DNA of 64,000 nt from an uncultured Clostridia bacterium (GTDB taxonomy: Bacteria; Bacillota; Dehalobacteriia; UBA4068; CALXSR01). The stretch covers positions 1 to 64,000 of the forward strand of contig CALXSR010000011.1 of assembly GCA_944391215.1 (NCBI GenBank), given 5' to 3'. Below, one piece after another: positions 1 to 64,000 of this stretch. Position numbers and translations under genes: made by a program. The stretch's first letter is position 1. Every line of letters begins with the position of its first letter. The notes under the pieces are model-generated. The model had not been told where the DNA came from and did no database searches. It saw nothing but the letters and a program-made list of their open reading frames with translations.

Positions 1-2
1 GC

Positions 3-374
3 ATACCAATAGAAGCTATTGAAGATATCGTAGACTGGGAAGAAGTCCCCATAGATTGGACAAAAGGCGGCAAAGAATATTTTGCTTTACAGGTAAAGGG
101 CGATAGCATGTATCCGGAATATCTACCGGATGATGTTGTCATTTTGCAAAAAACCCCAGTTTGTGAAAGCGGCGATGATTGCGTAGTATACGTTAACGGC
201 TATAATGCTACATTAAAACGAATTATCAAAAATGAGGATGGCAGCTTAACCATTAAGCCAATTAACACCAATTACGCACCGCAAACCTTTTCAGCAGAAG
301 AAATTGAAAAATTACCTGTCACCATAGGAGGAATCGTAGTAGAGTTGAGGCGTAAACGAAAAAACAAACTATAA
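3..374 (+). CDS. Phage-type repressor, S24/LexA-like C-terminal domain (partial, 5' end missing)
   Basis: The reading frame is open from the left edge, so the N-terminal helix-turn-helix of this repressor lies outside the window. The visible part is a S24 peptidase fold: the serine of the GDSM motif (codons near 99-110) and the lysine of ATLKRI about 35 residues later form the expected Ser-Lys dyad for RecA-stimulated self-cleavage. Such proteins keep prophages or integrative elements silent until DNA damage. It sits 1.3 kb upstream of a large serine recombinase on the same strand, which fits a lysogeny-type control gene of the same element. The family is clear; the target operators are not visible. 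Confidence 0.8.
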   Translation: MPIEAIEDIVDWEEVPIDWTKGGKEYFALQVKGDSMYPEYLPDDVVILQKTPVCESGDDCVVYVNGYNATLKRIIKNEDGSLTIKPINTNYAPQTFSAEEIEKLPVTIGGIVVELRRKRKNKL

Positions 375-403
375 TATATCACTCTATAACGAATTACAAC
401 CTT

Positions 404-509
404 GTCGCCCTCCCTTGTGGAGAGCGTGGGTTGAAATAAATATATCGGGCAACTGCGTTGGAACCCTGCCGGCAAAGTCGCTCTCCGCAAGGAGGGTGTG
501 GATCGAAAT
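404..509 (+). CRISPR. Two-repeat CRISPR-like unit (type I-C-like repeats) with one spacer
   Basis: Two imperfect 33-34 base repeats lie at 404-437 and 477-509. Both begin GTCGC, hold an inverted repeat (GCCCTCC/GGAGAGC and GCTCTCC/GGAGGGT) and end in GAAAT, as type I-C repeats do. The 34-39 bases between them (exact length depends on the boundary, since both repeats continue AAATA) match the serine recombinase gene at about 2402-2437: the last 24 bases of the spacer are identical, and the 5' part carries a few substitutions and a one-base gap. No cas genes are in the window. It may be an orphan mini-array or a decayed array end. The repeats differ from each other at several bases, which argues for decay. 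Confidence 0.6.
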
Positions 510-532
510 AAATAAATAAATGGAGTAATTAT

Positions 533-1555
533 ATGGTTCCTAATGAAGTAAAACAAAACAATATTATCCTTTACCAAACGGAAGAAGGGAATATGACCGT
601 ATCTGTGGTGTTTAAAGATGAAACCTTTTGGCTTACCCAAAAAGCCATGTCGGAATTGTTTGACGTGCAAACACCAGCAATTAGCAAACATCTTAAAAGT
701 ATTTTTGCCGAAGGAGAGCTGGACGAAAAAGTGGTTATTTCTAAAATGGAAACAACCACGCAACACGGGGCGATCTCGGGGAAAACCCAGACAAGAGATA
801 CTCAATTCTACAATCTGGACGCTATTATTGCCGTAGGTTATCGCGTTAATTCCAAAAGAGCTACCCAATTTCGCCGTTGGGCTACCCAAGCTTTAAAAGA
901 GTATATCATTAAAGGTTTTGTTATCAATGATGATTTATTAAAAAACGGTAGACCATTTGGGAAAGACTATTTTGATGAATTACTGGAAAGAATCAAAGAA
1001 ATTCGGGCCAGTGAACGAAGGTTCTATCAAAAAATTACTGATATCTATGCACAATGCAGCTATGACTATAATGCAAATAGTGAAACCACAAAGCAATTTT
1101 TCGGGACTGTGCAAAACAAATTACTATTTGCAATTACGGGGCAAACTGCATCGGAAATCATTGCCGAACGCGTAGATAGTCAAAAAGAACATATGGGACT
1201 CACTACATGGAAAAACGCTCCTGAGGGGAAAATTTTGCAATCGGATGTTACTATTTCTAAAAATTATTTAACACAAGAGGAACTCAGCGGCCTAAATGAT
1301 ATTGTAAATATGTATCTGGATTACGCAGAAAACCAAGCAAAAAGAAATCGTCTTATGTCTATGGCTGATTGGGCAAACCGTTTAGACAGCTTTCTAAAAT
1401 TTAATGAATATGAACTTCTAAACAATCTTGGAAAGGTGTCCCGTGAGGTAGCAGATAGTTTGGCTATTTCAGAATATAGAAAATTCCGCATTGAACAAGA
1501 TAAACAATTTCAATCTGATTTTGACAAACAAACGCAAAAGTATTTAAAAAAGTGA
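533..1555 (+). CDS. rhuM: RhuM family protein (virulence_RhuM domain)
   Basis: The 340-residue product has the RhuM family architecture. An N-terminal winged-helix-like segment (FWLTQKAMSELFDVQTPAISKHLK, residues ~26-50) is followed by the conserved RDTQFYNLDAIIAVGYRVNS and RATQFRRWATQAL blocks (~85-120), then a long helical C-terminal part. RhuM genes are common on prophages, islands and beside restriction loci; no molecular function is established. The start is supported by GGAG 8 bases upstream. The gene is bracketed by CRISPR-like repeats in inverted orientation (477-509 and 1656-1688), so it looks like cargo of the element ending with the downstream recombinase. Confidence 0.88.
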   Translation: MVPNEVKQNNIILYQTEEGNMTVSVVFKDETFWLTQKAMSELFDVQTPAISKHLKSIFAEGELDEKVVISKMETTTQHGAISGKTQTRDTQFYNLDAIIAVGYRVNSKRATQFRRWATQALKEYIIKGFVINDDLLKNGRPFGKDYFDELLERIKEIRASERRFYQKITDIYAQCSYDYNANSETTKQFFGTVQNKLLFAITGQTASEIIAERVDSQKEHMGLTTWKNAPEGKILQSDVTISKNYLTQEELSGLNDIVNMYLDYAENQAKRNRLMSMADWANRLDSFLKFNEYELLNNLGKVSREVADSLAISEYRKFRIEQDKQFQSDFDKQTQKYLKK

Positions 1556-1655
1556 GATTTTTTATTTGCGAATAGTGTAGTTTCATAAGTTAGTTAAACA
1601 AAATAAAAGGCCCCCTACTCTGCCCCAACAGGATAAGGGAACTACAGATTATGCA

Positions 1656-1688
1656 ATTTCAGCCCACGCACTCCTTGCGAAGAGCGTA
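1656..1688 (-). repeat. Solitary CRISPR-like repeat, inverted relative to the 404-509 pair
   Basis: Read on the minus strand this 33-base stretch starts TACGCTCTTCGCAAGGAG and ends GGGCTGAAAT. It aligns over its whole length to the repeat at 477-509, including the palindromic arms around the GCAA loop. It lies 35 bases before the recombinase start and faces the other way. No second copy follows it within 100 bases on either side, so no further spacer can be defined. It could be a stranded array end left by rearrangement or a hairpin element carried by the mobile DNA. Confidence 0.5.
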
Positions 1689-1723
1689 GGAAAAAAACAA
1701 AAAATAAAGAAAGAAATAAAAAG

Positions 1724-3169
1724 ATGAAGTATGCTGCCGCTTATATCCGTGTCAGTACCAACGATCAAACAGAATATTCGCCAGAAGCACAAAAAAAAGC
1801 CATTGCCAAATACGCCAAAGACAATGGCTATGTTTTGTTGCCTGAAAACATCTATGTGGACGAAGGCATTTCCGGCCGTAAAGCCGAAAAAAGACCAGCC
1901 TTTATGCAAATGATTGCTGCCGCCAAAAGCAAAGAAAAACCATTTGAAGTTATTTTAGTACATAAATTTGATCGTTTTGCCCGTTCCCGCGAAGACAGCG
2001 TAGTATATAAATCGCTTTTAAAAAAAGAATGCGGCGTGAAAGTAATCTCCATTACCGAAAGCATAGAAGATGACAAATTTTCTATCATCCTGGAAGCAAT
2101 GATGGAGGCTATGGCCGAATATTACAGCATCAACCTATCCGAGGAAGTAAAAAAAGGCATGACGGAAAAGCATTTGCGCGGCGAACTGCAAGCAACCCCC
2201 GCCTTTGGCTATACGGTAAAGGATAATATATTAGTTCCCGTGCCGGATGAAGCCGCTTTGGTCCAAGAAATCTTTCGCAAGTTTATTGCCGGATCCGGTT
2301 ATTATGCAATCGCACGCTGGTTAAATGATCTTGGAATCAAAACCCACCGCGGAAACCGTTTTGAAAATAGATCCATTGAATACATCATTCGCAATCCTGT
2401 TTATGTGGGCAAGCTGCGTTGGAACCCTGCCGGCAAATCGCGCCGAGATTTTAAAAACGAAAGCATCATATTATCCGCTGGAAAACACGAAGCTATTATA
2501 GACCAAAATACCTGGGAAGAAGCACAAAAAAGGGTGGAAATAATGAAAACGCGACATAAATATCACGAATTACCGATGGAACGGAAAAAAGACTGGTTAT
2601 CCGGTTTGGTATATTGCGCGGCCTGCGGTACCACATTGGTATTTGCCAAACCGCATTATTGGAAATGCAATAATTATACCAAAGGCGCTTGCCGCTTTAG
2701 TCAACACATTGCCGATGAATTACTAAAAGAAGCTATTTTAAACACTATGCGCCAGGATGCGGAAACAGAATACCTGTTAAACTATAATGAAATCCATGCG
2801 AATAAAAAAGGACTTGACGAATGGACCACTTTAGAGGCAAAATTAAAGAAAGTACAACATAGTATTCAGCGGTTACGCGAAGCATTTTTGGCTGGGGCAG
2901 AATCCGTTGAAGAATATAAACAAACAAAACAAACCTTGGAAGAGGAAGCGGCTAATATTCAATGGCAATTGGAACAGTTGAAGAAAAAAGAACCGGGCAG
3001 GAATTATAATGCTGAATTAAAATCAGCGATCAAAGAAGCCTTGGCTGTTTTAGAATCCACTACCGCCACCATGGAAGAAAAATATAATGCCGCCCATGGC
3101 ATCATTGAAAAATGCATTTGGGATAAAGAGAAAAACACATTGCAAATATACTACTTCTACCCATTTTAA
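1724..3169 (+). CDS. Large serine recombinase (site-specific integrase/excisionase)
   Basis: The 481-residue product has the standard order of a large serine integrase. A resolvase catalytic domain comes first, with nucleophile Ser11 in YIRVSTNDQ and the VHKFDRFARS motif. A recombinase domain follows (FGYTVKD to YVGKLRWNPAGK), then a zinc ribbon (CAACGTTL to YTKGACRF, residues ~298-325) and a C-terminal coiled coil (~365-430). It would integrate or excise the element at attP/attB. The stop codon is only 26 bases before a truncated catalase gene, the place where an att junction is expected. The ribosome site is weak (purine-rich, no clear GGAGG). The segment at ~2402-2437 is the match of the spacer at 438-476. 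Confidence 0.95.
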   Translation: MKYAAAYIRVSTNDQTEYSPEAQKKAIAKYAKDNGYVLLPENIYVDEGISGRKAEKRPAFMQMIAAAKSKEKPFEVILVHKFDRFARSREDSVVYKSLLKKECGVKVISITESIEDDKFSIILEAMMEAMAEYYSINLSEEVKKGMTEKHLRGELQATPAFGYTVKDNILVPVPDEAALVQEIFRKFIAGSGYYAIARWLNDLGIKTHRGNRFENRSIEYIIRNPVYVGKLRWNPAGKSRRDFKNESIILSAGKHEAIIDQNTWEEAQKRVEIMKTRHKYHELPMERKKDWLSGLVYCAACGTTLVFAKPHYWKCNNYTKGACRFSQHIADELLKEAILNTMRQDAETEYLLNYNEIHANKKGLDEWTTLEAKLKKVQHSIQRLREAFLAGAESVEEYKQTKQTLEEEAANIQWQLEQLKKKEPGRNYNAELKSAIKEALAVLESTTATMEEKYNAAHGIIEKCIWDKEKNTLQIYYFYPF

Positions 3170-3195
3170 CAGGGAGAAAGCTCTATCATAGTTAA

Positions 3196-3699
3196 ATGAA
3201 GTATGGTGGGCCAGATGGCGAACTGGCAGCCAGTCTGCGCTATCTCAACCAGAGATATACAATGCCCAATAACAAAACAAAAGCATTGCTTACAGATATT
3301 GGCACAGAAGAATTAGCCCATATGGAAATGGTAGCAGCCATGGTTTATCAACTCATAAAAGACGCTACCCCGCAACAAATCAAAGATGCCGGCATGGATA
3401 CTTATTATGTAGACCGCGGTAAAGATTTATTTTATGTTGATGCCAACGGCAATCCTTGGACCGCCGCCTATATTGCCGCTAAAGGGGATCCAATTGCAAA
3501 TTTAACAGAAAATATGGATGCCGAACAAAAAGCACGTGCCACTTACAATCATTTATTAGATTTTTCGGACGATCCCGGTGCTACGGATACCTTACGTTAT
3601 TTAAGAGAAAGAGAAGTTGTGCACTTTCAACGGTTTGGAGAAGCTTTAACCGAAATTCAGGATAGTTTCTTTAGCCGCAAAGTGTTCTATAAAGACTAA
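3196..3699 (+). pseudogene. cotJC: Manganese catalase CotJC, 3' portion only (N-terminus missing)
   Basis: From YGGPDGELAASLRYLNQRY onward this is CotJC/manganese catalase. The metal-ligand regions are present: Glu in GPDGELA, Glu-His in EELAHMEM, and Glu/His in EREVVHFQRF. Family members normally have about 30 more N-terminal residues. Here an in-frame TAA (3193-3195) directly precedes the first ATG, and the only purine-rich site (GGGAG, 3174-3178) is about 18 bases away, so translation is doubtful. The coding part is otherwise undamaged through the stop, as expected for a gene recently or reversibly split by the adjacent serine-recombinase element. A simple truncated relic is the alternative. 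The 5' half with cotJA/cotJB should lie beyond the left edge if the element is intact. Confidence 0.85.
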
Positions 3700-3773
3700 A
3701 AAATATCAAATAAAAGGCAGGATTTGTATCAACTACTTATCCTTTACCTAATAATATTTCAGTTACTATTATG

Positions 3774-3811
3774 GCGTAACCCAATACAAGGGTTACGCTA
3801 TAATTTTTTTT
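3774..3811 (+). terminator. Rho-independent terminator after cotJC
   Basis: A perfect 9-bp stem GCGTAACCC/GGGTTACGC with a 7-base loop is followed by TATAATTTTTTTT. It ends transcription from the cotJC side. Confidence 0.9.
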
Positions 3812-4252
3812 GCAATTCATTCTGTGTATGATTATTTCCCAATATTGCGATAAATCCGTTTCCATCTATTATCCTTAATACAAAGAGAACGGATCAGTCC
3901 TCATGAATAAATAGTCTCTTTTCAATATGATGATATTGAAAAGAATTTGCCTGAAAAATCCTCTTTTAGCTTATAAAAGTATACAGACTCATTTTAGCAA
4001 ATATATTTACCCGTCCAGAAGTTAATTTACTGATTTTAGAAAACTTAATACCCATTAAAAAGTCTTTTTTATTTTTATCTATTGAATGCAAATAGGAATG
4101 CAAATTCGCATAAAAAACCGGACATCCATTTGCCAATCGATGTCCGTAATTTTTCAGGAACCCAGTTATCCTATACCTATCTATCAAAAAAAATCAACCT
4201 TTGCCTGCTTCAATCATTCCTTTTCCTCATTTAAATCCCACAAAGAAACGGG
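3812..4252. other. Gene-free spacer between the cotJC fragment and the decayed GGDEF-EAL gene
   Basis: No reading frame with a ribosome site or recognisable motif was seen on either strand, and no further att-like repeat stood out. It may contain eroded sequence belonging to the neighbouring pseudogene, but nothing can be named. Confidence 0.5.
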
Positions 4253-6407
4253 TTACCCTGTCTGCTGCGATTCTAAAAACTGCATAATTTTTTCTTTCGC
4301 TAAAGGACGGGAAAAAGAAAAGCCTTGCGCAACATCGCGGTTAGCCGCTATTAAAAACTCTACTTGATGTTTTGCTTCCATCCCCTCCGAAACAATCGAT
4401 AAATGCAGAGATTTCGCTAAATAAATTGTATAAATAGCGATATTTTTACTTTTTTCATCATCTTCCAGCCCATCAAAAACGATTTATCCAATTTCAAATC
4501 CCGAATAAAGTGCTTGGTAAAAGGCAAGTCATTTAAAATGACGCTTTCCGTCATTTCAATTTCCAACAAGTCCCCTGGGATTTGGTATTTTCGCATGGTT
4601 TCGGTTATAAACTGTAACAAATCTGCCTGGTAAAGCTCAATACGCGAATGCAATCCTTTTTCCCGGAATTTTGTTAAATCACTGCAGACTTGCGTCCACA
4701 CCAAACGGCCAATTTCTACAATTAAGCCGCTTTTTTCCGCAACTGGAATAAAAGCAGATGGCAACATAAAACCTTTTCCGGATGTACCCAACGAATCAAC
4801 GCTTCAAAGCCAACCACATCATAATTTTGCAAAGCTACTTTTAGCTGATAATAAACCAAAAACTGCTTTTCGCGAATAGCAACTTTCATATCCTGTATCA
4901 TCTGGTTTTCTTCTGTTAATTGTTCTCGCATTTGCTCATTGAATACAGCTAAACAACCCTTATATTGCCCCTTTTTGACTATATAACGGGCAATATTAGC
5001 CCGATTAATCATATTGTTCATATCTAATTTTTCTTCTTTTTTTATCAAGTAAATACCCATTGATAAAGAAATATCAATATTCGTTTGTCCATCCGGCTTC
5101 ACATTTTTTAAGCATGCACAAACTTCCTCCGCCTTTTTGGTTACCTCACTAATTTCATGATGATAATCATATAAAACGCCAAAATAATCATTGGAAAGGC
5201 GGGCATAAATAGACTTTTCTCCAAAAACGCTACGCAAAACGGTAGCAACATAGCGTAACACATCATCGCAAAAGATATACCCAAAAGTATCATTAATTAA
5301 TTTAAAATTATCAATATCAAAATAATAAAGCGCACAACTTTTACTGCCCCCATTATGCAACTGTTTTTCACATGCCGTATAAAAGCTATGATAATTACCA
5401 ATTTGGGTTAGCGGATCAATAAAAGCCATATGGAATAACACTTGATCGTTCTTTTTTTTATTTTTGGTGATGAAGGCAATAATTACCAAAAATATAACAA
5501 TTAGAACCGTCACAAAAAGCAGCGTTTGTTGAATGATGCGGGCCGAACGGTTAAAAACTACCACAGAAGGCAACACCGCCAATAAACTCCAGTCATTTAC
5601 TCCACTTATTGAAGAGCAACCAATATAACTATCCCTATCATGGAAAGACAAACGTAACGTTTTTGTCTGATCTCCCAATAAAGCCCTCTGGAAAGTGTCT
5701 ATTTCCTCCGCTGTATTATATGGCGCCATCACATCAATCATATTTTTGCCAATTTCTTCTCGATTCGGTACAAAAATAATTAAACCATTGCTATCGACAA
5801 TATAAGAACTGCCCGTACCGTTAAAAAAGGAAATTTGCAATGCTTGCACCAAACTTGTCGATTCATTGGTAGCAAACAATACCGTTTGTGGTATCTCATC
5901 TTTAAACACCGGTACCGCATACACAACAATTTGCCGCTCGCTATCTGTTCTATCCCATATAGGCTGAGAAACGACACTAACACCTGTCATAGCAGCTTGG
6001 TAATAGTCTCTACCTCCCACATAAAAAGTATAGCAGTGGTATGCAACATTCCCTTCGCATTTACATAACCAATACGTAAATAATTCTCTCTTTCCACTTC
6101 CGGCGCCATGCGTTCAAGTTTTTGCCTAATTGTTAAGGAGTCGTCTTGAATCATAGGAGAATCCGATAATACTTCTAAAACTTTTATTTCTTTTGCAACA
6201 GGCTTTTGGCTAATTTAGCCCCTTGTTCCGCTACTTCGCCAATATGACTACCTATTTCTTCTTCTAATAAATAGTATTATTCACATAAAGAATGGCAAAA
6301 AGAACAAAAATAGTCAACAAAACTACAGATAACACAATATACTGTGGCAATTTGCTTTTATGGACAGAACTTTGCTCAGTAAAACTTTGATTTTGCCCAA
6401 ATTGCAT
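4253..6407 (-). pseudogene. Decayed membrane GGDEF-EAL (c-di-GMP turnover) gene
   Basis: The minus strand holds successive pieces of one protein in different frames. They are: an N-terminal membrane helix (PQYIVLSVVLLTIFVLFAIL); a dCache-like sensor (GGRDYYQAA); a second membrane segment; a GGDEF domain (LTQIGNYHSF start, degenerate active-site loop RLSNDYFGVLY); and an EAL domain broken over two frames (EALIRWVHPEK, then MLPSAFIPVAEKSG). The tail VSEGMEAKHQVEFLIAANR runs to TAA at 4253-4255 in a further frame. The EAL centre has lost the segment that normally carries DDFGTGYS. At least four frameshifts and one deletion make it non-functional. It is unrelated in position to the intact EAL gene at 25.2-26.5 kb. 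The start codon is approximate. Confidence 0.85.
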
Positions 6408-6495
6408 CTGTAGCGCTTCTTTCCCAATGAGTCCTTCTAGGTAAAAATACCCAATTATTATTATAACAGTCCATTCAGCTATAGAACAATAGATA

Positions 6496-6529
6496 AAAGA
6501 GAAAAGGCGATAAAACGCCTTTTCTCTTT
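6496..6529. terminator. Bidirectional terminator after the ABC exporter operon
   Basis: A 14-bp perfect stem AAAGAGAAAAGGCG/CGCCTTTTCTCTTT with a 6-base loop lies 104 bases past the stop of the downstream ABC gene. T-rich runs occur on the relevant strand. Confidence 0.75.
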
Positions 6530-6632
6530 GCTTTTAGTTCCCATTATAATGATTGATAAATCATAGCTACCCAATGGATAAGCATGGGCGGTAAGGAAAT
6601 ATCATAGCACCAACCCGTTTAGGGAGTACCAA

Positions 6633-8453
6633 TTAAGCCAAATTATTTTCGGCAAACTGGCTATTGTACAAATCAGCATAAAAACCGCCTTGCGCCAACA
6701 ATTGTTGATGCGTTCCCTTTTCCACAATATCACCTTCCCGCATTACCAAAATCATATCAGCATTTTTAATTGTAGAAAGCCTGTGGGCAATTACAAAACT
6801 GGTACGATTTTCCATCAAGGTATTCATCGCTTTTTGAATCAATAATTCTGTTCTTGTATCAACAGAACTGGTCGCTTCATCCAAAATTAAAATAGGCGGA
6901 TCGGATAAAAGCGCGCGCGCAATGGTAATTAACTGCCTTTGTCCTTGCGAAATATTACTGGCTTCTTCGTTGATCACCATATCATAGCCACCCGGCAAAG
7001 TTTTAATAAAACCGTGGGCATGCGCGGCTTTTGCGGCTTTTTTTACATCTTCATCACTGGCGTCTAATTTGCCATAACGAATATTTTCTCGAATACTACC
7101 GGTAAATAGCCAAGCATCTTGTAATACAATCGCGATATCATTACGCAAATCAACCCGACTCATATCCCGGATGTCCACACCATCCACCATAATACGACCG
7201 CCTTTAATATCGTAAAAGCGCAGTAATAAGTTGATTAAAGTCGTTTTCCCAGCGCCTGTCGGCCCCACAATAGCCACTTTTTGTCCGGCTTTTACCGAAA
7301 GGTTTAAATCTTGGATTAAAATAGTATCGTCACTGTAGCCAAACTTCACATGTTCAAAAACCACGTCGCCTTTTACCTCGGATAAAATAACAGGATTCGC
7401 CGTATCCGGAGCTTCTTCCGTTGCATCTAAAAACTGGAAAATCCGTTCTCCAGCTGCTGCAGTCGACTGTAAAATATTAGCAATATTTGCAGTTTGGTTA
7501 ATGGGTTGTGAAAATTGGCGCAAATACTGAATAAAAGCCTGAATATCTCCTACTAACAAACTACCGCGCACAACGCCATAACCACCCACTACTGCCACCA
7601 ATACATAACCAATATTGCTCATAAATTGGATACAAGGCATGATTATACTAGAAACAAATTGCGCTTTCCAAGCATTTTTATATAGCGTGTGGTTTAAATT
7701 GTTAAACTCAGCTACCGTATCATTTTCTTTACCAAAAGCTTGAATGACCTGATGACCGGAGTACATTTCCTCTACATAACCATTTACCGCACCTAATGCT
7801 CTTTGTTGTCCTCTAAAAAAACCTTGTGATTTTTTTACTACCAACATAGAAATCAAAAAGGAAAAAGGCAAAGTAATCAAACCGATTAAGGTAAGCTGCC
7901 AACTAATGCTTAACATCATAATAAAAACCAAAATAATGGTGCTGACAGAAGTAATAATTTGATCCAAACTTTGTTGCATAGAATTTGAAACCGTGTCCAC
8001 ATCATTGGTAACCCGGCTTAACACGTCACCAAAAGTATTAGTATCAAAATAATTTAAAGGCAATTTCGCCAATTTATGATCAATAGACTTCCGCAAATCA
8101 TACATGGTTCTTTGCGCTACACCAGTCATAATATAGTTTTGAATATAACGGAAAAAGGCGCTACAAAAATAAACGCTCGCTAAAAGAAGCAATATTTTGC
8201 TTAGTTTTCCCATATTAATACCAAAACCATTGCCCCCAAAGGCTTCGCCAATACCGGCAGCAATTTCATTCGTGGCGCTGGCTAAAATTTTAGGGGCAAA
8301 AGCAGTACAAAATACCCCGATTACCGCCAAAACAATAACTAGGATAATGCGAAAACGATAGGGTTTCATATAGCCAAATAAACGGGCGAAGGTTCCCTTC
8401 ATATCTTTTGGCTTATGATCATCAAATCTTCTGTTCTGATTCATTCTGCTCAT
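6633..8453 (-). CDS. ABC exporter, fused permease-ATPase (half B of heterodimer)
   Basis: The product has 606 residues. Six membrane helices (ABC type-1 fold, ~30-330) are followed by an ATPase domain with Walker A (GPTGAGKTT), Q-loop (VLQDAWLF), signature NISQGQRQL and Walker B (ILILDEATSS). The signature deviates from LSGGQ, as often seen in one half of heterodimeric multidrug exporters. Its start overlaps the stop of the upstream half by 4 bases (ATGA) with GGAGG just upstream, so translation is coupled. Together with the 8450-10177 protein it would form one exporter at the cytoplasmic membrane, under the MarR regulator first in the operon. The substrate cannot be read from sequence. Confidence 0.93.
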   Translation of the reverse strand: MSRMNQNRRFDDHKPKDMKGTFARLFGYMKPYRFRIILVIVLAVIGVFCTAFAPKILASATNEIAAGIGEAFGGNGFGINMGKLSKILLLLASVYFCSAFFRYIQNYIMTGVAQRTMYDLRKSIDHKLAKLPLNYFDTNTFGDVLSRVTNDVDTVSNSMQQSLDQIITSVSTIILVFIMMLSISWQLTLIGLITLPFSFLISMLVVKKSQGFFRGQQRALGAVNGYVEEMYSGHQVIQAFGKENDTVAEFNNLNHTLYKNAWKAQFVSSIIMPCIQFMSNIGYVLVAVVGGYGVVRGSLLVGDIQAFIQYLRQFSQPINQTANIANILQSTAAAGERIFQFLDATEEAPDTANPVILSEVKGDVVFEHVKFGYSDDTILIQDLNLSVKAGQKVAIVGPTGAGKTTLINLLLRFYDIKGGRIMVDGVDIRDMSRVDLRNDIAIVLQDAWLFTGSIRENIRYGKLDASDEDVKKAAKAAHAHGFIKTLPGGYDMVINEEASNISQGQRQLITIARALLSDPPILILDEATSSVDTRTELLIQKAMNTLMENRTSFVIAHRLSTIKNADMILVMREGDIVEKGTHQQLLAQGGFYADLYNSQFAENNLA

Positions 8454-10177
8454 TCCATTTCCTCCGCCGATAACTGCGATTCCACAATTTCACGGTAAAT
8501 TTCGCAGTTTTGTAATAATTCCGCATGCGTACCTTGCCCCACCACTTGTCCTTCGTCTAATACCAATATTCTATCGGCATACATAATGGTGCTAACTCTT
8601 TGGGCAACAATAATCATGGTAGCATCAGCCGTTTCTTCCGCTAAGGCTTTTCTTAAAGTTGCGTCGGTTTTAAAATCCAAGGCGGAAAAGCTATCGTCAA
8701 AAATATAAATTTCTGGCTTACGCATAATAGCACGAGCAATGGCCAATCTTTGTTTTTGCCCGCCGGAAAAGTTACTGCCGCCTTGCGCTACCGGCGCATG
8801 AAACTGCCTTTCTTTTTCCATAATAAAATCGTAAGCCTGCGCAATTTTTGCTGCCTGGATCATGCGTTCTTCGGTAGAGTCCTCATTACCAAAACAAATA
8901 TTTTCGGCAATGGTGCCGGAAAACAAGGTGACTTTTTGCGGCACATAACCTATTTTCTTCCTTAAATCAGCAATCCGATACTCTTTTACCGGGATTCCAT
9001 CAATCAAAATTTCTCCTTCCTGAGGATCATAAAAACGGGGAATTAAATTGACCAATGCGCTTTTCCCACTACCGGTACTGCCAATAATCGCAGTCGTTTG
9101 CCCCGGCTGCGCAGTAAAGGAAACATGGGAAATAGCCGGCTCATCAGCATCGGCATAGGAAAAACTCACATCCCGAAATTCTAAAACCCCTTTTCTACTC
9201 CCTGGCGTAACAGGATTTTCTGTATCCTTAATCTGGGGGTCAGTATTCATAATTTCATTGATACGGTCAGCCGAAGCAGCCGCCCGGGGATACATAATAA
9301 AAATCATGGAAAACATGGTCAAAGCCATCATAATTTGCATTAAGTATTGGGTAATCGCAATAATATCACCCACCATAATATTTCCATAAGAAACCTGTAA
9401 AGCACCCTGCCATACTAAAACAACCGCTGTTAAATTTAATACCAGCATTAAAGCAGGCATCAATAAAACCATGGTTCTTTGCATTTTAATGGTCGTATCG
9501 GTTAAATCCAAGTTAGCGTCATCAAAACGTTTTCTTTCAAAATCTTCCGTATTGAAAGCCCGGATTACTCGAATCCCGGTTAATTTTTCTCGCATAACCA
9601 AATTGACCCGATCCAGTTTCTTTTGCATCGATTTTGATAAAGGCATAACAAAACGAGAAATCAAGTAAATCAAAACCAAAACAATAGGCATGGCAATAAA
9701 AATAATTTTAGAAAGCTCTGGACTTTTATTTAATGCCATCACAATACCACCAACACACATGATGGGGGCCAATAATACAATGCGTAATAATATCATCACA
9801 AAATTTTGCATTTGCATAATATCATTGGTAGTACGAGTAATTAAAGTGGAGGTAGAAAACTGATCGAATTCTCCCATTGAAAAACTTTCTACTTTGGCAA
9901 AAACAGCGCCACGCAAATTACGACCAAAACCAGCAGAAACGCGCGCAGAAAAAAAGCCGCTAGCCAAACTGCAAATAATCCCCATTAAGGCAAAAAGTAG
10001 CATGATCGCGCCAGTTTTTATAATATAGGGAATATCGCCATTGGCTATCCCCTGGTCAATAATTTTAGAAAGATAATTTGGCATATTCAAATCGGCAAAA
10101 GCCGAACCAAATGTTAAAGCTAAAACAAATAACATCGGCCACAAAAAGGGCCGCAAAAAACCGATTATTCTTTTCAT
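8450..10177 (-). CDS. ABC exporter, fused permease-ATPase (half A of heterodimer)
   Basis: The 575-residue product has an N-terminal six-helix permease domain and a C-terminal ATPase domain with Walker A GSTGSGKSA, Q-loop YVPQKVTLFSG, signature NFSGGQKQR and Walker B IYIFDDSFSALD. The residue after Walker B is Asp rather than Glu (DDS), the usual degenerate site of heterodimeric exporters such as the TM287/288 or BmrCD type. Its partner at 6633-8453 has the DEAT form, so the pair is complementary. The ribosome site is weak, consistent with translation after MarR in a polycistronic message. Drug or peptide export is the family role; the actual substrate is unknown. Confidence 0.93.
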   Translation of the reverse strand: MKRIIGFLRPFLWPMLFVLALTFGSAFADLNMPNYLSKIIDQGIANGDIPYIIKTGAIMLLFALMGIICSLASGFFSARVSAGFGRNLRGAVFAKVESFSMGEFDQFSTSTLITRTTNDIMQMQNFVMILLRIVLLAPIMCVGGIVMALNKSPELSKIIFIAMPIVLVLIYLISRFVMPLSKSMQKKLDRVNLVMREKLTGIRVIRAFNTEDFERKRFDDANLDLTDTTIKMQRTMVLLMPALMLVLNLTAVVLVWQGALQVSYGNIMVGDIIAITQYLMQIMMALTMFSMIFIMYPRAAASADRINEIMNTDPQIKDTENPVTPGSRKGVLEFRDVSFSYADADEPAISHVSFTAQPGQTTAIIGSTGSGKSALVNLIPRFYDPQEGEILIDGIPVKEYRIADLRKKIGYVPQKVTLFSGTIAENICFGNEDSTEERMIQAAKIAQAYDFIMEKERQFHAPVAQGGSNFSGGQKQRLAIARAIMRKPEIYIFDDSFSALDFKTDATLRKALAEETADATMIIVAQRVSTIMYADRILVLDEGQVVGQGTHAELLQNCEIYREIVESQLSAEEME

Positions 10178-10266
10178 GCTCTAAAAAAGCTCACTTCACT
10201 TCTCATTAAAAATTTTGTATCAATATCTTTCCCTATTACCACAAGAGAATGTAGATTTACCTTTTT

Positions 10267-10725
10267 TTATCCATTCAAATTTTGCATAGAAGTCATTACC
10301 TTCTGCAACAACGTAATGCAGGTTTTACTATCCTCTGCTCCTAACTCCTCAACAATAGCATAAAACTTCTCTTGTACTTTATGCATATGCTGCTCTAAAA
10401 AATCCTCTCCTTGCCTAGTAATCCCCACTAATACCACCCTACGATCGCTACAATCCGCATGTCTTTGAATAAAGCCCCTTTTTTCCAAATCATTCAATAC
10501 TGGCACAATACTTGGTTGGGCAATACCAAATTTACGGCTAATGGTAGACGCTTTCAAACCCATATAAGGGTCCTGCGCGTTTTGACAAATCATTTTTAAA
10601 ACGGCTAATTGTTGATGCGTATAGGCTTCCTTTCTATTAAATTTGGAAAAAGAGCGACGCAATTCAAAAATACAATCCATCAACTCGCCCGCTAATTTTT
10701 CTTTTTCCAAATTGATATCAGACAA
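10267..10725 (-). CDS. MarR family transcriptional regulator
   Basis: The 152-residue product has the winged-helix MarR fold (HQQLAVLKMICQN, then STISRKFGIAQPSIVPVLNDLEKRGFIQRHADCSDRRVVLVGIT, ~40-105), including the conserved D-x-R-x wing motif. The start codon is TTG at 10725, chosen because AAGGAGGAAG sits 6-8 bases upstream and the family N-terminus aligns; no ATG fits. It is the first gene of the operon with the two ABC halves, 89 bases before half A, so it most likely represses its own operon until a ligand binds. A near-palindromic site lies between the promoter and the start. Confidence 0.92.
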   Translation of the reverse strand: MSDINLEKEKLAGELMDCIFELRRSFSKFNRKEAYTHQQLAVLKMICQNAQDPYMGLKASTISRKFGIAQPSIVPVLNDLEKRGFIQRHADCSDRRVVLVGITRQGEDFLEQHMHKVQEKFYAIVEELGAEDSKTCITLLQKVMTSMQNLNG

Positions 10726-10750
10726 TTCTTCTTCCTCCTTTACAAGATAT

Positions 10751-10763
10751 TTAGTTAATCTAA
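10751..10763. promoter_or_regulatory. Candidate MarR operator
   Basis: TTAGTTAATCTAA is a near-perfect palindrome (two mismatched positions at the centre flanks) located between the -10 element and the ribosome site of the marR gene, where binding would block its transcription. Confidence 0.45.
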
Positions 10764-10781
10764 TTATTTTATTGTCTAAGT

Positions 10782-10810
10782 ATTATATAGCAATATCTGG
10801 CAGGAAGCAA
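10782..10810 (-). promoter_or_regulatory. Promoter of the marR-ABC operon
   Basis: On the minus strand TTGCTT, 17 bases, TATAAT. It is placed 57 bases before the TTG start, with no competing hexamers in between. Confidence 0.7.
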
Positions 10811-11126
10811 TGATTATTTGGTGAAAATCTGATAAAATTATTAAACCTTTTTTAACCTCTTTCCCTCTATAAAACCATTTTTTATCGTCAACACGGCTTC
10901 TTTCGCTTCTCTTCCTCTATAAAACCACTTTCTATCTTAAAATAACCTAGCATGCAGACTTCCTTCCCTCATCATTTTTATTTAACGCGCTTTCATTTAC
11001 TTCCAAACGGCTAGCAAAAAGCGTCCTGTAACGCACAAGATTGCAACCCGTTCCTTTTGCCCTATTTAAAATTATGATTACTCGCCCCATGCAGGAAAAG
11101 ATGCGATACCCAATTTGCTTTTATTG
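10811..11126. other. Gene-free region with a short direct repeat
   Basis: No gene seen. A ~23-base direct repeat occurs twice (10863-10886 and 10912-10935): CCTCTATAAAACCA followed by a C/T-rich tail, three mismatches between copies. Its meaning is unknown. Confidence 0.4.
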
Positions 11127-11156
11127 AAAAAAAAGAGGAAAGCATTTGCTTTCCTC
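11127..11156 (-). terminator. Terminator of the Mrp/NifX-like operon
   Basis: The stem GAGGAAAGC/GCTTTCCTC (9 bp, 4-base loop) is followed on the minus strand by eight T, 18 bases past the stop codon. Confidence 0.9.
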
Positions 11157-11173
11157 CAGCCATATCATCGACT

Positions 11174-11584
11174 TTATTCCGGAATTTCATGCGCGGTATC
11201 ATAAAAAACATGACAACGTTCCCCACATGAATGCGCCTCATGTGCATGATCATGGTGACCGCATCCAGTGTTTGGATTATCTTGTAAAATTCCCATACAA
11301 AAATCAGCCAACGCCTTTTCCAAAGTCCCTTGCACACCGCCGATCACAGAAATTCCAAAACCGCTTAAGGCATTACGCGCGCCTTGACCAATGCCACCGC
11401 AAATAACGGTATCAACCTGTAAACCATTTAAAAAAGTAGCTAAAGCTTCATGACCATGGTTAGAAGTATCTACTTCTTTTTTACTTTTTACTGTATTATT
11501 TTCCACTTCAGCAATGGTAAATAGTTGGCTTTTGCCAAAATGCTGAAAAACAGCACCATTTTCAGTTGGTATTGCAATTATCAT
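11174..11584 (-). CDS. NifX/NifB-type dinitrogenase iron-molybdenum cofactor binding domain protein
   Basis: The 136-residue product is a single cofactor-carrier domain (IAIPTENG at the start, VFQHFGKSQLFTI, HEALATFLNGL, VICGGIGQGARNAL, ~1-100). A His/Cys-rich tail follows (residues ~104-128, CGHHDHAHEAHSCGERCH), which looks like an added metal-binding segment. The gene overlaps the upstream Mrp ATPase by 4 bases (ATGA). This two-gene arrangement is common in anaerobes without nitrogenase. The inferred role is handling an Fe-S or heterometal precursor with the Mrp carrier. No nif genes are nearby, so nitrogen fixation is not implied. Confidence 0.85.
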   Translation of the reverse strand: MIIAIPTENGAVFQHFGKSQLFTIAEVENNTVKSKKEVDTSNHGHEALATFLNGLQVDTVICGGIGQGARNALSGFGISVIGGVQGTLEKALADFCMGILQDNPNTGCGHHDHAHEAHSCGERCHVFYDTAHEIPE

Positions 11585-12426
11585 TTTTCTTCCCCCATTT
11601 TTTCAATATAATCTGCCGTATGCTGCAAATAACCGTTATTCAAGCTTTCAATTTTTCCCTCGTCACAGGCTTTTGCAATATTTGGATTCAAAGGCAAACG
11701 ATCCAAAACAGTTAAACCGTATTTTTCGGCCGTTTCCTGGACATGGCTTTCGCCAAAAATAGAGAATTGCTTATCGCAATCCGGGCACTGCACATAACTC
11801 ATATTTTCTATCATACCCAAAATTGGAATATTCATTTGTTGCGCCATATTAACTGCTTTGCCCACAATCATCGATACTAATTCCTGCGGAGAGGTAACAA
11901 TAATCAATCCGTCCAACGGTAAGGACTGAAACACTGTTAAAGCAACATCGCCCGTACCAGGCGGCATATCCACAAACAGATAATCGATATCCCCCCAAAC
12001 CACATCAGTCCAAAATTGGGTTACCGTACCGGCAATAATCGGACCGCGCCAAATAACCGGCATACTTTCATCGGGCAACAATAAATTGATGGACATCAAT
12101 TCAATACCGCCGGCGCTTTTTTCCGGTAAAACACCAAATTCATTGGCAATCGCTTTTTTATGAACGCCAAATAATTTAGGAATCGACGGTCCCGTAATAT
12201 CGGCGTCCATAATGGCCGTCTTTTTCTGTCTTTTTTGCATTTCAGTAGCCAATAAAGCGGTCACCAAAGATTTTCCTACTCCGCCTTTACCAGAGACAAC
12301 GCCAATTACTTTCTTTACCGTACTCCGCTCATTTAATTTTGCTCTCAAATCCGTATTCCCCTCGCGGCTCGCACAATCTTCACCGCAAGAACCACATTGA
12401 TGGTCACAAGTATCCACTTTTGCCAT
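11581..12426 (-). CDS. Mrp/NBP35 family iron-sulfur cluster carrier P-loop ATPase
   Basis: The 281-residue product has a deviant Walker A GVVSGKGGVGKS (~36-47), switch regions (DADITGPS, VDMPPGTGDVALT) and the cluster-binding CPDC pair (YVQCPDCDKQF, ~220). An N-terminal Cys cluster (CDHQCGSCGEDC, ~7-18) adds ligands, as in clostridial homologues. It would assemble and transfer Fe-S clusters in the cytosol as a dimer. ATG at 12426 is preferred over an upstream in-frame TTG because AAGGAAGCGG lies at correct spacing. It heads the operon with the NifX-like gene and has a near-consensus promoter at 12470-12498. Confidence 0.93.
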   Translation of the reverse strand: MAKVDTCDHQCGSCGEDCASREGNTDLRAKLNERSTVKKVIGVVSGKGGVGKSLVTALLATEMQKRQKKTAIMDADITGPSIPKLFGVHKKAIANEFGVLPEKSAGGIELMSINLLLPDESMPVIWRGPIIAGTVTQFWTDVVWGDIDYLFVDMPPGTGDVALTVFQSLPLDGLIIVTSPQELVSMIVGKAVNMAQQMNIPILGMIENMSYVQCPDCDKQFSIFGESHVQETAEKYGLTVLDRLPLNPNIAKACDEGKIESLNNGYLQHTADYIEKMGEEK

Positions 12427-12469
12427 AATTCCGCTTCCTTTCTTTTCCAATTATATTGCCACTATTGCG

Positions 12470-12498
12470 ATTATAGTTCTTTCTTTCCATCCTTGCAA
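12470..12498 (-). promoter_or_regulatory. Promoter of the Mrp/NifX-like operon
   Basis: On the minus strand TTGCAA, 17 bases, TATAAT, ending 44 bases before the ATG. The remaining ~250 bases toward 12750 hold nothing recognisable. Confidence 0.75.
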
Positions 12499-12750
12499 GT
12501 CGTAAATTCTGTATCCTTTTTTGTTTTTATAGCAAAACCCAACCTTTTCCAGCACCTAATTTTTTATTGTGTAATTTTCTCAATTTCTATAAACTGATTC
12601 TACAAATTGAACAAACTAAACTTTCCCATTTTGCAGTCCTGTCCAGTTTTCTCCAATAGTTTGCCCGAACAAAATAAAGCTATGCTTTCTAGTAATCATA
12701 ATATTTTTTCACCTATTTCATTCAAATACAAAATAAACATCAATAAACCA

Positions 12751-12781
12751 AAATAAAAAGAGCGGTACAAACCGCTCTTTT
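12751..12781 (-). terminator. Terminator of the leuA-araC fusion gene
   Basis: An 11-bp stem AAAAGAGCGGT/ACCGCTCTTTT with a 4-base loop lies 18 bases past the stop, with the T-rich side on the minus strand. Confidence 0.88.
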
Positions 12782-12798
12782 CACATTTCCTTTTCCAA

Positions 12799-14793
12799 CT
12801 ATTCCTCTTTTTGATTTCTAAATTGTACAGGAGTCAGCCCATATTTTTGTTTAAACTTCCTGTTAAAGTGTTCTACATTCATATAACCCACTTTTTCGGC
12901 AATTACTTCCACCGTCATCCCTTCACTTTTTAAAAGAGTACGAGCCTTTTTCATTTTAATATTGGTTACAATCCCCACAAAAGTATGACCCGATTTTTCC
13001 TTAATATATTTGGATAAATATGGTTTAGACAAGTGAAAATGCGCCGATAAATCTTCCAAGGTAACCGTTTTATAATTGGTTTGGATATAATTCAAAATTT
13101 CCACCAAACGTTCATCTCGTTTCTGCGTTTTTCCTGTTTTATGGAGTAACTGATTTACTGCAACAACTAAAGCATGCACAGAAGCTTGGATAATATCCTC
13201 ATGGATGCCTACGCCCCAGTACATTTTATTATTGCTGCTAATCCCTACATAAGCCGCCGCCTTGGAAGAAGACCCTTTCGATAAAGCATGTTCTTCATAA
13301 ACAGATAATTCATAACTAATATTAAAATACATTTTGATGGCGTTGCTTACCGCATCCAACCGGCCATTGCCCATGCCAATTACGGTATGCGTGACCCCAT
13401 CGCTCTTTATTTCCACCTCGGCCAAAATGCCTTCCATTTGCTGAAAACGACAATTTTCAATGGTAAACACATTGCAGTTGGTAATATAATTATTTTCAAA
13501 AATATGGTAAATCCATTCTGGAGAAAGTTCCTTATGCTCTTTATCGGAAACATCTTTAATGGCATAGCCAACTTCTTCTTTCATGCAAGCCGGCAACTCT
13601 AAACCAAAATTCTGTTTTAACACAAAGCTTACCCCACCTTTGCCGGATTGACTGTTAATCCGAATGACATCCGAATCATAAGTTTTACCAACATCTTGCG
13701 GATCAATGGGCAAATAGGGCACCGTCCAATAAGGGCAATCTTTTTCTTCCCGCCATTTCATCCCTTTGGCGATCGCATCTTGGTGCGAACCAGAAAAAGC
13801 AGTAAACACCAATTCACCAGCATAAGGCTGCCTGGGAGAAATATGCATCCCCGTCAATTTTTCATAAGTAGCGGCAATCTGCGGCATATTGCTAAAATCC
13901 AATTCCGGATTTACCCCATGGGAAAATAAATTCATGCCCAAAGTGATAATATCCACATTACCAGTTCTTTCGCCATTACCAAATAAAGTGCCTTCCACAC
14001 GGTCCGCGCCCGCCAAAACGCCCAATTCTGCCGTTGCAACCCCGCAGCCGCGGTCATTATGCGGATGAATGGAAAGCGTTACCGCCTCTCTATTCACCAA
14101 ATTACGGCAAATATATTCTATTTGCGAAGCAAACACATGCGGTATGGCATTTTCTACCGTGGTAGGGATATTTATAATTACTTTATTTTTAACAGTAGGT
14201 TGCCAAATTCCCAGCACAGCATTGCAAACTTCTACCGCATAATCCACTTCTGTCCCAGAAAAACTTTCCGGCGAATACTCAAAAGAAAAATTTCCCTCCG
14301 TTTCATCCGCTAGTTTTCTTAATAAAATAGCCCCGTCTACGGCTAATTTTTTTATTTGCTCTTTACCCTTGCGGAAAACCTGCTCCCTTTGCGCTACAGA
14401 AGTAGAATTATATAAATGGATAATGGCATGCTTAGCGCCTTTCACCGCGTCGAATGTTTTTTTAATAATGTGTTCGCGAGCCTGCGTTAGTACCTGCACT
14501 GTAACATCGTCAGGAATCATATTGTTTTCAATTAAAGTGCGCAAAAATTGATATTCCGTTTCTGATGCGGCAGGAAAACCCACTTCAATTTCTTTTAATC
14601 CAATTGCCACCAGCATTCGGAAAAATTCCAACTTTTCTTGCAAACTCATTGGTTCTATCAAAGCCTGATTGCCATCTCGCAAATCTACGCTACACCAAAT
14701 AGGCGCCTTAGCAATATAATCTTTTTTTACCCAATCATAGGTCATCACTGGCGGCAAATGATATTGCTTTTGATATTTTTGATAATTCATCAT
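12799..14793 (-). CDS. leuA: 2-isopropylmalate synthase (LeuA2 type) fused to a C-terminal AraC DNA-binding domain
   Basis: The 664-residue product is a fusion. Residues ~1-555 are a full type-2 isopropylmalate synthase: the catalytic barrel has WCSVDLRDGNQAL (metal and substrate site), SIHPHNDRGCGVA (His ligands) and GNGERTGNVD, and the C-terminal leucine-sensing domain ends at VHALVVAVNQLL. Residues 560-664 (12802-13116) are a complete AraC double helix-turn-helix (VTLEDLSAHFHLSKPYLSKYI; VIAEKVGYMNVEHFNRKFKQ; YGLTPVQFR). Ordinary LeuA stops near 560, so the DNA-binding part is additional. The enzyme makes 2-isopropylmalate from 2-oxoisovalerate and acetyl-CoA. The fusion suggests a leucine-responsive enzyme-regulator. 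It is preceded by a leucine T-box; ATG 14793 has AGGAGG upstream. Confidence 0.95.
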   Translation of the reverse strand: MMNYQKYQKQYHLPPVMTYDWVKKDYIAKAPIWCSVDLRDGNQALIEPMSLQEKLEFFRMLVAIGLKEIEVGFPAASETEYQFLRTLIENNMIPDDVTVQVLTQAREHIIKKTFDAVKGAKHAIIHLYNSTSVAQREQVFRKGKEQIKKLAVDGAILLRKLADETEGNFSFEYSPESFSGTEVDYAVEVCNAVLGIWQPTVKNKVIINIPTTVENAIPHVFASQIEYICRNLVNREAVTLSIHPHNDRGCGVATAELGVLAGADRVEGTLFGNGERTGNVDIITLGMNLFSHGVNPELDFSNMPQIAATYEKLTGMHISPRQPYAGELVFTAFSGSHQDAIAKGMKWREEKDCPYWTVPYLPIDPQDVGKTYDSDVIRINSQSGKGGVSFVLKQNFGLELPACMKEEVGYAIKDVSDKEHKELSPEWIYHIFENNYITNCNVFTIENCRFQQMEGILAEVEIKSDGVTHTVIGMGNGRLDAVSNAIKMYFNISYELSVYEEHALSKGSSSKAAAYVGISSNNKMYWGVGIHEDIIQASVHALVVAVNQLLHKTGKTQKRDERLVEILNYIQTNYKTVTLEDLSAHFHLSKPYLSKYIKEKSGHTFVGIVTNIKMKKARTLLKSEGMTVEVIAEKVGYMNVEHFNRKFKQKYGLTPVQFRNQKEE

Positions 14794-14828
14794 TGTTTTT
14801 TCCTCCTACAAATTTCCTTAGCTGGCAT

Positions 14829-15103
14829 AAAAAAACTCTACAGCCAGCTTAAACTGATTGTAGAGACGAAACTTTTTTCGCGGTACCACTCTACTTCATG
14901 TAAATACATGCACTCATGGATACTTGAGTTACCCCGTTATATCCTGTCCTGATGACGGAGGACTTCCGGCCAAACTTATACAAATGGCTTTGCCATTTAT
15001 TCAGTCCGCAGCTCCAAGGCGAGTTCCCTGCTATGCGCCTACTGTCTCGCATCACCCGACAGCTTTCTGTAAGCCGCTACACAGCTACTATTCCTCTTCA
15101 TTG
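14829..15103 (-). ncRNA. T-box leader, leucine (CUC) specifier, with terminator
   Basis: Read on the minus strand, stem I runs from about 15095. It includes the distal-loop motif GGTGATGCGAGAC and a specifier region GGGAACTCGCCTTGGAG, where CTC at 15021-15023 reads as leucine. The near-invariant antiterminator sequence AGAGTGGTACCGCG is at 14879-14892. A competing terminator follows at 14829-14865: a 12-bp stem with one mismatch and one wobble, CTCTACA and TGTAGAG at its base, then seven T. Uncharged tRNA-Leu would allow read-through into the leuA-araC gene. A TATAAA about 20 bases upstream may be its -10 element. The specificity agrees with the enzyme. Confidence 0.93.
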
Positions 15104-15227
15104 CTTTTATTTTATTTATAGTAACATGGATTCCAAAAAACATCCAGTATTAAATTTAATCATTTTTATTGATATTTTTTAACATCACAATCACAGGCCG
15201 CCGCAAAAATAAAAAAATTTACAGCAG

Positions 15228-15273
15228 AATACAAAAAGGAAAGAGCAAGAAAGCCACGTGCTCTCTTGCTCTT
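15228..15273 (-). terminator. Terminator of the SLH protein gene
   Basis: A 10-bp stem AAGAGCAAGA/TCTTGCTCTT lies 18 bases past the stop; the minus strand continues with TCCTTTTTG. Confidence 0.75.
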
Positions 15274-15290
15274 TATAGTGGGAAAGCGAT

Positions 15291-18200
15291 TTATTCATTG
15301 ATCATTTTACTAAAATTCAATAGCATTTGCGCTACTTCGGCGCGGGTAGCAGTACCAGTTGGGTTCAATAACCCTGCTTCATCTCCTTGCATAATACCTT
15401 TATCTGCCGCCCAAATAAGTGCTGTTTGCGCCCAATCGGCAGCAGCATTTCCATCGGTAAAGGAATCTATATTGCCGCTAGCTGTTGTATCATAAGCTTT
15501 ATAGGTTGCATAACGATACAAAATAGCAGCTAATTGTTCGCGGGTAATTGCATCGTTCGGGGCAAAAACACCTTCCCCATGCCCATTTACAATTGCTTTT
15601 TCTGCTGCCCAATTTACTGCCGCGCTATACCAAGCTTCCGCAGCAACATCATCAAACATATTGGTTGTTACAACCGGTTTACCTTCTAAATTATAAAGCA
15701 CTTGTACAAGCATACCGCGGGTTAAGGATTCATTTGGTTCAAACATGGTAGCGCTAACACCATTCATCAAACCATTTTCATAAACATAAGTAATGGCTTT
15801 GGTATACCAAGCATCTTCTACCAAATCGGTAAAAGGCAATTTTGCAGCTTCTTCTTCACTGATAAAGGTTGCTTTTACCGTAACGTCAGCATCCGGCATA
15901 GTAAATTCCCATTTATCTTCTGCTTTTTTGTTAGCGGATACCACATTGCCTTTTTCGTCCTTAACTGTTAATTCATCCAATACGAAACCGTCATTCGGGG
16001 TAATCGTAACCGTAATGATACTGTCTTCCGTGGCTTTATTTTGCGAAACGACTACTTGTCCATTTTCTGTATCCGCAACAGTAATTTCATAACGCGTGGT
16101 TACGGTACCACCACCACCGGAGCCAGTAGAGCCGGAAATTCTACGAGTTGTCACTTCCACTTCTACAATAATAGCCTCAGTACTGGGCGAATCATTGTCA
16201 CCATTCAAATCGCTGCTGGCTTTAACCAAGTATTTGGTATTAGCTTTCAAACCGCTAAAGGACAAATCTTTTCCGGTACCAACTGTCCAACCGGCAATTT
16301 TATTGGCACCTTGCGCATCATAAACAGCATAATACAAAGAAGCGTTAGAATCTTTTATCGTAATACTGGTAACAGAAGCAACAGCATTTACACTTACTAC
16401 TATCGGTGTCTCCGCATCCTCTGTGAAAACAGTTACCGTATCGCCATTTTTCGCGGCATCCACCGCGTCTTTTACAGTGGGATAATAAGAGTGTTTGCCA
16501 TCGCTGTTTACTTTGGCTTTGGCTTCCGTTTCGCTATCAATATAGGCATCTACATTACCAGCAAAGGTACCGCCGTTAATTGCAACATTGCTTTTTACGG
16601 TTTCAATCGTTTCTGCGACTTTATCTTCCGTAATAGTCTTATCAAGCTTTAATTCCCCATTGATATCGCCGCCGTTTACGGTTAATACGCTTTGATTATC
16701 GGCATAAGCATCTTGTCCCCAAAGGCCAAGTTCTACCGTACCATTGATGGTAGCACCGTCTTTTACGGTCACTCTAGCGCCATTCACATAGCTTGCCGCC
16801 CAGCAAACATCCATGGCAATTTCGCCATCCGCTCTGGCATAAATGGTGGTGCCTGCATTCAAAGCCGTTTCCCCATTATTATTGGATAAGGTATATTCCA
16901 CACCACCAGCATCATTGGTTAAACCGCGTCCATCCAAAGTAACCTCTTCTAAAGTGAGGTTAGAATAATTTTGAATTAAAATATATAATTTATCTGCTTG
17001 TCCATCAGCGGCAATGGTACCGTTTTTAAAAGTAACATTGCTATTTTTTAATAACTGAAAACCATTGGTTTCTGTTCCGCTGGAACCAACGCCTTCATTG
17101 ACCGTATAAGTATTGCCACCCAAATCAAAAATAATCTTTTTTCCTTCTTCCACAACTACCCCTTTGCCGGTCGCACTTTTTATTAAAGCAATCGTCGTTT
17201 CATCCGTTCCGGCAGCGTCTACGGCATCTTGTAAGGTAGTGTAGCCAACGGCGCCAATAACGGCAATAATGTCGGCAGTATTTTCAATCGGGTCCCCATC
17301 TGTCGTTTTACTATCGACATACTGTACATTGTCATTTCCCACATCGGCGCTACCCACGGTACTATTCAATACCATAGTATCACCACTTTCATTACCGGCC
17401 ACTGTTCCGCCAACACTGGCGTCTTTTACCATTAAAGCGCCGGTTCCAGCATTGGTCACATTTCCGCTAACGGTAGCACCTTCGCTAACGGTAGCGCTTC
17501 CAGCAGCAATTGTAACATTACCAGTTACATTTGCCTCCTTGCTAATAGTAATATTACTGTTAGCTGCTTCACTTCCGGAATTTTTAATTTCTATATCCCC
17601 AGTGAAGCTGCCGCCGCTTATTGTAATGGTGCCGGTACTTTTTTGCCCATTTTCCATGGTAGTAATGGCAGTTGCAGTCCCAGAAGCCGTAAATGTACCA
17701 CCTTTGATAGTTAATTCGCCTTTATCCATGGTATTATCGATTTGCCCGTTTAAAATAACCGATTGTACGCTGGCATCTTCTGCTAGGGTAAATTCACCAT
17801 CATTGATTTCTGTTACATTCCAATTTAAAACAGCGGCTTGCGTAATATTCTTAAACGTACCGTCATTAATAACCAGTTTTCCAAAGTCGTCATTTTTTAT
17901 GGTGTTCAAACCGCCGTCATAAACACCACCGTTAATGGTCAATTCGGACAATACTTTTCCCGTATTTTGATTGCCGTTTTGCCAGCCATTTTCAAACAAG
18001 CTAGAATGCGTTTCTTCCCAGGTAGTCATATATACACCGGCATTTGTTGCCATTGTACCATGGTTTAAAACCACATAACCATGACTTTCCTGTTTTTGAA
18101 AATGGCCGCCGTTGAGCGTAGCGGTCGCCCCAACTTCATTATAAACTGTTTGTTTTTCGGAAGCGGTATTGGTTACGCCACCTGTTTGCTCTTCTACTGC

Positions 18201-18521
18201 AACATCTTTTTCTTTTTCATTATTAATCGTCAGTGTCCCTTTATTATAAATGGTATGACTATTCGCCGCATTCGTTAATGTATAACCATTTAAATCAATG
18301 ATAACTTCTGCATCCTCTGCAATCGTTAAAGCGCCACTGCTTAAAGTGACATTGTCATTTAAAATATAGCTACCGGACGCTAATACAGAACTCTCAGCGT
18401 TAATTTCTATTGGAGTTGTGGCTGGTTCATCTTCAGCAAATGCCAAAACAGATAATGAAAATACCATGCATAACACCAATAAAAAAGCTAACAAGCTTTT
18501 CACTGTTTTTTTCAATTTCAT
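15291..18521 (-). CDS. Large secreted S-layer-homology protein with beta-helix passenger
   Basis: The start is set at the second of two ATGs (18521/18524), right after AGGAAAGAGG. It gives a signal peptide (KKTVKSLLAFLLVLCMVFSLSVLAFAE). The ~1076-residue protein has a long Gly/Thr/Asn-rich repeat region of right-handed beta-helix character (repeated NGGTF/INGGVY-like turns, ~40-680). A domain TENGQVVVSQNKATEDS...FTMPDADVTVKATF comes next, then three SLH domains (~900-1076; PFTDLVEDAWYTKAITY, MFDDVAAEAWYSAAVNWA, SFTDGNAAADWAQTALIWAADKGI). SLH domains bind pyruvylated cell-wall polymer, so it is a surface protein. It lies downstream of the invertible segment 18941-19259, with one small gene between, but also has a possible promoter of its own. 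Confidence 0.9.
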   Translation of the reverse strand: MKLKKTVKSLLAFLLVLCMVFSLSVLAFAEDEPATTPIEINAESSVLASGSYILNDNVTLSSGALTIAEDAEVIIDLNGYTLTNAANSHTIYNKGTLTINNEKEKDVAVEEQTGGVTNTASEKQTVYNEVGATATLNGGHFQKQESHGYVVLNHGTMATNAGVYMTTWEETHSSLFENGWQNGNQNTGKVLSELTINGGVYDGGLNTIKNDDFGKLVINDGTFKNITQAAVLNWNVTEINDGEFTLAEDASVQSVILNGQIDNTMDKGELTIKGGTFTASGTATAITTMENGQKSTGTITISGGSFTGDIEIKNSGSEAANSNITISKEANVTGNVTIAAGSATVSEGATVSGNVTNAGTGALMVKDASVGGTVAGNESGDTMVLNSTVGSADVGNDNVQYVDSKTTDGDPIENTADIIAVIGAVGYTTLQDAVDAAGTDETTIALIKSATGKGVVVEEGKKIIFDLGGNTYTVNEGVGSSGTETNGFQLLKNSNVTFKNGTIAADGQADKLYILIQNYSNLTLEEVTLDGRGLTNDAGGVEYTLSNNNGETALNAGTTIYARADGEIAMDVCWAASYVNGARVTVKDGATINGTVELGLWGQDAYADNQSVLTVNGGDINGELKLDKTITEDKVAETIETVKSNVAINGGTFAGNVDAYIDSETEAKAKVNSDGKHSYYPTVKDAVDAAKNGDTVTVFTEDAETPIVVSVNAVASVTSITIKDSNASLYYAVYDAQGANKIAGWTVGTGKDLSFSGLKANTKYLVKASSDLNGDNDSPSTEAIIVEVEVTTRRISGSTGSGGGGTVTTRYEITVADTENGQVVVSQNKATEDSIITVTITPNDGFVLDELTVKDEKGNVVSANKKAEDKWEFTMPDADVTVKATFISEEEAAKLPFTDLVEDAWYTKAITYVYENGLMNGVSATMFEPNESLTRGMLVQVLYNLEGKPVVTTNMFDDVAAEAWYSAAVNWAAEKAIVNGHGEGVFAPNDAITREQLAAILYRYATYKAYDTTASGNIDSFTDGNAAADWAQTALIWAADKGIMQGDEAGLLNPTGTATRAEVAQMLLNFSKMINE

Positions 18522-18555
18522 CATCCTCTTTCCTACAATTTCTACAAGTCCTCTT

Positions 18556-18584
18556 ATTATATCAAATATTTCTCCTAATTTCGA
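18556..18584 (-). promoter_or_regulatory. Possible own promoter of the SLH gene
   Basis: On the minus strand TCGAAA, 17 bases, TATAAT with an extended -10 (TGATATAAT), 35 bases before the chosen start. The -35 hexamer is weak. If active, the SLH protein would be only partly dependent on the upstream switch. Confidence 0.4.
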
Positions 18585-18628
18585 AAAAAATACCACCTCC
18601 GTTTCGTACAAATAATAAAACTTTCTGT

Positions 18629-18913
18629 TTATTCTATTGTGAAGCTATTTAACTTTTGTTTTTCTTTTTCATATAAAGCATCTAAAATCTTTCGTTTTGC
18701 TTCTTTCGGGGAAGTAAATAAAAAATGCTCTCCCAGTAAATAAGTAGCGGCTTCCTGCCATTGCCGCAAAGAATATAAGTTTGCATCCATTTGGCCCAAG
18801 CAACAGGCAATTAAGGAAGTAAAATCAGGATTGCGTAAATCAGAAAGATAAGAAAGCTGCGCTGCTGCCGCCATATCATCTAATAAACAACCTGTACAGG
18901 TAAAATGCACCAA
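18629..18913 (-). CDS. Small protein of unknown function next to invertible promoter
   Basis: I do not recognise this protein. The frame gives ~94 residues from TTG at 18913, chosen because GGAGG lies 8 bases upstream; an in-frame TTG at 18934 lacks a site. It is Cys-containing near the start (TCTGCLLDD), alpha-helical in appearance with many Leu/Ala, and ends in a charged stretch (KEAKRKILDALYEKEKQK). It has no signal peptide or membrane segment. The gene begins 28 bases beyond the left inverted repeat of the switch, so it is the first gene read from the switch promoter at 18997-19024, and the SLH gene follows after 107 bases. Confidence 0.6.
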   Translation of the reverse strand: MVHFTCTGCLLDDMAAAAQLSYLSDLRNPDFTSLIACCLGQMDANLYSLRQWQEAATYLLGEHFLFTSPKEAKRKILDALYEKEKQKLNSFTIE

Positions 18914-18940
18914 AATAGTTTCCTCCAATCCCAATAATAG

Positions 18941-18958
18941 GCATAATTGTTATTATGT
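18941..18958 (-). repeat. Switch 1 left inverted repeat
   Basis: GCATAATTGTTATTATGT, the exact reverse complement of 19201-19218. The core is partly palindromic, as expected for paired recombinase-binding arms. Confidence 0.85.
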
Positions 18959-18996
18959 CTAAATCTTAAAATTAATTAATGTATATACCTAAAAAA

Positions 18997-19024
18997 AGTA
19001 TAACATAATAGAAACTTTTTTCAA
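18997..19024 (-). promoter_or_regulatory. Promoter inside switch 1, facing the surface genes
   Basis: On the minus strand TTGAAA, 16 bases, TATACT with a TG one base before the -10 (TGTTATACT). Transcription would cross the left repeat and reach the small protein gene after about 80 bases. Confidence 0.7.
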
Positions 19025-19064
19025 TATTTTTTGTTGATTATGTTTTTTGCTAAGTGAGAAAAAG

Positions 19065-19098
19065 AAAAACCAATAAAATTATATTTTATTGGTTTTTT
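19065..19098. terminator. Bidirectional terminator in the middle of switch 1
   Basis: A perfect 15-bp stem AAAAACCAATAAAAT/ATTTTATTGGTTTTT with a 3-base loop gives T runs on both strands. It would insulate the switch promoter from the recombinase transcript in either orientation. Confidence 0.85.
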
Positions 19099-19200
19099 GT
19101 GATGCTTTTTCCCTTTATATTATTACGATTTTAACTGTTTGCCAAGTCCGAATACAATGAAAACAAAGGAAGCATTCGGAAAAAATCGATTTTTAACGGA

Positions 19201-19218
19201 ACATAATAACAATTATGC
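19201..19218 (+). repeat. Switch 1 inner right inverted repeat
   Basis: ACATAATAACAATTATGC, a perfect 18-base inverted partner of 18941-18958. It also forms a direct repeat with 19242-19259, 41 bases apart, so a deletion or an alternative inversion endpoint is possible. Confidence 0.85.
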
Positions 19219-19241
19219 ACCTGAAATTCATTTTTCCTGTA

Positions 19242-19259
19242 ACATAATAACAATTATGT
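19242..19259 (+). repeat. Switch 1 outer right inverted repeat
   Basis: ACATAATAACAATTATGT, 17 of 18 bases shared with the inner copy. The following CTAT also matches the flank of the left copy, making this the likelier ancestral partner. It lies 4 bases from the recombinase stop codon. Confidence 0.8.
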
Positions 19260-19263
19260 CTAT

Positions 19264-20118
19264 CTATACGACAAAGCCCAATCGTTCCAGTTTACGGCTA
19301 TAAGCTTCTCCGGTAGATAACACATAAATGCGGGTCGTTTCAATACTACTATGGCCTAAAACATCCGCTAATTCAGCAATATCATGGTCAAAAGCATAAA
19401 AGGTTTGGGCAAATAAATGTCTTAAATTATGCGGAAATACTTTAGATGGCTCTACCCCAGCAATGGCGCAGAGCTTTTTCATTTCTGCCCAAATGGTTTT
19501 ACGGCTTAAACAATTCCCTTTCTGTGTAATAAAAAGCGGACCATGCGCAATGTTTTGCCTTTGCGCATAACGTAATAATTTGCGACATAACTTATTTGGT
19601 AAAAAAATGGTCCGCGTTTTCCCTTTTAAAGTAATGATAGTTCTACCCGTTTTCACCGCTTCAAAGGTGATATATTGTACCTCCGAAACGCGAATTCCGG
19701 TACCACATATGGTCTGTAAAAGCAGTTGCAATCTTTCATCCCCTTTTTTCTGTGCTGCATTCACCAATAAAAAGAATTCTTCCTTGGTTAAATTACGATC
19801 TTTATCACGAAACAGCTGTCGTTGACACTTGAATTGTTTGACCCGACAATAAGAGGCGCCAATAAAATCCAAAAAGCTATTTACAGCAGCTATCATCGAA
19901 TTGATGGAAGAAATCTTATACCCCTGTTCTAATAATTCCGCCTTCCAGTTCTGCACAACTTCTTTCGAAACAATTTTCTCATCAGCCAAATAATTGTAAA
20001 AAGCAAACGCGTCCCGACGATATTTTTCTATTGTACTAGGGCTTTTTTCCTCTCGATATAAATTAGTGATAAAAAAATCGATCTGCTCTTTGCTGATGGT
20101 AGTAAAACTCTCTGTCAT
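19264..20118 (-). CDS. Tyrosine recombinase (DNA invertase) of switch 1
   Basis: The 284-residue product has a SAM-like N-terminal DNA-binding domain (~10-90) and the phage integrase catalytic domain. Visible catalytic residues are Arg in GTGIRVSEVQ, Lys in LKGKTRTIF, His-x-x-Arg in FPHNLRHLFA, His in LGHSSIETTRIY and the nucleophile Tyr of that motif. GAGGAGG lies 8-9 bases before the ATG. Its 3' end directly abuts the outer inverted repeat of switch 1, and it is paralogous to the recombinase at 26826-27668 along its whole length (shared NSMIAAVNSF/NSMLAALNSF, AEMKKLC/TEMKKLC, ERLGFVV/ERLGLVV). Such adjacency is typical of invertases that act locally. A XerC/D chromosome role is unlikely. 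Confidence 0.93.
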   Translation of the reverse strand: MTESFTTISKEQIDFFITNLYREEKSPSTIEKYRRDAFAFYNYLADEKIVSKEVVQNWKAELLEQGYKISSINSMIAAVNSFLDFIGASYCRVKQFKCQRQLFRDKDRNLTKEEFFLLVNAAQKKGDERLQLLLQTICGTGIRVSEVQYITFEAVKTGRTIITLKGKTRTIFLPNKLCRKLLRYAQRQNIAHGPLFITQKGNCLSRKTIWAEMKKLCAIAGVEPSKVFPHNLRHLFAQTFYAFDHDIAELADVLGHSSIETTRIYVLSTGEAYSRKLERLGFVV

Positions 20119-20283
20119 GATAAAACCTCCTCAAATTAAAGATATGTTTATTCTACCCATATTCAGCACATCCATGTTCATAAACAAGAAGCTTCCACGG
20201 CATGCACCGAGAAGCTTCATTCTATTTTCATCCATTCTACCAGGCTGCTTTTTGCGCCTTATTGAGACTTTTATTTGTGCAAA
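20119..20283 (-). other. Leader of the switch 1 recombinase gene
   Basis: About 160 bases of leader carry GAAGCTTC twice (20196-20220 region), able to pair into a hairpin. A short frame (codon-like run MKLLGACRGSFLFMNMD..., about 29 codons) stops in the recombinase ribosome site. Whether the small frame is translated is unclear. On the opposite strand, 20370-20530 shows no recognisable gene. Confidence 0.35.
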
Positions 20284-20328
20284 AGTATAGCATTTTTCCC
20301 CTAAAAAATACATGGAAATAATTTCCAT
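20284..20328 (-). promoter_or_regulatory. Promoter and palindromic operator candidate of the switch 1 recombinase
   Basis: An extended -10 TGCTATACT (20284-20292, minus strand) has no good -35. Upstream of it, 20312-20328 is a perfect 17-base palindrome ATGGAAATAATTTCCAT at the expected -35/upstream position, a place where a regulator could bind. Confidence 0.45.
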
Positions 20329-20530
20329 AATTAGCTTTACGAATCCCTTTTCTTCCAGCTGTCGTCTTTATGGATTTCTTGCTGACCGCGTTTTATCTTC
20401 GTTCTGTCATTGTTTTCACCCATACCAATAATTGCCAATCATTCGGGGTACCTATTTTGATATCCGTACCGAACATGCGAAATCCATCACAAGGTTGCAC
20501 GCCAACAATAGAACCCATATACCTGAGGTT

Positions 20531-20567
20531 ATTAGAAAAAACCGCAAAAATTGCGGTTTTTTCTAAT
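20531..20567. terminator. Bidirectional terminator before the DUF1847 gene
   Basis: A perfect 17-bp stem ATTAGAAAAAACCGCAA and its complement with a 3-base loop, T-rich on both strands. It separates the recombinase promoter region from the DUF1847 gene. Confidence 0.8.
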
Positions 20568-20664
20568 ACTCATAAGCATTGTAAAAGAGTCTTATCTTTG
20601 TTAGAATAAATAAAAACAATGAATTCCTGTTATGTGTTACATAATGGGCAAAGGAGGTATTCTC

Positions 20665-21345
20665 ATGACGGAACAGAAAAAAGAACAACAAAGCAAAACC
20701 GAACAAGAAAAGAAATCAGAAAAAGAATTAAGCTGTTGTAATTGTAATGTTTATAATTGCCGCAATCAAAATTCACATTATCCCGCTTTTTGCTTAACCA
20801 CCAAAGTAAGTGAGGAAGAAAAAAAAGAAATTGCCTCCATTTATGCAAGTGATACAATTGATGGCATTATGGCGCGTACAGCCGCTTCTATTGAAGGGGA
20901 GTTTTATTGCCAAAAAACCAGAGTGGAAGAAACGATTTTGTTTGCCCAAAGGATTGGCGCTAAAAAAGTAGGTGTTGCAACCTGCTTTGGTTTAATCAAC
21001 GAAGCCAAAACCTTCTGTAAAGTATTAGAAAAAAATGGCATTGCTTACTATTGCGTGATCTGCAAAGTAGGTGGTGTAGATAAAAGAGAAATGAGATTGC
21101 CTGAAGATAAAAAAATTCATCCTTATATGGACGAAGTGATGTGTAATCCTATTTTGCAAGCCCGTATTTTAAACCGGCAAAAAACCGATTTAAATGTTAC
21201 CATGGGGCTTTGCGTAGGACATGACGCCCTTTTTAATAAATATTCCGAAGCTCCCGTTACCAATTTAATTGCCAAAGACAGAGTATTAGGTCATAACCCC
21301 TGTGCTGCTTTGTACAGCAATTATTATAAAAGACTTTATCAATAA
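20665..21345 (+). CDS. DUF1847 family cysteine-rich metal-binding protein
   Basis: The 226-residue product starts at ATG 20665, after AAAGGAGG; an earlier in-frame ATG has no ribosome site. A charged, Gln/Lys-rich N-terminal extension of ~25 residues is followed by the Cys cluster SCCNCNVYNCRNQ (~30-42). The family core follows, with conserved YCQKTRVEETILFAQRIGAKKVGVATC, VICKVGG, NPILQARILN, GLCVGHDALF and LGHNPCAALY motifs. DUF1847 proteins are frequent in anaerobes; their function is not known, though the cysteines suggest binding of a metal or Fe-S cluster. It stands alone on the plus strand between two convergent or divergent surface genes and has its own terminators on both sides. Confidence 0.88.
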   Translation: MTEQKKEQQSKTEQEKKSEKELSCCNCNVYNCRNQNSHYPAFCLTTKVSEEEKKEIASIYASDTIDGIMARTAASIEGEFYCQKTRVEETILFAQRIGAKKVGVATCFGLINEAKTFCKVLEKNGIAYYCVICKVGGVDKREMRLPEDKKIHPYMDEVMCNPILQARILNRQKTDLNVTMGLCVGHDALFNKYSEAPVTNLIAKDRVLGHNPCAALYSNYYKRLYQ

Positions 21346-21404
21346 AAACATCTCTGGAAACAAAATTTTTTATGTTTTGCATAAAAAACAACTTTTTGTA
21401 AAAA

Positions 21405-21440
21405 CAAAAGGCACCGATAAAAATCGGTGCCTTTTGTTTT
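21405..21440. terminator. Shared bidirectional terminator (DUF1847 and second SLH gene)
   Basis: A 14-bp perfect stem CAAAAGGCACCGAT/ATCGGTGCCTTTTG with a 4-base loop, T runs on both sides, between two convergent genes. Confidence 0.9.
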
Positions 21441-21461
21441 TATCTCAAAAGTTAACCATCA

Positions 21462-24400
21462 CTATTTGGCAATTTCATCTAAAAAGTTAAAAATCATCTG
21501 TGCTATTTCAGCTCGGGTGGCCACTTCATTCGGGTTGAGCAGATTATTTCCGTTTCCTTTTATTATTTGTGCATTTACTGCCCAATCCATGGCTTCCTGT
21601 GCCCAATCGGAAATTAACGCATAGTCTGCAAACTCACGTGCCGCCATTCCGCCTTGCGTTGTATCATACCCTTTTACCGTTGCATAACGATACAAAATCG
21701 CAGAGAATTGTTCCCTGGTAATGGCGTCTTCCGGCCCAAAGCTACCATCACCGTATCCTTCCACAATATGATTTGTTGCCGCCCAATTAACCGCATGAGT
21801 ATAATATTGATAAATAGGATCACCACTATCGATAAACATGGCTTCCCCGGATACAGTCGGTTCCCCTTCTAAACGATAAAGAATGGTGACCATCATACCA
21901 CGAGTCATAGTTCCCTGAGGGGCAAAGGAAGTATCGCTAATCCCTTTCATAAAACCATTAGCAATGACATAATCCAAAGCTTCATGATACCAAAGCGTTG
22001 TATCAATATCATAGAATTTTTCACTGGGACAATCATGCTCCTTAGAACTATCTTTTTGGAAGGAAACGGCAATTTCCACCTTAGAAGCAGGCATAACAAA
22101 AGAGTATTTGCTATCGTTTTCTTTCGTTAATAAAATTTCCTTTCCATTTTTGTCCGTTACCACAAGTTCCTCTAATAGGTATCCTTCGTTGGGAATAACT
22201 GTTATGATTACAGTACTGTCTTTTGTAGCATTTTTACTAGACACTGTTATACTGCCGTTTTTCATATCATCAGGTAATTCCACCGTATAAGTAGGCGTTG
22301 AGCTGCCACCTCCGGTATTCCGAGCCCATCGAGCAATTATCGTTACGCTTTTTCCACCTTCGGCAGAAGCAGTATATTCCGTTATTTTATTACCATCTAG
22401 TTCCCAACCAGAAAAACGATACCCGGAGCGAGTTGGGCTAGGTAAAGCAAATACTGCACCGTTTTCAACTCTCACAATATAACTTTCATCATCCGTATAT
22501 TGCAAAGTAACCGTATCTACTTTTGTATCATCTGTACCAAGCACAGTCACTTTACCACCGCTTCCAGCATCCTTTAAAGCTTCTTGTACGCTGGTATAAT
22601 AACTAAACGGAGCATCCGAGTTTTTGGCCGTACTGTACAACTCAGTATTCAAACTTTCAATCAAGTATTTTTCCGCTACTGAAGAGGAAAAATTACCACC
22701 GCTTACCACAGGCGTTCCGGTATTTGGAGCTCCCGTTACCGCCGCTACTGCAGCTGGGGCAATGAAAGTACCACCTTTAATTTCAGAGGTCGCCTTTTCA
22801 TTAATACCGCCGTCCCCATTGGTATTATCATTACCAATTAAAACAGCCGTTTTCGAAATCGATTGGAAAGTACCGCCGGTTACAATACATTTAGAAGCAG
22901 AATGTTCCCCGGCTACATATAAAGCATAATGCGAAGGATCGCTGCCATGCGTAGCACAGGCAACTGTTTGATAATATCCGCTTGTAACTTCTAACAAACC
23001 ACCGGAATTTGCCAAAGCCCCCTGTACCCCGGTCACTTGTACGGAACCTGGAGCGGATTCTGCAATTTTTAAATAGGCATTTTCATTATCCACCCCATTG
23101 CGAATGGTATAGCCCCATAAGCTATCACAACTACTGCAAGAAGTATTAGAAAAAGTCCCTCCACTAATCAACATATTGCCACCGTTCTCAATAGCGGGTG
23201 CACCATTATTTCGATAATTTCCGCCATAAATAGTTGTATCCGAACCAGCGGCCGTACGAATAATAGTAGGAGAATCCTCATAAACCCCACCTTTAAAAAT
23301 AGCCACACTATCAGCACGAACCCAAATGCCTACTGCATTAGAAGAACGTAAACTTTTAAAATTCCCATTATCAATGGTTAACGTGCCATAATTATCAATC
23401 AAACCAGCCGAATTTTGGGTGGCATTGGTTACATCAATCGTACCATTTCCGGTAATAGTTAAATCTCCATAATTAAGAATAGGCCGTCCAGAAAAATCTT
23501 CCGTAACAGTAATACTTTTCCCATTCATATCCAATCTAATGGTTTGTTCTTCGGCCACAGTCACAATATCCGCGGTACTCAATTCTATATTAGCCAATAA
23601 CTTCACTGTGCCTTTTGTTCCGGCAGCTGTTATTGCCTCCATCAAACTGGCATATTTTTTATCCCCAACCACTTCCGCTGCAACTTTTTCTACTATAGCT
23701 TCGTTTTCTGCCGATTTAGAAATTGAATAACCGCTTATATCGCTGGTAAAATAAGCAGAAGGATCTTTTTCAACCATATGAGTTTCCCAATCGTCAGTAA
23801 AAGCCCCCGTATTGGGATCGCTTTCCGTCGAATATAAAGATATCCCAATAGCAAATCCTTCCGTTAAAGCACCGTCTAAAGTGACGGTTGACCAGAATAA
23901 ATGCAAATTGTTTTCTATCCCTTTAGCCGTATTTCCAGTAACAATCGGATTCCCGTGCAATAAAAAGTTCGGCCTATCATCCGGTAGGCCATAACTGACA
24001 TTGCCCAAAATACCGCCGCCATTTGCTCCTTCCGCTTTATTATCAGTAATACTACCACCGTATAATTTTAAAATACCGGTATTAAAAATACCACCGCCGC
24101 TTCCTTGGTCGCCAAGCGCTTCATTTTGGGTAATACTGCCATCTTCTAAAACAAAAACACCCTTATCCTGAATAGCAACACCACCACCTTGCTTACCCTT
24201 GTTACCACGAATCTCACCGTCATGCATATAAAAGGTACCATCCGACATCATAATGCCGCCAGCGCTATTGAGGGAAGACGAAGTATTCACGTTTCCGGCA
24301 ATTTCACCACCATACATATGGAATATACCCGCGCCTGCATACCCCTGTCCACTCGTATCAGCAGAATCATTAAAATAAATACCACCAGAAAAAGATTTAC

Positions 24401-25055
24401 CGGTATTTTCTGCAATACGGCCTTCATATAAATTGAATACACCATTGCTTAAATATACACCGCCAGTATAGTTACCGGAATTATTAGCTATAGAACCGCC
24501 ATACATGTTAAATGTTCCGCTATTAAATAAGGAAACAGCCCCACTCCAACACTTATCCGCCTGATTATTGGCAATTGTACCGCCATAAAGGTTTACATTA
24601 GCATTTTGCACATAAATACTACCAGACCGGCCGCCATCAGCAGCAGCGCTACTGGTAATCATACCGTCTTTTTCTATAGAGCAATCACAAATATTTATTG
24701 TGCCACCAGTCAATACAATAGGTGCAATACTAACCCCTTTACCCGTTAAAGTATGACCATTTAAACAAATATTAGTATCAGCAGAAATCCAAATTTCTTG
24801 GCTTATATCCACATCATCAGTCAAATAATAATTACCGCTGATTCCTAGTCTCGAAGGATTACTATTTAAATCTACAAAATCAGCTTCTTTGGCTACTGGG
24901 GTATAAGTAACAGCCGTAGTATGTATTGTACCTTCGTGGGTACATTCCGCTTCTCCGCAAACAAAATGCGTATGTGGCTCTTCGGCCATAGCTGCTAGCG
25001 GAAATACCATGATCATAATGACTGCTATCAATAAAAGTAACACTCTTTTTTTCAT
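21462..25055 (-). CDS. Second large S-layer-homology protein with beta-helix passenger
   Basis: The start is ATG 25055 (MKKRVLLLL), preceded by GAGGAG; the longer frame would begin at TTG. The ~1197-residue protein has a signal peptide ending near AAMAEE. A right-handed beta-helix follows, with regular GGTIANN/GGSIANN/GGEIAGN-type coils (~130-400) and more NGGTF-like coils to ~790. Then come a Listeria-Bacteroides repeat (RSGYRFSGWELDGN...IIARW), a domain MKNGSITVSSKNATKDS...SFVMPASKVEIAVSF and three SLH domains ending at the C-terminus. The last ~300 residues match the layout of the 15291-18521 protein, so the pair shares an anchor but differs in passenger. The protein would sit on the cell surface; adhesion is plausible but not shown. 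Confidence 0.9.
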   Translation of the reverse strand: MKKRVLLLLIAVIMIMVFPLAAMAEEPHTHFVCGEAECTHEGTIHTTAVTYTPVAKEADFVDLNSNPSRLGISGNYYLTDDVDISQEIWISADTNICLNGHTLTGKGVSIAPIVLTGGTINICDCSIEKDGMITSSAAADGGRSGSIYVQNANVNLYGGTIANNQADKCWSGAVSLFNSGTFNMYGGSIANNSGNYTGGVYLSNGVFNLYEGRIAENTGKSFSGGIYFNDSADTSGQGYAGAGIFHMYGGEIAGNVNTSSSLNSAGGIMMSDGTFYMHDGEIRGNKGKQGGGVAIQDKGVFVLEDGSITQNEALGDQGSGGGIFNTGILKLYGGSITDNKAEGANGGGILGNVSYGLPDDRPNFLLHGNPIVTGNTAKGIENNLHLFWSTVTLDGALTEGFAIGISLYSTESDPNTGAFTDDWETHMVEKDPSAYFTSDISGYSISKSAENEAIVEKVAAEVVGDKKYASLMEAITAAGTKGTVKLLANIELSTADIVTVAEEQTIRLDMNGKSITVTEDFSGRPILNYGDLTITGNGTIDVTNATQNSAGLIDNYGTLTIDNGNFKSLRSSNAVGIWVRADSVAIFKGGVYEDSPTIIRTAAGSDTTIYGGNYRNNGAPAIENGGNMLISGGTFSNTSCSSCDSLWGYTIRNGVDNENAYLKIAESAPGSVQVTGVQGALANSGGLLEVTSGYYQTVACATHGSDPSHYALYVAGEHSASKCIVTGGTFQSISKTAVLIGNDNTNGDGGINEKATSEIKGGTFIAPAAVAAVTGAPNTGTPVVSGGNFSSSVAEKYLIESLNTELYSTAKNSDAPFSYYTSVQEALKDAGSGGKVTVLGTDDTKVDTVTLQYTDDESYIVRVENGAVFALPSPTRSGYRFSGWELDGNKITEYTASAEGGKSVTIIARWARNTGGGSSTPTYTVELPDDMKNGSITVSSKNATKDSTVIITVIPNEGYLLEELVVTDKNGKEILLTKENDSKYSFVMPASKVEIAVSFQKDSSKEHDCPSEKFYDIDTTLWYHEALDYVIANGFMKGISDTSFAPQGTMTRGMMVTILYRLEGEPTVSGEAMFIDSGDPIYQYYTHAVNWAATNHIVEGYGDGSFGPEDAITREQFSAILYRYATVKGYDTTQGGMAAREFADYALISDWAQEAMDWAVNAQIIKGNGNNLLNPNEVATRAEIAQMIFNFLDEIAK

Positions 25056-25164
25056 ACACAATTCTCCTCAATTAGAATTCATCCATAATAAAGAATATTC
25101 ATACGCAAAAGCAATTTTATCATATCATTGACAAAATCAAAAGTCTGCTTTTACGCTGTTCCTT

Positions 25165-26460
25165 TCACCTCCCACCTAAAACAGGATAAGGTAGAGAATA
25201 ACAGCCATGCATTTTTTGGTAGTTTTCATAAAACATGTCCGGTGGAATCGCCGGAGAAAAATAAAAACCCTGCGCTTGATTACAGCCATAACTGGCCAAC
25301 ATCTGGCATTGTTCCGCTGTTTCCACCCCTTCGCCAATCACCTCTATCCCTAAGCATTGGGCAATTTGGATCAGTTTCGGTAACAAAATTTCATTTTTTT
25401 CTTTTATTGCTTTTTCTTCTGTTAAAAAGCCCTTGTCTAATTTTACAATGTCAAAATCTAACTGTTGCCAAATCGTAATGCCCGTATAACCAGCGCCATA
25501 ATCGTCAATCGACACCGCATAGCCATAAGAGCGCAATTGATCCACCAAAACCTTACATCCTGCAAACTCTGTTAATAAAATGGTTTCGGTCAATTCAAAT
25601 TCTAAAAACATCGGTGGAATTTGATATGACTGCACAATTGCATGCAATCGTTTAGCGGCATCTCTTTCCTTAATATGTAAACGAGAAAGATTTACCGATG
25701 TTTTCACTACCGGCAATCCCTTTTTGATTCGTTCCGACAAATAAGAACAAACCCCTTCTAAAATAAAATAATCCAGTTCTAAAATAGAGCCGTTTTGCTC
25801 CATAATAGATAAAAAAGAATCCGGATAAATCACGTTACCGTCTATGCCAACTCTTCTGGCTAAGGCTTCAGCCCCAACAATTTGTCCGCTTGTTAAATCT
25901 ATTTTTGGCTGCAAATAAAATAAGAATCTTTTTTCATGTAATGCCAAAGAAGTTTCCCGTTCCAAACGCTGTCTTTCCTGCAAATCCTCAATCATCTGTT
26001 CTGTAAAAATAACTGCGTTACTAATATTTTTTTTATGTGCTTCCTTCCTGGCCAAAGCGGCGTTATCAATTGCTTCTAATATGTTATTACTAAATATTGG
26101 ACAAATACCACAACAAAGTTTTAAGTTACAGGCAGGATATTTTGCTTGTTGTTCTGCTAAAAAACGATTGGCATAAAACTCATAAGAGGAAACAATTTCC
26201 TCATCGGTACGCGGTTCCTTAGTTAGAACGAGAAAAATAACTTGATCCGAAAAGATACGTTGCCCCAATACTATTTCCGGAATACTTTTTGAAAGATTTT
26301 CCAACGCAGATAGCAAGGCATTCCCTTTTTCGATTCCATAAAAGCGATTTACAAGTTTAAAATCAATAAAGTCAATCTCCAGGAAAAATGCAGTTCTAGT
26401 ACCAATGCAGGATTTTGCAATTTGAGTAGCCTTCTCGATAAACTTTTTATGACTTAACAT
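25165..26460 (-). CDS. EAL-domain c-di-GMP phosphodiesterase with degenerate GGDEF domain
   Basis: The 431-residue cytosolic product has an N-terminal GGDEF-like fold without the catalytic GG(D/E)EF loop (~20-165). A complete EAL domain follows (~175-420): GAEALARR for the EAL motif, TSVNLSRL, FELTETILL, SIDDYGAGYTG, DIVKLDKGFL and IGEGVETAEQ carry the metal and catalytic residues. It should hydrolyse c-di-GMP to pGpG, lowering the signal. No sensor or membrane part is present. The ribosome site is AGGGG 12 bases upstream. The nearest promoter is the one inside the invertible segment starting 71 bases upstream, so expression is probably phase-variable. Confidence 0.92.
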   Translation of the reverse strand: MLSHKKFIEKATQIAKSCIGTRTAFFLEIDFIDFKLVNRFYGIEKGNALLSALENLSKSIPEIVLGQRIFSDQVIFLVLTKEPRTDEEIVSSYEFYANRFLAEQQAKYPACNLKLCCGICPIFSNNILEAIDNAALARKEAHKKNISNAVIFTEQMIEDLQERQRLERETSLALHEKRFLFYLQPKIDLTSGQIVGAEALARRVGIDGNVIYPDSFLSIMEQNGSILELDYFILEGVCSYLSERIKKGLPVVKTSVNLSRLHIKERDAAKRLHAIVQSYQIPPMFLEFELTETILLTEFAGCKVLVDQLRSYGYAVSIDDYGAGYTGITIWQQLDFDIVKLDKGFLTEEKAIKEKNEILLPKLIQIAQCLGIEVIGEGVETAEQCQMLASYGCNQAQGFYFSPAIPPDMFYENYQKMHGCYSLPYPVLGGR

Positions 26461-26530
26461 AAAAACAAACCCCTATTTTTTTCTATTCATTCTTTTTATA
26501 TTTTGGCCAAAAGCGATATTTCTATGTTTC

Positions 26531-26561
26531 ACTACAAAATGTTTGTTTTGTAGTGAAACTA
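26531..26561 (+). repeat. Switch 2 left inverted repeat
   Basis: A 31-base perfect inverted copy of 26796-26826. The flank GTTTC at 26526-26530 extends the internal palindrome to 14-bp arms on this side (26526-26559), so the EAL transcript leader can fold a strong hairpin here. Confidence 0.92.
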
Positions 26562-26610
26562 TTATATATTTCTATCATTTCAATTATAATAAAGAAACTT
26601 CTTTTTAATT

Positions 26611-26639
26611 ATTATACTCTTGAACTTGCCTTCTTTCAA
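26611..26639 (-). promoter_or_regulatory. Promoter inside switch 2, facing the EAL gene
   Basis: On the minus strand TTGAAA, 17 bases, TATAAT, close to the sigma-A consensus, about 150 bases before the EAL start. Confidence 0.8.
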
Positions 26640-26669
26640 GCCATTACAATTCAACAGTATAGCAAATAA

Positions 26670-26695
26670 GCCGGCATATCATTATTTTTGCCAGC
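26670..26695. terminator. Hairpin behind the switch 2 promoter (possible terminator)
   Basis: A 7-bp stem GCCGGCA/TGCCAGC (one wobble) with a 12-base loop lies at the position that the strong bidirectional terminator has in switch 1. It is followed on the plus strand by an interrupted T-rich run. Weaker than a standard terminator. Confidence 0.4.
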
Positions 26696-26795
26696 CTTGT
26701 TTCGTGTTTCTTTTTTTCCCTATGTACGATACTATTTTAAGTTGATTTTTGTTTTATTGTATTTAAATTTTGTTTTTTTTCTTTTTTTTTGCATG

Positions 26796-26826
26796 TAGTT
26801 TCACTACAAAACAAACATTTTGTAGT
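26796..26826 (-). repeat. Switch 2 right inverted repeat
   Basis: The partner of 26531-26561. Base 26826 is also the last base of the recombinase TAA stop. Confidence 0.92.
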
Positions 26827-27668
26827 TATACGACTAAACCCAAGCGTTCTACTTGGCGCATATGGGCGATGCTGCTTTCCATTACATAAATACGTGTTGT
26901 TTGAATACTGGCATGACCCAATAGATCGGCCAGTTTTACAATATCTTTTTCTAAATTATAAAAGCTAATTGCAAACAAATGGCGAAAGTTATGCGGAAAT
27001 ACTTTATTAGCGTCTACCCCAGCGCTGCTACATAGCTTTTTCATTTCAGTCCAAATATTAGAGCGGTTCATCGGCCTCCCGTTTTTAGTAATAAATATCG
27101 ATCCAGTTACAATATGATTGCTTTGACAATAGTTTTTTAAATCATAGCATAACCTTTTTGGTAATAAAATATTGCGCCTTTTGCCTTTGCAACTTACCCA
27201 GGCTTGTCCTTTTTTTACCGCTTCCACAGTAATATGCTGTAGTTCAGAAATACGGATACCGGTTGTACAAAGGGTTTCCATAATAAAAAATAGTCGACGG
27301 TTTCCCTTGTTTTTAGCGGTTTCCAATAAACGCAAATATTCGTCTTTTGATAATTCCTTTTCCTGATCTCTAAAGATACATCTCTGTTGTTTAAACGGCT
27401 TAACCCGATATTCAGGAAGTCCTAAAAAAACAAAAAAGCTGTTCAATGCCGCTAACATAGAATTTGCTGTGCTAACCGCATATTGATTCCCTAAGTATTC
27501 TTTATAGCGGATCACTATTTCCTTATCCAATTCTTTTACAGCTGGCAAAAATGCCCAAAAAAAGCCAATATCACGCATATATTTAGCAATCGTTCCAGTG
27601 CTTCTTTCTGCTAAAAGTAAATGCTTTTCATAGCTTTGAATTTGTTCCATCGTTAATATATGGCACAT
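26826..27668 (-). CDS. Tyrosine recombinase (DNA invertase) of switch 2
   Basis: The 280-residue product has an N-terminal SAM-like domain (~8-85) and a catalytic domain. It shows Arg in TTGIRISELQ, Lys in SCKGKRRNIL, His-x-x-Arg in FPHNFRHLFA, and His plus nucleophile Tyr in LGHASIQTTRIYV. AGGAGGG precedes ATG 27668. It is a paralogue of the 19264-20118 protein, and each gene ends against its own repeat. The two repeat families have unrelated sequences, so each enzyme probably serves its own switch. The role is inversion of the adjacent promoter segment controlling the EAL gene. Confidence 0.93.
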   Translation of the reverse strand: MCHILTMEQIQSYEKHLLLAERSTGTIAKYMRDIGFFWAFLPAVKELDKEIVIRYKEYLGNQYAVSTANSMLAALNSFFVFLGLPEYRVKPFKQQRCIFRDQEKELSKDEYLRLLETAKNKGNRRLFFIMETLCTTGIRISELQHITVEAVKKGQAWVSCKGKRRNILLPKRLCYDLKNYCQSNHIVTGSIFITKNGRPMNRSNIWTEMKKLCSSAGVDANKVFPHNFRHLFAISFYNLEKDIVKLADLLGHASIQTTRIYVMESSIAHMRQVERLGLVV

Positions 27669-28042
27669 AAAAAGCCCTCCTACTATTTTTGTTCTTACTT
27701 TTCATCTTATCGTGCTTCAAAGAAACGCTTTTTATTTTGCCTCTTTGCCTTTTTTCCTCCGCTTCTTATTTTAATGATAAAAAACAAAAATTTCTCTGGT
27801 AAAATATGGTAATTTATTTTATTCATTTAGGAAATAATAAAAAGATCCTCTTTATACCAACATTGATAACGCTACTCTATTTCTAGCATATGAAAACAGC
27901 AACCGATTCCAACTTTTCATTACGGATTTTTTCACCTGATGTTTTTCCCGTTCAATACAAAAGTCTACTATTATAATTCTGCCCCATCCTTTCCTCCTTT
28001 TTCTATACCGCAAACCAATCAAGCCTTGCCCCTTTATTGATA
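27669..28042. other. Gene-free region upstream of the switch 2 recombinase
   Basis: No gene was recognised. A weak minus-strand promoter candidate (TTGAAG, 17 bases, TAAGAA) lies within 50 bases of the recombinase start. No copy of the switch 2 repeat occurs here. Confidence 0.4.
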
Positions 28043-28080
28043 AAAAAATAGACGTTCCTTATAAAGAACGTCTATTTTTT
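28043..28080 (-). terminator. Terminator of the molybdenum-hydroxylase operon
   Basis: A perfect 15-bp stem AAAAAATAGACGTTC/GAACGTCTATTTTTT with an 8-base loop lies 76 bases past the last gene, with T-rich minus-strand flank. Confidence 0.9.
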
Positions 28081-28155
28081 AAAATAATCATTTTCAAATC
28101 TCTAATATCAAGCTATTACTATTTTACAAGCCCAGCAGATAAATGCGGCCTTTCA

Positions 28156-29508
28156 TCAATCGTAAATTTTTAAACCGTCCAATGAAGTTAAATTCTTGGC
28201 GCAAAACGGAATAATCTTTTTACCATCTTGCGCTACAATATGCACGCAACATGATTTTAGCCGCTCCAAATCCAAATTCCAACAATCTTGAAAAGCCATA
28301 GCGGTAATGATAAAACGGAATGCTTTTCCATACAATAAAAAGGATTCCATATTGCTAATATCTTCCAACTCTCCTTTTTCATAGGCTAAAACGGCCTCCA
28401 AAGGCATTTGCCACCGGTTGGCCACAAACTTTTTCGCTTTTTCTACCGCCTCGCCTTTTTTCGGTGCCGTACAACAGCAACAATCCTCCTCCGTTTTACG
28501 ATTTGCCTTTACTGTACCGTCTTTTTGTAGCAAATAGGAACCATGAAAGGAACAAGCGTTATGCTCGCAGCCGGAAGGAGTAAAACTGCCTTTTTGAATC
28601 AAACCTGCTGTTTGTTTTTCAATTTCGTCCATCAAATCCGTTAATAAAAAGCGTTCCTTTTCTTTTGGGGCTTGCGGATAACGGCCAAAAAAGCTCATTG
28701 GTTGAAAATGGACACCACGAATATAAGGTAAATGGTCTAAAGCAAAACGAATAATGGGTCCAATTTGGTTTTTATTCCAATCTCCTTTTATCGTAGGTAC
28801 CAAAACCACGCCTAAATAAGCCTTTTGGCAATTTTCAATGCATTGCAATTTTTCTTTTAGCAAAGGCCGACCTCGTAAAAGGCGATAGCTTTCATCATCC
28901 AATCCGTCAAACTGCAAATAAACAGCATCTAAACCAGCAGCTACTAAATCTTTGGCTAATTGCGGCTCTTTTGCCAGACGCAAACCATTGGTATTTAACT
29001 GCACAAAGGGGAAACCAATTTCTTTTACTTTACGCACAATTTCCAGTAATTCGGTATGCATACTGGGTTCTCCACCCGATAATTGCACATTAACAGGTCC
29101 TGCCTGTTCATATAAAAAATGCAACCATTGCGTAATTTGCTCCAAACTCGGCTCCGGGCTTTGTCCTACCGTGCTTCCAGCATAGCAAATAGGACAACCC
29201 AAATCACAATTCGGCGTAATCTCCAATAATACGCAACAGCTTCTTTGTCGATGATCCGTACACAAACCACAATCATAAGGACAATGATGATCCCCTACGG
29301 TTTGTGTAAATTCCGGCTTATCCGGCGTTTTCTTTTGCCACCAGTTTTGAAAATGCGCCACACCCCGCCAAACAGGCGTGGCAAAATGGCCGTGCTGCGC
29401 ACAGGTTTTTTCCATAAAAACCGTTTCCCCTCGTGCTAAATAATAAGCGGGTAATACCTTTAAACAAACGGGACAAACACTTTGGGTTTTGCGCAATAAT
29501 TTTTTCAT
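28156..29508 (-). CDS. Radical SAM protein, TrsS-like
   Basis: The 450-residue product has N-terminal CPVC and downstream Cys pairs (CPYDCGLC, ~77-84). The radical SAM cluster is PNCDLGCPICYA (CxxxCxxC, ~100), followed by GGEPSMH, the SAM-binding GGE motif. A C-terminal region has further Cys clusters (CEHNACSF; CCCCTAPKK). This pattern resembles the radical SAM (seleno)protein TrsS, encoded with a CoA ligase, a small redox protein and a molybdenum hydroxylase in Desulfovibrio-type DVU_1551-1559 clusters; the same neighbours occur here in the same order. Its substrate is unknown in that family. Here it is the last gene of the operon, 152 bases after the ligase. Confidence 0.82.
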   Translation of the reverse strand: MKKLLRKTQSVCPVCLKVLPAYYLARGETVFMEKTCAQHGHFATPVWRGVAHFQNWWQKKTPDKPEFTQTVGDHHCPYDCGLCTDHRQRSCCVLLEITPNCDLGCPICYAGSTVGQSPEPSLEQITQWLHFLYEQAGPVNVQLSGGEPSMHTELLEIVRKVKEIGFPFVQLNTNGLRLAKEPQLAKDLVAAGLDAVYLQFDGLDDESYRLLRGRPLLKEKLQCIENCQKAYLGVVLVPTIKGDWNKNQIGPIIRFALDHLPYIRGVHFQPMSFFGRYPQAPKEKERFLLTDLMDEIEKQTAGLIQKGSFTPSGCEHNACSFHGSYLLQKDGTVKANRKTEEDCCCCTAPKKGEAVEKAKKFVANRWQMPLEAVLAYEKGELEDISNMESFLLYGKAFRFIITAMAFQDCWNLDLERLKSCCVHIVAQDGKKIIPFCAKNLTSLDGLKIYD

Positions 29509-29660
29509 CCTGTTATCCCCTCCTGCTGTTTTTTCTCTTTTCTATGCTTCCTTGCAATTTCTTCTTACCAAGCAAAGACAACTGTTAGTTCTTCTTTTGC
29601 TACCGCTATTTTTTCCTATGATAACCTTAGGCCCAAAAAGATAGCGATTTTCTTTTTGTT

Positions 29661-30923
29661 CTACCCGTCCATTGCTTTCTCCCACTTTATCATGCGTTTT
29701 CCATAAAAACACGGTAAGTCTTTTTCCTGTTCTGTTAGCAATAAATCGTATTGCCAAGTTGACCCTAAAAGCGCATTTAATTTTTCTTTTATTCTGCCTT
29801 CCGGCAAAACAATTTTATTTTTATACAATTGAATTTGCAGCCTGTCCCCTGCTATGATTATTTGAAAATCCAAAATACCGGCAAAAGAAAATAGAATTTC
29901 ATCTAAGTCCTTTTGCCAAATACGCTTTCCATGCTGCGCAAAACTATTTTGTATACGCCCCTGAACATCATATAAAACAGGCGCTTTATATCCGCAAGGG
30001 CAAAGTTTCTTTTTCATACGCCCCATATCGCCAGTCCGATAGCGCAACAACGGCATACCTCGGCGATTTAAAGTAGAAAATACAATTTCCCCCATTTCAC
30101 CTTCTTTTAGCAGTTGGCCGGTCTGCACATCGACGATCTCAAAATATAAATCCATTGCTCTCGTATGCATATGAAAGCTATCATCAAAACAAGATAAAGC
30201 GCCACCATAACCCATCTCCGTCATACCATAATGATGATACACCGTACATTGCCACTTTTGCGTAATTTCCTCAACAATACTTTTTGCAAGTACGTCGGCG
30301 CTAAATAGAATTTTTGGCAAATAAAACTGTTTTGGCGCAAAGCGGCTGCGACATAAAGCCAAAATTTGTACCGGCATAGCCACCAAACAGTGCGGTTTTT
30401 CTCGTTCTAAAAACTGCCACGCTGCCTGCAAATTATCAATTGAGCCATAAATAATGGGTACCGCCCCCAAAGCGCTTAATCCCTTTACCAGCAAATCAAC
30501 GACACCACCAGGATTGTTGCCAGGCAAACATATAACGCATTTTTCACCAGGATTTACCAAAGTCCGCATCCCATATTGAAAATAATCGACGGTCAATTGT
30601 TGGTCTGCTGTGCTAAAAAAAATCTTTTTGTTTTGTCCAGTAGATCCAGAACTTTGCATGGTAACAATTCTGCTAATTTCATCCGGTTTCATACATAAAA
30701 AGGAAAAAGGATCAGCGGCAATTTGTTTTGCTTCCGTAAAAGGAAATTGAGCAAATTCCTCTAATGTAAAGTTATCTTGATAACTCGCATAGGCCTTTTT
30801 ATAAAAACGGCTGTGGGTTTTCGCCCACAGCACGCTTTGTATCAGCTGCTCTCGGATATATCGCTCTGGTTTTTCCCAAGCCTCTGCCATTTTCTGTTCC
30901 CATAAATCTTGTAAAAAATTCAT
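29661..30923 (-). CDS. AMP-dependent CoA ligase/adenylating enzyme, DVU_1553-like
   Basis: The 420-residue product is a short phenylacetate-CoA-ligase-like adenylating enzyme. It has P-loop SSGSTGQNKK (~91-100), PGNNPGG, the adenylate-binding YHHYGMTEMGYGG (~190-200) and RYRTGDM in the A8 region. It lacks the length of PaaK. It overlaps the preceding small redox gene by one base (stop/start), so translation is coupled. It probably activates the acid product or substrate of the co-encoded aldehyde oxidoreductase, but the acid is not known. The 52022-53332 protein is a different, full PaaK. Confidence 0.8.
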   Translation of the reverse strand: MNFLQDLWEQKMAEAWEKPERYIREQLIQSVLWAKTHSRFYKKAYASYQDNFTLEEFAQFPFTEAKQIAADPFSFLCMKPDEISRIVTMQSSGSTGQNKKIFFSTADQQLTVDYFQYGMRTLVNPGEKCVICLPGNNPGGVVDLLVKGLSALGAVPIIYGSIDNLQAAWQFLEREKPHCLVAMPVQILALCRSRFAPKQFYLPKILFSADVLAKSIVEEITQKWQCTVYHHYGMTEMGYGGALSCFDDSFHMHTRAMDLYFEIVDVQTGQLLKEGEMGEIVFSTLNRRGMPLLRYRTGDMGRMKKKLCPCGYKAPVLYDVQGRIQNSFAQHGKRIWQKDLDEILFSFAGILDFQIIIAGDRLQIQLYKNKIVLPEGRIKEKLNALLGSTWQYDLLLTEQEKDLPCFYGKRMIKWEKAMDG

Positions 30924-31117
30924 TATTTATCCTCTAATAAACTTTCTACTTCATGCATTTTGCTTTTTACCAATTCCTCATCCACATAACGCTGTCCGCA
31001 CTTCGGGCAAGTAGGCAAATCATAATAAAAGCGGTTATTTTGGTAGAAGAGAGTTGTTTTTCTTGGCTCCATTTCTACTTGACATTTTTGGCAAATGATT
31101 TTTTTCTCCTCAGTCAA
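30923..31117 (-). CDS. Small zinc-ribbon/redox protein, DVU_1557-like
   Basis: The 64-residue product has two CxxC pairs (CQKCQVEMEP at ~9-12 and CPKCGQRYVDEE at ~37-40), a zinc-ribbon or rubredoxin-like metal site, and a helical C-terminal tail. It overlaps both neighbours by a few bases, an arrangement kept in the DVU_1551-1559 type clusters where a protein of this size is found. It may carry electrons or act as an assembly factor for the operon enzymes. Confidence 0.8.
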   Translation of the reverse strand: MTEEKKIICQKCQVEMEPRKTTLFYQNNRFYYDLPTCPKCGQRYVDEELVKSKMHEVESLLEDK

Positions 31118-33350
31118 CCGTATCCTCCCCTTCCAGCTGAATGCGATGACTATACGTATTTAAAATACGATAACCGCCGTCCTTTTCCTTCCGATATTCC
31201 ACCCAATAGGTAATAATTTTAGGCTGATAATGTGCGGCAAAGCAATCTTTCTCTGGCAAATAAACCATCCGCCCTGTATTTTCCGCATAGGAAATGGTGA
31301 CAATCAAATCCTCTTCCAAAATAAAATTTTGTTCCATTTTCTCTTTTATTTCATCTGATAAAATCAGCTGCAACCGCTCTTGTTTTTCTGCCACTTCTTC
31401 ACCAAACTCCTTGCATAAAAAATCATTTTTTAAGCGAATCCGATTTTCTTGCCGCAAAGACAAATTCGGCCCTGGCTTCGCATACGCCTCATCTTCACAA
31501 CCAAAAAATAAATCCAACCAATAAACAGCATCTTTCCCATACCGTCGGAAAAAGTCGCGACAATTGATACAATAGGTTAAATAAGGCAAATCACTTTGCG
31601 CAATTCGCTCACCAATCACATCTTTCATAATATGCGGCGCTACATGGTACATCAAACCACCATAGCCGCAGCAAGTTGTGTTTTTTCCATCCATAGGCAG
31701 CTCTTCTACCAAATTACCGCAAGACGTTGCAATCCCGCGTACTTGCTGTTGTAATTCTTTTTCATAGCGCGCAGAACAAGCATCGTGAATTGCTAAAGTA
31801 CGACCATCTTTTACCGCGGCATCTTCCTTTTGCAAAAACTCCCCAATAAAATGCACCTTTACATCAGGATAATGTTCTTGAAACGTTTTATAACAACTCG
31901 GACAAGCGCAAATCAATTCCGGCTGTCCTTCTTTTTGCCATAAGGACAATAGTTCTTCTTTGGATTTCTTTTCATCATCCATCCGTCCGGACCAAATAGC
32001 CGGTACTCCACAACAATGTAAAAAAATTCCAACTCCGTCCGATGCCAACTTTCCTTTTAAATAGGCATAGCTCTTTTGCACCAAATCCGGCCGCGACGCG
32101 CTTAATTGGCAACCAGGGAAAAAATAATATTTGCTTTTTTCTTTTCCTATTTGCCCTCTTTGTAAAGAAGCATCCTCACCATTGGCTTGCTGCATATCGC
32201 GAATTGGAAAATCATGAATAGCCGGGGCTAAATAATCTCGTTCAAAAAGCATTTCCCGCGCTTGTAAATTCACTTCCGCCATATTGATATCCCCAGGACA
32301 CACTTCGCCGCATAAACCACATAAACTGCAAGAAAGAATCAATTTATTAAAATTACGGTAACCGGTATCCGGCATCATTTTAATGTTTTTAATAATGCTG
32401 CGAATACAGGTTCCGGGATATTCTTTAAAATAACGCAAATAAGGACAAACTTTCATGCATTCTAAACAAGAACAGCGAATACACCGCGCTCCTTCTTGCT
32501 TCGCTTCTTCTTTACTATAAGAAACACCATTTTGTGATTCTATCGGACTTTTACGCTCAATATCATCTAAACTAGGGATCAACGGTTCCTCTCTTGCTGC
32601 AATTTCCTGGAAAGTTGCGCCGGTCAAATAGCTTTCTATTTTACGCACTGCATTTTGCCCATCTTTTAAAGCACGCAATGGTTGTGGAGCTTCATCTGGT
32701 CTTAAAACGGAGCCCGCAGCAAAAACGCCCTCCGGTAATGTTTCCGGCAAAGCAAAGCCTTTTCCAGGCGCCAATAACACCGCATCAAATTCTTCTTTTA
32801 GAGCCAAAGCCTCTGCAAGCGTAAGGGTTTGGCCAAGCCGTATCTCAATTTTTGCTTTTTGCAAAATAGACAAATCCCGTTCCAAAACATCCTGCGGCAC
32901 ATTGGTTAAAGAACCGCCTAACCCTTCTTTTGCTTCCCAAAGGGTAATGGGATATCCTTTTTTCCCCATTTCATAAGCAGCAGAAATACCAGTCATGCCG
33001 CCGCCTACAATCGCAATTTTATATTTCTTTTTCGGTGGCAATATTAGTTTTAAACTTTGATAGCCATAAGTAACCGCAGCTTTTTCCAAATCATGAATAC
33101 GAATCGCACCCCCGCAATCTTTGCGCACACAAACGCTTTGACAGGGATGTTCACAAGCATAAGCAATAATCCCAGGAAAAGGGATTTGCTTTTGCAATAA
33201 TTTAAAAGCTTCGTTAAATTTACCTTCGGCGATTAAATTGGCCATTTGCCTGGCATCCACATGCGCCAAGCAACCTGCCATACAGGCAGGAGAGCGCTGC
33301 TGGATGCAGCGCTCTTCATATTGTTGTAAATTAGCAGGATCCATCAACAT
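31110..33350 (-). CDS. Flavin and iron-sulfur oxidoreductase fusion, DVU_1558-like
   Basis: The 746-residue product combines several parts. An N-terminal Cys-rich GltD-like domain (CMAGCLAHVDA; CEHPCQSVC, ~20-75) is followed by an FAD-binding Rossmann site (AIVGGGMTGISAAYEMG, ~113). A ferredoxin-like region binds two 4Fe-4S clusters (CIRCSCLECMKVCPY; CSLCGLCGEVCPG, ~290-350). Then come heterodisulfide-reductase-type CCG domains (FFPGCQLSASRP; HCCGVPA; DACSARY; CCGYGGLMY; CINCRDF, ~410-605) and a C-terminal ~100-residue segment. It likely moves electrons from the neighbouring molybdopterin enzyme to a cytosolic acceptor. The ribosome site GGAG is 8 bases before the ATG. Confidence 0.85.
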   Translation of the reverse strand: MLMDPANLQQYEERCIQQRSPACMAGCLAHVDARQMANLIAEGKFNEAFKLLQKQIPFPGIIAYACEHPCQSVCVRKDCGGAIRIHDLEKAAVTYGYQSLKLILPPKKKYKIAIVGGGMTGISAAYEMGKKGYPITLWEAKEGLGGSLTNVPQDVLERDLSILQKAKIEIRLGQTLTLAEALALKEEFDAVLLAPGKGFALPETLPEGVFAAGSVLRPDEAPQPLRALKDGQNAVRKIESYLTGATFQEIAAREEPLIPSLDDIERKSPIESQNGVSYSKEEAKQEGARCIRCSCLECMKVCPYLRYFKEYPGTCIRSIIKNIKMMPDTGYRNFNKLILSCSLCGLCGEVCPGDINMAEVNLQAREMLFERDYLAPAIHDFPIRDMQQANGEDASLQRGQIGKEKSKYYFFPGCQLSASRPDLVQKSYAYLKGKLASDGVGIFLHCCGVPAIWSGRMDDEKKSKEELLSLWQKEGQPELICACPSCYKTFQEHYPDVKVHFIGEFLQKEDAAVKDGRTLAIHDACSARYEKELQQQVRGIATSCGNLVEELPMDGKNTTCCGYGGLMYHVAPHIMKDVIGERIAQSDLPYLTYCINCRDFFRRYGKDAVYWLDLFFGCEDEAYAKPGPNLSLRQENRIRLKNDFLCKEFGEEVAEKQERLQLILSDEIKEKMEQNFILEEDLIVTISYAENTGRMVYLPEKDCFAAHYQPKIITYWVEYRKEKDGGYRILNTYSHRIQLEGEDTVD

Positions 33351-33447
33351 AAGGCAAACTCCATTCTTTTACTACACTACCCTTATCGTTGACTACTTTT
33401 ACAAAATAATTCCTTTTTGCCTAAAAGCAGTTAAAAATCAATTTCCT

Positions 33448-36204
33448 TTATTTGCTTTCTTTTTCTTGCAAACCAGCCAATACTTTTTCCGGCAAAGCAG
33501 GTAATTGATAAATACGTACTCCACAAGCATTGTAAATGGCATTAATGATAGCCGGGTGCGGAGCGGTTAAAGGCAATTCGCCGCAACCAGAAGCTCCAAA
33601 CGGACCTTGTTCACGCGGCGTTTGTAAAAATTCCACATCCAAAACATCCGGAACATCTTGAATATAAGGAATCCCACAAGAACGTATATCTTTATGAATT
33701 TTCACATCATCAAAATCTTCACTTAACGCCAAACCAATCCCTTGGGCTAAACCGCCATACATTTGCCCTTCTACCGTATTGACATTAGCTAAAACACCAC
33801 AATCTACACAAAGATGCATTTTTTCTACTTGTGTTTTCCCAGTTCTGGTATCTACCGCAACTTCTGCTAAAAACACACCATAATTATAAGAAGGAACTAC
33901 TTGACCGCCATTTTCTAATTGGTAGGTTTCAAAATTGATCTGTTCGCACATAGATGCTGCAGAATAGTTACCAAAGTATTTGGTTGGCAAGCCTTCTTTT
34001 ACCATTTCATCATAGGTTCGGAAGCTACCATCAGGCTTCTTCATGGCTGCAATCAATTGTTCGCAAGAGTTAACAATCGCATTGGCTACCGTAAATTGCG
34101 AACGACTGGCAGAAGCCGGACCACTATCCGGACATTTACCGGTATCATTCATATATAGATGAATTTGTTCCGGTTTTAAACCCAAAGGACGTAACGCTTC
34201 ATGCGCAGTAGATAAAGTACCAATATCAGCGCCTTGCCCATGGTCTTCCCAAGTATTATAAATGGTCACCGAACCGTCTGGATTCAATTCAATATCGGAA
34301 CCGGCTTTATCAACGGCGTCTTTTCCAGTATTATAAACGCCTAAAGATACGCCAACCCCATATTTTATAAATTCAGAGTTTTTATTCTTTTCAGCTGCTT
34401 CTTTTTTGGCCGCTTCATATTTAGGACGCATCATATCCATTAGTTTTTCCATCGGGAAAATGCGCGGATTTTCGTTCAAGTTTGAAGTTTGGCCAGGACG
34501 CAAGATGTTTTTATAACGGAACTCAAATGGATCCATACCAATCGCTTCCGCCAATTCATCCATCATCGATTCCGAAGAGAAATAAGCCTGCGGACCGCCA
34601 TAAGCACGGAAAGCGGTACAAAAAGCTTGGTTGGTAAAGCATACCCGACAAGCCCCACGAATACTATCCACATAATAGGGGAAGAACGGGTAGCGAATGG
34701 TTTTTCCAATCACATTATCGCCATATTCAGAATAAGCACCATGGTCCATGGTAATATCATCTTCTACGGCTACCAATTTCCCATCTTTATTCGCAGCAGC
34801 TTTAATATTGATAAAAGCAGGAGCCCGTTTACCAGTATAAGTGATTTGTTGGAAATAATCATATTCCAAATAAGCCGGACGGCCAGTTGCAATGGTTACA
34901 ACGGCACAAAGCGCTTCCAAAGTGGGGCTTAATTTATAACCAAAAGATCCGCCAACCGGGTTGGAAATCATACGTAATTTATCTTTTTCCAGCCCTAGCC
35001 CTTCACAAATCATAAAGTGATTAGAATATAAAGTAATACATTTGGATTGTATTACAATTTCACCATTTTCACCCACATAGGAAAAACCAACATCCGGTTC
35101 AATCGGCAAGTGCGGTTGTCTTTGCGTATAGTAATCTCTTTCCAAAACCACATCGGCCTTTTTGAATTTTTCTTCCGGGTCCTCCCCACGAATTAATTTC
35201 AATTCGCAGTACATATTGGGGTTACCAGGATGGATTTCAATCGCATCCGGAGCCAAAGCTTCCGGCGCACTCATATAAGCTGGCAACACTTCATATTCTA
35301 CTTTTACTTTTTTCGCAGCTTCTTTGGCATGTTCTTTGGTATCGGCACAAACGATGGCAACAGCATCACCAAATTGAAATACTTTTTTATCGCACAAAAT
35401 AGGACGATCATAACCATCCTGTTTGCTCCAAGGATAAGAAACAAAACCAAAAATACGGTTACTGCCTTTTACGTCTTTATGGGTAATTACACGTTCTACA
35501 CCAGGCATTTTTTCTGCTTCACTGGTATCGATCGATAAAATATTAGCGTGCGGAACATCTGCTTGCACCAAAGCCAAACGCAAAGTATCAGCCGGCAATT
35601 TTTGCCCCAGATCCGCCCCATATTCGCAAGTACCGGTTACTTTTGCAACCGCGGAAGGTCTGGGATAACGGGTATTCCAAATTCTTTCATCTTCCGGCAT
35701 TTTAAAATCTAATTCTTTTTCATCCATTTCGCCGCGCAAAACTTTTGCCGCCATCATTACCGCATCAACCGCCGGTTTATAGCCGTTGCAACGACAAACA
35801 TTGCGATGTTTTTGATACCAATCGCGTACTTCTTCTCTGGTAGGATTATTGTTTTCATCTAATAATTGTTTCCCGGATACGATAAAACCAGGGATACAAA
35901 AACCACATTGCGGCGCACCGGTAGCAATAAAAGCCTTTTGCAGTGGATGCATATGCAAAGGCGTACCAATGCCCTCAATGGTAGTAATTTCCGCATTTTC
36001 CGGTACCATACGCATTTTGGTAATACAAGAACGTACGACCTTCCCGTTTACAATAACGGAACAAGCGCCACATTGCCCTTTCCCGCAGGCATGTTTGGTT
36101 CCGGTTAAACCCAACTGTTCCCGAATCACCATATCCAGGAATTCTTCAGAATCCGCAACCACAAAACGGGGAACGCCATTGATAATGAGATTTTTCCTTT
36201 CCAT
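33448..36204 (-). CDS. Molybdopterin-dependent aldehyde oxidoreductase (xanthine oxidase family)
   Basis: The ~918-residue product starts at ATG 36204, after GAGGGG; a TTG six codons earlier has no site. The N-terminal plant-type 2Fe-2S domain (CGKGQCGACSV, ~40-48) and the second 2Fe-2S domain (CGFCIPGFI, CRCNGYKPA, ~100-145) are followed by the two molybdenum-binding domains (PRPSAVAKVTGTCEYGADL; GGSFGYKL; AFRAYGGPQA; GGLAQGIGLAL). The active-site Glu is in GPFGASGCGELPLT. No FAD domain is present; the flavin protein downstream can supply that link. It is first in the operon, so it sets the pathway: aldehyde or heteroaromatic hydroxylation. The substrate cannot be told from sequence alone. 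Confidence 0.92.
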   Translation of the reverse strand: MERKNLIINGVPRFVVADSEEFLDMVIREQLGLTGTKHACGKGQCGACSVIVNGKVVRSCITKMRMVPENAEITTIEGIGTPLHMHPLQKAFIATGAPQCGFCIPGFIVSGKQLLDENNNPTREEVRDWYQKHRNVCRCNGYKPAVDAVMMAAKVLRGEMDEKELDFKMPEDERIWNTRYPRPSAVAKVTGTCEYGADLGQKLPADTLRLALVQADVPHANILSIDTSEAEKMPGVERVITHKDVKGSNRIFGFVSYPWSKQDGYDRPILCDKKVFQFGDAVAIVCADTKEHAKEAAKKVKVEYEVLPAYMSAPEALAPDAIEIHPGNPNMYCELKLIRGEDPEEKFKKADVVLERDYYTQRQPHLPIEPDVGFSYVGENGEIVIQSKCITLYSNHFMICEGLGLEKDKLRMISNPVGGSFGYKLSPTLEALCAVVTIATGRPAYLEYDYFQQITYTGKRAPAFINIKAAANKDGKLVAVEDDITMDHGAYSEYGDNVIGKTIRYPFFPYYVDSIRGACRVCFTNQAFCTAFRAYGGPQAYFSSESMMDELAEAIGMDPFEFRYKNILRPGQTSNLNENPRIFPMEKLMDMMRPKYEAAKKEAAEKNKNSEFIKYGVGVSLGVYNTGKDAVDKAGSDIELNPDGSVTIYNTWEDHGQGADIGTLSTAHEALRPLGLKPEQIHLYMNDTGKCPDSGPASASRSQFTVANAIVNSCEQLIAAMKKPDGSFRTYDEMVKEGLPTKYFGNYSAASMCEQINFETYQLENGGQVVPSYNYGVFLAEVAVDTRTGKTQVEKMHLCVDCGVLANVNTVEGQMYGGLAQGIGLALSEDFDDVKIHKDIRSCGIPYIQDVPDVLDVEFLQTPREQGPFGASGCGELPLTAPHPAIINAIYNACGVRIYQLPALPEKVLAGLQEKESK

Positions 36205-36362
36205 TTTCCAACCCCTCTTCAATTTTATTCAAAAACCATAAAATAAATTTCTTTCTTATTCATACATAAAACAGAGCCTTTTTTAAACATACGCAAATTC
36301 TCAACAACAATACCCTTTTACCATAAAATAGCACAGTAAAAACAAATTTTTCTTACTATTCA

Positions 36363-36392
36363 ATTATATCTGACTTTATCAACAGTTGTAAA
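36363..36392 (-). promoter_or_regulatory. Promoter of the molybdenum-hydroxylase operon
   Basis: On the minus strand TTTACA, 18 bases, TATAAT, about 160 bases before the ATG. Five of six bases match at -35. Confidence 0.55.
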
Positions 36393-37433
36393 GTCTTTTC
36401 CATATTATTTTCATTCGCTACCGCTATCATTTTCCCTCCTCTAAGCGCTATCCTAGCAAAAAAATAGCGCATCATTCCTCCCGGAGAAACCCCTTTTTTG
36501 GATAGCAAAACGCCACCTACTGTACTATTTTTCTGATCCGATTAAGATAAAATCATAGAAGGTCAAAAAATTTTAAACCTAGCCTTTTCTGGTTATTAGG
36601 AACCATTTTAATAAAAGAAACGAGAACAGAGAGGAAAATTTTATGACAAAAGCATGTTTGGTTATTCCATACTGAAACCTACCTACCAAGCGACAAAAGA
36701 AACGACGCAATAATCAAAAACTCCTGGTCCTTTAGAAACCGTGAAATACTATGCGGGATTACAAATATAACGGTTTAGGCACAAAAGGGAGCGCCCCTTC
36801 CATAGATGCCATAACCAAAACAAAAATCATCGTATGCAAAAACGTATTAGTATCATGATTTTCATCCCATTCTTCATAAAATGAAAATCATGATGCTAAA
36901 TTAGCTATGTCCTTATTTTTCTACTTCCTATTCCACCAATATCCACATCATATCACACCGATCCTAGCAAAGGGACAAATACCGTGGTATTTGTTCCTTT
37001 GTTGTTTTTATTCGTTTTAGCCGTTTCCTCCTTGCGGCTAAGTGCGTGCCTCTGTTCCATTCATTTTTGCTATTTTTATTTCTTTTCGCTGTTTTATCGT
37101 TAAAATGAAACGCCTAGCCAAATCACAGAAATAGAACCGAGCCTTTCCTTACCACTCTAAAAAATCAATAGAAATGCATATAACCTGCCATAATTTTAGA
37201 CTAATTTCATAGAACCCTATTTTTTCTTTTTTATGTAACCCTGCATAACCATCGATCCCAAATAAGCTAGGAGGTACTTTTCAGTTAATCCGTTTTTGTG
37301 AAAATCTCTGCGAAACAGAGCTTTTTTTGCCCTGCGGCCAACAATTCCAAAATAAGAAACCCCTTTTCCATGCCTTGCATCTATTGCTTGCCAAAAAAAA
37401 TCGTCTTCTTTACAAGAAAAGCGGTTTTATCGC
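36393..37433. other. One-kilobase gene-poor region with a long hairpin
   Basis: No gene is recognisable. At 36847-36899 a 19-bp stem (TTAGTATCATGATTTTCAT and its partner, one G-U wobble, 15-base loop) is not followed by T's, so it is not a standard terminator. A short frame with a ribosome site starts at 36643 but stops after 10 codons. A small hairpin CTCTG-CGAAA-CAGAG followed by seven T (37306-37328) resembles a weak terminator on the plus strand. The region could be a relic. Confidence 0.45.
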
Positions 37434-37832
37434 TTATTTTCCTTCTTTTAGCAAGTCTCGAATCTCCGTTAATAACACTTCTTCCTGGCTAGGGGCCGGC
37501 GGAGCTGCCGGAGCGGCTTCCTCTTTGCGATGCAAACTATTGATCGTCTTTACAAAAACAAAAACGACAAAAGCTAAAATAATGAAATTGATCACAGTTT
37601 GTATAAAATTTCCTACATTTACTGTAGCCGGACCAATTTGCCAAACCAAGCTCGAAAAAGTGTCTTTCCCTATCAAAATCCCTACCACTGGCATAATAAT
37701 ATCATTCACCAAGGAGTTGGTAATACCGGAAAAAGCGCCCCCTATAATAACCCCAACCGCTAAATCAATGACATTGCCTCTTAAGGCAAATTTTTTAAAT
37801 TCGGCTAAAAATCCATTACTTTTTTTACTCAT
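37434..37832 (-). CDS. mscL: Large-conductance mechanosensitive channel
   Basis: The 132-residue product, the usual family length, has the N-terminal amphipathic stretch [24 protein letters not shown] (helix 1, pore-lining glycines and alanines) and a second membrane helix ([23 protein letters not shown]). A charged C-terminal helix follows with an Ala/Pro linker ([25 protein letters not shown]). It opens under membrane tension to release solutes on osmotic downshock. ATG 37832 follows GGGAGG. It is last in an apparent yyaL-SDR-mscL operon, 20 bases after the SDR gene. Confidence 0.95.
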
Positions 37833-37852
37833 TTTTTGCCTCCCGTTTTTTA

Positions 37853-38614
37853 TTAAGGGCGTAAGCCGCTGCCTCCTTGCAACGTAATCGTTTCCCCGGT
37901 TAAATATGCGGCGTCGTCGGACGCCAAAAACACGCATACTTTACCGATATCCGTTTCCGGATCAGCAAAATGCCCCAAAGGAATTTCCTGGATGGCATTC
38001 TCATATAGTTTCGGATAATGCTGTTTCCATTCTTCTAAACCAGGCGTCATGGCCAATGGGCATACTACATTTACGCGGATGCCAAAAGGGCCCCATTCCG
38101 TAGCAGCAACCCGGCTTAAACCACGGATTCCTTCTTTAGTCGCCGCATAGGAAGATTGTCCAAACGCACCTTTTAAGCCAGCGCCAGAAGCAAAATTGAT
38201 CACACTGCCTTTGCTTTCTTTCAAATAAGGAAAAGCCTCCCGCATATAAAAGAAGGTAGCGTATAATCCAGAACCAATAGCTAAATCAAAATCCTCTTTA
38301 CTGTGCTCCGCTAGAGGAGTCCCCGATTTGGAAGTTTGGGCATTGTTAATTAAAATATCAATTCCACCAAATTTTTCTACTGTTTGTTGTACTGCATTTT
38401 TAACCGCCTCTTCTTTCGCGCCGTCTGCGGTTACAGGTAAAACGCAAATACCGTAAGCACTTGCCAATTCTTTTTTTGCTTGCAGCAAAGTTTCTTCCGT
38501 ACGGCCCGTTAACACCAAGTTGGCGCCCTCTTTCGCAAAAGCTTTGGCTAACCCAAAACCAATTCCTTTGCCACCGCCGGTGATGATCGCTGTCTTATTT
38601 TGTAATCGCTTCAT
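37853..38614 (-). CDS. Short-chain dehydrogenase/reductase
   Basis: The 253-residue product is a classical SDR: the cofactor site [16 protein letters not shown] (~13-28), NNAQTS (NNAG variant, with Gln for the usual Gly), the catalytic Ser in NFASGAGL and YAATK (Tyr-x-x-x-Lys, ~157). The C-terminal [11 protein letters not shown] and [14 protein letters not shown] are also present. It reduces or oxidises a carbonyl/hydroxyl substrate with NAD(P)H. The substrate is not identifiable; family matches would include 3-oxoacyl-ACP reductase-like and glucose dehydrogenase-like proteins. It is 44 bases downstream of the thioredoxin-domain gene. Confidence 0.9.
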
Positions 38615-38658
38615 GTCGTATGCCTCCTCTTTTTTAGACGCTAAAATTGGTCAAATTC

Positions 38659-40677
38659 CTACTTTTTTTGTTTTTCCAGACTTTTTACCGGTACCAAACA
38701 ACGTTGTTCGGTACAAAAATAATACTTGCTTTCACCCGGTTTCAGCACATAATCCCTTAAATGCGGAAACATACTCTTTATTTGTTCCATATTCTTTTCC
38801 TCTATAGCTACCAATACCAGGCGTTCCGTATTTTGGTTACCCAACCAGTCCATCAAGTTTTTTTTCTCTTCCTGTTGGCCCAAAACCGCAATCAATTCCG
38901 TTTCCGGATAAGCCATATTCAAAAACCCAAGCAACAAAAAACAATAGGCAGTGGGATTTGCCTCAACCAAAGGCAAATAAGCAGAAAAACAATTCTCCGT
39001 CATTTTTTGCCACGTTTGATTGCGGCTTAAGGTAGCTAAATATTGTAACCCAACAAAAGCAACGGAATTACCAGCCGGCATAGCTCCGTCATAATACTCT
39101 TTAGGACGAAAAATTAAATCGTCGTGCGCGGTGCTGGTCAAGTAAAATCCAGCTCGTTCCGTATCATAAAATAAATCCAATAACTGCTGTTGCCATAATA
39201 ATGCTTTTTGCAAATAAACCGTATCGCAGGTAGTCATATATAAGTTTCTCGCCGCCCAAATAGCAAAAGCATAATCATCCAAATAAGCCGGAATGCCAAC
39301 GCTACCTTGCCAAAAACGCGCATAAAGGAAGCCCTTTTGATCCGTCATCGTTTCCTCCAAAAAGGCAAAAGCCCGTTTGGCCAACAGCAAATAATTTTCC
39401 TCTCTTAACACAAGGCTGCCTTTGGCTAAGGCCGCGATCATAAGCGCATTCCAAGAAGTTAAAATTTTGTCGTCTTTGCGCAACGCCATTCTTTTTTGCC
39501 GATAACGATACAATTTTTGCCGCATTCGATCAATTGGTTGCGGTATTTTTTCCCACTGTTTTTGGCTTAGTAAATTGACAATATTTTTCCCATCAAAATT
39601 ACCTTTTTGATCAATACCGTAGAAATTACAAAAAACAGGGCCGTCTTGCTCCCCTAAAACGGCCATAACTTCTGCCAATGTAAACAAATAAAAAGCGCCT
39701 TCTCCCTCTACGCTATCGGCGTCTTGCGCAGTATAAAAGCCGCCATAATCCGACATCATTTCCTGCTCCACATAGAAAAATATTTTTCTGGCCATATCCT
39801 GGTAAAAATCCTTTTTGGTAATCCGATAACATTCCAAATACACCATTGCCAAAAGAGCATTATCATAAAGCATTTTCTCAAAATGCGGCACCAGCCATTC
39901 TCTATCCGTCGAATAACGACTGAAGCCAAAACCGATTTGGTCAAAAATCCCCCCTCTTGCCATCTGCTGCAATGTTTTTTCTACCATTGGTAAAATTGCC
40001 TTATCCGCGGTTTGTTCCGCATATTGTAATAAAAAAAGCATTTGCTGGGGCGCCGGAAATTTGGGAACATCAGAAAATCCGCCATAAACCGGATCAAAAT
40101 GCTGTTTTAATCCTGCAACCGCTTTTTGGCATAATGTTTGACAAAGTTCCTTCTTGCCAATCTTTTTCTTCCGCGGTTTTTCTAGTTCTTGTTGTATACT
40201 TTGCGCTAAAGCAAATGTCATGGATTGGCTCGCTTCTTCACAGGCAGCGCGTTCTGTTTGCCACATATGATTGATTTCCTGCAGTAAAAGCAAGAAATTT
40301 TCTTTTGGTAAATAAGTTGCAGCAAAAATTGGTTTTTGAGTGGGCGTTAAAAAAACACTAAGAGGCCAGCCGCCAAAACCTGTAAAGGACTGGCAAAACT
40401 GCATATAAACGGCATCCACATCGGGGCGTTCTTCTCTATCCACTTTAATGGCAATAAAATGTTCATTTAGATAAGAAGCTACTTGCTCATCCATAAAAGA
40501 TTCCTCTGTCATCACATGACACCAATGGCAAGTAGCATATCCAATACTCAAAAAAATAGGTTTTTGCTCCTTTTGCGCTTTTGCAAAAGCAGCGGCAGTC
40601 CAGGGATACCAATCCACCGGATTTTGCGCATGTTGCAATAAATAAGGGCTTTTTTCATTTTGCAAATGATTATACAT
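38659..40677 (-). CDS. Thioredoxin-domain protein of the YyaL/SSP411 family
   Basis: The 672-residue product has an N-terminal DUF255 thioredoxin-like domain ([33 protein letters not shown] with the CxxC at ~50-53, [10 protein letters not shown]). A long alpha/alpha-barrel region follows (~190-640) with [48 protein letters not shown] and [12 protein letters not shown] motifs. The family resembles N-acylglucosamine epimerase-type barrels joined to a redox domain. Its function remains unclear; in other bacteria a role in redox or protein handling has been suggested. It leads the operon with the SDR and mscL genes. Confidence 0.9.
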
Positions 40678-41026
40678 TTTTAACCTCTTCTTATTTCTTA
40701 TTTTTCATTTCCGCTTTTTATCTTTTATGCTACCTAGTTTTTCCCTAATTTCCCTCTACAGTATTTCACTTTTTCCTATCTTTTTCTTTTATTGGTTTTA
40801 GCAAAACACAATTTCTCAGTTTCATTCTCTTTTATTTTTTCCGCAACGCCTTTGAATATACCAAAAACAGCCGGAATAAAAATTCCGGCTGTTTTTTTAT
40901 GATCAAACAAATGCTAGCGACGACTCTTTTCTACTTTTTCAAATTTTATCATCATATAAAAACCGCTTTTTTCTATTGATGAATCTTAACTTTTTGATTT
41001 ATATAAAGTCGCCAACACTTGGGATT
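40678..41026. other. Gene-free spacer
   Basis: Apart from the terminator at 40863-40896 no gene or repeat was seen. It would also hold the promoter of the yyaL operon, which I could not place with confidence. Confidence 0.4.
40863..40896. terminator. Terminator after the nhaC-vanW-ligase operon
   Basis: A perfect 15-bp stem AAAAACAGCCGGAAT/ATTCCGGCTGTTTTT with a 4-base loop; U-rich tails on both strands. Confidence 0.9.
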
Positions 41027-42067
41027 TTATTCTATCGCTAAAAGCAAAAGCTCGCGAATAATATCGCCAAACGTCATGTGTTCTGCCATCAGCATACGCG
41101 GATAACGACTGCAATCAGTAAAACCAGGCAATGTGTTTACCTCGTTAAAAACAATAGTTCCATCCGGCTGTAAAAACAAATCTACGCGCGTTAATCCTCG
41201 ACAACCAAATACTTTATATAGCAGCAAGCTCGTTTCTTTTATTTTTGCCTTGGTTTTATCATCAATCCTGGCTGGCAAATGGATGGTAGCTTCGTGAGTT
41301 TGATATTTTTCCGCATAGCCGAAAAAAATATCGCCAATTTCAATTTCATCTATTTGGCCCACGGTTGGTTGTAAATTGCCCAAAACGGCACAACCTACCT
41401 CAAAGCCAATAATATTCTCTTCAATTAACACTTTATCGTCATATAAAAAAGCTTTTTTTACTGCATTTAACAAGTCCTCTTGACAATACACCTTCGTAAT
41501 ACCAATGGAAGAACCAGATTTAGCAGGTTTTACATAAAGGGGATAATCAAAAATCTCCGCAGCAATCGCTTTTTCTATACAGTCGCCACGATAAATAGTA
41601 ACGGCATGCGGCACCGCCACGCCTGCATCTTTGGCTAAAGTATGGGCCAACACTTTATCCATACCAATCACGGACGCATTCATATCGCATCCAACATAAG
41701 GAAGTTCTGCTAATTGTAAAAGCCCCTGCACACTACCATCTTCTCCATTTTTACCATGTAAAACTGGAAATACAATATCGATATCCATAAAAACGCATTG
41801 CCCATCTACAAATTCAATAAAACCTTTATGGGCGGGACTTGGAGATAACACAACTTGCCGGCAAGGGCCAATGGAAAGCCAGGTATCCTTTTCAATGCCG
41901 GTAAGCGGTCCTAAATAGTGGTACCAATTTCCTTCACGGCTAATACCGATACAAACCGCCTCGTAGTCTTGCGGAAACTGCTGCAAAATAGCAAAAGCCG
42001 ACGCCAAAGAAATATCATATTCCGTAGATTTTCCACCAAATAAAACAGCTACTTTTTTCTTATCCAA
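41027..42067 (-). CDS. D-Ala-D-X ligase, VanG-like (D-alanine-D-serine/alanine ligase)
   Basis: The 346-residue ATP-grasp ligase shows VLFGGKSTEYDISLASA (N-terminal glycine loop), VGCDMNASVIGMDK, PLYVKPAKSGSSIGI, GFEVGCAVLGN and the C-terminal NEVNTLPGFTDCSRYPRMLMAE. The last motif and the EYDISL variant of EHEVSL resemble VanG and related ligases rather than housekeeping Ddl. It would join D-Ala to D-Ala, D-Ser or D-lactate for peptidoglycan precursors. It overlaps vanW by 8 bases. VanT, VanXY and VanRS genes are not present, so glycopeptide resistance is not established; acceptor specificity needs structure-based alignment. Confidence 0.82.
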   Translation of the reverse strand: MDKKKVAVLFGGKSTEYDISLASAFAILQQFPQDYEAVCIGISREGNWYHYLGPLTGIEKDTWLSIGPCRQVVLSPSPAHKGFIEFVDGQCVFMDIDIVFPVLHGKNGEDGSVQGLLQLAELPYVGCDMNASVIGMDKVLAHTLAKDAGVAVPHAVTIYRGDCIEKAIAAEIFDYPLYVKPAKSGSSIGITKVYCQEDLLNAVKKAFLYDDKVLIEENIIGFEVGCAVLGNLQPTVGQIDEIEIGDIFFGYAEKYQTHEATIHLPARIDDKTKAKIKETSLLLYKVFGCRGLTRVDLFLQPDGTIVFNEVNTLPGFTDCSRYPRMLMAEHMTFGDIIRELLLLAIE

Positions 42068-42893
42068 AACAATGCTCCCCTTCCTGTATGGTTATGCCTT
42101 GCGGCTGGTATTTTAATGCGCAAACCGGCTCCAATAACAAAATTGTATCTACCACGGTTCCCGTTTTCTTTTGTACGGTTTTCCGATATATTTTATTTTT
42201 TCGATAAAGAATTCCATTTTCTCGGAAAAAGCTTCTATCCTGTTCATAAATTTCATAACGGTACGGGCTTTCATGATTGGCCAATAGAGAACCGTATAAA
42301 TAGCTGTCATCAAACCAAATTTGAATTTGGTAGGTAGTATCCGTTTCGTTTTTCACTTTTAAATCTTGCCAACCTTCATGGATAGTGGCTTCTACGCCGT
42401 CCGGTATTTCGCTAGGCGGAATAGGAAAAGATTCCGCTTTATGGCCATGCCGTTCTATTACGGTAAGAGGACTTTGTAAAAATAGCCAATACAACACGGT
42501 ACTAATTTGGCATAAACCGCCGCCCTTTACCGTAGTAAGTTTATCATCCTGTAATACCAAAGCTTCCTGGTATTCCTGAAAGCGATCCGCTTCTTTTACT
42601 AAAAGCCAAAAAGAAAATACTTCTCCTGGTTTGATTAAAATACGATCTAACGTTTTGGCTGCCAATTTTAAATTATGCACCTTATTATATTGGAACTGAA
42701 TATCCTGACCGCTGTTTTCATTCACCATAAGAGAACTGGTAGCGACAATTTGATAGGGCAAGGTATAATCCACTTTTTTTTGTGCATACGTACGGCCATC
42801 AAAACGCATTGCCAAATAAAAACAAGCTACCTTTTGTTTTTTGCGCAAAGGTAATAAAAAGGGAAATACTTGGGTTAACCTCTTTCTAGGCAT
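42060..42893 (-). CDS. VanW family protein
   Basis: The 277-residue product carries the VanW domain: FQYNKVHNLKLAAKTLDRILIKPGEVFSFW (~67-95), GGGLCQISTVLYW (~123-135), HGHKAESF, IPDGVEATI, and a C-terminal G5-less tail with KNKIYRKTVQKKTGTV. No signal peptide is evident. VanW occurs in VanB- and VanG-type clusters and singly in Clostridia; its biochemical function is unknown. It is translationally coupled to the upstream NhaC gene (19-base overlap) and to the VanG-like ligase downstream, so cell-wall precursor work is the likely context. Confidence 0.9.
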   Translation of the reverse strand: MPRKRLTQVFPFLLPLRKKQKVACFYLAMRFDGRTYAQKKVDYTLPYQIVATSSLMVNENSGQDIQFQYNKVHNLKLAAKTLDRILIKPGEVFSFWLLVKEADRFQEYQEALVLQDDKLTTVKGGGLCQISTVLYWLFLQSPLTVIERHGHKAESFPIPPSEIPDGVEATIHEGWQDLKVKNETDTTYQIQIWFDDSYLYGSLLANHESPYRYEIYEQDRSFFRENGILYRKNKIYRKTVQKKTGTVVDTILLLEPVCALKYQPQGITIQEGEHCFG

Positions 42894-44311
42894 AGGATTC
42901 CCTCCTTTTTTTCTCCATCTCGGCGGCCAATTCCCAATAAAATAGTAACTAGCATTACCAAAAGCATGGCATAAGAATAAAACACATATGGCGTCACCTG
43001 TAAACCAGTTAAAGGGTTAGCGGTATCCGAGGCAAACCCTAATGTATAAATAACCGCCGGTGTCCAGGGCAGGCAATAAACCAAAGTATTGGATTGTGCA
43101 TCCAATAAATTTGCTGCTCGATAAGGACTAATGCCATATTTTTGGGCTAAAGGTTTGGCAAAAGAAGCGCCAATCGCCAAAATAGCCGGCGCATTTAAGC
43201 CCATCAAGGCCGATAAAATAATAATCATCAATGAAATAACCAGTTCAGCACCTTTAGCGCTTTTCGCCACTTTTTGTAATACCTGCAACAATTTTTGATC
43301 CCCACCACCTTGACGCATAATAGCAATACAAGCAAACAGTAATAAAGCCAAAATACAAACCTGTATCATCCCGCTCAAACCAGAAAAAAGCACGCCATCT
43401 ACAGTACGGTCTAACCCTTGTCCGGAAACGCGGAATAAAGCCGGTATGGTAGAGTTGGCATTATCAATTTGGATAAAATCCATTAAACCAGCTGCAACCG
43501 CTGTTATACTACCGGCAACAATACCAATGGTAGTGGCAATTACAATATCTCCCTTTTTAATCGCCACAAAAACAGTTAGCCCTACTGGCAAAAACATCCA
43601 TAGCGTATTCATATCGTAAGCAGCATTATTATTGATTACCCCACTTGATCCCAATTGGGAGCCGGCAAGAAAAATACCGGCAATCGTAAGAGCGCCTGCA
43701 GCCAAAGCATACTTCAATCGCGAACGGACCACGCCCGGCACATCTACCCCTTGCGAAGTAGCCGAACAAATCGTCGTATCAGATATTGGCGCCAAATTAT
43801 CACCAAAAGCAGCGCCAGAAATAATAGCGCCAGCCAATAAACCAGGATGCGCGCCTAATGCCAGTCCAGCCGGATATAAAACGCCCATACCGGCGGCAAT
43901 GGTTCCGAACCCAGTACCAGAAGATGTGGCAAATAAAGCGGAAGCCAAAAAAGAAATAACTGTAAAAATAGTACTATCTGCGCCTAATCCAGCAGCAATG
44001 CCAGCAATCGCAGCCGATAGCCCGGAATCTCTTAAAATACGGGAAAATACTCCGGCAAACAACCAACAAACCACTGGTAAAATGGCCTCTTTACTAGCCA
44101 TACCATTTACAATCACTTGCCCGTATTGTTTTTTATCTTTGGCCCCAAAAAAGGCAAATAAAATGGCTAAAAAAGCAGGTAACCATAAAGCGCCATCGGA
44201 AATAGAACCAAAGTAAAAGGTAGTTAAAATAATGAAAACAATGAAAATCAAAAATGGTAAAAAGGACATCCAGGGACCGCCATAAAATTCCAATTTTTTC
44301 TCTTCCTGCAT
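42875..44311 (-). CDS. nhaC: Na+/H+ antiporter, NhaC family
   Basis: The 478-residue product has about 11-12 membrane helices and NhaC-type motifs. These include KEAILPVVCWLFAGVFS, SSGTGFGTIAAGMGVLYP, GAIISGAAFGDNLAPISDTTI (the conserved Asp-containing ion site) and LDAQSNTLVYCLPW near the end. It exports Na+ (or exchanges another cationic substrate) for protons at the cytoplasmic membrane. GGAGG sits 8 bases before the start. It overlaps the following vanW gene by 19 bases, an unusual pairing of an ion antiporter with cell-wall genes. Some NhaC-like proteins exchange organic acids, so the substrate is provisional. Confidence 0.87.
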   Translation of the reverse strand: MQEEKKLEFYGGPWMSFLPFLIFIVFIILTTFYFGSISDGALWLPAFLAILFAFFGAKDKKQYGQVIVNGMASKEAILPVVCWLFAGVFSRILRDSGLSAAIAGIAAGLGADSTIFTVISFLASALFATSSGTGFGTIAAGMGVLYPAGLALGAHPGLLAGAIISGAAFGDNLAPISDTTICSATSQGVDVPGVVRSRLKYALAAGALTIAGIFLAGSQLGSSGVINNNAAYDMNTLWMFLPVGLTVFVAIKKGDIVIATTIGIVAGSITAVAAGLMDFIQIDNANSTIPALFRVSGQGLDRTVDGVLFSGLSGMIQVCILALLLFACIAIMRQGGGDQKLLQVLQKVAKSAKGAELVISLMIIILSALMGLNAPAILAIGASFAKPLAQKYGISPYRAANLLDAQSNTLVYCLPWTPAVIYTLGFASDTANPLTGLQVTPYVFYSYAMLLVMLVTILLGIGRRDGEKKEGILCLERG

Positions 44312-44329
44312 AAAAGAGCCTCCTAAAAC

Positions 44330-44378
44330 AAAACCGTTTCCTCGTTCACTATTATTGTAGCGAAAAGGAAACGGTTTT
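44330..44378 (-). terminator. Terminator of the kinase-HPt operon
   Basis: A 12-bp perfect stem AAAACCGTTTCC/GGAAACGGTTTT with a 25-base loop lies 57 bases past the HPt stop; the minus strand continues GTTTTAGG. It sits just upstream of nhaC and could also act in its leader. Confidence 0.65.
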
Positions 44379-44434
44379 ATTTTAAGCCTTTCTTAGCAAA
44401 AACTTAGTTTTTTCTTACGAATTCTTAAGGCTCC

Positions 44435-44812
44435 TTAAGAAAATTTTTTATCCACCTCGTGTAATAAATTTAACACTTGATGATAGTTGTTTACCAGTTG
44501 TTTATAATAAATTTCATAATGACTAACATCTTCTTTTTTTAAGCAACTCAACAGTTTTTCTGCAATACTGCTTAAAGAAAGAAAACCAAGACTAGCGGAT
44601 AAGCCCTTTAAGCTGTGGGTATAAATTTTGGCGTTATCCCAATCATTTCTCTGATATGCTTCCTGCAATAAAGGAAAGGTTTTATCTTCTGGGAACATGC
44701 GAATATACTTTTCATAAAAAGACTCATTATTCATAAAACGATCCAGAGCAATATGTACCGCAATTCCTTCATTTTGCAAATGACTTAAATACTCAGAATT
44801 CATCTTCACCAT
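44435..44812 (-). CDS. Histidine phosphotransfer (HPt) protein
   Basis: The 125-residue product is a helical HPt domain with the phosphoacceptor motif IYTHSLKGLSASLG (His at ~66) and the following AEKLLSCLKKED helix. It overlaps the end of the hybrid kinase gene by 20 bases, so it is the partner relaying phosphate from the kinase receiver domain to a response regulator encoded elsewhere; no DNA-binding output gene is in this operon. Confidence 0.9.
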   Translation of the reverse strand: MVKMNSEYLSHLQNEGIAVHIALDRFMNNESFYEKYIRMFPEDKTFPLLQEAYQRNDWDNAKIYTHSLKGLSASLGFLSLSSIAEKLLSCLKKEDVSHYEIYYKQLVNNYHQVLNLLHEVDKKFS

Positions 44813-47021
44813 CCCTTATCAAATGTTCCTTCATTTTTTCAAACAAACACTCAAAATTAATCGGTTTCGCAATATGATCGTCCATCCCACAAGCAAGGGA
44901 CTCTTCTCTATCTTCACGGAAAGCATTTGCCGTCATGGCAATAATAATAACTTTTGTTGCATCTTCCCGTTTACTTTGCCGAATTTTTTCAGTAGCCGCA
45001 TAACCGTCCATCCTCGGCATTTGCACATCCATTAAAATAAAATTGTAATAACCAACTGGAGAATTCAAAAAAGCCTCGCAAACCGCCTCCCCATTTTCGG
45101 CGCAATCTACCCTTGCCCCGGTTTGATTTAAAAAATCTAAAGCAATTTCCATATTTAGCACATTGTCTTCCGCCAATAAAATATGACAATGGCTAAAATC
45201 AAAAGTATTTTCCTTTTGTTGACAAATGCCTGGTACATTTTTACTATTTTCTATAATAGCCAATAAATCAGAAGAGAAAAGAGGTTTTGTTATGCAACCG
45301 TCAACCAAAGGTAAAATATGCGCTGCAACTGCTGTAATATCATAAACACTTAAAAAAATACGCATGGCCGTCGTTGGAGAAATGCAACGGATTGCTTGCA
45401 AAAAAGAAGCCGCCTTTTCCCTTGGAAAATCCAATAAACAAAATGTATAAGGATATCCTATACTTTTGGCTTGTTCTAATAAGAGCAATATCTCTTCCTG
45501 ATTAGAGCAGTACTGCGCTGAGCAGTTTAAGCTGTTTAATACTTTAACCAAATAACAAGCAATTGTCGTGTCTTGCTGCCAAATCAATATTTTTTCTTTG
45601 CTGGAGAAGGAAAAAGCTTTTTGAATTCCCACTTCCTTGTTATCTACGGCCAACGGTAAATCTACGGTAAAAGTACTTCCTACTCCCAGTTTACTTTCCA
45701 CAGTGATATTCCCATTCATTAAAGTAATTAAGTCTTTCGTAATGGCCAAACCCAAACCAGTACTACCGCTTCCTTTTTGTGTGGCTTGTGCAAAAGGCAA
45801 AAAAATAGTTTGCAAAAATGTTTCACTCATGCCGATACCATCATCTTTTACCGCAAAACGAAGCCGAACCTGTTCTACATCCTCTGCTATTTGTCGAATG
45901 GAAAAAGTGATATGGCCCCCTGTTGGCGTATACTTTATCGCATTGCTCAATAAATTTAATAAAACTTGCTTTAATCGCAAGGTATCGCCTACCAATGATT
46001 CCTTATTTAAACCATACGCTTCTGTGGCAAAAAACACTCCCTTTTCCTTGGCCTGCGTATTTACCATAGAACAAATCGCTTGTACCAATTCTTTAAAAGA
46101 AAACGGTTCTTTTACCAATTCCATTTTGCCGCTTTCTATTTTAGAAAAGTCTAAAATATCATTCACCAAAGTAAGTAAATGATCGGAAGATAAATTCATT
46201 TTATGCAAACAATCCTGTAATTTATCCGGATCATCAATGGCATGTTCCGCCATTTTAATCAAACCAGCTATCGCATTCATTGGCGTTCTAATTTCATGAC
46301 TCATTTGCGATAAGAAATCCCGACGGGCAACGCCTGCTTCCTGCGCTTTTACTAAAGCAGCTTTCAATAAATCTTGATTCTTTTTCTGTGTTGTTAAGTC
46401 GGTAATCGCCAACAAAAACCAATTCTTATCGAAAATATCGATTGGTTGCACATGAAAACACACCCATTTCGCTTCCCCAGATGGCGTTTGGAAAGCACAT
46501 TCCAAATGCTGCCCTTTTTTTATTTCCATCACATGCAGAATGGTTTGTCTTAATAAAATTCGGTCTTCTGGCAAAAGGCAAGAAAAGAAAATATCCGCTT
46601 GATTGTAAACTTGCTTGATCGATAATCCTAAAATTTCATTGAGGCTTTCACTAATATGGATAAAACGGTGTTCCGATAAAGAATAAAGTAAATAGGTATC
46701 CTCCATATGCTCCACAAGCAACTGAAATGCATTTTCACGAGCAATCAACTGACAATTTCGTTGTTGAATTTTTTTCCAATAGTAGCCCAAAATTCCCACA
46801 ACAATAACACAAATACTTAAAATCACTAAAAGAATTGGCCAATAAAATTCATTAGATTGCGATAAATCAGCATGTAATATTCCTTGTGCCGGATCAGGAT
46901 AATATAATAAATCTACAATCAAAGCTTTTTGCCAAGCACCAAGACCCAAACCAACCAGTAAACATGTCCCCACCAAGCAGCAAATAGCAGTACGTAAATT
47001 TGTTCTATTATCAAAGTTCAT
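44793..47021 (-). CDS. Hybrid sensor histidine kinase with two receiver domains
   Basis: The 742-residue product has two membrane helices (~10-30 and ~60-82) bounding a short external loop of ~30 residues. A PAS domain (~95-215), HisKA with MSHEIRTPMNAI (His at ~241) and the HATPase boxes NLLSNAIKYTP, VKDDGIGM and GSTGLGLAI follow. A first receiver is degenerate (LLDFPREKA, SVYD, TKPLF, ~480-600), and a second is complete (LLAEDN, ILMDVQMPRMDG with phosphoacceptor Asp, MTANA, AKPI, ~620-735). It feeds the overlapping HPt protein. The small sensor loop gives no hint of the signal; the PAS domain may detect a cytosolic or membrane cue. Confidence 0.93.
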   Translation of the reverse strand: MNFDNRTNLRTAICCLVGTCLLVGLGLGAWQKALIVDLLYYPDPAQGILHADLSQSNEFYWPILLVILSICVIVVGILGYYWKKIQQRNCQLIARENAFQLLVEHMEDTYLLYSLSEHRFIHISESLNEILGLSIKQVYNQADIFFSCLLPEDRILLRQTILHVMEIKKGQHLECAFQTPSGEAKWVCFHVQPIDIFDKNWFLLAITDLTTQKKNQDLLKAALVKAQEAGVARRDFLSQMSHEIRTPMNAIAGLIKMAEHAIDDPDKLQDCLHKMNLSSDHLLTLVNDILDFSKIESGKMELVKEPFSFKELVQAICSMVNTQAKEKGVFFATEAYGLNKESLVGDTLRLKQVLLNLLSNAIKYTPTGGHITFSIRQIAEDVEQVRLRFAVKDDGIGMSETFLQTIFLPFAQATQKGSGSTGLGLAITKDLITLMNGNITVESKLGVGSTFTVDLPLAVDNKEVGIQKAFSFSSKEKILIWQQDTTIACYLVKVLNSLNCSAQYCSNQEEILLLLEQAKSIGYPYTFCLLDFPREKAASFLQAIRCISPTTAMRIFLSVYDITAVAAHILPLVDGCITKPLFSSDLLAIIENSKNVPGICQQKENTFDFSHCHILLAEDNVLNMEIALDFLNQTGARVDCAENGEAVCEAFLNSPVGYYNFILMDVQMPRMDGYAATEKIRQSKREDATKVIIIAMTANAFREDREESLACGMDDHIAKPINFECLFEKMKEHLIRDGEDEF

Positions 47022-47293
47022 TCCAACACTTCCTCAAGGTTGTTCCCCAAGTATCTCGTAAGCCAACAAAGTTCTATACATTCTTCTAATTATATACATT
47101 TTGTGACCCAAATAGCCTAAGAATGATTATAGTCAGAAAACGCAGCTCCGTCAATGTAAAATCAATCTTTGTCGAAAAGATTCGAAAAAAACCGCCTCAT
47201 AGAAAAACGCATACATTTTCACTTCTATTCAATAAAAAGAGAATAATTGATAAACGCGCCAATTCTGCGACTCACTTTATCGCCCCCACTTGC

Positions 47294-47343
47294 TTGACAA
47301 AAAAGAAGCAAATATTTATAATTGCAAATAGAAATTATTTGCA
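47294..47343 (+). promoter_or_regulatory. Consensus promoter with Fur-family palindromic operator
   Basis: TTGACA (47294-47299), 17 bases, TATAAT (47317-47322) is a perfect sigma-A promoter. Immediately after it, TGCAAATA-GAAAT-TATTTGCA (47323-47343) is a perfect 8-5-8 inverted repeat covering the transcription start. A Fur-family repressor gene is in the operon it drives, so autoregulation is likely. Confidence 0.82.
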
Positions 47344-47369
47344 TTTATAGTAGAAGGGAATCAAATCAC

Positions 47370-48221
47370 ATGTGGGATCTTATCTTAGACACGATCTTAG
47401 ACACCTTAAAAATTATACCGATTTTGCTCATTTTTTACCTCTTTATGGAATTACTAGAACGCAAAACAGACTTCAGTTCTTTCATGCAAAATAAATTGCA
47501 TCGTTTTGGGCCCTGTATTGGCGCTCTTTTAGGTTGTATTCCGCAATGCGGTTTTTCCACTGCTTGCGCCGCTTTATATAATCAGGGACTCATTGGGGCC
47601 GGTATTTTAATTGCTGTTTTTTTATCGACCTCCGACGAAGCGATTCCTATTTTATTTGCTCATTTTTCAGACTTCTCTCTCATACTAGAATTACTATTAT
47701 GGAAGGTATTGATTGCCATTGTAGCCGGGTATTTTCTGCAATTTACCATATTCCGAAACGAAAAAAACGATGTCCGTTCCTATGACCATTCCGACGACTG
47801 TATCCTGGGAGATGATTGCCATTGTCAGGAAGAAGACTCATTATTAAAATGTGCCATACTGCATACCATAAAAATTTCTCTTTTCATTTTGCTAACCATG
47901 ATTGTGGTAAATATCGTAGTTTATGTAATCGGTATGGAAAATCTGCAAAATTTACTGTTAACCAATAGCGTTTTTCAACCTTGCCTTACCGCACTTATTG
48001 GTTTAATTCCAGGCTGCACAACTTCCGTGTTATTAACCGAACTTTTCTTAAATGGCAGCCTAAGTTTTGGCTCTACCATTGCGGGCCTTTCTTCCGGCGC
48101 TGGATTTGGGTACTTAGTTTTAATGAAAGGAAAAAATAAGAAAAATGCGTTGCGTATTATTTTTTATACCTTTTTCACTGCGGCTGTTTTTGGCATGTTA
48201 ATCCAGCAAATTATGATATAA
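47370..48221 (+). CDS. Putative 10-TM heavy-metal exporter (ArsP_2-like)
   Basis: The 283-residue product starts at ATG 47370, after AGAAGGGA. It has two repeated membrane halves with the twin motifs LLGCIPQCGFSTACAALYNQGLIGAGILIAVFLSTSDEAI (~48-87) and LIGLIPGCTTSVLLTELFLNGSLSFGSTIAGLSSGAGFG (~210-250). The central loop is His/Cys/Asp-rich (SYDHSDDCILGDDCHCQEED, ~137-156), a likely metal-binding segment. The two-half architecture resembles predicted efflux permeases of the ArsP_2 / SO_0444 group for Cu, Zn or arsenical export. It leads an operon with a Fur-type repressor, which points to metal-controlled export or uptake. Confidence 0.82.
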   Translation: MWDLILDTILDTLKIIPILLIFYLFMELLERKTDFSSFMQNKLHRFGPCIGALLGCIPQCGFSTACAALYNQGLIGAGILIAVFLSTSDEAIPILFAHFSDFSLILELLLWKVLIAIVAGYFLQFTIFRNEKNDVRSYDHSDDCILGDDCHCQEEDSLLKCAILHTIKISLFILLTMIVVNIVVYVIGMENLQNLLLTNSVFQPCLTALIGLIPGCTTSVLLTELFLNGSLSFGSTIAGLSSGAGFGYLVLMKGKNKKNALRIIFYTFFTAAVFGMLIQQIMI

Positions 48222-48244
48222 TAAACAAAAGGATGGAATGCGTC

Positions 48245-48697
48245 ATGGAAAAAATAGAATTATTATTAAAAAAAGCAGATTTAAAATATACCAAACAGAG
48301 AGAAGGCATCTTATCTGTTTTATTACAAAATGAAAAACAGTTGCGGGCCGAAGATATTTATTTGGCTTTACAAAATAATGGCAAAGAATATAGCCTTTCT
48401 ACCATTTACCGTAATTTAATTAGTTTAGAACAAGCCGGTATTGTAGAAAAAACCGATATTCCCAGTCATAATGGGCAGTTTTTTCATTTAAAAACAGAAA
48501 AACATCTTCATCAGTTGATTTGTATTTCTTGTAAAGATACTTATCCAATCGATGAATGTCCGCTAGAGCCTTATCTTCACGAAATAGGTCAAAAACAGGG
48601 CTTTCAAGTATTGGGTCACTCTTTTGAAATATTCGGGCTATGTCCGCATTGTCAACAAAAAAATAGCGAAAGAGAGTTAGCGCATGAGAAAAAGTGA
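48245..48697 (+). CDS. Fur family metalloregulator
   Basis: ATG 48245 is preferred over ATG 48233 because GGATGG lies at workable distance only for the former. The ~150-residue product has the winged helix (KYTKQREGILSVLLQNEKQLRAEDIYLAL, STIYRNLISLEQAGIVEK) and a dimer domain. Metal-binding residues include the His cluster EKHLHQLICISCKD (HxHxxxxCxxC) and the terminal CPHC. The CxxC pairs point to a structural zinc. Whether it is Zur-, Fur- or PerR-like cannot be settled by motif. It likely binds the palindrome at 47323-47343. Confidence 0.9.
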   Translation: MEKIELLLKKADLKYTKQREGILSVLLQNEKQLRAEDIYLALQNNGKEYSLSTIYRNLISLEQAGIVEKTDIPSHNGQFFHLKTEKHLHQLICISCKDTYPIDECPLEPYLHEIGQKQGFQVLGHSFEIFGLCPHCQQKNSERELAHEKK

Positions 48698-49541
48698 AAC
48701 TTGCTATAATGTCATTTTTCCAATTTGGTTTTTACTCCTTTTCCCTATCGGTTGGCTTTTGGTATTACCGGCCAATTTTATTGTGGATTCCATGATACTT
48801 ATTACCGCATTAAAAATGCAGCATATTCCCAACCGTATGTCTATTTTCAAACAAAGCATTATCAAAGTTTGGATTTTTGGCTTTACTGCCGATATGATTG
48901 GCGCAGCTTTGCTTTTTTGCAGCCAAATGAGCCTGGGAGACTGGTGGATTGAATATATTACCATTCCTTTGGCCACCAATCCTTTTGATAACTGGTATGC
49001 CCTTCTTTTTACTGCAGCAGCAATTGCCTTGGCCGCATTATTCATTTACTTTTTTAATTATAAGTTTTCTTTTTACGAGATACCTTTACAACAAAAACAA
49101 AAAAAGACCATTGCATTGGTGTTGGCCTTGGTTACGGCACCTTATTTATTGTTGATTCCCAGTCAGCTTATTTATAACGGAGAAAATGGGAATCGGCCCG
49201 AATTATTATGTTTTACCAATCATTTTGTGACCCATACGCAAAGCAGTACCCAAATTATGCAAAACGGCCAGGAATATTCTTTCCCTGACCAATACAGTAC
49301 TGCCTTTACCAATGGCATCAATACTGCGAATCAGGTAAAAATGCCGCATTTAAAAGAAACCGAACCTACTTTTACCGCTTATTTTTATAGTTCCTCTTAT
49401 CCTGACGATAAAACGTCCTTCCCTTTTTGGCAAGCGGATAATGAACAAAGTACCATTTACTATTTTCAATATGAAAATAAAATATATCAGGTGAAAGAAA
49501 AATACAGTGCTTCGATTGCAAGCGGCTTACAAATACCATAA
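48684..49541 (+). CDS. Membrane protein of unknown function
   Basis: The family is not recognised. The 285-residue product has four or five predicted membrane helices in its first ~165 residues (FPIWFLLLFPIGWLLVLPANFI; FGFTADMIGAALLF; ALLFTAAAIALAALFIYFFNY; TIALVLALVTAPYLLLI). A ~120-residue polar C-terminal domain follows that is probably extracytoplasmic (NHFVTHTQSSTQIMQNGQEYSF onward). It overlaps the fur gene by 14 bases and ends at a strong terminator, so it is part of the same metal-regulated operon. A role beside the exporter is likely but undefined. Confidence 0.7.
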   Translation: MRKSETCYNVIFPIWFLLLFPIGWLLVLPANFIVDSMILITALKMQHIPNRMSIFKQSIIKVWIFGFTADMIGAALLFCSQMSLGDWWIEYITIPLATNPFDNWYALLFTAAAIALAALFIYFFNYKFSFYEIPLQQKQKKTIALVLALVTAPYLLLIPSQLIYNGENGNRPELLCFTNHFVTHTQSSTQIMQNGQEYSFPDQYSTAFTNGINTANQVKMPHLKETEPTFTAYFYSSSYPDDKTSFPFWQADNEQSTIYYFQYENKIYQVKEKYSASIASGLQIP

Positions 49542-49570
49542 AAAGGAAGGATATTATCCTTCCTTTTTAT
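49540..49570 (+). terminator. Terminator of the exporter-fur operon
   Basis: A 13-bp perfect stem AAAAAGGAAGGAT/ATCCTTCCTTTTT with a 3-base loop starts within the stop codon. Confidence 0.9.
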
Positions 49571-49600
49571 TTGCTTAATTTTTTACTTTTCTATCTTATA

Positions 49601-49647
49601 TATGTAACCAAATTTATGTAACCAAATAGCAAGTTACGTAACGAAAT
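49601..49647. repeat. Three short direct repeats
   Basis: TATGTAACCAAAT occurs at 49601-49613 and 49615-49627; TACGTAACGAAAT at 49635-49647 differs at two bases. They lie in the gap between two convergent operons. Their role is unknown. Confidence 0.45.
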
Positions 49648-49665
49648 ACAACAATAACCGATTCT

Positions 49666-50244
49666 TTACTTTTCTGTTAATGCTTCCCCGGCTGCAAAAG
49701 CATCTAAATTAACCTGCAAGAACTTTTGCGGTACCAATTTGGTAATTACCGTAATCCAAGTTTCCCGATCTATATTCATGTATTTGGAAAGCGCGCCTAA
49801 TAGAACGACATTAGCCGCTTTATCACTACCGCAATCCCGTGCTGCATGTAAGGCATCAAAAATTAAAACATTTTTGCACTTACTGCGAATTTGTTCCAAT
49901 ACATCATCAGGATATTTGGCAACCCCCGTCACCACCGGCATAGGATTCATTTTTTGGTCATTAACAATAATTTGGCCATCTTCCTTTAACCAGTGCAGCC
50001 AACGTAATGCTTCCAATTTTTCAAAAGCCATAATCATATCGGCAGTACCCGGCTCTATAATAGGAGAATATACTTTATCGCCAAAACGAACTTGCGTTAC
50101 AACGCTACCGCCTCTTTGGCTCATGCCATGAATTTCTGAAACCTTTACGTCCTGTCCGGTGCTCAAAGCAACTTGAGAAAGAATACGGCTGGCCAAAATG
50201 GTACCCTGGCCACCGACTCCCACAATCAAAATATTTTTTACCAT
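49666..50244 (-). CDS. iorB: Indolepyruvate ferredoxin oxidoreductase, beta subunit
   Basis: The 192-residue product starts at ATG 50244, after AAAGGAGAG; the longer frame lacks a site. It has the 2-oxoacid oxidoreductase gamma-type fold: NILIVGVGGQGTILASRIL (~3-21), EIHGMSQRGGSVVTQVRFG (~42-60) and NVVLLGALSKYM (~150). With IorA it oxidatively decarboxylates aryl pyruvates to aryl-acetyl-CoA, passing electrons to ferredoxin. The gene is 4 bases downstream of iorA. Confidence 0.94.
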   Translation of the reverse strand: MVKNILIVGVGGQGTILASRILSQVALSTGQDVKVSEIHGMSQRGGSVVTQVRFGDKVYSPIIEPGTADMIMAFEKLEALRWLHWLKEDGQIIVNDQKMNPMPVVTGVAKYPDDVLEQIRSKCKNVLIFDALHAARDCGSDKAANVVLLGALSKYMNIDRETWITVITKLVPQKFLQVNLDAFAAGEALTEK

Positions 50245-50248
50245 TTTA

Positions 50249-51982
50249 TTACTCTCCTTTCTCAATGGCCCCGAAAGGACATAATTGCATACAAAGACCG
50301 CAACCCACGCAAGTGGAGTCATTGATTTCCGCTTTCCCATTTTCATCTTTCCCGATGCAAGGGCAACCGGACTTCATGCACATTCCGCAACCGGTACATT
50401 TTTCTTTATTAATATAGAAAGCCGGTTTCATTTGCTTTTTATCCAACAAAATGCAAGGACGGCGTGTAATAATCACGGAGGGCTCTTCCGCAACCAATTC
50501 TTCCTTTACGGCTTTCATCGTCGCTTCAATATCGGCCGGATCAACCACTTGCACCCTTTTTACGCCGCAGGCCCGGCAGATACCTTCAATATCTACAATA
50601 GGAGCTGGCTCCCCTTTGGCATTAAAACCGGTAGTCGGATTATCTTGATGACCAGTCATAGCGGTAATGCGGTTATCCATAATTACCACTGTAATATTCG
50701 ATTGATTATAAACAGCATTTATAATACCGGTAATCCCAGAATGCATAAAAGTAGAATCCCCAATTACCGCTACCGTGTGTTTGCTAAATTCTTTCCCACG
50801 CGCTTTTTCCATACCATGGGCTAAACCGATACTAGCCCCCATGCAAATAATAATATCCATCGCATTCAAAGGCGGCGTAGCGCCCAAGGAATAACAGCCG
50901 ATATCCCCGGTAACATTTACTTTTAACTTACTAAGCACATAGAAAATACCACGATGTGGACAGCCAGGGCATAATACCGGCGGGCGACCAACCGCCGCAC
51001 TTTCTTCTTTACATTGCAAACAATCGCCGGCAATTTCTTGCCGAATCATTTCTGTAAACACTTCTCCGCATCTAGGAAAATGCTCTTTGCCGGATATTGC
51101 AATCCCCCAACTTTTCACTTCCTGCTCTATCAAAGGATCCAATTCTTCTACTACATATAAATCTTTTACGGAAGCAGCAAATGCTTCAATTTTCTTCCGA
51201 GGCAATGGCCAACTAAAGCCAAGCTTTAAAATGGAAGCTTCCGGCAGCGCTTCTTTCACATATTGATATAAAACGCCGCTTACAATGATACCCACTTCCT
51301 TGCTATTCATTTCCACTCGATTTAAGGAAGTTTCTTCGCTAAACTTTTGCAGTTCCAATAATCTTTGTTCTACCACAGCATGACGTTTTCGAGCCACAGC
51401 TGGCATCACTACATATTTGCTGGCATCTTTTACATAAGGTTTTAATTCCTGTTCTTTTCTGTCATGCACTTCCACCAAAGATTGCGAATGGCAAACCCGG
51501 GTCGTCATACGCATAAAAACAGGCGTATCAAATTTTTCACTTATTTCATAAGCTTCTTTCACAAAATCCAAACATTCCTGGCTATCGGCAGGTTCTATCA
51601 TCGGTATTTTGGCAAAACGGGCATAATAACGGTTATCCTGTTCGTCTTGGGAACTATGCATGCCCGGATCATCAGCGCTTACAATCACCAATCCACCATT
51701 GATGCCAGTATAAGAAGAAGTAAACAAGGGATCAGCCGCCACATTAACGCCAACATGTTTCATGGTTACCATGGAACGAACACCACCTACAGCAGCACCA
51801 ATCGCCACCTCCATGGCTACTTTTTCATTGGGCGCCCATTCGGCATAAATTTCATCATATTTGGCCATATTTTCCGGTATTTCCGTACTGGGCGTACCAG
51901 GATAGGCCGATAATACTTTTACGCCTGCTTCATAAGCGCCTCTTGCTACCGCTTCATTTCCGGTTAGCAATACTTTGCTCAT
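50249..51982 (-). CDS. iorA: Indolepyruvate ferredoxin oxidoreductase, alpha subunit
   Basis: The ~577-residue product starts at MSKVLLTGN (tandem ATGs at 51982/51985, AGGG 8 bases before). The pyruvate-type domain I (SKVLLTGNEAVARGAYEAGVKVLSAYPGTPSTEI) is followed by the TPP-binding region (GDIGCYSLGATPPLNAMD; CMGASIGLAHGM; VIGDSTFMHSGI with the GDx..N motif). Two 4Fe-4S clusters sit at the C-terminus (CTGCGMCMKSGCPCIG; CVGCGLCMQLCPFGAI). It converts indole-3-pyruvate and related aryl pyruvates with CoA to aryl-acetyl-CoA. It is third in an operon with a symporter, aryl-acetate CoA ligase and iorB, i.e. aromatic amino acid fermentation. Confidence 0.95.
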   Translation of the reverse strand: MSKVLLTGNEAVARGAYEAGVKVLSAYPGTPSTEIPENMAKYDEIYAEWAPNEKVAMEVAIGAAVGGVRSMVTMKHVGVNVAADPLFTSSYTGINGGLVIVSADDPGMHSSQDEQDNRYYARFAKIPMIEPADSQECLDFVKEAYEISEKFDTPVFMRMTTRVCHSQSLVEVHDRKEQELKPYVKDASKYVVMPAVARKRHAVVEQRLLELQKFSEETSLNRVEMNSKEVGIIVSGVLYQYVKEALPEASILKLGFSWPLPRKKIEAFAASVKDLYVVEELDPLIEQEVKSWGIAISGKEHFPRCGEVFTEMIRQEIAGDCLQCKEESAAVGRPPVLCPGCPHRGIFYVLSKLKVNVTGDIGCYSLGATPPLNAMDIIICMGASIGLAHGMEKARGKEFSKHTVAVIGDSTFMHSGITGIINAVYNQSNITVVIMDNRITAMTGHQDNPTTGFNAKGEPAPIVDIEGICRACGVKRVQVVDPADIEATMKAVKEELVAEEPSVIITRRPCILLDKKQMKPAFYINKEKCTGCGMCMKSGCPCIGKDENGKAEINDSTCVGCGLCMQLCPFGAIEKGE

Positions 51983-52021
51983 CATTCTCACCCTATTTCT
52001 TTCTATTTCAATTTTCTAAAA

Positions 52022-53332
52022 CTATCTTTCTTCCGGTTTGCGCATGTCGTTTACTCTTTTGGCTTTGCCATAGCTTCTTTCTAAAGAAAGTGGTTCCACC
52101 AATTTAATTTTCGCATTGATCGATAAAACAGAACGCAAATTCGCTTTAATTTCTGCTTTTAAATGCTCAAGTTCAGCGTATTTATCAAGCAAGGAGCCAT
52201 CCGCCAATTCGCAAAGGATTTCCAGCTCATCCAAATAACCTTTCTTATATATATTGATACAATAATTCGTACCAATTCCTTTCATATTCATTAAAACGCT
52301 TTCAATTTGGGAAGGGAACACATTTACCCCGCGGATAATCAACATATCATCAGTACGGCCAGTCACTTTTTCCATACGTGCCAATGTTCTGCCACAAGGG
52401 CAAGGTTCCTGATTGATCACTGAAATATCCTTGGTCCGATAACGGATAATTGGCAATGTCTCTTTCGTTAAGCTGGTAAACACCAATTCCCCTTTTTGGC
52501 CCGGCTCTAACACTTCCCCGGTATCAGGGTCAATCGTTTCAACTAAGAAATGATCTTCATTGATATGTAAACCAGTCGCATAGGTGCATTCACCAGCTAC
52601 CCCAGGTCCCATTACTTCACTTAAACCATAATTATCCGTAGCGATAATACTCAACCGATTTTCAATTTCGCGACGCATTTCATTGCTCCAGGGCTCCCCG
52701 CCAAAAAGACCGGTGCGTAATTTCATTTTTTTCATATCAATGCCCATTTGCACCGCTACTTCCGCCAAATGCAAAGAATAAGTGGGCGTACTAATTAAAG
52801 TAGTGGTCCCAAAATCTTGCATTAGCATCAACTGTTTTTCAGTATTACCACCGGAAGCTGGAATAACCGTAGCGCCAACCCGTTCTAACCCATAATGCAA
52901 ACCAAAACCACCGGTAAACAGACCATAACCAAAGGCCACTTGAGCAGTATCATGTTTTGTTACCCCGGCGGCCGTAATAATACGGGCCAAAAGATTCGTC
53001 CAAGTATCCAGATCCTTGGCGGTATAACCAACCACAATGGGTTTCCCGGTCGTACCGGAAGAGGCATGTAAACGAACGATATTTTCTTGTGGTTCCGCAA
53101 AAAGGCCAAAAGGATAATAATCCCGCAAAGCAGTTTTTACCGTAAAAGGCATTCTTTGAATATCTTTTAAGGTTTTAAAATCTTCCGGTTTTAAATTCCT
53201 TTCATCCATAATTTGACGATAATAAGGAACTTTGGTATAGACCCTGTTCATGGTCCATTTCAGCCTTTCTAGCTGAAGCTCCTCAAGCTTTTTACGGCTT
53301 ATTGTTTCCATTTCCTTATCCCACATCATCAT
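52022..53332 (-). CDS. paaK: Phenylacetate-CoA ligase
   Basis: The ~436-residue product belongs to the PaaK family: P-loop ASSGTTGKPIV (~90-100), GGNTEKQL, DNYGLSEVMGPGVAGEC (~225), LVFTSLTKETLPIIRYRTKD and a C-terminal GRTDDMLIIRGVNVFPSQIE with the A8/A10-type Lys-containing tail. It interconverts aryl-acetate and aryl-acetyl-CoA with AMP formation. Next to iorAB it could recover energy from aryl-acetyl-CoA or activate imported aryl-acetate. A run of ATGs follows GGAG, so the start may be 53326-53332. It lies 30 bases after the symporter gene. Confidence 0.93.
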   Translation of the reverse strand: MMMWDKEMETISRKKLEELQLERLKWTMNRVYTKVPYYRQIMDERNLKPEDFKTLKDIQRMPFTVKTALRDYYPFGLFAEPQENIVRLHASSGTTGKPIVVGYTAKDLDTWTNLLARIITAAGVTKHDTAQVAFGYGLFTGGFGLHYGLERVGATVIPASGGNTEKQLMLMQDFGTTTLISTPTYSLHLAEVAVQMGIDMKKMKLRTGLFGGEPWSNEMRREIENRLSIIATDNYGLSEVMGPGVAGECTYATGLHINEDHFLVETIDPDTGEVLEPGQKGELVFTSLTKETLPIIRYRTKDISVINQEPCPCGRTLARMEKVTGRTDDMLIIRGVNVFPSQIESVLMNMKGIGTNYCINIYKKGYLDELEILCELADGSLLDKYAELEHLKAEIKANLRSVLSINAKIKLVEPLSLERSYGKAKRVNDMRKPEER

Positions 53333-53363
53333 CAAAATCGGCTCCTTTATCGTTTAATCAAAT

Positions 53364-54806
53364 TCATTTATCCGTGAAAACGGTTCTAATATGTTCTTTA
53401 CTATATGGTTTGGTAAATTTACTAACAATAGGAATAATCAGCAAAGGCGCTATCATAGCAATGGTACCTGCCAAAGGCGTGTTGCCATTTAATAAAACAG
53501 TTAAACCAATAGAAAGGACTACCCCGCTTATCATACCGATCCAAGCTGCAGTTTTGGTGATGCCTTTCATAAATAACCCCAATACATAAGGAGCTAAAAA
53601 AGCGCCGGCGATCGTTCCCCAAGAAAAAGACATTAAATTGATAATATTATTCGGTATCAAAGCCAAATACAAAGAAATTGCCACAAATACCACGCAACAC
53701 AAGCGCATCAATAATACTACCTTTTTTTGTTCTATTTTGGGTTTGGCCATTTGCACCAAATCCATTACCACCGCCGAACTTGCCACCAATACCAAAGAAG
53801 CTAAAGTGGACATCGAAGCCGATAACACCAAAAGCAAAATCAGCAAGGCAACCCAGCCCGGCAAAGTCATATTAATCATGGTAGGAATAATTTTATCTAC
53901 ATTATTCCCAACTGCCGATAAATCTGTAAAAAACAAATGGCTTAAAGAACCGGTGAAATAAGCGCCAAAGGCAATCCATAAACAAAAGATAAAAGTTACA
54001 ATCGTAGCTTTTTTTATCACCGCTTCATTCTTAATGGCATAAAACTTTTGCGTCATTTGCGGCAACCCCCAAGTTCCCAAAGAAGTCAAAAGCACCAAGG
54101 AAAACAAGGCAACTGGCCCGCCGGGACCAACAGGCGCCACCAATTTAGGATCTATGGCCGAAAGCCTGGGAATAATTTCTCCCCAACCGCCTACTTGCGG
54201 GCTTTCTACCACATAATACAATAAAAAACCTACGCCTAAAATCATGATAATGCCTTGAAACAAGTTGGTTAAATTCACTGCCACATAACCGCCCATCACC
54301 AAATAAACAGCGGTGATAATGGCGATGGCAAAAAGCGCATAAACATAAGGAATGCCAAAAATAGACTCAAAAAAATAACTTAACCCCATATATACCGAAC
54401 TACAATATGGTACTAAAAACACAAAGATAATGAGGGCCGCAAAGACCTTCATGCCTTTGCTATCATAACGCTTGGCTAAAAATTCCGGCATAGTAGAAGC
54501 TTGCAGCCGAATCGTCATTGCCCTTGTTGGCCGAGCTAATAATTTCCAAGCCAAGTAACTACCGATAATAGCATTACCCAAAACAATCCACAAAACAGAA
54601 AGGCCAAACCCCCAACCGCTTTTCCCTGCATAGCCAATGAATATCACAGCCGAAAAATAAGAGGTGCCATAAGAAAGCGCCGACACCCAAGGCCCAATAT
54701 TCCTACCGCCCAGGTAAAAGTCATTCAAGGTTTTGGTCTTTTTCATGCTAATATAGCCCAAAAAAAGCAGAATCGCCATGTAGAGGGCAATTACAAAAAA
54801 TTTCAT
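53364..54806 (-). CDS. Sodium:solute symporter (SSF family)
   Basis: The 480-residue product has about 13 membrane helices and SSF motifs. FYLGGRNIGPWVSALSYGTSYFSAVIFIGYAGKSGWGFG (~30-68) and LPEFLAKRYDSKGMK are near the N-terminus. GLPQMTQKFYAIKNE and ALLILLLVLSASMSTLASLVLVASSAVVMDL (the Na2-site helix with Ser/Thr residues) come later. It takes up a solute with Na+ at the membrane; the co-transcribed paaK-iorAB genes make an aryl acid or amino acid such as phenylacetate or tryptophan a plausible cargo. It heads the operon. A GTAAAA-N11-TTTTAC inverted repeat (54875-54897) lies in its upstream region. Confidence 0.88.
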   Translation of the reverse strand: MKFFVIALYMAILLFLGYISMKKTKTLNDFYLGGRNIGPWVSALSYGTSYFSAVIFIGYAGKSGWGFGLSVLWIVLGNAIIGSYLAWKLLARPTRAMTIRLQASTMPEFLAKRYDSKGMKVFAALIIFVFLVPYCSSVYMGLSYFFESIFGIPYVYALFAIAIITAVYLVMGGYVAVNLTNLFQGIIMILGVGFLLYYVVESPQVGGWGEIIPRLSAIDPKLVAPVGPGGPVALFSLVLLTSLGTWGLPQMTQKFYAIKNEAVIKKATIVTFIFCLWIAFGAYFTGSLSHLFFTDLSAVGNNVDKIIPTMINMTLPGWVALLILLLVLSASMSTLASLVLVASSAVVMDLVQMAKPKIEQKKVVLLMRLCCVVFVAISLYLALIPNNIINLMSFSWGTIAGAFLAPYVLGLFMKGITKTAAWIGMISGVVLSIGLTVLLNGNTPLAGTIAMIAPLLIIPIVSKFTKPYSKEHIRTVFTDK

Positions 54807-55390
54807 TTTTCCCTACCGTCCTTCCATCCTATCCAATTTTCTTTTTTCCTTTTTTTCTACTACCATACTACAAGGTAAAACATTACATTTATTTTACACC
54901 GGAAAGCCCTATTAGGCAATACCTTTTATTTCCCAAAAAGCATCCTGCCCAAAGACATTTGAAAAACAATATGCGAGAACATGGAAAAAAGAAATTTATC
55001 GTTTCAAGATTGGAAACAATTATATTTACCGATTAAAAAGCAAATTCCAATTTCATCTTGTATGCTTGGCCCAACTAAAACCTCGACAGTCTAAAGAATA
55101 CAGATCAGCGGATATATCAAAGGAAATTAGGAGAAAATTAAAGAATCGGTAATAAGAATAAAAAGCAATATAAGGAAAAATTATCTTCTTATACCATTTT
55201 CATTTTCATTTTTATTTTTTTATTTCCATCCCGATCCATGATAGATCCAATTGAAAAGTTACTTTTACGCTTTCTTGGCCCCAAGCTTCCTCTAATCCAG
55301 CAAGGTTTTCTATATAACCAAGTTTGGTATAAAAATAAGAAGTGGCAAAAGTTTGATAGAATAATACCAACAGACGTCAGAAGCAAAATA
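54807..55390. other. Intergenic region with a possible gene remnant
   Basis: No intact gene seen. The inverted repeat GTAAAA-N11-TTTTAC at 54875-54897 lies upstream of the symporter operon and could be an operator. On the minus strand 55212-55376 a 54-codon open stretch (FATSYFYTKLGYIENL..., no start codon) reads like the end of an acetyltransferase-type protein, but it is too short to identify. Confidence 0.35.
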
Positions 55391-55424
55391 AAAAAGCCTT
55401 ATCCAAAATTGAATAAGGCTTTTT
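55391..55424 (-). terminator. Terminator of argH
   Basis: A 12-bp stem AAAAAGCCTTAT/ATAAGGCTTTTT with a 10-base loop lies 24 bases past argH; T-rich on the minus strand. Confidence 0.85.
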
Positions 55425-55447
55425 CAGAGCGAGTATGCGTAATCTTT

Positions 55448-56842
55448 TTATTTTAATTTATTGGCTTCTTGATTTTTCAACCAATCTTCCATTTCCTGAA
55501 TCGATACTTTTACCGCTTCCGGAGCCGGGCCGCCATATACTTTCCGGTCGGCTAAACATTTTTCTACATCAATCGCGGCATACACATCATCTGCGAAGGC
55601 ATCCGAGAATTGATGGAATTCATCTAATGTTAATTCATCCAAGGCTTTCCCGTTTTCTTCACAATAAGCAACCAAATGACCTACGATTTCATGACCTTGA
55701 CGGAACGGCACACCTTTGCCCACCAAATAGTCGGCAGTATCTGTAGCGTTGATGAAACCGTATTTCACGCCATCTTTCATTCTTTGTTTATTTACTGTCA
55801 TGGTAGCAAGCATCGGAGCAAATACCAACAAAGCTTTTTTCACCGTATCTACCGCATCAAAAGTGGCTTCTTTATCTTCCTGCATATCCTTATCATATGC
55901 CAAAGGAATCCCTTTCATCATAACCAATAGGGTTTGCAAATCGCCAAAAACCCGACCGGTTTTACCACGTACCAATTCAGCCATATCCGGATTTTTCTTT
56001 TGCGGCATAATAGAAGAACCGGTAGAATATTCGTCATCTAAGGTAATATAACGGTATTCATTGGAAGACCAAATAATAATTTCTTCCGAAATCCGCGATA
56101 AGTGCATCATAATCATGGAAGCGCAAGCAGCAAATTCAATTGCATAATCCCGATCGGAAACACCATCAATACTATTTGCACAAACATGCGCAAAACCCAA
56201 TTGTTTGGCAGTCATTTCCCGATCAATGGGGAATGTGGTAGTAGCCAAAGCGCCGCTACCTAAAGGACAATAATCCATTCTTTCATAGCAATCTTCCAAC
56301 CGTTCAATATCCCTTTTAAACATTTGCGCATAACACATAGCATAATGGGCTAAAGTAATCGGCTGCGCTTTTTGCAAATGGGTATAACCGGACATAATGG
56401 TATGAATATTATCTTTTGCTAATTGGATCAAAACTTCTTCCAAGTCCAATAAAAGATCTATAATATCTTTTACTTCTTCTTTTAAATACATTTTAAAATC
56501 CAAAGCCACTTGATCGTTTCTGCTTCTAGCTGTATGTAATTTCTTTGCTACATTACCCAAACGTTCCGTTAAAATGGTTTCGATATTCATATGAATATCT
56601 TCTGCGCCAATCATAAATTCCACTTTATTAGCTTTAATATCTTCCAAAATCCCTTGCAAGCCAGCAATCAGCTGTTCGGCTTCTTCTTTGGTAATAATAC
56701 CTTGTTCCCCTAACATATGGGCATGCGCCATAGAACCTTCAATATCTTGTTTATACAATCTTTTGTCAAAACTGATGGAAGAATGGAAATCTTCCACTAG
56801 ATGATTCGAATCTTTTTTAAATCTTCCGCCCCAAAGTTTCAT
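55448..56842 (-). CDS. argH: Argininosuccinate lyase
   Basis: The 464-residue product starts at MKLWGGRFKK (ATG 56842, GAAGGAA upstream). Family motifs are HMNIETILTERLG, KLHTARSRNDQVALDFKMYL, GYTHLQKAQPITLAHY and the catalytic loop STGSSIMPQKKNPDMAELVRGK (~275-296). It splits argininosuccinate into arginine and fumarate in the cytosol. It stands alone with its own promoter and terminator; argG or other arg genes are not in the window. Confidence 0.97.
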   Translation of the reverse strand: MKLWGGRFKKDSNHLVEDFHSSISFDKRLYKQDIEGSMAHAHMLGEQGIITKEEAEQLIAGLQGILEDIKANKVEFMIGAEDIHMNIETILTERLGNVAKKLHTARSRNDQVALDFKMYLKEEVKDIIDLLLDLEEVLIQLAKDNIHTIMSGYTHLQKAQPITLAHYAMCYAQMFKRDIERLEDCYERMDYCPLGSGALATTTFPIDREMTAKQLGFAHVCANSIDGVSDRDYAIEFAACASMIMMHLSRISEEIIIWSSNEYRYITLDDEYSTGSSIMPQKKNPDMAELVRGKTGRVFGDLQTLLVMMKGIPLAYDKDMQEDKEATFDAVDTVKKALLVFAPMLATMTVNKQRMKDGVKYGFINATDTADYLVGKGVPFRQGHEIVGHLVAYCEENGKALDELTLDEFHQFSDAFADDVYAAIDVEKCLADRKVYGGPAPEAVKVSIQEMEDWLKNQEANKLK

Positions 56843-56875
56843 TGTACATTCCTTCTTTCCTTTTACTTTCCTCTT

Positions 56876-56903
56876 ATTATACACCAAGAAAAGGCAAATG
56901 CAA
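56876..56903 (-). promoter_or_regulatory. Promoter of argH
   Basis: On the minus strand TTGCAT, 16 bases, TATAAT, 33 bases before the ATG. The neighbouring plus-strand MBOAT gene likely uses an extended -10 (TGATATAAT) at 57006-57014. Confidence 0.7.
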
Positions 56904-57059
56904 GAGTTTTTTTGAATATTTATTCATCAAAACGCGTTTTTTCTCAACAAAATACCCAAAACCCAGCCTTACTATGTTCTCCCCCTGGTAAACACATAAA
57001 GTTCATGATATAATAATGCGAGAAATTTGTCGAAGAAAGAGCTTTTCGGAGTTGAAACA

Positions 57060-58478
57060 ATGATTTTTTCTAGCAATATTTTTTTATTTGGCTTTCTGCC
57101 TATTGTTCTGTTAGTTTATTTCGGCCTTCTTGGCTTTTGTCCCTTATGGGTAAAAAATATTTTTCTTTTATTGGTCAGTTTATTCTTTTACGCCTGGGGA
57201 GAACCAAAATTCATTTGCATGCTGATTTTCTCCATTCTCTTTAACTGGCTCTGCGGATTGCTCATTCACCAATATCAAAAAAAAGAAAAGAAAAAAATCC
57301 CTAAAATTATATTAATTATCAGTATATTGGTCAATATCGGGCTCCTTTTTATCTATAAATATTTGCTTTTTACCATGGGGATTTTTACCGCCTTAACCCA
57401 TATGGAAATCACTTTACCTAATATTGTTTTACCAGTAGGTATTTCTTTTTTTACCTTTCAAGCATTGTCCTATGTTATTGATGTTTACCGTGGTACTTCC
57501 GCCGTACAAAAAAATCCCCTTTATTTAGGCCTTTACATATCCTTTTTCCCACAACTGGTAGCCGGTCCTATCGTCCGCTATAATACCATTGCTGCGGAAA
57601 TTAAAAACCGCAAAACAACATTAGATGATTTTTGCAGTGGCTTTAGTCGTTTTATCATCGGTTTAGGGAAAAAAGCATTGTTGGCCGATCAATTAGCGCT
57701 AGTTGCCGATCGCGCTTTTACTATGCAGCCTTATGATCTATCCATCGGTTTTGCCTGGCTAGGCGCTATTGCTTTCATGTTGCAAATTTATTACGATTTT
57801 TCCGGTTATTCCGACATGGCCATTGGTTTGGGTCGCATGTTTGGATTTCATTTTATGGAAAACTTTCAATATCCCTATATTGCCAACAGCATTACCGATT
57901 TTTGGCGCCGTTGGCATATTTCCTTAAGCTCCTGGTTAAGAGACTACATTTATATTCCCCTAGGTGGTAACCGGGTAAAAACTAAAACACGCTTGTTTTT
58001 TAATTTGTTCATGGTTTGGCTGGCTACCGGCATTTGGCATGGCGCCAACTGGACCTTTATCCTTTGGGGGCTTTACTATTTTGTCTTTATTGTCATAGAA
58101 CGGTTATGCGGTTTAAATAAAAAACCATTGAAAATTGGAGGCCATATTTATACGCTGCTGATTGTTCTTTTTGGTTGGGTTATTTTTCGCAGCGCCGATT
58201 TCAGGCAATTGGTTGGGTATTGTAAATCCATGCTGGGGTTATGGCCCGATCGTATTTTCCTTAACGACTATGCTCTTTTCTATTTCCAAGAATATGGCCT
58301 AGTTTATTTAGCAGCAATCCTTTGTTCCATCCCTTGGTTAAGCAAATATAAAGAAAAAATTTGTAACCATCCTCTATTTGCGATTCCAGCCGCTTTGTTT
58401 TTAATATGCATTTTTGTATTTAGCGTCAGTTTTATTATTAAGGGCAATTATAACCCCTTCATTTATTTTAATTTCTAA
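57060..58478 (+). CDS. MBOAT family O-acyltransferase (AlgI/PatA-like)
   Basis: The 472-residue product starts at ATG 57060 (MIFSSNIFLFGFLPI), after CGGAG. It has 10-12 membrane helices and the AlgI-type motifs LPVGISFFTFQALSYVIDVYRG (~120-141), FPQLVAGPIVRYN, QIYYDFSGYSDMAIGLGRMFGF, FWRRWHISLSSWLRDYIYIPLGGNR and the catalytic His in WLATGIWHGANWTFILWG (~324). It moves acyl groups, usually acetyl, across the membrane to an extracytoplasmic partner. The partner is the DHHW protein 12 bases downstream. Targets are likely a cell-wall polymer or exopolysaccharide. Confidence 0.93.
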   Translation: MIFSSNIFLFGFLPIVLLVYFGLLGFCPLWVKNIFLLLVSLFFYAWGEPKFICMLIFSILFNWLCGLLIHQYQKKEKKKIPKIILIISILVNIGLLFIYKYLLFTMGIFTALTHMEITLPNIVLPVGISFFTFQALSYVIDVYRGTSAVQKNPLYLGLYISFFPQLVAGPIVRYNTIAAEIKNRKTTLDDFCSGFSRFIIGLGKKALLADQLALVADRAFTMQPYDLSIGFAWLGAIAFMLQIYYDFSGYSDMAIGLGRMFGFHFMENFQYPYIANSITDFWRRWHISLSSWLRDYIYIPLGGNRVKTKTRLFFNLFMVWLATGIWHGANWTFILWGLYYFVFIVIERLCGLNKKPLKIGGHIYTLLIVLFGWVIFRSADFRQLVGYCKSMLGLWPDRIFLNDYALFYFQEYGLVYLAAILCSIPWLSKYKEKICNHPLFAIPAALFLICIFVFSVSFIIKGNYNPFIYFNF

Positions 58479-58490
58479 GGAGGCGTAAAA

Positions 58491-59720
58491 ATGAAAAAAA
58501 ACTGTTATGCCAAAATCGCCACCCTTTGCATTTTGTTAATGATTTTTCCTTTTTCTTATTATGTTCTGGGACAATGCCTAGAGCGCACGCCAAAAGAACT
58601 GCCGGATCGTTTGGCAGAAATCACAACGCCAGATATTTTCCAACAAGCGGAAAAGGGAATTCAATTTTATACAGACATATTTAATAGCGAAACTCCTTGG
58701 GAAATGCAATTTATTGAAATCAACGGCCTCTTTCAAAGAATAGCCGGCAAACATTACATTGAAGACGTAGTACCGGATCGCAGCATTGTAAAGGATAATC
58801 ATGGCTTTTTGCATTTTACTGGTTATTGGTATATGCCCAATACTTTCCAAGCAGAAAAACTAGCCGATCCTTTAGAGGACTTCTATCTATATTTAAATAA
58901 AAGGAATATCCCACTCCTTTATGTAGCAGCACCAGAAAAAAACATGCAAGGTTATACAAAATTCCCAGCATTAATTAAAAATTATGGTAACGATAATGTG
59001 GACGCCTTTTTAGAACAATTGGGGCAAAAGGATATTCCTTATTTAGATTTAAGAGCAGAATTAGCCAAACTAAAAGATAAGGATCATTTCTTTTATTATA
59101 CTGACCATCATTGGACTACACCCACCGCTTTTTGGGGTTTCCAACAAGTTGTAAATACGTTAAACCATGATTTTAATTTTCGCTTAGATCCACAAAATAA
59201 ATTCCGTAATAGCAAAAACTATACGATACAAAATAACGAAAATGGTTTTGTCGGCACCCAAGGGCGGCGCGTCGGCCAATATTTTACCCAAACAGATAAC
59301 TTTATTTTACTGCTACCGCAATTTGCTACCGATTATACTTTTGAGCAAGCTTGGCAAGATAATGCAGTACGAGGAACCTATGCAGAAAGCTTGTTACAAT
59401 CCGAATATATAGAAAATGAAGACAAATACACCAACCGTTACGCAGCTTTTCTAGGGGGCGATTATCCTTTAACCACTATTACAAACCACAAACAAAATAA
59501 CGGGATAAAATTATTGGTTATTAAGGATTCTTTTGCGGATCCATTACTCACCTTTCTAGCAGCTTGCGTGGAAGAAATTCAAATTGTAGACCTACGATAT
59601 TATACCCAATCTCTTTACACACTAACACAAAGATATCGACCAGATGCCGTTTTATTTTTATACTCCTCCGCATCCTTAACCGAAGACATGTTTTCCTTTA
59701 CTGCCAAAAAAGCAGAATAA
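58491..59720 (+). CDS. DHHW/AlgX-like extracytoplasmic O-acetyltransferase
   Basis: The 409-residue product has an N-terminal membrane anchor (YAKIATLCILLMIFPFSYYVLG, ~4-25) and a SGNH-type exported domain. The family motif YYTDHHWTTPTAFWGFQQV (~205-223) carries the catalytic Asp-His pair, and LLVIKDSFADPLLTFLA (~345) supplies the nucleophilic Ser. GGAGG precedes the ATG. It accepts acyl groups from the MBOAT protein encoded just upstream and transfers them to a surface polysaccharide. No polysaccharide synthesis genes are adjacent, so the acceptor is unknown. Confidence 0.9.
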   Translation: MKKNCYAKIATLCILLMIFPFSYYVLGQCLERTPKELPDRLAEITTPDIFQQAEKGIQFYTDIFNSETPWEMQFIEINGLFQRIAGKHYIEDVVPDRSIVKDNHGFLHFTGYWYMPNTFQAEKLADPLEDFYLYLNKRNIPLLYVAAPEKNMQGYTKFPALIKNYGNDNVDAFLEQLGQKDIPYLDLRAELAKLKDKDHFFYYTDHHWTTPTAFWGFQQVVNTLNHDFNFRLDPQNKFRNSKNYTIQNNENGFVGTQGRRVGQYFTQTDNFILLLPQFATDYTFEQAWQDNAVRGTYAESLLQSEYIENEDKYTNRYAAFLGGDYPLTTITNHKQNNGIKLLVIKDSFADPLLTFLAACVEEIQIVDLRYYTQSLYTLTQRYRPDAVLFLYSSASLTEDMFSFTAKKAE

Positions 59721-59734
59721 AAATGACAAGTTAG

Positions 59735-59763
59735 AAAAAGACCGGAACGCCCTGGTCTTTTTT
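59735..59763 (+). terminator. Terminator of the MBOAT-DHHW operon
   Basis: The stem AAAAAGACC-GG/CC-TGGTCTTTTT (one bulge) with a T-rich run lies 15 bases past the stop. Confidence 0.8.
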
Positions 59764-59992
59764 CTTTTTTTAATCCATCTTATAATCTCTTCCATTCTCA
59801 TGTATAAAAAATACACTTATAGCAACACTATATTCTTATATCATACTTCTTTTATCATTATAATCATAGCATAATTATAAATAATATTTTATGATTCATA
59901 AAATAAAAACCTTTGTTGTCAACCATAAGCGAATAGATGTCTTAATAGAAAACCCATGTGTATTATTCTTTTAAAAGAAAGAGGTGAAAGCA

Positions 59993-60286
59993 TTGCTCTA
60001 TTTCGGTTTAAAATTAAAACAAATTCGGACAAGTCGTGGGTTGACACAACAAAGATTAGCCGATAAATTAGGCATTACCAAATCAACTATCTCTGCTTAT
60101 GAAAATAGCAGCAAATATCCTTCCTTAGAAATTCTTTATAACTTAGCTATTATTTTAAATGTTTCTACAGATTATCTACTAGGTTTATCTAATGACAAAG
60201 ATTTTAATATTGCGCCTTTAACAGATGAGCAAATTGAATTAATCAATGAGTTGATTATTCAATATACGCATCTAAACAACAAATAA
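59993..60286 (+). CDS. XRE family helix-turn-helix regulator
   Basis: The start is taken as TTG 59993, since AGAGGTGA lies 5-6 bases upstream; a GTG at 59984 would overlap that site. The 97-residue product has one HTH_3 domain (KLKQIRTSRGLTQQRLADKLGITKSTISAYENSSKYPSLEILYNLAIILNVSTDYLLGL, ~7-65) and a short acidic tail. It is the size of a stand-alone repressor or immunity regulator. No phage genes surround it, and its target is unknown. Confidence 0.88.
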   Translation: MLYFGLKLKQIRTSRGLTQQRLADKLGITKSTISAYENSSKYPSLEILYNLAIILNVSTDYLLGLSNDKDFNIAPLTDEQIELINELIIQYTHLNNK

Positions 60287-60423
60287 TTGATATAATATAC
60301 CATCCCAAACTCTTTCCCATCGCGATCTATTTGATTTTTATAATATTTTTGCTACAATAGAAATAGTAGTATAATATCGATGGTGGTTTCTTGCTATTTT
60401 GAAAGAGACAGGATGTGACAATT

Positions 60424-61314
60424 ATGATTAAAATCGTCGTTGATAGTATCTGCGATCTACCAGATTCACTTTATCAGGAACTCAATCTTACCATGATTCC
60501 ACTCCATGTTTTGTTGGAGGAACAAGAGTATCGCGATAAAGTAGATATTCATATCGATGAAATTTATCGGCAAATGCGCCAAGGCGCCTTACCAAAAACA
60601 ACACAAATCCCACCGGTTGATATTATTCGGGTTTTATGGGAATTTGCCCAACAAGGCGATGACTTTATTTTTCTTACTTTTTCGGCGGTTATGTCAGGTA
60701 CTTATAATGTGGCTCAAACAATTGCAGAGGAAATAAAGAAAAATTTCCCTATGGTACATATGGCTGTTATTGATAGTAAGGCGGGTTCTTTAGGAATTGG
60801 GCTCATGGCGATTCAAGCTGTTCAAATGGTAAATGCAGGACTCCCATTTTCTGAAATTGTAAACAATATTCTATTTATGACCCAACATGTTGAACACATT
60901 TTTTCTATTGCTGATATGGAATGGTTGGTACGCGGCGGCCGGGTAAACAAAGTGGTTGGGAAAGCCGGCAGCATTATTGATATTAAACCCATTTTAGATG
61001 TAGAAGATGGCTACATTAAAGTGATTGGCGCTGGGCGAGGGAAAAAGAAAACTATACAAACGCTCATCAATTTAACAAAAGAGCGCATACAAAATTTCCC
61101 AAACCAACTAGTAGGTATTGCGCATGCTGATGATTTTGACACCGCTTTAGAAATAAAAACCAAATTACAAGAACAATTGGGGGTACAAAAATTTATCATT
61201 GCTCGTATTGGTTGTGTATTAGCAGCTCATTTGGGGTTAAGTGGGGTCGGTATTTTATTTTTCAATCAAGAACCACCTTTTTACCAATTAGATGAAACAA
61301 TACTTTCTATTTAG
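60424..61314 (+). CDS. DegV family fatty-acid-binding protein
   Basis: The 296-residue product starts at ATG 60424, after AGGATGTG; an in-frame GTG three codons earlier has no spacing. DegV motifs are VVDSICDLP (~5-13), TFSAVMSGTYNVAQ (lipid-binding Ser), VIDSKAGSLGIGLMA, MEWLVRGGRVNKVVG (~166-180), IKPILDVEDG and VIGAGRGKKK. FakB-type DegV proteins hold fatty acids for phosphorylation by FakA. The GRVNK region agrees, though other DegV proteins have no proven ligand. It is a single-gene unit. Confidence 0.93.
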   Translation: MIKIVVDSICDLPDSLYQELNLTMIPLHVLLEEQEYRDKVDIHIDEIYRQMRQGALPKTTQIPPVDIIRVLWEFAQQGDDFIFLTFSAVMSGTYNVAQTIAEEIKKNFPMVHMAVIDSKAGSLGIGLMAIQAVQMVNAGLPFSEIVNNILFMTQHVEHIFSIADMEWLVRGGRVNKVVGKAGSIIDIKPILDVEDGYIKVIGAGRGKKKTIQTLINLTKERIQNFPNQLVGIAHADDFDTALEIKTKLQEQLGVQKFIIARIGCVLAAHLGLSGVGILFFNQEPPFYQLDETILSI

Positions 61315-61557
61315 TCCGAATTCTTTATATCAAAGCCTATCCAACCAAACCAAGGAAAAATAGGATTATGAAAACAGAAAATATGATTCTTATCATATCT
61401 ACTATGTAAATATGGGTCAAAAAAACGGTATATTACTTACAATGCAATGATTAAGACTTTCCTTTTCTAAAAAAAATATTAAATGGATAATCAGGAAAAT
61501 AAATTAGATAATTAACCGATTAAATCCGAATTTATTCGAATAATGGGTGATATGAAA
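61315..61557. other. Gene-free spacer
   Basis: Only a 15-codon frame without context is present; no repeat or structure beyond the terminator that follows. Confidence 0.4.
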
Positions 61558-61590
61558 AAAGATACAGCTTTTTGCTGTATCTTTCTTTTT
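61558..61590. terminator. Bidirectional terminator between degV and aminotransferase
   Basis: The 11-bp stem AAAGATACAGC/GCTGTATCTTT with a 5-base loop has T runs on both strands between convergent genes. Confidence 0.85.
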
Positions 61591-61618
61591 TTATTTCACC
61601 ATTTTTAGTATTTTTATG

Positions 61619-62806
61619 CTATTTTTTGTATTCTGCAGCCAGTTTAGCAAAGGCAGGCATAGCGCGTTCAATTTGCTCCGTGCTAACACAATAGGAAATC
61701 CGTACATAACCAGGACCGGCAAAATCATCTCCAGGAACCAAAAGCAATTCATATTTTTTGGCTTTTTCACAAAAAGCAACTGCATCTTTTTCTTTGGCTT
61801 TCAAAAATAAATAAAAAGCGCCGTCTGGTTTTACACAGGTAAAACCAAGTTCTGTCAATCCGCGATAAAGCAAATCACGATTTTTCGCATAAACCGATAA
61901 ATCCGATGTCATACCGGCACATTTCGCCACCACCATCTGGAAAAGGCTAGGCGCACAAACATATCCTAAAGCTCGGCCAGCCCCACAAACCGCCGCATAT
62001 ACTTCCTGAGCATTCTGCACTTTATTAGAAACTAAAATATAGCCCATTCGTTCCCCTGGCAAGGATAAGGACTTACTATAGGAATAACATACCACAGTAT
62101 CATCATAATAATTCGGTACATAAGGCACTACCACATCACCATATACAATTTCCCGATAGGGTTCGTCTGAAATTAAATAAATAGGATGTCCATATTCCTT
62201 TTCTTTTTCCTGCAAAATACGGCATAATTCGCAGATTGTTTTTTCTGTATAAACCGCTCCGGAAGGATTATTAGGCGAATTGATGATAACCGCTTTGGTA
62301 TGCTCATTGATACATTGCTGAAATTGAACAAAATCAATTTGAAAATCTGGTTCTCGCATCGGCACCACAACAAACTTTGCTCCAGCTGCTTCCACAAAAA
62401 CCCGATATTCCGGAAAAAACGGAGCAAAAGTAATCACTTCATCCCCCGCCACAGTAAGCGCCTTCAAACTAATGGTTAAAGATGCCGCCGCCCCAGCGGT
62501 CATATAAAAGCAATCGGCTGTAAAATCAGTAGCAAATCGTTTATTTACATCATCACAAATAGCCTTGCGTACCGCATAATCGCCCTGCGCCGAGGTATAC
62601 CCATGCAAAGCTACCGCATCTTTTTCCGTTAGCAAAGACAAAATGGCTTCTTTCACTTCCGGCGGTGGCGCTACACTAGGGTTACCAATACTAAAATCAA
62701 ATACATTTTCCGCTCCGATTGCGGCAGCTCTTTTTTTCCCATATTCAAACAGTTCTCGAATCGAAGAACGCTTGCTGCCCAATTCGTACATATCTTTTGC
62801 TATCAT
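61619..62806 (-). CDS. PLP-dependent aminotransferase, class I/II
   Basis: The 395-residue product is a fold-type I aminotransferase. It shows SIGNPSVAPPPEVKEAI (~42-58), NSPNNPSGAVYTEKTI (~176), ISDEPYREIVY (Asp, Tyr), the PLP lysine in YSYSKSLSLPGERMGYI (~240) and GDDFAGPGYVRISY (Arg binding the carboxylate). Family members act on aspartate, aromatic or branched-chain amino acids; motifs do not discriminate here. It lies 15 bases downstream of aspA on the same strand, so the pair probably handles aspartate/fumarate or amino acid fermentation. Confidence 0.92.
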   Translation of the reverse strand: MIAKDMYELGSKRSSIRELFEYGKKRAAAIGAENVFDFSIGNPSVAPPPEVKEAILSLLTEKDAVALHGYTSAQGDYAVRKAICDDVNKRFATDFTADCFYMTAGAAASLTISLKALTVAGDEVITFAPFFPEYRVFVEAAGAKFVVVPMREPDFQIDFVQFQQCINEHTKAVIINSPNNPSGAVYTEKTICELCRILQEKEKEYGHPIYLISDEPYREIVYGDVVVPYVPNYYDDTVVCYSYSKSLSLPGERMGYILVSNKVQNAQEVYAAVCGAGRALGYVCAPSLFQMVVAKCAGMTSDLSVYAKNRDLLYRGLTELGFTCVKPDGAFYLFLKAKEKDAVAFCEKAKKYELLLVPGDDFAGPGYVRISYCVSTEQIERAMPAFAKLAAEYKK

Positions 62807-62821
62807 GTTTTTACTCCTTAT

Positions 62822-64000
62822 TCATTTTGTTTTATCATTTTTATTTATTGTTATTGCCATATTTTGCTGGTATTCTTGCACTTTTTGGCGAAATTCCTGC
62901 GGTTTGGCCATCAAAATAGGATCTAATAATATTTCTGCATCCTCTGCGCTTAAAATACCTTCCCGGATTACAATCTCTTTCACCGTTCTATTTTCCTTAT
63001 CCGCCATTTTGGCTACTTTGCTACCGGTAGGATAACCAAACAAAGTAGCTATTACCGTAGATAAGGCCGTGGAGCGTTCCGAATAGGCGCGACACAATTC
63101 CCCGTTCGCCATAATACCAGAAATGCATTTATCTACAAATAATGGAATACTGTTGGTAAGCAAAATACAGGATTCCGCCAAACATTTGATAATAACGGGT
63201 TCCCAAACATTTAAGTCCAATTCCCCGCCTTCTACCGCCATGGTTACCGCCACATCATTCCCACAAATTTGATAGCAAACCTGGTTCATCAATTCCGGCA
63301 TGACCGGATTGATTTTCCCAGGCATAATAGAAGATCCTGGTTGTAAAGCAGGCAAAATAATTTCCTGGAATCCCGCTCTGGGGCCGGAGGATAATATACG
63401 TAAATCAGTAGCAATTTTAGATAACCCAGTAGCCAAAGCTTTTAACCCGCAAGAAATCTCGATATAAATATCCCCATTTTGCAAGCCGTCGAAGAAATCC
63501 TCTTCCGGAACTACCGTAGCGCCTAATATTGCTGATAAAGCCGGATAAACCGCTTCCAAATAGCCTGCCGCAGTACTCAATTCTGTACCAACCGCCGTAC
63601 CGCCTAAAGGTAGCGACAAGCACTTTTTCTGCAATTCCTCTAAATACGCTCTTCTCCTTTTTATTAAACCATAATAGCCGCCAAATTCCTGACCCAAAGT
63701 TAAAGGCACAGCGTCCTGAATACAAGTACGACCTAATTTTACAATGTCGGCAAACTCTTTTTCTTTTTCTCGTAAAGCATTTTCCAGCTTGGTTACCGCC
63801 CCTAACAGCTCCTGCAAATACAAATAGCAAGCTAATTTCATAGAGGCTGGGATGGTATCATTGGTGGATTGTCCCATATTTACATGGGTATTGGGATGCA
63901 CTTTATCGCTTCCTTTAGCCCCGGTAAGTAATTCATTGGCTCTATTGCCCACCACTTCATTCATATTCATATTATAAGAAGTTCCACCGCCGCCTTGAAA
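62822..64000 (-). CDS. aspA: Aspartate ammonia-lyase (partial, N-terminus beyond right edge)
   Basis: The frame stays open to the window edge, with FQGGGGTSYNMNMNEVVGNRA at the break, so about 90 residues at the N-terminus are outside. Motifs of the aspartase/fumarase superfamily are HVNMGQSTNDTIPASM, LGRTCIQDAVPLTLGQEFGGY and the mobile catalytic loop PGSSIMPGKINPVMPELM (~210-227 of the visible part). VEGGELDLNVWEPVI follows. It converts aspartate to fumarate and ammonia. A class II fumarase would be an alternative, but VGNRANELL and the gap pattern fit aspartase better. It precedes an aminotransferase by 15 bases. Confidence 0.9.
   Translation of the reverse strand, partial: FQGGGGTSYNMNMNEVVGNRANELLTGAKGSDKVHPNTHVNMGQSTNDTIPASMKLACYLYLQELLGAVTKLENALREKEKEFADIVKLGRTCIQDAVPLTLGQEFGGYYGLIKRRRAYLEELQKKCLSLPLGGTAVGTELSTAAGYLEAVYPALSAILGATVVPEEDFFDGLQNGDIYIEISCGLKALATGLSKIATDLRILSSGPRAGFQEIILPALQPGSSIMPGKINPVMPELMNQVCYQICGNDVAVTMAVEGGELDLNVWEPVIIKCLAESCILLTNSIPLFVDKCISGIMANGELCRAYSERSTALSTVIATLFGYPTGSKVAKMADKENRTVKEIVIREGILSAEDAEILLDPILMAKPQEFRQKVQEYQQNMAITINKNDKTK

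Follow-up and report, generated by a model that had tools for sequence, protein, structure and literature searches.

In a window of 64,000 nt from an uncultured Clostridia bacterium (the whole stretch of DNA analysed here), a tyrosine recombinase gene and a gene for an EAL-domain protein are separated by a short stretch bounded by inverted repeats. Does this arrangement constitute a promoter switch and, if so, what would it turn on and off? We consider it very probable that the EAL locus is a self-contained phase-variation cassette, in which the recombinase flips the adjacent promoter segment and the sequenced orientation is ON. By this mechanism, the recombinase would recombine the two inverted sites flanking the 234-nt segment (Table 1). 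In the ON orientation the sigma-A promoter would drive the EAL gene and probably also the S-layer-type gene behind it, while in the other orientation it would aim back into the recombinase gene, leaving the unit OFF or weakly read through.

Table 1. Features of the two recombinase modules in the window, and members of an associated small-protein family.
Feature	Position	Strand	Remark
Tyrosine recombinase, 280 aa, candidate dedicated invertase	26826..27668	-	Pfam Phage_integrase E=3e-28
Recombinase-proximal recombination site (right arm)	26796..26831	.	Family core ACAAAAT-GTTT-GTTTTGT
Invertible segment (putative), 234 nt	26562..26795	.
Predicted sigma-A promoter TTGAAA-17-TATAAT, toward EAL gene (ON orientation)	26611..26639	-
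Target-proximal recombination site (left arm), inverted copy	26526..26561	.
Degenerate-GGDEF + EAL protein, 431 aa, predicted c-di-GMP phosphodiesterase	25165..26460	-	Pfam EAL E=4e-55; GGDEF below cut-off
SLH-domain surface protein (S-layer-type), 1199 aa, probable second gene of switched unit	21462..25061	-	SLH 1.6e-29
Second-module tyrosine recombinase	19264..20118	-	49% identical to first
Second-module outer recombinase-side site (third copy)	19242..19263	.
Second-module inner recombinase-side site	19201..19218	.
Second-module distal site	18937..18958	.
Second-module first gene, 101-aa protein	18629..18934	-	Undescribed YLSDL-type family
Second-module target, SLH-domain surface protein	15291..18611	-
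YLSDL-type family members	window 18629-18934; L069:9240-9524; L123:4060-4344; L059:9178-9417

Repeats, promoter and recombinase at the EAL locus

A sequence-only reading of the window had described perfect 31-base inverted repeats around 234 bases, and both lengths were recovered (26531-26561 / 26796-26826). The pair can be extended to 36 nt at 94% (26526-26561 / 26796-26831), and the chance expectation for perfect 31-nt pairs lying within 1 kb, given a 64-kb window of the local composition, is approximately 5e-10. Each repeat arm contains a palindromic site, ACTACAAAA-TGTTTG-TTTTGTAGT, in which 9-base arms surround a 6-base centre, as that reading had also stated. The asymmetry of each arm is confined to the centre (TGTTTG/CAAACA) and the two copies are mutually inverted, which orients the site pair for inversion rather than deletion. 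No copy of the repeat was found elsewhere in the genome or in viral contigs, and thus a second orientation of the EAL locus was not found.

The segment is short, intergenic and flanked by inverted repeats, and in one orientation its internal promoter is aimed at the flanking gene. This promoter, previously described as a single strong sigma-A-type match directed at the EAL gene, consists of TTGAAA (26639-26634) and TATAAT (26616-26611) on the minus strand, separated by 17 nt and agreeing by sequence match with 11/12 consensus positions. It is the sole strong match within the segment, the best opposite-strand candidate being clearly weaker, and stops 49 nt short of the repeat ahead of it, on the EAL-gene side. 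The sequence-only reading had named a fixed promoter directly before the EAL gene as evidence against switching; the 65 nt from the distal repeat to the EAL ATG contained none above the shuffled level (best score 10.3 vs a median best of 11.6 in shuffled segments). No clear terminator was found between the recombinase and the EAL gene, and recombinase read-through could express the latter in either orientation.

The stop codon of the recombinase gene reaches as far as 26826, which is, as had been noted, the last base of the outer end of the perfect repeat arm, and inverting the segment in silico leaves the 3' coding end of the gene unaltered. The protein has the R-K-H-R-H-Y catalytic residues and an N-terminal SAM-like domain, with R139, H226xxR229, H252 and Y261 invariant in a 14-member alignment. 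Its best models are XerA and XerD, both scoring under their curated equivalog cut-offs (135.6 vs 220 and 118 vs 330, respectively). On these scores and its context, a Xer role in chromosome resolution was rejected.

A family of recombinases and its site rule

Related recombinases were gathered from relatives as well as from named genomes of gut Clostridia and Holdemania, yielding 85 with enough downstream DNA, or 82 once duplicates were removed. In 80/85 of these (77/82 of the non-redundant set), the recombinase gene is followed by an inverted-repeat pair that scores 14-31 and starts no more than 120 nt from the 3' end of the gene. Scores in the controls reached at most 11 in shuffled sequence and 13 on the upstream side, and all but one of the 23 distant tyrosine recombinases scored 11 or less. 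The family site has the core ACAWAAT-nnnn-ATTWTGT (7-4-7). When site pairs were located by their arms alone, with the centre left out of the search, the 4-nt asymmetric centre proved identical and inverted in 70/70 pairs, against an expectation of about 0.3. From locus to locus the centre varies, with 51 types and 1% cross-identity. A centre that is identical within a pair and private between loci is expected if strand exchange requires overlap identity, and such locus-private centres would keep sister modules from cross-reacting. Nine genomes reached via named loci each held 1 to 10 recombinase matches at E <= 1e-40, and at least one match at 1e-90 was present in 109 of 401 genomes of one family. 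Insulating terminators were unsupported as a family rule, an either-strand terminator occurring in 10/54 segments.

Strong promoters (score >= 13) were detected in 75% of family segments vs 5% of shuffles. Among segments with one dominant direction, the distance between the promoter and the repeat ahead of it is 15-60 nt in 91% of cases, vs 22% in shuffles. Where direction was callable, the promoter pointed toward the neighbouring gene (ON) in 12 modules and toward the recombinase (OFF) in 42. The segments of L062, L089 and L099 carry strong promoters both ways, so that inversion would exchange promoters rather than silence the target.

Two modules of one genome, L044 and L046, have co-linear flanks (recombinases 82% and targets 84% identical), with segments that match at 66% when inverted vs 48%, the chance level, when direct. 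Likewise, the segments of L086 and L080, both ON, run opposite to those of L119, L095, L100 and L066, all OFF, between co-linear flanks; for L086 and L119, the segment agrees at 59% inverted vs 46% direct, the recombinase at 75% and the TetR-like target at 61%. The occurrence of homologous modules in both orientations strongly supports the view, drawn from these alignments, that segments of the family do flip. A further pair, L042 and L043, was considered as two orientations of one locus and rejected, the two being redundant contigs in the same orientation. For the EAL locus, we infer inversion by the adjacent enzyme. The recombinase-linked invertible promoter originally proposed there is supported by the anatomy of the locus, by the same layout in its relatives, by the identical-centre rule, and by inverted homologues between co-linear flanks.

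The window itself holds a second module (18937-20118). Its outer and distal sites form a matching pair accompanied by an extra copy, such that the recombinase side has a tandem of two copies, with a single inverted one past the promoter. The segment carries a strong promoter, TTGAAA-16-TATACT, directed at the 101-aa gene and the SLH surface protein. A third site is found in 11-12 of 77 family modules (one being a doubtful 4-mismatch match), on either side of the segment, and its position showed no correlation with promoter direction. The two SLH proteins of the window are related across their C-terminal 436 residues (34%). The genome contains no further close recombinase paralog, the other two recombinase matches being 27-29% identical. 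In four modules, the gene that comes first after the inverton encodes a small YLSDL-type protein (80-101 aa, motif YLSDL...W.A..Y..G); three of these were tested against Pfam and the window copy against NCBIfam, with no match in either. On the minus strand, a T-box leader occupies 14859-15110 of the window (Rfam RF00230, 118.6 bits).

The probable switched unit and alternative explanations

The motifs EALAR, NLS, ELTE, DDYG, KLD, EGVE and Q of the EAL protein were aligned to solved EAL enzymes, and these are the motifs of active members of that class. The protein is thereby predicted to be a phosphodiesterase, destroying c-di-GMP. The SLH gene begins 103 nt past the EAL gene on the same strand, and the switch may therefore drive both; within the end of the EAL gene there is a weak hairpin resembling a terminator. 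Judging from this layout, the controlled unit is probably the EAL gene plus the downstream S-layer-type gene rather than the EAL gene alone. The two would then be co-transcribed, and the switch may affect c-di-GMP, for which the sequence-only reading had predicted heterogeneous levels in a population. Elsewhere, the genome encodes about ten GGDEF domains and two further EAL domains in open frames. No PilZ was found, and a search for c-di-GMP-I riboswitches carries no weight, the control genomes likewise having given no match. A GGDEF-EAL gene at 4290-6020 of the window (minus strand) is apparently decaying, its EAL half broken by several stops and frame changes. Many more SLH-domain proteins are encoded in the source genome beyond the two switched loci (contigs C16, C13, C46, C2 and C23).

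Across the family, long proteins that are secreted or on the surface predominate among the first targets, with Flg_new/InlB-type repeats, LRR, SLH or SpaA domains; 35/74 were both long and secreted according to a crude signal test. Others include TetR and BTAD regulators, capsule genes, a chemotaxis receptor and, in genome G030, a flagellar rod/FliE operon. In this last case (L039, contig C39, 850-2588), a family recombinase and inverton stand directly before the operon, an arrangement that makes a phase-variable flagellum probable. None of 61 other first targets scanned had EAL among the top families listed, and a motif search returned EAL at this locus only. Given the size of the module family and the second copy in the window, it is the EAL target that is unusual, not the device.

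This distribution raises the prospect that the main consequence of the switch is a change of S-layer-type surface protein, with the EAL gene an inserted first gene tuning c-di-GMP alongside the surface change. We regard this as evenly balanced. The nearest related module (G030, recombinase 65%) has the same layout with an SLH protein directly behind the segment and EAL absent, the second window module likewise ends in an SLH protein, and a search of the order covering 34 other genomes gave no EAL ortholog, the best match being 32%. The EAL gene is, however, the first gene and the nearest to the promoter, and the SLH gene may possess a fixed promoter of its own: a strict scan found no minus-strand promoter in the EAL-SLH gap, but a lone extended -10-like TGATAAAAT was spotted there by eye.

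Two further explanations dispense with present-day inversion. The repeats might act as operators or hairpins regulating the recombinase or a leader RNA, and each arm is indeed palindromic and folds into a hairpin in the predicted leader. We consider this extremely improbable, as it leaves unexplained both the asymmetric centres, which match only as within-locus inverted pairs, and the inverted homologous segments between co-linear flanks. It also seems highly improbable that the element could flip in the past but has since become locked ON in the source lineage. The ON orientation alone was seen, in a single assembly, yet the 31-nt arms are still perfect and the recombinase motifs intact. Returning to the phase-variation cassette, its widest formulation is of a widespread, modular gut-Clostridia device (recombinase, own promoter segment and private 4-base centre) fronting surface, flagellar, capsule and regulator genes, and here a second-messenger gene. 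In the source lineage, the phosphodiesterase and the S-layer protein would be switched together as a unit, which would couple c-di-GMP with the identity of the surface. Whether this full formulation holds could, in our estimation, fall either way.

Significance and relation to known systems

The family rule (an inverted pair directly behind the recombinase, a 7-4-7 core, an identical and private centre, and a promoter set 15-60 nt back from the repeat toward which it points) should make such switches callable from assemblies, and predicts no cross-reaction between sister modules of one genome. The EAL locus would extend phase-variable c-di-GMP degradation past Clostridioides difficile, into a gut-type lineage of uncultured Clostridia in which a candidate invertase adjoins the switch.

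In the E. coli fim switch, the tyrosine recombinase genes for FimB/FimE lie beside an invertible promoter segment. The recombinase described here is, unlike FimB/FimE, Xer-like with a full N-terminal domain. RecV of C. difficile controls the cwpV, flg and cmr switches, acting on several distant sites (PMC5903667). The likeness lies in the control of surface or signalling genes through inversion by a tyrosine recombinase; in contrast to RecV, each locus here comes with a recombinase of its own and with a private centre.

Inverton group 139, which is almost entirely from Clostridia, was linked in a survey of a defined gut community to the neighbouring tyrosine recombinase group 35, with reads in both orientations that changed with culture and surface attachment (PMC11892184). 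The resemblance extends to a tyrosine recombinase beside the inverton, and the quoted examples have 14-26 nt arms and segments ~205-227 nt long (PMC11892184). Based on this layout, invertase group 35 and inverton group 139 probably belong to the same family as our recombinase. In 401 genomes of one family, we found no match at the published coordinates of the flipping example from Intestinimonas.

The closest functional parallels are C. difficile pdcB (Cdi2) and pdcC (Cdi3), degenerate-GGDEF/EAL phosphodiesterases behind invertible segments that control their expression (PMC9286219, PMC5903667). For pdcC, a promoter start site was seen in one orientation only; for pdcB, the recombinase was reported as unidentified, with no recombinase gene beside the switch (PMC9286219, PMC5903667). 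The sequence-only reading had already noted phase-variable promoters upstream of c-di-GMP genes in C. difficile, with the locus, the repeat sequence and the local invertase as differences. As at those loci, an invertible segment would lie upstream of a degenerate-GGDEF, conserved-EAL protein; unlike at pdcB, the recombinase gene abuts the segment and an S-layer-type gene comes after EAL. Phase-variable EAL phosphodiesterases and recombinase-linked Clostridia invertons are thus already published, and the features that probably distinguish the present locus are its dedicated invertase and its probable EAL-SLH unit.
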